DNA from: a virus
Reading direction: 5' to 3' (one strand)
Virus record (IMG/VR): IMGVR_UViG_3300011114_000228
Coordinates: 1-25,598 of that record
DNA length: 25,598 nucleotides
Of this stretch, positions 1 through 25,598 are shown piece after piece. The first letter of the stretch is position 1. Every line of letters starts with the position of its first letter. The notes beneath the pieces were generated by a model, which was not told the origin of the DNA, ran no database searches, and saw only the letters and a program-made list of their open reading frames with translations. A program made the translations under genes and the position numbers.

Positions 1-1680
1 ACTTCTTGGACCGATAAGAATGGTCTCCACCTACATAAGGACTTAATGCAAGTCATGTGGCGTAAAAAGACCAGCTTTGAGTCCAAAAGCCGCAAAGTCT
101 ATATTATTTTTGATTATGACGGCGCCAAGGAAGAAGGCGAGCCTAACGAACAGGTTGCATTAGCTGAAACAAAGTTGGCCATCACGTTAAGAGGCTTAGG
201 CGCTGAGGTACACTTATGCAGAGTTGGGCGGTTTAGCTCTGGCGTTGGCAAAAAGTACGCAATCGATGATCATCTCATGGCTGGTGGAAGTCTTGGTGAG
301 GTACTTACCACAACCAGCATCGTCATGAACGGTGTAGACACGCTTGATGTAAAGCTTCATGAGTTCTCTACACGTTACGCGTTATATAACGGCGATGTGA
401 TTCGTTTAGGCGATGGCCATATCATGAACTTTCAAAAAGCTAAGATTGACAGCGCACAGCATATCTTTATACAAACAAATACTGTCCCAGGCAGAAATGG
501 CGGACCGCCTAAGGTGATCAGCAAAGAAGTCCCCATGCTTGAAGAGTACAAAAAATGGCCACGCCGCTGTGATATTCGCAAAGTTGGTGTATTTCCACAA
601 TACCAAGGTATCCGCATCACACCTGACGGCTGCTACAACTACCTCAACGCTTGGTCATATGAACCTACTACCGGTAGTCCACAACTATACCTAGACTTTT
701 GTGCGTACTTCTTCCGCGATGAGCCTGACTTTGCTGAGTACTGGCATGACTGGGTAGCTAACATTATCCAATACCCTAGTCGGCGTAACTACACGACTCC
801 ACAATTTGCATCAGCCAAGGAAGGTATTGGTAAATCTGCAATCGCTGAGTTTATCGCTGAGATGATGGGCACAGGTGAAAACAGTCCCGCTGCTATCGTA
901 GGACCAGATGAGCTCTTTGGAAGCTTTAACGGCATGCTGAAGAACAAACTGTTTGTGGTTGTGAATGAACCATCATCCGACCGAGACGATCACTCTGCCA
1001 AGCTCAAAAACTACATCACGTCCAACGAGATCGCCATCAATAATAAGTACGGCGCGCAATATAGTGTCACAAACTACCTCAATTTTGTCTTTACTACTAA
1101 TAAGCCTTACGTTACTCATATGGGAAATACTGCGAGGCGAGAAGCTATTTACAGTCCAGTCACGTTAACTAATACTGAGACGCATCCTAAGGTTTCTGAA
1201 CTCATGAAGTGGGCTCGTGCTGGTGGCTTTGGTGATGTACTTAACTGGTATTATGAAAGAGACATCTCCAATTTTGACGCTCGCAAAGCTGCTCCGCTGA
1301 CCAAGTCTCGTGATAAAGCAATTCAATTGAGCAAGACTCCATTAGAAAGCTTTGCCAACGAGTTACGTGAATGGGTGGTCGATCAGCTTGAAGGCGTGGC
1401 AGCTTTCACGACTCAACAGCTCGATATCTTAAGCGAATCGTGGGGAAATGGCAACAAAGTGAATCAACAATATTTACGCAAAGCGATGAGCGCATGTGGC
1501 GAAATCGAGCTAAATAAGGCGATAAAGATTGAAGGGAAGACTGTTCGACACACAATTTTTCAGGTTACAGCGGATGTAACCAAAATGCCTGAAAAGAGTG
1601 AAATCACGAGTTACGCTGAGGTTGCAAGAAAAACTGCTGAAGCGATATCACGAGAGGTGGTGCAACAAACGACTTTTTAG
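1..1680 (+). CDS. Phage primase-helicase (toprim-like DUF3854 + SF3 helicase DUF5906), 5'-truncated by window edge
   Basis: Likely makes primers and unwinds DNA at the phage replication origin. The frame is open from base 1, so the true start lies upstream; residues here are counted from the Met codon at 46. The N-terminal part has a toprim-like core: acidic pair D23/D25 in IIFDYDG and a later AIDDHL (D74, D75), as in DUF3854. A superfamily 3 helicase domain follows, with Walker A EGIGKS (residues 259-264, K263), Walker B FVVVNE (303-308) and motif C ending TTN (N352). The last ~130 residues are a less conserved tail. This pairing is typical of P4-type and phage replication proteins. The gene ends at TAG 1678-1680, directly before a repeat-rich intergenic region, and its own 3' end contains two GTAACC-type sites. 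The helicase assignment is firm; priming activity is inferred because the N-terminus is missing. Confidence 0.88.
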   Translation, partial: TSWTDKNGLHLHKDLMQVMWRKKTSFESKSRKVYIIFDYDGAKEEGEPNEQVALAETKLAITLRGLGAEVHLCRVGRFSSGVGKKYAIDDHLMAGGSLGEVLTTTSIVMNGVDTLDVKLHEFSTRYALYNGDVIRLGDGHIMNFQKAKIDSAQHIFIQTNTVPGRNGGPPKVISKEVPMLEEYKKWPRRCDIRKVGVFPQYQGIRITPDGCYNYLNAWSYEPTTGSPQLYLDFCAYFFRDEPDFAEYWHDWVANIIQYPSRRNYTTPQFASAKEGIGKSAIAEFIAEMMGTGENSPAAIVGPDELFGSFNGMLKNKLFVVVNEPSSDRDDHSAKLKNYITSNEIAINNKYGAQYSVTNYLNFVFTTNKPYVTHMGNTARREAIYSPVTLTNTETHPKVSELMKWARAGGFGDVLNWYYERDISNFDARKAAPLTKSRDKAIQLSKTPLESFANELREWVVDQLEGVAAFTTQQLDILSESWGNGNKVNQQYLRKAMSACGEIELNKAIKIEGKTVRHTIFQVTADVTKMPEKSEITSYAEVARKTAEAISREVVQQTTF

Positions 1681-1755
1681 TGTAACCTTGTAACCTTTGT
1701 GTAACCTACGAGGGCCTTTTATTTATTGTAAGGTTACAAGGTTACAGTAGGTTAC
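1681..1755. repeat. Inverted-repeat cluster of GTAACC/GGTTAC motifs
   Basis: A perfect 17-bp inverted repeat has its left arm at 1681-1697 and right arm at 1730-1746. A second, interleaved 9-bp pair (GTAACCTAC 1701-1709, GTAGGTTAC 1747-1755) extends it. The core hexamer occurs at 1682, 1690 and 1701 in one orientation and at 1732, 1740 and 1750 in the other, so the left half is the mirror of the right. The arrangement fits a binding site for a dimeric or multimeric DNA-binding protein such as an initiator or repressor. The transcript could also fold into a 17-bp stem with a 32-nt loop, but no U-tract follows, so a simple terminator is less likely. Confidence 0.85.
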
Positions 1756-1802
1756 AGTAATAATATAATATATATAATAATAGATAAATATATATAAATA
1801 TA
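1756..1802. other. A/T tract between the repeat clusters, candidate DNA unwinding element
   Basis: This 47-base stretch contains only two G/C bases (G1757 and G1783) and consists of TA/TAA/ATA runs. It sits between the inverted-repeat cluster (1681-1755) and the tandem 9-mers (1829-1855), just after a primase-helicase gene. That is the layout of an iteron-type origin with an easily melted element. Origin function is inference only. Confidence 0.45.
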
Positions 1803-1828
1803 CACATTTCCTATATAGTTTTCGACGT

Positions 1829-1855
1829 GTGTAACCTGTGTAACCTGTGTAACCT
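1829..1855 (+). repeat. Three perfect tandem 9-bp repeats, GTGTAACCT
   Basis: GTGTAACCT occurs head to tail at 1829-1837, 1838-1846 and 1847-1855 with no mismatch, and a partial GT flanks each side. The repeats carry the same GTAACC core as the inverted-repeat cluster 75 bases upstream, but all in one orientation. They lie about 40-50 bases upstream of the terminase small-subunit promoter candidate, so they may be iterons of an origin or operators for late genes. Confidence 0.85.
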
Positions 1856-1875
1856 GTCCATTTTTGCAAAAAATC

Positions 1876-1904
1876 TACACATTTTTTAACTTTTGAGATA
1901 CAAT
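1876..1904 (+). promoter_or_regulatory. Weak sigma70-like promoter candidate before the terminase genes
   Basis: TACAAT at 1899-1904 matches the -10 consensus at five of six positions. TACACA at 1876-1881 lies 17 bp upstream and matches TTGACA at four of six. This is the only sizeable gap before the packaging and structural genes, so a promoter is expected here. The predicted start of transcription falls at about 1911, on the ATG of the next gene, implying a leaderless or very short leader. Judged by eye only, in A/T-rich sequence where chance matches are common. Confidence 0.3.
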
Positions 1905-1910
1905 CATTTT

Positions 1911-2378
1911 ATGACGACAAAAACACCATCAAAGAACGGAAAGTTCTTAGGACGTCCAAGTAAGTACGACTCCGCTTATTGCGACCAAGTGATTGAGCTT
2001 GGCAAGCTCGGCAAATCACGTTGGGCGATCGCTTCGATACTGGGTATCACGCCTAGCAATCTCGCCGACTGGGAACAAGTTCATGACGATTTTCGCGGCG
2101 CCTTGCAAATTGCGAGACAAGATGCGCTTGCATACTGGGAGCTTTTGGCTGAGAATCACCTGATTGAGACACCTGGTGCGCCCAAGCTAAACACAGGACT
2201 CTGGTCTCGCTCGATGGCTGCGCGGTTCCCCAACGAATATCGTGAGAACTCCAAAGTTGAAGTGTCAGGCAACAACGGCGGTGCGATTCAGGTCGACGTA
2301 ATTCACGACTTCGCACAAGAGCTGATGTCAGATCTCCTCGCTGCAAGGCAAGCGGATGCTGAGTCAAGCGACAAGTGA
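1911..2378 (+). CDS. Terminase small subunit (TerS-like, HTH DNA-binding)
   Basis: Probable DNA-recognition subunit of the packaging motor, which binds the packaging site and recruits the large subunit. The 155-residue product begins with a short basic tail, then GRPSKY, then a helix-turn-helix region where SRWAIASILGITPSNLADW reads as a typical two-helix DNA-binding unit. An acidic helical middle part and a C-terminus ending in AESSDK follow. Size and position immediately upstream of a clear large subunit support the call. The ATG at 1911 is chosen; a TTG at 1893 would add six residues, and neither has a good ribosome-binding site, which would fit a leaderless transcript. The 3' end overlaps the large-subunit start by 23 nt, implying coupled translation. 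Confidence 0.75.
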   Translation: MTTKTPSKNGKFLGRPSKYDSAYCDQVIELGKLGKSRWAIASILGITPSNLADWEQVHDDFRGALQIARQDALAYWELLAENHLIETPGAPKLNTGLWSRSMAARFPNEYRENSKVEVSGNNGGAIQVDVIHDFAQELMSDLLAARQADAESSDK

Positions 2379-3786
2379 GCGCTTAACCAAGCGCATTCAG
2401 TCTGGCCCCGATCTCAACAAAGCTACGCCAGAGTGGCGTGGTGCACTTAAAGCTCGAACCAAATGGTTGTCTATTGCCAATGACCATCAAATCACGCCAA
2501 GTGGTGACTGGTGGTCGATCTGGTTGCTCTTGGCCGGTCGAGGAGCCGGTAAGACACGCTGCGCTGCTGAGTGGGTATGGTGGGAGGCTTGGACTCAACC
2601 TAACACGCGTTGGCTAGTCTCCGCGCCCACAAGTGGCGACGTGCGTGATGTCTGCTTTGAAGGAGAGTCTGGACTTCTGAATGTGGTGCCCAACATTCTC
2701 ATCAAGGACTACATCAAGTCGCTACACGAGATCAAACTCGTGAATGGGAGCATGATCAAAGGGATCGCAGCTTCTGAGCCTGATCGCTTCCGAGGTCCGC
2801 AGTTTCATGGTGGCTGGCTTGACGAGCTCGCAGCCTGGGACTACCTTGACGATGCTTGGGACATGCTGCAATTCGGCATGCGACTTGGCCAACACCCAAA
2901 GCTGATTTGCACTACGACTCCTAAGCCTAAGCCCTTGATAGTGGATCTCGTAAATCGCGATGGCGACGATGTATGTTACACCACAGCAACCACGTTCGAC
3001 AACATCAAGAACCTTGCTCCTAACTTCCAGAAGCAGATCCTGCAATACGAGGGTACGAAGATAGGGCGCCAAGAGATCTACGCAGAAATCATTGACCCCG
3101 AAGAGTCTGGTATCGTGAAGCGCGACTGGTTCAAGCTTTGGCCTCATGAGAAGCCGCTACCTAAGTTTCAATTCGTGGTTCAAAGCTATGACTGCGCCAC
3201 ATCTGACAAGACTAAGAACGACCCGACTGCTTGCGTTGTGTTCGGCATCTTCAAGCCTAGCGATGATAAGCCTCTGTCAGCCATGGTCATTGATTGTTGG
3301 GAAGAGCACCTGCAATACCCTGACCTGCGACCTCGTGTTGTGGAAGAAGCTACGTCAATCTACGGCGACGACAATGAGTTCGGGAACGGGAAGAAAGTCG
3401 ACATGATCTTAATCGAGGATAAGAGCGCCGGTATCTCCCTTATCCAAGACTTACAACGCGCTGGCCTGAACGTGAGAGCGTATAACCCGGGCATGGCAGA
3501 CAAGACTCAACGCCTCAACTTGGTTGCACCTATCATTCAACGCGGCTTGATCTACGTGCCTGAGTCCAGTGTGCGTGAAGGCGCAGCACGAGATTGGGTA
3601 GAGCCTCTCATCAGCCAGCTATGCGCCTTCCCCGAGGTACGACATGACGACTTGGTGGATGCTACCACACAAGCACTACGTTTATTACGCGATCAAGGTT
3701 TCCTTGTGCTCGATTATGTGTATAATGATTCTGATATTTACGTAGATGACACTCAACCGCGGAGAGTCAACCCATATGCCGTATGA
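2356..3786 (+). CDS. Terminase large subunit (ATPase and nuclease)
   Basis: Motor and cutting subunit that pumps DNA into the prohead through the portal. The ATPase half has a Walker A motif GRGAGKT at residues 61-67 (K66) and a Walker B with catalytic acid in WLDELAAW (D156, E157). The RNase H-like nuclease half has the expected acidic residues: D279 in SYDCA, E354/D355 in IEDKS, and D431/D432 with D435 in DDLVDA. At 476 residues it is full length for the family. The start overlaps the small-subunit gene by 23 nt. All key residues are present, so the enzyme looks active. Headful versus cohesive-end packaging cannot be decided from the motifs alone. Confidence 0.96.
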   Translation: MLSQATSERLTKRIQSGPDLNKATPEWRGALKARTKWLSIANDHQITPSGDWWSIWLLLAGRGAGKTRCAAEWVWWEAWTQPNTRWLVSAPTSGDVRDVCFEGESGLLNVVPNILIKDYIKSLHEIKLVNGSMIKGIAASEPDRFRGPQFHGGWLDELAAWDYLDDAWDMLQFGMRLGQHPKLICTTTPKPKPLIVDLVNRDGDDVCYTTATTFDNIKNLAPNFQKQILQYEGTKIGRQEIYAEIIDPEESGIVKRDWFKLWPHEKPLPKFQFVVQSYDCATSDKTKNDPTACVVFGIFKPSDDKPLSAMVIDCWEEHLQYPDLRPRVVEEATSIYGDDNEFGNGKKVDMILIEDKSAGISLIQDLQRAGLNVRAYNPGMADKTQRLNLVAPIIQRGLIYVPESSVREGAARDWVEPLISQLCAFPEVRHDDLVDATTQALRLLRDQGFLVLDYVYNDSDIYVDDTQPRRVNPYAV

Positions 3787-4954
3787 CGATATTGACCCAA
3801 CTGATCTAGCTAGAATGCAAGCAGCAGTTGACTTCAATCGTTACGACGACGGCGCAAGCCAACTACAACGCAGTCCTTTTATGCAGCAGGTCGGGCTCTT
3901 TGGTAAAGCAAAGCCTAAGCCTGTTGTAACTCCGAATCTATCACGACGCACGATGGGCCTAAACATTCCTACGCAGATGCCCGATCAATTGCCTGCCGTG
4001 ATAGACCCTTTGGCAAAGCTTCCACCCGGAGGCCCTATTGCCGTGCAGCCATCTGCATTGCCCCAAGCGCCTGCACCTGCACAGCCCGTTGTAGAGCCTG
4101 TTAACCCATTAACCGCGCTTGCTAAGATGCCTATGTCAAGGCGTAAGTTCATGGAGATACCTGCCAATGCTGCAGTGTCGCACATAGGTAAGCAAATCAT
4201 GGGGCCCATTACTCCTACATCTGCATCTACACCTTCTCCTGTAGAAGCGGTTGTACCTAAGTTTTCAAGCAACGACATTGCGAATAAGACAGGTGAATAC
4301 GTTGCAAGCGTTATGGCTAATCCTAAGTTTGCAACTGCGTACCATGATTTACTACAAAATTCTGGTCTTGTCGACGAAGAAGACATGGCGCGTTATACAG
4401 AGTTCTTAGAAAATAAGCAACCTAATGCAATGTATCAAGACTTTGGGCAATTTGACGACCTTCCTGAAGAATCACTTGCCGGCTTTGCAGAGCAATTTAG
4501 CCTTAATCACCTTGCAAAAGAAACAGGCATACCCATAAAAGAGTTTGAAAAGCGAGGCTTTACAGACGCTGACCTACATGAGCTTTTATCAAGCATTGGG
4601 CAAATGCATAACTATCAAGAAAGTATCATCGAAGACGGGCGCGCCAAAGAAGCTGTGCGCAGTACTGTTATAGAAGATCTTAACTACAAAAAAGCTGTGA
4701 AATCTGCAATTAAAGAGTTAGGTAAAGACGCAGACTACGAAGAGCTTATTGACTTGGCTAATGAGAAACTACAAAGCGAATACTTTGCAAAAACAAAAAG
4801 CTCGCAAGGCTCTACATTCTTTGACAAAGTATATGGCGCCGGACTTATGAAGTATAGCATGCCACAACTTAAAGAAGTCTACAACCAGGCATTTGATGAA
4901 TGGATCTTGCCTGAGATTGAAGGGCAACTCAACGATATATTGGACACTGACTAA
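3776..4954 (+). CDS. Protein of unknown function with Pro-rich linker and internal Tat-like motif
   Basis: I do not recognise a family. The ATG at 3776 is preferred over an in-frame ATG at 3746 because GGAGAG (3761-3766) sits 9 nt upstream; the product is then 392 residues and overlaps the terminase end by 11 nt. The first ~110 residues are low in predicted structure and rich in Pro and Ala. At residues 121-126 there is SRRKFM, which looks like a twin-arginine signal, but it lies inside the protein and the following stretch (EIPANAAVSHIG) is only weakly hydrophobic. From about residue 160 the protein is acidic and helical. It is followed by a TAATG junction to the giant gene, so the two are probably co-translated. 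A virion or ejection role is possible from context only. Confidence 0.7.
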   Translation: MPYDDIDPTDLARMQAAVDFNRYDDGASQLQRSPFMQQVGLFGKAKPKPVVTPNLSRRTMGLNIPTQMPDQLPAVIDPLAKLPPGGPIAVQPSALPQAPAPAQPVVEPVNPLTALAKMPMSRRKFMEIPANAAVSHIGKQIMGPITPTSASTPSPVEAVVPKFSSNDIANKTGEYVASVMANPKFATAYHDLLQNSGLVDEEDMARYTEFLENKQPNAMYQDFGQFDDLPEESLAGFAEQFSLNHLAKETGIPIKEFEKRGFTDADLHELLSSIGQMHNYQESIIEDGRAKEAVRSTVIEDLNYKKAVKSAIKELGKDADYEELIDLANEKLQSEYFAKTKSSQGSTFFDKVYGAGLMKYSMPQLKEVYNQAFDEWILPEIEGQLNDILDTD

Positions 4955-7900
4955 TGGCGCTAGTTTACGACCAGCTTGGTAACGTAATTGGTGATGATGG
5001 CACACCTGATATTCCTACACGGCCTGATGTTGACGCCATGAAGTTTGAGCTGGCAAAGAAAAGTATACAACCACAAATGTCCATCAGTGAGATGGGTTCT
5101 AACTTTCTTGGCAACTTAAAAGACTACGAGCAAAGACTTGGGCTCACAAACCTAAAGAAACTCGTAAGCCAGATTCCTGCAGTCAAGGCTGTACAGCCCA
5201 TTGCTGAGGTGCCTATATCGTTGGCATCAAGCGTGCCTGCTGCGTTTGCATATGGGTATGTGCCACCTGGCTCGCCTCGTAAAGCATATGATGAAGCGCA
5301 AGCTCGATCTGCAGCGTTGCAATACCAGTCAGACAACCCTTACACAAACCAGATGCTTGAAGATGCAAGCGAAGCGTTTAAAGGTTTACCACCTTACATT
5401 GGAACGATGGGCGCAGCGCGGCTTCGACCGTCTGATGTGCAAGTCCTAGGTAAGCAAGCTATTGAAACCGGTCGTGAAATAAGTAGTATCCCAGCAGACT
5501 TCCGCATGGCGCAACAAGGCTTAAAGCGTATGACTGATGAAGGCAAGCCTACGTACGGCGCGTCTATTCAACAAATGGCTGATGAGTTAGGTGACTATGC
5601 ACAACGGCAAAGAGAGCGTGGCAAGCCAACTGTCTCAATTTTAGGCGCTCAGAATCTGATGCCTGAAACAAAGCTAAACGCTGTGCGTAACGTAAATGAA
5701 GGCCAGTTGCTACGCCCTGTTGATACAGAATCACGTACATTAGCAAATGCAACAGAAGGTGATACTACACGGTCAATGCCTGGGATTGCAAAAGTTCTCA
5801 GTAAATTAGAAACGGTTAACCTTGATAACCCTACTGCAATAATAGAAGCGTATTCAGGCATTCTTGCGCCTGCTGTAATGGGTGCGTACAATGATTACGT
5901 ACGAAAAAAAGTATCTGAAATGTACCCGTACATTGATGACGTAACCGGCGCGTATAGAGCATATAATATGGGTATAAGCCCAGAGCGTCAAGCACAAAAT
6001 CGAGTAAAATGGCTTGACGAGTTTACACAAACACCTGAAGCTCAGGCGCTTGCTGCGTCTGAAAATTCTCAGCTGCCTACGCTTGCAGAATTTACCGATC
6101 GAGTAAAAGCGGCTGAAAGCTTTAAAGCAGGTCCGTTTACACAGCAAATTGCAAAGTACGCAGGCACAGCAGAAGATCCGCTTTTACAAGCAGCACGACA
6201 GGGGGTTACAGTCTACTCGCCTAATAATTTGCTAACAGAAAGCGTAATGGGTGATGCAAATGTTGCAGCAAAAGCTCGTGCAAGTGCAGTTTCACCACAA
6301 TACCCGCAAGGTCGAGAGCCTTCAGGCGAATACGCAAAAGAGTTAGCTGACTCAAACGCAGAAATTGTAAAATTAAAAGCTAAAGTTGATGAGATTACGC
6401 AAAGGCGCATGGCTACTGCACCAGACTCAGAAGCTAACAGAGTAACAACAAATCTTCGTAATGATGCAATTACTGCGTTGGAACGTGAGCAAGAGAACAA
6501 TCAAAACATTCGAGTTGCAAGAGCATACGAGATAGCGTCTGATTTAAGCGTTAAGAAAAGCGCAGCTTCAAATTTTGCGTCTACAATTGACCCAAGATAT
6601 CGACAATTCTTTCCGCAATTGCAAGATACAAGAACCCCTTCCAATGCGCCTATGTTTGACATTGATCGTGTTCGCTTTGAGCTTACAGGTTTACCAGTCT
6701 TAGGGCAACAATACATTAACGCAATCATGAGAGGCGAGATTCCGCCAAATCAAGTTAACAACATGTCTTTGGCTAAGTTTCTTAAGAAATCTGTTGAGCC
6801 GCGTATTGCGCAAGAAAAAGCAGATAGGCGTAATAGCACTGTAAGACTTGAGACGCTTGATAATGCTTTGCCTAATACTGTAAATACAATACCTAATGAT
6901 CTACGCTTTGGCAATGTAGGTGTTATTGAAGTTACTAAAGACATGCCCAGAATAGAAAGATTGCGTAACTTTTCACTTGCTACTGAGTTTCTTGATGTTT
7001 GCACAGGCGAAGATGGCAGTGGCGGAAATGCAAAGCTACATTTTCTTACAGGCAAGCCACGTAGGTACACTCCAATACTTGACTATATAACAGGCGAGAC
7101 GTTTCAAGGTTCTACAGGCGTTGAGCGACGAAACTATAGCAGTAATGTGCAAAGCGGCGATGAGATTTCTGATATACATGACTTAAATACAGGGCATGTA
7201 GTTGCACAAATTGAGTTTAATAAAATAGGCTCAACAACTGCTTCTACACCAAGGTATAACATAAATTACGTATCGGGCTATCACAATGAGGCAATTAAGC
7301 CTGAATACCAAGCAGCAATTAAAGATTACTTAAACTCACGCGCTTTTGAGATTATAAGTGCAGGTCCGCACTTAACAGATAACATATCGTTATACGACGC
7401 AAAGCGCAGATCTGATATAACAGCAGCACTAGACAAAATTGGTAAGCCACGCGACGCAATTCCTAATAGCGTAATACAAAGTGAGCTGCCTCGCTTCTTT
7501 ACAAAAGAAGACATTAAAGCATTAATACCTACACAAGTAGCTGCTATTAGTTACCAAGGCGATTTAGAAAGCTTACGTCTGCAAAAAAATGAGTTGCAAG
7601 ATCGTATAAACAATGGGTACTACGCCGATGCTGACGAGATTGATACTGCGCAGCAACAAGTTGATGAGTTTAATAGAGAGATAGAACGCGTTGAGCGGCA
7701 GATTGCTGAGCAAGGTGAGCAACGCCCTCGTAGATTGCCTGACATATTTGCGCCTAATATTACGCCACAGATTGGGCAAGTGCTTCGTGACTTAGTTGAA
7801 AGTGAGCGTAATATATTAGTAAGCAATATAGTATTGGATAATCCTACAAATACAGGATTTGCAAGAGATTTTTTTCGAGATCTTCTTACAGAAGTACTAG

Positions 7901-10452
7901 AAACTAACCCTGTTGCAGAGCGCCCATTTGACTTCATTTCTGAGTTAAACACGCTTTTAGCAAATCAAGCAAATGAACGCCCTGCTATTCGACAGTTACA
8001 TGCTTTGGCACGAATGGTAGAAGAAAGATTAAACGACTTTGGTATTCAGAATGAGGCGTTTGACCCTAACGCTTGGGAAGCTGAGCCTGAACAGCGTATG
8101 CCTGTTGCGCAACAACCTGCGCCTGATCCAGCCATGGCTGCGTTTATGGAAGACCAATTACAAAATGCACTAAGCACATTAGAAGCAGACGACCCTGAAG
8201 TTAGGCAATTGTTAACAGAAACTTTTAATAGACTATATTGGGGCGCAGCAGAAGATGCTAACCCTTATTTACGCCCTCGTGAATTTATAGATGCTTTGCA
8301 TGCGCATTGGAGAGATGATATTGTTGAGATGCCTGATGTTACTCGTGCAATATTTGCACTTAGACAAAACGTTGAAGACAGATTAGCACAACAACCCCCT
8401 GCAGCGCCTGCACAAATTGAGTATGACTTTATTGTAGACAACATTATAGATAATGAAAGGCCTCGCACTCAAGTTCGTGACGCGTATGAAGGGGCCATGG
8501 GCAACTTAGTTAATTTATATGGGGATGACCCACAAGCATTACTTGGCAACTTACGCGATTACGTTGAAGAAGTTGCGCCCCTACAAGACGATGTTATAGA
8601 CAGGGACACGCTTAGAGCATACGGGCTACGCACAAACGCACAAGCACAACAACTTGCAGATTTGTTTATTGCAACTGCTACACGCATAGAGCGTGAAATG
8701 GGTAGACAACGTGAAGCTTTCCCAGGTCAGTTAATACCTGCTGAAGAGCAAGTACCTGACGAAGTACGCGCTGACATGCTAGACCAAGAGATTGAAGGCA
8801 TGGCTGAAGACATTATGGATGCGCTTGATGATCAGTATGACTTTAATAACGTTGAACCTGCTACAGTTCGCTCCCTTATACAAAGTTTAGAAGAAGGTAA
8901 CATTGAAGATGTTTTAGGTATGGCAACACCGGACTTTGAAATTGATGGCGAAATACCGCCTGCTTTAGTACGATCATTAGTCGCAAGATTGCGCAATACT
9001 CTTCAAGGAATAGAAGATAATGCTGCTATAATGAACGAAGACGAAGGCGATCGCCCTTACGCAACGCCTAATGAAGCGTTTGTAACTTTTGTTAATGCTA
9101 ATGACCAGTTTGAAGGGCCTGATGGCTACGAAACATTGCAAACGCTTTTACAGTTTATACAACGCCCAAATTTACGTGAAAATCTTCATCTACAAAACTT
9201 TACGCCTGAGCAAATTCAAGAGCTTGACGAGTTGTTGCGTAACTACGCCCGTCAACTAAATAGACCGCCGGGTCGTAAAGATGGCGGCGTAGTTCGTATG
9301 GCTGAAGGTGGTGGCGTAAGTAGTCTACACCCTTTAGTTCAAGCAGCTGTTGCAAGAGGGGACATCCCCGCTAACCAAGCGCGATATTACCATGATATGT
9401 ACACGACAAAAGGTAGCACACAGGATGAGTCAGCAATTAGAGGCATGTCAGAAAAAGAATACAACTACTATTCCAAGTTGCTCAAAGATAAGCAATTGCA
9501 AAAGAACTTTTACGGTGGGGAAATACCTGAGCGTCGCCCACCGCCTCCTTCAAGCCCGGCAAATCTAGACTTAAGCCGCGAGCAACTAAGAGCGCTTTCC
9601 TATAAAGAGTTTGGCGCACCACGCTCGCCATTTAAGTTAGGCGCCAGCGATAATGCTAATGTGTACCCAGGCGCAAGCGATGCTAAGTACTATGATGAGC
9701 TAAAACAAGCAGCAGCCAAAGATCCAAGCTACCAGCCTTACCAAGATGAGCTTACAAAACTCTTACAACAAAACCCAAATCTGCTACAACTTGAAAAAGC
9801 TTTTGCTAAAGGTGGCGTAGTTCGTATGGCTGAAGGTGGAATAGTTGATGACTTTATCAAAGGCTTCCCTATGGGGTCTAGGTTTGTGCCAAAGCAAGTA
9901 GCAACGCCGCTTCCTCCACCTCCCGTTGCTAAGCCTACAATTGATAATTTTGAGCATGCTTTAGACTTTGTACTGCCTAGAGAAGGCGGGTACAATAAAG
10001 TGAAGGGTGATCGTGGCGGAGCTACAAATTACGGAATTACGCATAACGTGTATTCTACCTTCCGTGGGCAGCCTGTTACAGAAGATGCAATTCGCGATAT
10101 GCCTATCGAGCATGCTAGAGAAATCTATAAGAAAAACTATTGGGATGCCATTGGAGCCGATAAGCTGGATACAAAATCTGCAGTTGTGGCGTTTGACGCT
10201 GCAGTCAATCAAGGCCCATCGTTTGCCAAGTCTCTCATAGCAAAAACAGATGGTGATGTAAAACAGATGTTAGATATCAGAGAACAGCGATATAATGATC
10301 TAGTAAAGAAGAACCCTAGTAAAAAGAAATTCAAAGCTGGGTGGGATAATCGCATGACTGACTTAAGAAACTACGCAATGGAAGATTATCACGCTGATGG
10401 AGGTAAAATATCAATTGATGATATGAAATTAGCGCTCACGAGGAAGAAATAA
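4954..10452 (+). CDS. Giant (1832-residue) virion-associated protein with C-terminal GH108 lysozyme-like domain
   Basis: Most of this protein is unrecognised; the C-terminus is a peptidoglycan hydrolase of glycoside hydrolase family 108. The GH108 hallmark is REGGY with the likely catalytic acid E1677, then GDRGGATNYGIT (about 1685-1696). The hydrolase plus its usual small peptidoglycan-binding tail spans about 1662-1815. The N-terminal part contains a mildly hydrophobic segment around residues 82-101. A charged, coiled-coil-like stretch lies near 870-930, and the middle is long, acidic and helical. The peptide GGVVRMAEGG occurs twice (about 1444-1453 and 1620-1629), bracketing a ~165-residue block. 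It starts at a TAATG junction and is followed by another to the portal. The likely role is an internal or ejection protein that locally opens the cell wall at infection. It could instead be a polyvalent protein processed into pieces. A pure endolysin is unlikely at this size. Confidence 0.85.
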   Translation: MALVYDQLGNVIGDDGTPDIPTRPDVDAMKFELAKKSIQPQMSISEMGSNFLGNLKDYEQRLGLTNLKKLVSQIPAVKAVQPIAEVPISLASSVPAAFAYGYVPPGSPRKAYDEAQARSAALQYQSDNPYTNQMLEDASEAFKGLPPYIGTMGAARLRPSDVQVLGKQAIETGREISSIPADFRMAQQGLKRMTDEGKPTYGASIQQMADELGDYAQRQRERGKPTVSILGAQNLMPETKLNAVRNVNEGQLLRPVDTESRTLANATEGDTTRSMPGIAKVLSKLETVNLDNPTAIIEAYSGILAPAVMGAYNDYVRKKVSEMYPYIDDVTGAYRAYNMGISPERQAQNRVKWLDEFTQTPEAQALAASENSQLPTLAEFTDRVKAAESFKAGPFTQQIAKYAGTAEDPLLQAARQGVTVYSPNNLLTESVMGDANVAAKARASAVSPQYPQGREPSGEYAKELADSNAEIVKLKAKVDEITQRRMATAPDSEANRVTTNLRNDAITALEREQENNQNIRVARAYEIASDLSVKKSAASNFASTIDPRYRQFFPQLQDTRTPSNAPMFDIDRVRFELTGLPVLGQQYINAIMRGEIPPNQVNNMSLAKFLKKSVEPRIAQEKADRRNSTVRLETLDNALPNTVNTIPNDLRFGNVGVIEVTKDMPRIERLRNFSLATEFLDVCTGEDGSGGNAKLHFLTGKPRRYTPILDYITGETFQGSTGVERRNYSSNVQSGDEISDIHDLNTGHVVAQIEFNKIGSTTASTPRYNINYVSGYHNEAIKPEYQAAIKDYLNSRAFEIISAGPHLTDNISLYDAKRRSDITAALDKIGKPRDAIPNSVIQSELPRFFTKEDIKALIPTQVAAISYQGDLESLRLQKNELQDRINNGYYADADEIDTAQQQVDEFNREIERVERQIAEQGEQRPRRLPDIFAPNITPQIGQVLRDLVESERNILVSNIVLDNPTNTGFARDFFRDLLTEVLETNPVAERPFDFISELNTLLANQANERPAIRQLHALARMVEERLNDFGIQNEAFDPNAWEAEPEQRMPVAQQPAPDPAMAAFMEDQLQNALSTLEADDPEVRQLLTETFNRLYWGAAEDANPYLRPREFIDALHAHWRDDIVEMPDVTRAIFALRQNVEDRLAQQPPAAPAQIEYDFIVDNIIDNERPRTQVRDAYEGAMGNLVNLYGDDPQALLGNLRDYVEEVAPLQDDVIDRDTLRAYGLRTNAQAQQLADLFIATATRIEREMGRQREAFPGQLIPAEEQVPDEVRADMLDQEIEGMAEDIMDALDDQYDFNNVEPATVRSLIQSLEEGNIEDVLGMATPDFEIDGEIPPALVRSLVARLRNTLQGIEDNAAIMNEDEGDRPYATPNEAFVTFVNANDQFEGPDGYETLQTLLQFIQRPNLRENLHLQNFTPEQIQELDELLRNYARQLNRPPGRKDGGVVRMAEGGGVSSLHPLVQAAVARGDIPANQARYYHDMYTTKGSTQDESAIRGMSEKEYNYYSKLLKDKQLQKNFYGGEIPERRPPPPSSPANLDLSREQLRALSYKEFGAPRSPFKLGASDNANVYPGASDAKYYDELKQAAAKDPSYQPYQDELTKLLQQNPNLLQLEKAFAKGGVVRMAEGGIVDDFIKGFPMGSRFVPKQVATPLPPPPVAKPTIDNFEHALDFVLPREGGYNKVKGDRGGATNYGITHNVYSTFRGQPVTEDAIRDMPIEHAREIYKKNYWDAIGADKLDTKSAVVAFDAAVNQGPSFAKSLIAKTDGDVKQMLDIREQRYNDLVKKNPSKKKFKAGWDNRMTDLRNYAMEDYHADGGKISIDDMKLALTRKK
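9286..9839 (+). repeat. Pair of 26-bp exact direct repeats encoding GGVVRMAEGG
   Basis: The same 26 bases occur at 9286-9311 and 9814-9839 in the same frame of the giant gene. Identity at the DNA level, including third positions, points to a recent duplication, gene conversion or recombination rather than convergence. The block between them would be deleted by recombination across the repeats without loss of frame (528 bp apart, a multiple of three). Confidence 0.9.
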
Positions 10453-13055
10453 TGCCTGAAATGCCAATACCGCAAGACTATAACCGCTTTATTAATGGCG
10501 ACGATAACAATGGCTTGCTTGATGATAACATGGACGATGAGTCTATTAATGCAATACTAAGTCAAGATGAATCAGATGTAGAAGAACTACCTGACGGGTC
10601 AGCAATTGTTAAGCTTGAAGATCTTAAAGGTCCAGATGACAATCCGGACTTTTATCAAAACTTAGCTGATTCTATCGATAGCTATGAACTTAGCTCAGTT
10701 GCGCTAAAGTATCTTGATCTGATTGAGAAAGATAAAGAAGCTCGAGAAGATCGTGATAAGCAATATGAAGAAGGTATTCGTAGAACAGGCTTAGGGCATG
10801 ACGCTCCCGGTGGAGCTCAGTTTATGGGTGCTTCTAAAGTAGTCCACCCAATTATGGCTGAGTCCTGTGTAGACTTTGCAGCTCGTGCAATTAAAGAGCT
10901 ATTCCCTGCTGACGGACCTGTTAAGACTAAGATCATTGGCGAGGTAACTGAAGAGAAAACTGCCAGAGCTGAGCGTAAACGCGACTACATGAACTGGCAG
11001 CTAACTGAGCAGATTGAAGAGTATCGTGATGAGCAAGAGCAAATGCTCACACAATTACCACTTGGCGGCTCACAGTACATGAAGATGTGGTGGGATGAAC
11101 AGAAACGTCGCCCATGCGCAGAGTTTGTGCCTATTGATAATATCTATCTTCCATTCGCGGCTGTTAACTTCTACACTGCAATGCGAGTTACTGAGGTACA
11201 AGATATTACACAAGAGCAATTTGAGCTTCGTGTGTCAAGTGGCTTGTACATCGACTTAGGTATTTACCGTTCGTCTGAAGAGCCTAAAGAAAGTAAAGCA
11301 CAAAAAGCTAATGACAAGGTAGAAGGTAGAAAAGATAGTGGCGAGAACATTGACGGCATCCGTCGTGTGTTCCATATTCAAACATGGCTTGAGCTAGAAG
11401 AAGACAATATCACTAAAGGCGAGCGTGCGCCGTATATCCTCATGATTGATGAGAATGAAAGCGCTGTTGTAGGTTTATATAGGAACTGGGAAGATGGTGA
11501 TGAGACGTATACAAAGCTGGATTGGATCATCGAGTTTAAATTCATTCCTTGGCGCGGTGCATATGCTATTGGTCTGCCTCATCTTATTGGCGGTCTCAGT
11601 GCTGCTCTCACTGGTTCACTTAGGGCTTTACTCGATTCAGCGCATATCAACAACGCGCCTACGATGCTTAAGCTCAAAGGGGCTAAGATTTCTGGACAAA
11701 GTACGGTTATTGAGCCTACGCAAGTTGCTGAAATAGAAGGCGCACCTGGTGTAGATGATGTACGTAAGATTGCAATGCCTGTGCCATTTAATCCGCCAAG
11801 CCAAGTATTATTTGAGTTAATGGGCTGGTTGACTGACCAAGCTAAAGGCGTTGTTACTACTTCTGAAGAGAAGATTGCTGATGTAACAAGTAATTCCCCT
11901 GTAGGCACTACGCAAGCTCTGATTGAACAAGGCGCTGCAGTCTTTAGTTCCATTCATTCTCGACTCCATGATTCACAGCGACGTGTTTTCAAGGTTCTAG
12001 GAAGGTTGAATCGCTGGTATTTAGATGACCAACGTAAAACAGAAGTTGTAGAAGATCTACAAGTTACGCCCGAAGACTTTATTACTAACTCTGATATTAT
12101 TCCAGTATCTGATCCACATATCTTTGCTGAGTCGCAACGCTACGCGCAGATTCAAACACTTGCATCGCGAGCTGAAAAGAATCCTGATTTGTATAACCGC
12201 CTTGCGGTTGAGAAACGAATCTTAAAGCAGATTAAGTTACCTGATATTAATGAAGTATTACCGGACCCACAAGATGTGAAAGACATGAACCCAGCTCTTG
12301 AGAATGTGTCGATGACACTTGGCAAACCAGTTGGCGCGTTCCCTGCGCAAGATCATTTGGCTCACTTTATTAGCCATATACAATTTGCGCAAGATCCGAT
12401 CTTTGGTGGCAACCCTATCATAGCACCGGCGTTTATACCAGCATGTTTAGAGCATTTAAAGCAGCACTTAACTTTATGGTACTTAGGCCAAGCTGATCGC
12501 TACACTAGTGAAGCACTAGGTAAGCCTTACAACATTCTAAAAATACAACCTACAATGCGCGAAGCTCAGAAGTTGCTAGCGGTATCATTGCAGCACGTGC
12601 ATATGGATAGTAAAGAAGTATTAAGTGAAGTTGGTAAGACTATTGCGCAGATGCTTGACATGATGAAGAAAATGCAGCAAGATCATCAGCAAGTCGATCC
12701 AAGTATTAAGATGCAAATTGATGCATTGACACAGACACAAATGGCGGAGACACAACGTAAGGCTGCTAAAGATCAAGCTGACACGCAATATAAGATGCAG
12801 GATATGCAAATTATGAATCAAGAGAAACAAGATAAGATTGTTTCAGATCAGCAAATTAAAGCAGCAGAAATTACACATGATATTAACACCATGACTTTAG
12901 AGAGACAGTTTGCAGCAGAAGAGCAACAAGCGCAACATGAGCGTCAGATGCAAATGCAGATGCAACAACAGCAAGCAGCACAGCAACAAGCACAGGCGGC
13001 GCAACAACCGCCTCAGCAACCACCACAACCACCACAAGGAGCAGGAAATGTCTGA
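10452..13055 (+). CDS. Portal protein (P22-like, podovirus type)
   Basis: Forms the dodecameric ring at one capsid vertex through which DNA enters and leaves. The 867-residue length, acidic N-terminus and conserved core fit the large P22-like portal group. Core signatures include LPLGGSQYMKMWWDE, IDNIYLPFAAVNFYTA and the stretch around DQAKGVVTTSEEKIADV. P22's own portal is about 725 residues, so this one is somewhat longer. The C-terminal ~150 residues are helical and rich in Gln and Met, ending in a Gln/Pro-only tail (about 830-867), which may correspond to the barrel region inside the capsid. The start is at a TAATG overlap with the giant gene, with a strong GAGGAAG site just upstream. The 3' end overlaps the next gene by 8 nt. 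Confidence 0.9.
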   Translation: MPEMPIPQDYNRFINGDDNNGLLDDNMDDESINAILSQDESDVEELPDGSAIVKLEDLKGPDDNPDFYQNLADSIDSYELSSVALKYLDLIEKDKEAREDRDKQYEEGIRRTGLGHDAPGGAQFMGASKVVHPIMAESCVDFAARAIKELFPADGPVKTKIIGEVTEEKTARAERKRDYMNWQLTEQIEEYRDEQEQMLTQLPLGGSQYMKMWWDEQKRRPCAEFVPIDNIYLPFAAVNFYTAMRVTEVQDITQEQFELRVSSGLYIDLGIYRSSEEPKESKAQKANDKVEGRKDSGENIDGIRRVFHIQTWLELEEDNITKGERAPYILMIDENESAVVGLYRNWEDGDETYTKLDWIIEFKFIPWRGAYAIGLPHLIGGLSAALTGSLRALLDSAHINNAPTMLKLKGAKISGQSTVIEPTQVAEIEGAPGVDDVRKIAMPVPFNPPSQVLFELMGWLTDQAKGVVTTSEEKIADVTSNSPVGTTQALIEQGAAVFSSIHSRLHDSQRRVFKVLGRLNRWYLDDQRKTEVVEDLQVTPEDFITNSDIIPVSDPHIFAESQRYAQIQTLASRAEKNPDLYNRLAVEKRILKQIKLPDINEVLPDPQDVKDMNPALENVSMTLGKPVGAFPAQDHLAHFISHIQFAQDPIFGGNPIIAPAFIPACLEHLKQHLTLWYLGQADRYTSEALGKPYNILKIQPTMREAQKLLAVSLQHVHMDSKEVLSEVGKTIAQMLDMMKKMQQDHQQVDPSIKMQIDALTQTQMAETQRKAAKDQADTQYKMQDMQIMNQEKQDKIVSDQQIKAAEITHDINTMTLERQFAAEEQQAQHERQMQMQMQQQQAAQQQAQAAQQPPQQPPQPPQGAGNV

Positions 13056-13389
13056 AGCAATTAGTGCCCACAAAAAAATGGCAATGGGAATGACAGAGGG
13101 CAATGTCATGAAAAAAGGCGGTAAAGTAGCTAAGTACGCAAAAGGCGGCTCAGTTAAAAAGCCGGCTGACGTAATGTGGAACGAGCCTAAGGGCGCGGAA
13201 CGCAATAAGATTGGTGCAGTACCAGAGTCAAAAGCTCAAACGCTGATTAACAACAGCAGTCAAAAGCTGCCGTTTGTTAAGCCAACTGGCAAAATTGCCA
13301 CGTTGAAGAAAGGTGGTATGGCTGCAAAGAAACCCGGTCTAATGATTGTTGTATCTATGGGTAAGAAACCTGCAGCTAGAGGGCGTTAA
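13048..13389 (+). CDS. Small basic K/G-rich protein, unknown function
   Basis: The 113-residue product is unrecognised. The start at ATG 13048 is supported by AAGGAG (13036-13041) six bases upstream and by an 8-nt overlap with the portal gene; a longer in-frame reading back to 12910 would run through the portal's Gln-rich tail and is rejected. The protein is strongly basic and repeats a K-K-G-G pattern (MKKGGKVAKYAKGGSVKK, later KKGGMAAKK). The same pattern recurs in the products at 18102 and 19015 and in the giant protein. A DNA-associated or capsid-associated role is conceivable but rests only on charge and context. Confidence 0.8.
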   Translation: MSEAISAHKKMAMGMTEGNVMKKGGKVAKYAKGGSVKKPADVMWNEPKGAERNKIGAVPESKAQTLINNSSQKLPFVKPTGKIATLKKGGMAAKKPGLMIVVSMGKKPAARGR

Positions 13390-13574
13390 TGCAAATTAGT
13401 GCTCTCATTACACTGATTAAACACCGTCGGCAAGAAATTGCTGAAGGTTTGGTAAATGGAAATTGTGTTAATTTTGAAACTTACCAGCGTTTAGTTGGTC
13501 AATCACTAGGCTTGGCAGAAGCTTTGCAGATGATTAATAACCTACTTGATGAGGAAAGAAAAGATGTCAAATGA
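13389..13574 (+). CDS. Small helical phage protein, unknown function
   Basis: A 61-residue product starting at a TAATG overlap with the previous gene and ending inside the next one. It reads as two amphipathic helices with an ETYQRLVGQSLGLAEALQMI core, a pattern I associate with short conserved proteins near capsid genes in many podovirus-like phages. No enzymatic motif is present. The tight overlaps on both sides make it a credible gene despite its length. Confidence 0.72.
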   Translation: MQISALITLIKHRRQEIAEGLVNGNCVNFETYQRLVGQSLGLAEALQMINNLLDEERKDVK

Positions 13575-13983
13575 TATCGAACAGACGCTTGAAGAAGCGT
13601 TTCCAGTGTTGGACCCTTTAATGGCGCCGTATGGTGCGAGAGTTCTTGTACAATTAAGAGCTGTTAAAGAAAGAGTGACGAGTGCAGGTATAGTACTGCC
13701 TGAAGAGACAAAGGAAACCGAGAAATGGAACACAATGATTGGTAAAGTCATTGCCATCGGGCCTTTAGCTTTTAGAAAAAGAGATACTATGGAAGCTTGG
13801 CCTGAAGGGGCATGGGCATCTGTAGGTGATTTTGTACGAGTACCTAAGTGGGGTGGCGATCGATGGGAAATTGACTTTGAAGATAACGGTTTAAAAGGTA
13901 AAGCGCTGTTTACTTTCTTTAATGACCATGAACTCATTGGCAAAGTTACCGGTGATCCTCGCTCAATTAAAGCGTTTATTTAA
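13564..13983 (+). CDS. GroES-like co-chaperonin (phage Cpn10)
   Basis: Probable lid for the host GroEL chaperonin, used to fold phage proteins. The 139-residue product contains a chaperonin-10 fold: GARVLVQLRAV, then the mobile loop with the GroEL-binding tripeptide I43-V44-L45 in AGIVLPEET, then IGKVIAIGP, VGDFVRVPKWGGDRWEI and a final FNDHELIGKV. It is longer than bacterial GroES (about 97 residues), with a 20-residue acidic N-terminal extension and extra residues between IGKVIAIGP and VGDFV. The ATG at 13564 is preferred over upstream TTG 13546 and ATG 13549 because GAGGAAAG (13551-13558) is correctly placed. It lies just before the scaffold and capsid genes, as expected for a capsid-folding helper like T4 gp31. 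Confidence 0.85.
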   Translation: MSNDIEQTLEEAFPVLDPLMAPYGARVLVQLRAVKERVTSAGIVLPEETKETEKWNTMIGKVIAIGPLAFRKRDTMEAWPEGAWASVGDFVRVPKWGGDRWEIDFEDNGLKGKALFTFFNDHELIGKVTGDPRSIKAFI

Positions 13984-14002
13984 GTTTTGAAAGGAAAACT
14001 GT

Positions 14003-15001
14003 ATGAACTCAACTGAAAAGATGGAAATGCAGGTTGACGAAGCCAAAGATGGTGGTGCTATTGTCAATCTACCGCCCGATATACCTACACCTGATGAAAA
14101 TTTAGTGGTAGAAGGCGGTTCTGATGCCCTCGATGATGAGGGGATGGGTAGTAACCCACAACAAAGTGCTCAAAATGACGGTTTGGAGGACGATCCTGAC
14201 CGCGAAGCCATTCGAGCTGCTCGTAGAGAAGAACGAAGGCTAAAAAAGCAGCTTTATCGTGAAAAGACAAAAGAGTCAAGTCACTTAATCAGTGCACTGA
14301 AGAAACAAAATCAAGACTTGGCAGAAAGATTGTCAATTATTGAACGTAAAACTTCAGGCGCAGAGTGGGCTCGTGTCGATAAGGCAATTGAAGACGCAGG
14401 CGTGCAAGTAGAATACGCTAAAATGAAGATGAAGGAGTCTGTTTCACATCAAGATGGCGATGGAGTTACTCGTGCACAGGAAATGTGGTATGAAGCTCAA
14501 CGCAAGCTTGAATCTCTTCAAAATATGAAGCAACAAGCTACCAAGCAGGGCGCTCAGCAAAAGCAGAACATTCAAGTACCTGATCCTAGTGTACAACGCC
14601 TAGCGGCAGATTGGATGGAACGTAATAACTGGTATGACCCGCACGGTAAAAATGAAGAATCTCAGATTGCTCAAGTTATTGACAAAAAGCTAACAGAAGA
14701 AGGTTTCGACCCATCATCTGAAGACTATTGGGAAGAACTTGATGATCGATTGCATAAATATATACCACATCAGCAAAATCGTGGTTATAATAATTCAAGT
14801 GTTAGAAATCAGAAACCGAGGTCTGTTGTGACAAGTTCAGGACGTGAATCGATGGGAACAACTAAATCTAATGAATTTAGATTAAGCCCTGACCGCGTCG
14901 CTGCAATGAAAGAAGCCGGGCTGTGGGATAAGCCCGACCTACGACAAAATGCCATTCGCAAATATGCCGAGTGGGACCGCCAAAACAAGACTAGGAGTTA
15001 A
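14003..15001 (+). CDS. Putative capsid scaffolding protein
   Basis: Likely internal scaffold that guides capsid assembly and then leaves or is digested. The 332-residue product has the usual make-up: an acidic disordered N-terminus (about 1-70), a charged coiled-coil middle (REERRLKKQLYREKTKE, then helices to about residue 190), and a more compact C-terminus that probably binds the capsid shell. It has no enzymatic motif and sits between portal and major capsid genes. A ribosome-binding site AAAGGAAAA lies upstream in a 19-nt gap. It contains one K-D-G-G motif near residue 16. The family is inferred from composition and position, since scaffolds diverge quickly. Confidence 0.72.
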   Translation: MNSTEKMEMQVDEAKDGGAIVNLPPDIPTPDENLVVEGGSDALDDEGMGSNPQQSAQNDGLEDDPDREAIRAARREERRLKKQLYREKTKESSHLISALKKQNQDLAERLSIIERKTSGAEWARVDKAIEDAGVQVEYAKMKMKESVSHQDGDGVTRAQEMWYEAQRKLESLQNMKQQATKQGAQQKQNIQVPDPSVQRLAADWMERNNWYDPHGKNEESQIAQVIDKKLTEEGFDPSSEDYWEELDDRLHKYIPHQQNRGYNNSSVRNQKPRSVVTSSGRESMGTTKSNEFRLSPDRVAAMKEAGLWDKPDLRQNAIRKYAEWDRQNKTRS

Positions 15002-15537
15002 TGATGGACGACAGATTAAAGAAAAACATAAGAGCAGGCCGCGAAAATCGTAGTGCAGACGATTTGTCCAGACGTGCGCCTGAAGAAAAATTCGTATCTT
15101 CCGAGGAACGCCGTAGAGCATTCCGTTCGGAGTGGCTCCAAGAGGCACTTCCGACCCCGCCTGAGATTCCGGGCTTTCACTTATGCTGGTTATCTTCAAC
15201 AAGCCAGTACGACCCCATTCACAAACGTATGCGTCTAGGTTATGTAGCCGTTAAAGCCGATGAAATTCCCGGCTTTGAGCACTTAAAAGTTAAGTCCGGC
15301 GAGCATGAAGGCTTTGTAGCTGTGAATGAGATGCTTCTTTTTAAGCTTCCAATGGACGTTTATCAGGACATAATGGCAGAAATGCACCATTATGCGCCGT
15401 TAGACGAACAAGAGAAGATCTTAGTGCAACAAGAACAACTTCTTGGTGCTAAAGATAGCAACGGCCGTGCTTTAGTGCAGATCGAAGGTGAAGGCATGAA
15501 ATTTGACCAAACTAGAGACGAACCTGTTTTCAGGTAG
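15001..15537 (+). CDS. Conserved-looking phage protein of unknown function in capsid cluster
   Basis: A 178-residue soluble protein that I do not recognise. It starts at a TAATGATG junction, so either of two adjacent ATGs (15001 or 15004) could be used. The first ~45 residues are very basic and charged, followed by a compact part with LPTPPEIPGFHLCWLSS and a helical, acidic C-terminus. There is no membrane segment or signal peptide. Its place between scaffold and the decoration and capsid genes suggests a head-assembly role. Confidence 0.7.
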   Translation: MMDDRLKKNIRAGRENRSADDLSRRAPEEKFVSSEERRRAFRSEWLQEALPTPPEIPGFHLCWLSSTSQYDPIHKRMRLGYVAVKADEIPGFEHLKVKSGEHEGFVAVNEMLLFKLPMDVYQDIMAEMHHYAPLDEQEKILVQQEQLLGAKDSNGRALVQIEGEGMKFDQTRDEPVFR

Positions 15538-15557
15538 TCTAACATAAGGAGTTTTAT

Positions 15558-16124
15558 ATGTCTTCTACAAATGCTCCGTTTGGTTTGCGCCCTTCCTTCC
15601 ACCCATCTGGGTTGGATCGTGCGGTGGCACTCCCTAACGGTATTACTTCGGCTTATGCTTCAAATATTCTTAAAGGTCAACCTGTCGCGTTAAACTCATC
15701 TGGTGCAATTATTATTGCAACTGCAGGCAGTGCTTATCAAGGCGCTTTTGCAGGTGTTGAGTTTACTGACACAACAGGTCGACGCAGAGTATCGAACTAT
15801 TGGCCTGCTTCAACAACAGGTACAGATATTGTTGCTTACTATTACTCTGATCCTAATATCGTTTATGATATTCAGGCTGACGGTTCTTTAGCGCAAACAT
15901 CCATCGGTGACCAAGCCAACTTTACAAATATCGCTGCCGGTTCTACAACGACTGGTTTATCAGCATGCACGATCTCAACTTCTTTAGTCGGATCAAGTGC
16001 TGTTGGTGATATGCGTATTATTGGTTTATATCCGGGTGTTGACAATGCTTGGGGTGACGCTTACACAGTTGTGCAAGTACAAATCTCACGTAGTCAGTAC
16101 GTCGCAACTATTAACGCCATTTAA
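15558..16124 (+). CDS. Putative capsid decoration/structural protein
   Basis: The 188-residue product begins MSSTNAPFGLRP, an N-terminus I associate with phage structural proteins encoded next to the major capsid gene. The rest is rich in Ser, Thr, Gly and Ala with alternating hydrophobic residues, consistent with an all-beta fold. A good AAGGAG site precedes the ATG, and a 13-nt gap with a very strong AAGGAGGGAT site separates it from the capsid gene. A decoration or head-stabilising role fits, though a minor structural role cannot be excluded. Confidence 0.7.
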   Translation: MSSTNAPFGLRPSFHPSGLDRAVALPNGITSAYASNILKGQPVALNSSGAIIIATAGSAYQGAFAGVEFTDTTGRRRVSNYWPASTTGTDIVAYYYSDPNIVYDIQADGSLAQTSIGDQANFTNIAAGSTTTGLSACTISTSLVGSSAVGDMRIIGLYPGVDNAWGDAYTVVQVQISRSQYVATINAI

Positions 16125-16137
16125 GGAGGGATAGACT

Positions 16138-17052
16138 ATGGCAGCCCCAATGAGAAGTACGGACTTCCGCTCGATTGTAGAGCCGATCCTTAATGAAGCG
16201 TTTGACGGAGTATATGACCAACGTTCAGACGAATGGTCTACAGTATTCCGTGAACAAACTGGTATTCCACGTAATTACCACGAAGAGCCTGTATTATACG
16301 GTTTTGGTGCTGCTCCTCAGCTACCTGACGGCACGCCTGTAACGTATCAACAGGGTGGTGTGTTATTCTTGCAACGTTATGTATATAACGTTTACGGTTT
16401 GGCATTTGCTTTAACTAAAGTTTTAGTTGAAGACGGTGACCATATTCGTATCGGCCAAGTATATGCTAAGCACTTAGCACAATCTTTAGTAGAAACTAAA
16501 GAATTGTTATGCGCTAACATATTAAACCGCGCATTTAATAGCTCATACACTGGTGGCGACGGCGTATCTTTAATTAACACAGCTCACCCAATTGTGAGTG
16601 GCACATTTAGCAACCAGTTAGCAACTGCTGCAAATTTATCACAAACATCACTTGAGCAAATGTTAATTCAAGTTCGCCAAGCTGTTGACAACAACGGTAA
16701 GAAAATCCGTCTACAGCCAATTAAATTGGTTGTTGCACCGGGTAATGTATTCCAAGCAGAAGTTCTGTTGAAATCTGTACTACGTGCTGGAACAGCAAAC
16801 AATGACATCAACCCGGTTAAGTCAATCGGGTTGTTGCCAGAAGGCGCTTCAGTAATTAGTCGTTTAACATCAGCAACTAACTGGTGGGTACAAACTGATG
16901 CGCCTGAAGGTATGAAACTTCTAATGCGTCGTGCTTTAGAGAAGACTATGGAAGGCGATTTTGAAACCGATAGCATGCGCTATAAGGCAACAGAACGTTA
17001 TATTCCAGGTTGGACTGATCCACGTGCAATGTTTGGTACACCAGGCGTTTAA
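16138..17052 (+). CDS. Major capsid protein
   Basis: Main shell protein, expected to have the HK97 fold. The 304-residue product resembles the Mu gpT-like/marine podovirus capsid group: an N-terminal RSTDFRSIVEPILNEAFDGVY arm, a long helix in the YAKHLAQSLVETKELLCANIL region, an A-domain-like LVVAPGNVFQAEVLLKSVL segment and a C-terminal MRYKATERYIPGW. There is no large N-terminal delta domain, which fits a separate scaffold gene. It has the strongest ribosome-binding site in the window (AAGGAGGGAT) and is followed by a terminator-like hairpin, both expected for the most abundant virion protein. Confidence 0.88.
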   Translation: MAAPMRSTDFRSIVEPILNEAFDGVYDQRSDEWSTVFREQTGIPRNYHEEPVLYGFGAAPQLPDGTPVTYQQGGVLFLQRYVYNVYGLAFALTKVLVEDGDHIRIGQVYAKHLAQSLVETKELLCANILNRAFNSSYTGGDGVSLINTAHPIVSGTFSNQLATAANLSQTSLEQMLIQVRQAVDNNGKKIRLQPIKLVVAPGNVFQAEVLLKSVLRAGTANNDINPVKSIGLLPEGASVISRLTSATNWWVQTDAPEGMKLLMRRALEKTMEGDFETDSMRYKATERYIPGWTDPRAMFGTPGV

Positions 17053-17067
17053 TTTGTAAAGGTTATT

Positions 17068-17095
17068 TGGGGGAACCTTAATCCCCCATTTATTT
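17068..17095 (+). terminator. Hairpin downstream of the capsid gene, candidate (leaky) terminator
   Basis: TGGGGG at 17068-17073 pairs with CCCCCA at 17083-17088 around a 9-nt loop, followed by TTTATTTG. The stem is six perfect pairs with five G-C. The U-tract is interrupted, so termination may be partial, reducing downstream transcription relative to the capsid gene. It lies in the 70-nt gap before the next gene. Confidence 0.55.
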
Positions 17096-17122
17096 GTCTA
17101 TGCTTTTCAAGGAGAAAGACAC

Positions 17123-18091
17123 ATGCCTCAATTTTCAGATGATCTATTTTTAGGCCCTGCGCAAACTTATATTGGCACGGGTATTCGCAATTACAGCACT
17201 ACGTTCACAGGCTCAATGTCTGGAACAACATTAACAGTTACTGCACTAGGCTTTGGCGCACCAATCGTTGTTGGTATGTACGTCGATGGCACAAGTGTTA
17301 CTGACGGAACTTACATTACCGCATTTGGTACTGGTTCTGGTGGTACAGGAACTTACACAATTAATCAATCAGTTACAGCTTCTAGTACGTCAATGACAGC
17401 GCATAGCAACATTGCGTTTGATAACCCATCACCAATGGATTTAGGTATTGGGCCACTTGGTCGTATTTACGTATGGGACGTAGTTCCACAAGCTGCTGTA
17501 ACCAATAACATTGCAGCATCACAAACAGCTGCTGCTGCAGGGGCGGTCACACTTACTGCAGGTACTTCAGTAAAATCTGTTGTAACGCCATATGGTACAG
17601 TTCTTCAATTAGACATGCCTCGCGCTGTTAAAGTGAATTGCGCAACAACAGCTCGTGCATTCACAGTTACAGGCTACGACTACTACGGCCAGCCAATGAG
17701 TGAAACAATTACTGTGGCTGTTGCGGGTACTGCAGTAACAGGTAAAAAAGCATTCTTTCAAATCTCTAGCGCAACAATTGCTGGCTCAGCAACTGCTGTT
17801 GTGATTGGTACAAGTGATAAGTTAGGTTTACCAGTTCGAGTATTTAACGTTGCTTACGTTGCAAGTGTTAAGAGTAACGACACATTGGCACAAGATGCAG
17901 GTACGTTTGTAGCTGCAGATACCGCAACCGCTAGTACTACCACAGGCGATGTTCGAGGTACTTATGCTCCTGCTACTGCATCTGACGGACTTGTTAGAAC
18001 AGTAATGGGAATACTATTACCCGGCATTGCAGTTGGTCCAAATGCAACTCGTGTTGGCGCATTGGGCGTTAACCAAAACTTAGTATCTTAA
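17123..18091 (+). CDS. Virion structural protein with inserted beta-rich module
   Basis: A 322-residue product with no Cys-dependent or catalytic motif; it is dominated by Ala, Thr, Val and Gly, as in exposed beta proteins. The framing sequence, [17 protein letters not shown] at the start and [20 protein letters not shown] at about 100-119, reads as one family. Between them, residues about 28-93 form a separate unit ([13 protein letters not shown], then [15 protein letters not shown]) of a kind seen as a mobile add-on in phage structural proteins. The start has an AAGGAGAAAG site. Position directly after the capsid gene suggests a capsid decoration or head-fibre protein. The family is not named with confidence. 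Confidence 0.75.
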
Positions 18092-18101
18092 GGAGAACAA
18101 C

Positions 18102-18683
18102 ATGGGAAAATTTACTCGCATGCCTAAGATGATGACAACTGAGCCTTCAGTTGACGAAGTCAAGATGAAAAAAGGTGGCAAAGCTAAGAAAATGGCTATG
18201 GGCGGAGATCCTAGAATGGCAGCAATGCCTGCTCAGCAAGATCCTCGTATGATGGCAGCAATGAAGAAACGAGCAATGATGTCTCGACCGCCAATGGCAG
18301 CAGCAGAGCAATCGCCTATGATGATGCGTAAAGAAGGCGGCAAAGCAGATAAGTCGCAAGACAAAGCCATGATCAAAAAAGCTTTCAAGCAGCATGATAT
18401 GCAAGAGCACAAAGGCGGAAAAGGTACTTCACTCAAGCTGAAAAAGGGTGGCATGAAGAAGTTTGCCACAGGCGGAGTAATTAACGGTCAAGGTGGCTAC
18501 AAAGACGGCGGCATGCCTATGGTCGAGAAGGGTGGAAAGACGGTTCCTGCTTTTGCAGCTGATGGCAAAGGTAAGATGAAAACAGGCGGTGTAATACGCG
18601 GATATAAAGAAGGTGGGCACGTAGCAATGGCTTGTAAAGACGGTGGCGGCTTCACTACAATGAAGAAAATGGCAAAGTGCTAA
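18102..18683 (+). CDS. Low-complexity Met/Lys/Gly-rich protein, unknown function
   Basis: The 193-residue product is strongly basic and, by my count, contains about 27 Met (14%). It carries many K-x-G-G motifs: KKGGKAKKMAMGG, RKEGGKADK, KKGGMKKFATGG, YKDGGMPM, EKGGKTV, KTGGVIRG, YKEGGHV and CKDGGGF. No folded domain is evident and only two Cys are present (near and at the C-terminus). A good AGGAG site precedes ATG 18102, 10 nt after the previous stop, and a strong terminator follows. The gene is clearly expressed with the virion block. It could bind nucleic acid or act as a packaged or flexible linker, but the sequence gives no proof. Confidence 0.8.
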   Translation: MGKFTRMPKMMTTEPSVDEVKMKKGGKAKKMAMGGDPRMAAMPAQQDPRMMAAMKKRAMMSRPPMAAAEQSPMMMRKEGGKADKSQDKAMIKKAFKQHDMQEHKGGKGTSLKLKKGGMKKFATGGVINGQGGYKDGGMPMVEKGGKTVPAFAADGKGKMKTGGVIRGYKEGGHVAMACKDGGGFTTMKKMAKC

Positions 18684-18687
18684 AATT

Positions 18688-18719
18688 GGCTAGGGGCTTC
18701 GGCCCCTGCCTTTACTTTT
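18688..18719 (+). terminator. Intrinsic terminator with UUCG tetraloop
   Basis: AGGGGC (18692-18697), loop TTCG (18698-18701) and GCCCCT (18702-18707) form a perfect G-C-rich stem. GGC/GCC extend it by three pairs past a one-base bulge (T18691), and TTTACTTTT follows at 18711-18719. This is the clearest Rho-independent terminator in the window. It separates the capsid block from the neck and fibre genes downstream. Confidence 0.85.
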
Positions 18720-18729
18720 GGAGAAATAA

Positions 18730-19011
18730 ATGTCAACATTGACTAATGTATTTGCCGCTCATGCAAATGCTACTGGCACAATTTATGATGGTGCAACAAA
18801 TCTAGGTGGGTATCAAATCAAACCTGGGGGTACTGCCGGCACAATTGAATTGCGAGATGGTGGCTCAAGCGGTACGTTGCTATTAGAGTTAGATATTACA
18901 GTAAATACTGCTGTTATTGCTACGTTGTTACCCGGTAATGGCATTCGGTTTACTACTAGTATTTACGCAGTTTTACCTGCAAGCGCTGCAATAACGATTT
19001 TTTGTGGGTAG
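18730..19011 (+). CDS. Small beta-rich protein, putative virion component
   Basis: A 93-residue product with alternating hydrophobic and small residues throughout (GTIELRDGGSSGTLLLELDI, ending AAITIFCG), suggesting a single beta-sandwich or jelly-roll domain. A GGAG site lies 5-8 nt before the ATG, just after the terminator. It is cysteine-poor and lacks a signal peptide. The LRDGGxSGT pattern is one I associate with small phage proteins of unknown role near tail genes. A decoration or trimerisation part is possible. Confidence 0.65.
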   Translation: MSTLTNVFAAHANATGTIYDGATNLGGYQIKPGGTAGTIELRDGGSSGTLLLELDITVNTAVIATLLPGNGIRFTTSIYAVLPASAAITIFCG

Positions 19012-19014
19012 TAT

Positions 19015-19563
19015 ATGCCCTTAATTAAAAGCAAATCTGATAAAGCTTTTAGTAAGAATATTGCTGCTGAGATTAAAGCGGGTAAGCCGCCTAAGCAAGC
19101 AGCGGCGATTGCATACTCTGTTAAACGCGCTGCCCCTAAAAAAGAGGGTGGCAAAATTGGACTATGGGATAACATACATGCAAAACGTAAAAGAATTGAA
19201 GAAGGCTCTGGTGAACGGATGCGTAAACCTGGGAGCAAAGGCGCGCCAACTGCTAATGACTTTAAAACAGCAGCTGGAAAAATGGCGAAAGGTGGCGCCC
19301 CGAGACTCTCAGTAAGTCGTGGTGAAAAGCTACCGACAAATCAGGGTGCAGGCTTAACTGCAAAAGGCAGAGAAAAGTTTAATCGAGCTACAGGTTCTAA
19401 CTTAAAAGCACCAGCTCCGCACCCTAAGACAGAAGCAGATAAGGGTCGTAAAGCCAGTTTTTGTGCTAGAATGTCTGGTATGAAAGGCCCTGCAAAAGAT
19501 GAAAAAGGGCGGCCAACTCGTAAGGCTGCTAGTTTAAAACGTTGGAATTGCCCAGGGTGGTGA
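19015..19563 (+). CDS. DUF6321-type basic protein, unknown function
   Basis: The 182-residue, highly basic product ends in a conserved unit that I recognise as DUF6321-like: [20 protein letters not shown] (about 114-133), SFCARMSGM (148-156) and [14 protein letters not shown] (169-182), with Cys150 and Cys179 as the two conserved cysteines. Upstream are a second conserved stretch, [20 protein letters not shown] (51-70), and an N-terminal [20 protein letters not shown] helix common in phage proteins. K-E-G-G and A-K-G-G motifs link it to the other K/G-rich proteins here. The start is four bases after the previous stop, without an obvious ribosome-binding site, suggesting re-initiation. Function is unknown; the charge suggests nucleic-acid contact. 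Confidence 0.75.
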
Positions 19564-19564
19564 T

Positions 19565-20623
19565 ATGAGTACTTCAGGTACCGTTGGACAGACCGTTATA
19601 ACAGTTCAAAATCTGATTGACAGCGGCGCTAGGCGTGCTGGAAAATTAGCAGAAGAGTTAACTGTTGAACAAGTACAAGCTTCAAAACAAAGTTTATATT
19701 ACTTACTCTCAAATTTAGTCAATCGTGGTATCCAGTACTGGTGCATTCAAAAAGTGGTCTACGGCTTGGTGCCTGATCACTATATCTACTATCTACCAGT
19801 AGGCGTGAATGAAGTACTAAATACTAACTATAGAACGGTTACGCAAAATACAACAGGTGGCTATAGCTCATCAGGCGTTGCAGCTAACGCATTTGATGGG
19901 TTATACACAAATATTTGCCAGTTAACAAGCAACACAGGCTCTATTGGTATTAACATGGGCTCAGGTAATAACATTTACATGGGCACGATTGGCATACTAC
20001 CCGCAATCAGTGGCACTGTAACAGTTTTGTTACAGTACTCAATGGATAACACCACATGGGTTACAATTGAGAGCCCTGGCGCAGTTAGTTGGGTTGCTGG
20101 AACATGGTTATATTATGACTTAGACCCATCTGCAAGTGCTCCATATTGGAGAATTACGCAAACTGCCGGTCCAAATATGGGTGTTTATCAGGTAGTTTTT
20201 GGGTCAAATGCCACTGAAATACCTATTGCTAGGTTAAATCGTGATGATTATACCAACTTGCCGAATAAGAATTTCACAAGTGCTTATCCACTACAGTACT
20301 GGTTTGACCGCACAATTGATCAACCTGCTATGTATTTATGGCCGTCGCCTAACACATACGCACCTCAGATTGTGGCCTGGTGTTCATATTATGTACAGGA
20401 TGTGGGTAAATTATCAGGCTCAATTCAAATACCCCAGAGATGGTATCTGGCCATTCAAAATATGCTTGCGCACCAAATGGCTATGGAACTCCCACAAGTT
20501 GACCCAGCTCGCATAGCTTATTGTGAACAGCAAGCTGAAAAGTACTGGTTTCAAGCAGAGCAAGAAGAACGCGATAAGTCGCCAATTTACTTTGCGCCTA
20601 ACATAAGCCCATACACAAGATGA
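19565..20623 (+). CDS. Head-tail adaptor (P22 gp4-like) with discoidin-like insertion
   Basis: Likely neck protein that binds beneath the portal and seals the head. The N-terminal part (about 1-93) has the adaptor pattern: an initial helix (VITVQNLIDSGARRAG), a second helix (SLYYLLSNLVNRGIQYWC) and a YYLPVGVNEVLN strand. It resumes at about 217 with IPIARLNRDDYTNLPNKNF, QYWFDR, MYLWPSP and a C-terminal helical tail. Residues about 97-213 interrupt it: AANAFDG, then IGINMG, LLQYSMDNTTW and YWRITQT, resembling an F5/8 type C (discoidin) beta-sandwich that often binds sugars. At 352 residues the protein is longer than a plain adaptor by about that insert. It begins 1 nt after the previous stop. 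Confidence 0.75.
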   Translation: MSTSGTVGQTVITVQNLIDSGARRAGKLAEELTVEQVQASKQSLYYLLSNLVNRGIQYWCIQKVVYGLVPDHYIYYLPVGVNEVLNTNYRTVTQNTTGGYSSSGVAANAFDGLYTNICQLTSNTGSIGINMGSGNNIYMGTIGILPAISGTVTVLLQYSMDNTTWVTIESPGAVSWVAGTWLYYDLDPSASAPYWRITQTAGPNMGVYQVVFGSNATEIPIARLNRDDYTNLPNKNFTSAYPLQYWFDRTIDQPAMYLWPSPNTYAPQIVAWCSYYVQDVGKLSGSIQIPQRWYLAIQNMLAHQMAMELPQVDPARIAYCEQQAEKYWFQAEQEERDKSPIYFAPNISPYTR

Positions 20624-20991
20624 GCAAATGGCTAAATACAATCGGTAATACAGTCTTATCGATTGCTATTTGCGATCGCTGTAAGATGAAACGTGCATAC
20701 GATGATATTAGCCAAGATAGAAATATTCCGGGCTTACGTGTATGCATCTTTGGTTGTAATGATGAGCGTGACCCGTATCGTTTACCTGCTAGACAGCCTG
20801 AAAAGATATCGTTAAGATTTCCTAGACCAGATGCTGACATTGCTGCGGTTAATGATGCAATCACCACGGACCCTAATATATCGCTAGACCCAGCACAAAC
20901 AGTAACGCATACCACAGAAGGTGAGGCTGGTATTGCGCCTGAAACTGCAGAAGATGATATTGACGGCAATTTAGATAACCTTAGCCCTTAA
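20620..20991 (+). CDS. Small Cys-cluster (putative zinc-binding) protein
   Basis: A 123-residue product starting at an ATGA overlap with the adaptor. The N-terminal third has C18-x2-C21 and C42-x3-C46 separated by about 20 residues, with PGLRVC before the second pair, a pattern typical of short zinc-ribbon-like phage proteins encoded near tail genes. The second half is acidic and probably disordered. No other catalytic motif is seen. Zinc binding is inferred from the four cysteines. A small structural or assembly role fits the position. Confidence 0.72.
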   Translation: MSKWLNTIGNTVLSIAICDRCKMKRAYDDISQDRNIPGLRVCIFGCNDERDPYRLPARQPEKISLRFPRPDADIAAVNDAITTDPNISLDPAQTVTHTTEGEAGIAPETAEDDIDGNLDNLSP

Positions 20992-20999
20992 AGTTAACC

Positions 21000-23102
21000 A
21001 TGGCAAATATACGAATATCTCAATTACCTTCAGCAAGCACTATTACGGGGTCAGAGCTAGTCCCTGTTGTACAAAACGGCGTTACTGTACAAACAACCAC
21101 AGGCGCGATTACTGCGTCACCTAGTCAGACTCAAACGTTTTTAACTGCTACACTGCAGCCTACTTTACCTAATAGCAGATACGTCGGTGTCACTAATGGA
21201 TTAATTATTACTGACGGAGGAGCACAAGGGCTCTTTAATATTAGCTCAACAGGCGCTTTATTATCATTAGTTAATTCAAGCGCCGGATTTCAAGTTAAGA
21301 CAAATGCGACGACAATTACAAATCGATCAATAGCTGTTAGCGGCAATGGTCTTTCAATTACTAATGGAAGTGGCGTATCAGGCGACCCTACAATTACTTT
21401 AAGTGGCGCGCCGCTTAATTTAGCAAATGCAAGCTTTAATGGGCTAGTTGTTTTATCAACTGCTGGCGGCATTACATCAGCAACAATCACAGGTACTACT
21501 AATCAAATCACTGTTACAAATGGCACAGGTATTAGTGGTAACCCTACAATTGCAATATCTAGTGACCCTGTATTACCCGGTGCTGGCGGCTTAGTTGTAC
21601 CTGTTGGAACAACAGGGCAACGCGGCTCTTCAACAAACGGAAACTTTAGGTATAACACAACAACCAACAGTTTTGAAGGCTACGCCAATGGCTCATGGGG
21701 TTCTATTGTTAGTGGCGCAGGCGTAAGCTCAATCAGTTTTGGCTCAACAGGCTTAACACCATCAACGCCTTCGACAGGCGCAGTAGTTGTAGCAGGCACA
21801 CTTGCTGTTACAAGTGGCGGTACAGGCGTGACTACTTCTACAGGTACTGGCGCAGTTGTATTAAATACTTCACCAACTTTTGTAACTCCAATCCTAGGCA
21901 CACCAACTTCTGGTACGCTAACCAACGCTACAGGTTACACAACCGCTAATTTAGTTGGCAGTATTAGCTTAACTACTCAAGTTAGTGGTGTACTACCTAT
22001 TGCTAATGGCGGAACAAACGCTACATCAGCAGCAAATGCAAGAACAAGCTTAGGTGCTGCAGCATCAGGCGCAAACACAGATATTACGTCAGTTGCGTTA
22101 ACTACAGGCACAATATCTACTGCGCCAACTTCAAACACAGAGATAGCAAATAAGCAATACGTTGATAATTTAGTAGCTACAGGCTTAACATATCATCAAC
22201 CGGTTCAAGCTGCTACTACTGCAAGCCTTGCATCAACTACAGGCGGTACTGTTACTTATAATAACGGAACTGCTGGCGTAGGCGCAACACTTACTTTATC
22301 AGTAGCTTTAACTGTACTTGACGGTTACACCATTCTAAATACAAATCGTTTGCTAATTAAAGATGAAGTTAATCAAGCATATAATGGTGTTTATACATGG
22401 GCAACAGGCGGAACAGTCTTAACTCGTGCAACAGACGCTGATACGTATGGCACAGGTGTAAATCAACTAAGCCAAAATGATTACTTCTTCACGCAAAATG
22501 GTACAGTTAATAAAGGCACTTCATACGTAGTTACTACAGTTGGTGTCATTACTTTTGGCACTACAGCGATCACGTTTGCAGAGTTTAGTTCATCACAGGT
22601 GTATACTGCAGGTACCGGATTAACACTTTCTTCAAATCAGTTTAGCATTACTAACACAGCAGTAACTGCAGCGTCTTATGGCTCTGCTACACAAGTTGGA
22701 ACATTTACAGTTAACGGTCAAGGCCAATTAACACTTGCTGGCAACACAACTGTGACTCCGTCAGTTGGCTCTATAACTGGTTTAGGCACAGGTGTAGCAA
22801 CCGCTTTAGGCGTTAATACAGGAACAGCAGGTGCGTTTGTAGTTAACGGCGGTGCTCTTGGTACTCCATCAAGTGGCACTTTAACCAATGCTACAGGTTT
22901 ACCATTAACAACAGGCGTGACAGGCACTTTACCAATTGCTAATGGGGGTACTAATTCAACAGCAACGGCAACAGCAGGTGGCGCGGCGTATGGAACAGGT
23001 ACTGCATATGCATTTACATCAGCAGGAACTGCTGGACAAGTTTTGATCTCAAATGGGGCATCTGCACCTACATTTGGTAGTGTAGCAGGCGGTGGGTTTT
23101 AG
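21000..23102 (+). CDS. Tail fibre/stalk protein with Thr/Gly-rich repeats
   Basis: A 700-residue, almost Cys- and charge-free protein, rich in Thr, Gly, Ala, Ser and Asn, typical of trimeric phage fibres. The N-terminus (RISQLPSASTITGSELVPVVQ) is the kind of anchor seen on virion-attached fibres. ANKQYVDN at 383-390 is a common fibre element. A related pair of motifs, LGTP-S-GTLTNATG (L299 and L620) and LPIANGGTN (about 333 and 645), is repeated 321 and 312 residues apart, showing internal duplication. No chaperone domain or enzyme motif is visible. The ribosome-binding site is weak. The likely role is receptor binding or as a stalk for the next gene's product. Confidence 0.8.
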   Translation: MANIRISQLPSASTITGSELVPVVQNGVTVQTTTGAITASPSQTQTFLTATLQPTLPNSRYVGVTNGLIITDGGAQGLFNISSTGALLSLVNSSAGFQVKTNATTITNRSIAVSGNGLSITNGSGVSGDPTITLSGAPLNLANASFNGLVVLSTAGGITSATITGTTNQITVTNGTGISGNPTIAISSDPVLPGAGGLVVPVGTTGQRGSSTNGNFRYNTTTNSFEGYANGSWGSIVSGAGVSSISFGSTGLTPSTPSTGAVVVAGTLAVTSGGTGVTTSTGTGAVVLNTSPTFVTPILGTPTSGTLTNATGYTTANLVGSISLTTQVSGVLPIANGGTNATSAANARTSLGAAASGANTDITSVALTTGTISTAPTSNTEIANKQYVDNLVATGLTYHQPVQAATTASLASTTGGTVTYNNGTAGVGATLTLSVALTVLDGYTILNTNRLLIKDEVNQAYNGVYTWATGGTVLTRATDADTYGTGVNQLSQNDYFFTQNGTVNKGTSYVVTTVGVITFGTTAITFAEFSSSQVYTAGTGLTLSSNQFSITNTAVTAASYGSATQVGTFTVNGQGQLTLAGNTTVTPSVGSITGLGTGVATALGVNTGTAGAFVVNGGALGTPSSGTLTNATGLPLTTGVTGTLPIANGGTNSTATATAGGAAYGTGTAYAFTSAGTAGQVLISNGASAPTFGSVAGGGF

Positions 23103-23138
23103 TGCTTTTAATATATAATTTGCTAAAAGGAACATGAT

Positions 23139-25598
23139 ATGGCAGCTACAGGATACACACCAATTTTAATTTATGCTAGTGGAACAGCAGCAGCTGTACC
23201 GTTAGCAGCTGATTTAACAACAAACGCGACTACAGGCGCTGAGCTTGCTATTAACTATACCGACGGCAAGTTATACTACAAGAATAACTCTGGTGTAGTC
23301 ACTCTACTCGCTTCAACTTCAGGCGCATCGGGTGATGTAGTCGGACCTGCAAGTGCTACGGACAACGCCTTGGCAAGGTTTGATTTAACGACAGGCAAGC
23401 TAATACAGAACTCAGTTGGTATCTTGAGCGATGCAGGTATTCTGACAGGGCTGACAGGTCTGACATCATCAGGCTCGATTACATTCTCTAGCTTGACAAG
23501 TGGTCGAGTAACTTATGCAACTACCGCAGGTCTACTAACAGACTCAGCCAACCTTTTATACTCTGGTACTGACTTAACTGTTTATGGTCTTACTGTTGGT
23601 CGTGGAGGTGGTGCTGTTGCTACAAATACAGTTTTAGGTGCTAGTGCTTTAGCGTTTAATTCAACAGGTACATTAAACATTGCCATTGGTGCAAATGCTA
23701 ACAAAACCACAACAGGCTCTAACAATATAGGTATTGGACAGTACACCCTTGGTGGTAATGCCGCAGGTGCTACAGGAAGTAGTAATACAGGCGTTGGTGA
23801 TTACACTATGTTCCAGTTAACATCTGGTGCAAGTAATGTGGCTATAGGTCAATCATCACAACAATTTACATCTACTGGTAGTTTTAACGTATCTGTTGGA
23901 AATAGCGCATTACTAAACAATAGCACCGCTTCTAACAACACAGCAGTAGGTTATCAATCTTTATATTCGTATACAAACGGTAGTGGGGCTACTGTTGCTA
24001 TTGGTACTCAAGCTGGATATTCAACTAATGCACAATATGGTGTCTATATTGGTCAGACTGCTGGGTATTCCTCTACTGGCGCAAACGTAACCCATGTTGG
24101 TTTTCAGGCAGGTTACTACACCTCTACTGGAACAAACAATACTTCATTGGGTTGGTCTGCTTTACAAGGCTCGTCTGGTGCAACAGGGTCAAACAATACA
24201 GCACTTGGCTCTCAAGCACTTTACTCAAACACCACCGCCTCTAATAACACAGCAGTAGGTTATCAAGCAGGATATAGTAATACAACAGGTACAGACAATA
24301 CTGCTGTTGGTTATGGTGCATTATTTACAAATACTACTAGTCCTTATAACACCGCTGTTGGTCGTGATGCTCTAAGAACAGGTACAGGCTCTAGAAATAC
24401 TGCCATTGGCGCATATACACAAAACAATCAAACAACAGGTGATTCAAATACTTCTGTTGGTGTAGGTGGTTTAAATCAAAATACTACTGGTTCATATAAC
24501 ACCGCTATAGGCGACCAGTCTTTAATTAACAACGTTACCGCATCTAATAACACAGCAGTAGGTTATCAAGCTGCTTACTCAACAACAACAGGCGGGGATA
24601 ACGCTGTATTTGGTCATGGTGCATTTTATGCCAACACCACAGGAAATCAAAATACAGTTGTTGGTCGTGCGGCAATGGGTAGTAACACTACAGGTGCAGA
24701 TAATGTGGCTGTTGGTTTTGTTGCTTTACAAAATAATACAACTGGAAATTACAATACAGCATTAGGCGATAGTGCGTTACGCTTAAACACCACCGCATCT
24801 GATAACACCGCAATTGGTTATCAAGCAGGATTAAATAATACTACTGCAACGGGATTTACAGCAGTTGGTTCTTTAGCAGGTAGGAGCAATACTACTGGCG
24901 ATAGCCCTACTGCAATAGGTCACTATACTTTATACAGCAACACAACAGGCGCATCTAACACAGGTGTAGGTCGTTCAGCACTTCAATCAAATACTACTGG
25001 TAGTTATAACACAGCCATTGGTCGTGATGCTTTAATACTAAACACCACCGCCTCTAATAACACAGCAGTAGGCTATTTGTGTATGACAGCAAATACTACA
25101 GGAATAAATAATGTTGCAGTTGGTTTTGAAGCCCTTAAATTAAATACCACCGCTAATAACAATACCGCAGTAGGTTATCAGGCAGGAATAAGTAATACAA
25201 CAGGAACAGCAAATGTGGTTTTAGGTAATCAAGCCTTATACTCAAACACCACCGCTTCTAACAACACAGCAGTAGGTTATCAAGCGGGATATAGTAATAC
25301 TACAGGTTCACTTACTACAGTTGGTTATCTTGCTGGGTATTCAAACTCAACAGGAACTGATAACACTTCGTTTGGTAGTTTTTCATTAAGGTATACCACA
25401 ACAGGAGCAGGTAATTCAGGGTATGGTGCATACAGTTTAACCAACAACACAACAGGCAGTAGCAATACAGCACTTGGTATGCAAGCCTTACAAGCAAACA
25501 CCACCGCCTCTAATAACACAGCAGTAGGTTATCAAGCAGGGTATAGCAATACTACTGGAGCATCTAATGTTGCCGTCGGAACAACGGCTCTTTACTCC
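23139..25598 (+). CDS. Repeat-rich tail fibre/adhesin, truncated by window edge
   Basis: Open for 820 codons from ATG 23139 to the last base, so the C-terminus is missing. AAGGAA (23127-23132) lies six bases upstream. Residues 1 to about 162 form a head containing a GDVVGPASATDNALARFD motif, common in phage fibres. From nt 23625 onward the protein is a tandem array of a ~17-residue unit, consensus NTAVGYQALYSNTTGSN: 38 complete units and one partial, by my reading. The small-Gly pattern (AVG at each turn) recalls the YadA/Hep_Hag-type beta-roll of trimeric adhesins, though those use about 14 residues. The likely role is a long fibre that contacts the host surface. It lies directly after another fibre gene. 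Confidence 0.85.
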   Translation, partial: MAATGYTPILIYASGTAAAVPLAADLTTNATTGAELAINYTDGKLYYKNNSGVVTLLASTSGASGDVVGPASATDNALARFDLTTGKLIQNSVGILSDAGILTGLTGLTSSGSITFSSLTSGRVTYATTAGLLTDSANLLYSGTDLTVYGLTVGRGGGAVATNTVLGASALAFNSTGTLNIAIGANANKTTTGSNNIGIGQYTLGGNAAGATGSSNTGVGDYTMFQLTSGASNVAIGQSSQQFTSTGSFNVSVGNSALLNNSTASNNTAVGYQSLYSYTNGSGATVAIGTQAGYSTNAQYGVYIGQTAGYSSTGANVTHVGFQAGYYTSTGTNNTSLGWSALQGSSGATGSNNTALGSQALYSNTTASNNTAVGYQAGYSNTTGTDNTAVGYGALFTNTTSPYNTAVGRDALRTGTGSRNTAIGAYTQNNQTTGDSNTSVGVGGLNQNTTGSYNTAIGDQSLINNVTASNNTAVGYQAAYSTTTGGDNAVFGHGAFYANTTGNQNTVVGRAAMGSNTTGADNVAVGFVALQNNTTGNYNTALGDSALRLNTTASDNTAIGYQAGLNNTTATGFTAVGSLAGRSNTTGDSPTAIGHYTLYSNTTGASNTGVGRSALQSNTTGSYNTAIGRDALILNTTASNNTAVGYLCMTANTTGINNVAVGFEALKLNTTANNNTAVGYQAGISNTTGTANVVLGNQALYSNTTASNNTAVGYQAGYSNTTGSLTTVGYLAGYSNSTGTDNTSFGSFSLRYTTTGAGNSGYGAYSLTNNTTGSSNTALGMQALQANTTASNNTAVGYQAGYSNTTGASNVAVGTTALYS
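23625..25598 (+). repeat. 51-bp-period tandem repeat array inside fibre gene
   Basis: The coding repeat is visible at DNA level. CAGCAGTAGG-type copies start at 23941, 24250, 24553, 25063, 25267 and 25519, with a CCGCAGTAGG variant at 25165. Their spacings are multiples of 51 bp, allowing for 16- or 18-residue units (for example 510, 102 and 102 bp apart). Most units are 17 codons; exceptions range from 16 to 20. The first 11 units are more diverged than the later ones. Several units are nearly identical, so recombination could change copy number. The array continues past the window. Confidence 0.9.

Follow-up and report, generated by a model that had tools for sequence, protein, structure and literature searches.

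A probable iteron origin beside a DUF5906 primase-helicase gene in environmental tailed phages, with site bases that covary with the proposed origin-binding domain

A cluster of TGTAACC sites around the end of a DUF5906 primase-helicase gene very probably constitutes the replication origin of a freshwater phage, its iterons being bound by the C-terminal winged-helix domain of the same primase-helicase. The cluster was analyzed in a viral DNA of 25,598 nucleotides (IMG/VR record IMGVR_UViG_3300011114_000228, positions 1 to 25,598), here called the window. A preliminary description of this DNA had proposed an initiator-bound iteron origin beside a primase-helicase, and this is the reading best supported by the comparative evidence, namely a conserved plan and covariation; from the sequence comparisons, the primase-helicase itself can be put forward as the putative initiator, acting through its C-terminal domain. 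On balance, and by a small degree only, we also favor a broader view, that of a freshwater clade of tailed phages with PICI-type origins, whose specificity would derive from about three adjacent residues of the wing strand, 507, 508, and 509, reading bases 4, 5, and 6. Origin type would have been switched repeatedly, nearly all 8-11 iterons changing along with the wing, through block import or site-by-site replacement, possibly in escape from satellites or rival phages with which the initiator is shared. Repeats, conserved layout, residue-base association across independent changes, and predicted fold were all computed.

The window derives from the genome of a tailed phage, with terminase, portal, and capsid genes following the primase-helicase (Table 1). 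Full-length relatives of this protein carry DUF3854 (PF12965), which we take to be a Toprim-like domain, ahead of DUF5906. The -10-like hexamer TACAAT ends 6 bp before the terS ATG (window 1899-1911), with similar spacing in many relatives, and the terS transcript may therefore be leaderless or nearly so. Further downstream, an open reading frame of 1832 amino acids (4954-10452) contains in its C-terminal part REGGYNKVKGDRGGATNYGITHNVY, presumably a likeness to the GH108-type lysozyme motif and perhaps the mark of a virion-associated peptidoglycan hydrolase. Another reading frame (23139-25598), open at the window end, contains many near-repeats of NTALGxxAL/NTAVGYQAG, as in tail-fiber or adhesin-like proteins.

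Table 1. Features of the primase-terS region, in window coordinates
Feature	Position	Strand	Basis
DUF5906 primase-helicase, 5' end outside window	1..1680	+	Pfam PF19263, E 8.9e-19
Predicted winged-helix (proposed origin-binding) domain, residues about 447-522	1339..1566	+	AlphaFold2 model, mean pLDDT 77
Codons of A507-I508-K509, proposed base-reading residues	1519..1527	+	Column scan, tree test, residue table
Iteron TGTAACC, within primase coding sequence	1563..1569	-	Site search; similar leftward site in most relatives
Iteron TGTAACC, within primase coding sequence	1575..1581	+	Site search
Iteron, outer left block	1681..1687	+	Site search
Iteron, outer left block	1689..1695	+	Site search
Iteron, outer left block	1700..1706	+	Site search
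Iteron, inner left block	1732..1738	-	Site search
Iteron, inner left block	1740..1746	-	Site search
Iteron, inner left block	1750..1756	-	Site search
AT-rich spacer, candidate unwinding element, 16% G+C	1757..1829	.	Layout comparison
Conserved box TATATAGTTTTCG, right end of AT-rich spacer	1812..1824	+	Conserved in relatives
Iteron, right block	1830..1836	+	Site search, repeat search
Iteron, right block	1839..1845	+	Site search, repeat search
Iteron, right block	1848..1854	+	Site search, repeat search
Probable terS promoter, sigma-70-like TACACA-17-TACAAT	1876..1904	+	Promoter search; TACAAT-like hexamer recurs before terS in relatives
terS, small terminase	1911..2378	+	PHROG 309, E 1.4e-16

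The preliminary description had listed eleven GTAACC/GGTTAC sites, every one of which was recovered in place by a direct site search, and all eleven are copies of the 7-mer TGTAACC, lying within 292 bp. Such clustering is far above chance. Among hexamers with at least two G/C, the densest 300 bp of the window holds 11 copies, as compared with maxima of 4-6 copies per 300 bp of any comparable hexamer in 100 dinucleotide shuffles of the window. Outside the cluster, just 11 further copies of GTAACC occur over about 20 kb of the window. The symmetries previously described were found as well: the perfect 17-bp inverted repeat, which arises because two pairs of sites are opposed, lies within arms that are 95% complementary (1678-1697/1730-1749); the interleaved inverted pair is perfect over 10 bp (1700-1709/1747-1756); the three tandem copies are direct with 9-bp spacing (1825-1857); and the A/T tract, read from the sequence, extends over 1756-1802 with two G/C. 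Absent from that description was the box TATATAGTTTTCG, located to the right of the A/T tract, ahead of the right-hand repeats, and known in the variants TATAAAAGAGTCTGCAG and TATATAGTCTTTCTG, which is perhaps a melting start, a priming site, or a host-factor site.

Relatives were collected as viral contigs from protein searches, which yielded many loci with the same gene neighborhood. Absence of the cluster from related genomes had been named beforehand as an observation that would count against an origin. GTAACC itself is indeed absent from most relatives and occurs in only some, while the cluster is kept, the others having a different hexamer gathered at the same place; across clades the site types are TGTAAC, TGTTAC, TGTAAT, TGTATC, and TGATAC. 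The plan between the DUF5906 gene and terS is conserved, with leftward sites, an AT-rich spacer ending in the box, and rightward sites, and in a comparison of the window with 42 representatives it held in the window and in most of the representatives. The finer order begins with an outer left block whose sites vary in orientation; leftward sites make up the inner left block, and then come the spacer, a right block of rightward sites, and a TACAAT-like hexamer just before terS. In most relatives a leftward site lies about 80-115 bp before the primase stop, and the spacer measures 60-73 bp and ends in a box like that of the window; at one locus (L030), the scored position lacks a clear AT-rich spacer. 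In each of five relatives of 45-57 kb examined, no other cluster of the motif is as dense. In one genome (locus L267, G011:3500-12200) the primase gene has moved to the opposite strand, about 4.5 kb away from terS; the cluster has stayed before terS, where its sites overlap the 3' end of an unrelated gene.

Protein and contig searches revealed no close isolate of this environmental group. Among the matches listed, no isolated phage exceeds 29% identity, and the similarity covers only parts of the primase; no prophage or isolate relative was confirmed among the genome contigs searched. Regions of four isolate or complete genomes (PW916, AXL_3, MW202545, and Caulobacter RW) contain no comparable hexamer cluster, and a DNA-level search with the cluster region in phage records gave chance-level matches only. 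In a third, related primase group (L244-L247), whose gene does not adjoin terS, no clear iteron cluster was seen at the primase 3' end.

Covariation points to the protein that reads the sites: across about 90 related phages, the repeat sequence varies together with two amino acids of the primase-helicase. For the main type of C-terminal domain it was scored in 74 loci, on part of which the rule had first been noticed and whose motif classes were set after inspection. Leu507 occurs with T at site base 4 in 31 of 31 cases, and any other residue with A in 43 of 43; Lys or Arg at 509 accompanies C at base 6 (65/65), and Ser, Asn, or Thr accompanies T (9/9). T at base 5 is confined to the three scored TGTATC phages, all with Thr508 and Arg509; since Thr508 is also present in three TGTAAT loci, a relation of residue 508 to base 5 is only a hint from the sequences. 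When 696 alignment columns were scanned, column 507 was best for base 4 (NMI 0.609, the next 0.375) and alone predicted this base fully. Column 509 was best for base 6 (NMI 0.686), which column 723 (V522 in the window) also predicts fully. Of the loci, 32 were fetched only after the rule had been noted, and by our own count all 32 obey it; these include L211, a natural switch inside a TGTTAC clade, and L194, a switch inside a TGTAAT clade.

Common descent was taken into account with a tree of the primase lacking its C-terminal 135 residues, on which site type needs 13 changes, with 8 changes of base 4 and likewise 8 of residue 507. Between these two, all six supported independent pairs agree (p 0.031 by a sign test), and for base 6 and residue 509 three of three do. 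The switch in L211 is especially close, this locus having 99% core identity with L216; nearly all of its sites differ, being TGTAAC in L211 and TGTTAC in L216, with one old-type TGTTAC site retained in L211, and the two wings differ at residues 506, 507, 514, 515, and 517. In the genome with the displaced primase gene (the L236 contig), the primase has the residues TTR, as in the TGTATC phages, and is encoded about 4.5 kb from the cluster. The contig was searched for TGTATC on account of these residues, and the cluster before terS was found to be of this type; a reversed control pattern gave zero matches there. The cluster type still matches the distant primase, and at this single locus the association is therefore independent of physical linkage.

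According to the AlphaFold2 model, the domain, within the last 135 residues of the primase, has the order helix-strand-helix-helix-strand-strand, and residues 507-509 are placed in the second strand of the predicted wing. Its structural neighbors, among the matches listed, are mostly winged-helix domains with modest scores (best Z 5.6). A Foldseek search of the domain against the PDB gave no confident match (best E 0.053), and a profile of the C-terminal domain gave no meaningful match to PDB sequences. A second domain type, type B (L018, L026, L031, L074, and kin), with a longer wing loop and an RGW motif, replaces the main type in a nested clade; its predicted model (mean pLDDT 78) likewise has the winged-helix order of elements. 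Type B has Lys with TGTAAC in L026 and L029, and Phe, Tyr, Leu, or Thr with TGTAAT, in a register relative to residue 509 that depends on the alignment and is one residue off in most alignments; on these sequences it seems to fit the residue rule only loosely.

Physical binding, melting, loading, initiation, and bidirectionality are what we infer beyond these computed results. The winged-helix domain would bind the iterons, with wing-strand residue 507 reading base 4 and residue 509 reading base 6, and initiator copies would gather on the leftward and rightward blocks that flank the AT-rich spacer. Copies assembled on both sides could then melt the spacer, and the attached helicase and primase domains would load and start forks, perhaps in both directions. 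Cumulative GC skew, suggested earlier as a check, placed the minimum 2-3 kb from the cluster in two relatives and elsewhere in three others; these minima vary among the five relatives, follow gene direction, and are uninformative on the origin.

An operator for late-gene control, by which the primase-helicase or another regulator would repress or activate the following terS promoter, was the alternative raised in the preliminary description, and it is improbable. The promoter-like TACACA-17-TACAAT element does start about 20 bp past the last site, the TACAAT-like hexamer recurs before terS in relatives, and the cluster stays with terS where the primase gene has moved, but an operator leaves unexplained the near-constant spacer length, the two opposed blocks, the box, and the covariation with a helicase domain. 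It thus explains less than an origin does; a dual role, as origin and in autoregulation of late transcription, is possible.

Packaging (pac) sites are often found in or near terS, and the cluster lies directly before this gene, the L236 contig included, a placement that would suit a pac site recognized by the small terminase, the product of this adjoining gene. This is nevertheless highly improbable, given that TerS is identical (156/156) in L211 and L216, which have different site types, and that the best TerS column reaches an NMI of only 0.312 for base 4, as against 0.594 for primase column 507 in the same loci. TerS was rejected as the binder, no TerS column predicting a site base. More improbable still is an RNA hairpin or terminator that the 17-bp inverted repeat would form where the primase transcript ends. 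The 20-bp, 95% complementary repeat with its 32-nt loop and one terminator-like match would allow it, but the repeat follows from the opposed iterons, and in many relatives the outer left sites are reversed or missing, leaving no hairpin, while the other blocks are kept; the hairpin was rejected on this site orientation.

The origin reading has known parallels. SaPI Rep and SCCmec Cch2 each use the C-terminal domain to bind iterons that lie directly after their own gene (PMC7581432), and the PICI (SaPI-type) origin layout was called exclusive to PICIs in one paper. The phage cluster shares this layout with SaPI Rep and the pri-rep-ori of E. coli PICIs, as well as a presumed self-loading initiator helicase. 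Its sites run from the primase 3' end to 1854, immediately 3' of the putative initiator gene, the L236 contig being an exception with its cluster at terS, away from the primase. PICI/SaPI initiators read their iterons through the C-terminal domain; in the phage, strong covariation makes this domain the candidate for the role. The element is not itself a PICI, because the surrounding genome is that of a phage that encodes its own structural proteins; the window has genes for terminase, portal, and capsid rather than the integrase, regulator, and pri-rep set of a satellite, and terS after the origin, iterons inside the initiator gene, and the conserved box are further differences. SCCmec Cch2 is a helicase of the Primase_Cterm/D5 type whose C-terminal domain, when isolated, binds short direct repeats that follow the gene (PMC7581432). 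Its putative origin has only three 5-nt iterons (AAGTG), there is no fused primase, and replication in vivo was not shown.

In the P4 alpha protein, as summarized in the part of PMC4234260 that cites Yeo 2002, one polypeptide primes, unwinds, and binds origin repeats via a winged-helix domain. The phage protein would resemble it in combining priming, unwinding, and, as proposed from the model, winged-helix origin binding. Two relatives score 33.4 and 22.8 bits with the P4-family model TIGR01613, below its cut-off of 108.7, and are therefore not P4-family members by the NCBIfam definition. The P4 origin-binding domain is not among the structural-neighbor matches listed for the winged-helix domain, an absence that does not argue against homology. 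P4 itself has two groups of iterons, one at ori and another (crr) elsewhere. No second distant cluster was found in a 50.9 kb relative (G001, possibly incomplete), which has one dense GTAACC cluster only. The best sequence match of solved structure is the C-terminal region of the phage NrS-1 primase (PDB 6k9c, 6lrb; E 6.8e-14), over the helicase part, and with 6lrb there is a weak alignment to the winged helix as well (Z 4.3). The N-terminal part of the NrS-1 protein, as described in PMC8718748, is an AEP-type primase-polymerase, whereas relatives of the phage protein have DUF3854. Rep initiators of iteron plasmids (RepE, TrfA, and kin) are without helicase or primase domains; the protein studied here has DUF5906, together with DUF3854 in full-length relatives.

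A probable origin and its putative initiator are thereby identified together in an environmental phage group, extending the PICI origin plan to tailed phages. No residue-base rule for such initiators was found in the open-licence literature searched. The clade offers naturally occurring pairs of putative initiator and iterons, two residues of the one predicting two bases of the other, and how self-loading initiators read and change their origins, an open question, becomes testable with point mutants. In the V. cholerae satellite PLE, the initiator domain of RepA is exchanged along with its iterons, as one cognate unit, and the conflict of PLE with phage ICP1 has presented origin recognition as a target between phage and satellite (PMC8263062). 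PLE RepA differs from the phage initiator in being an unrelated RepA_N protein of a satellite element, with semi-palindromic iterons of about 30 bp. The findings in these phages fit the idea that origin recognition is a target of conflict between phages and satellites.
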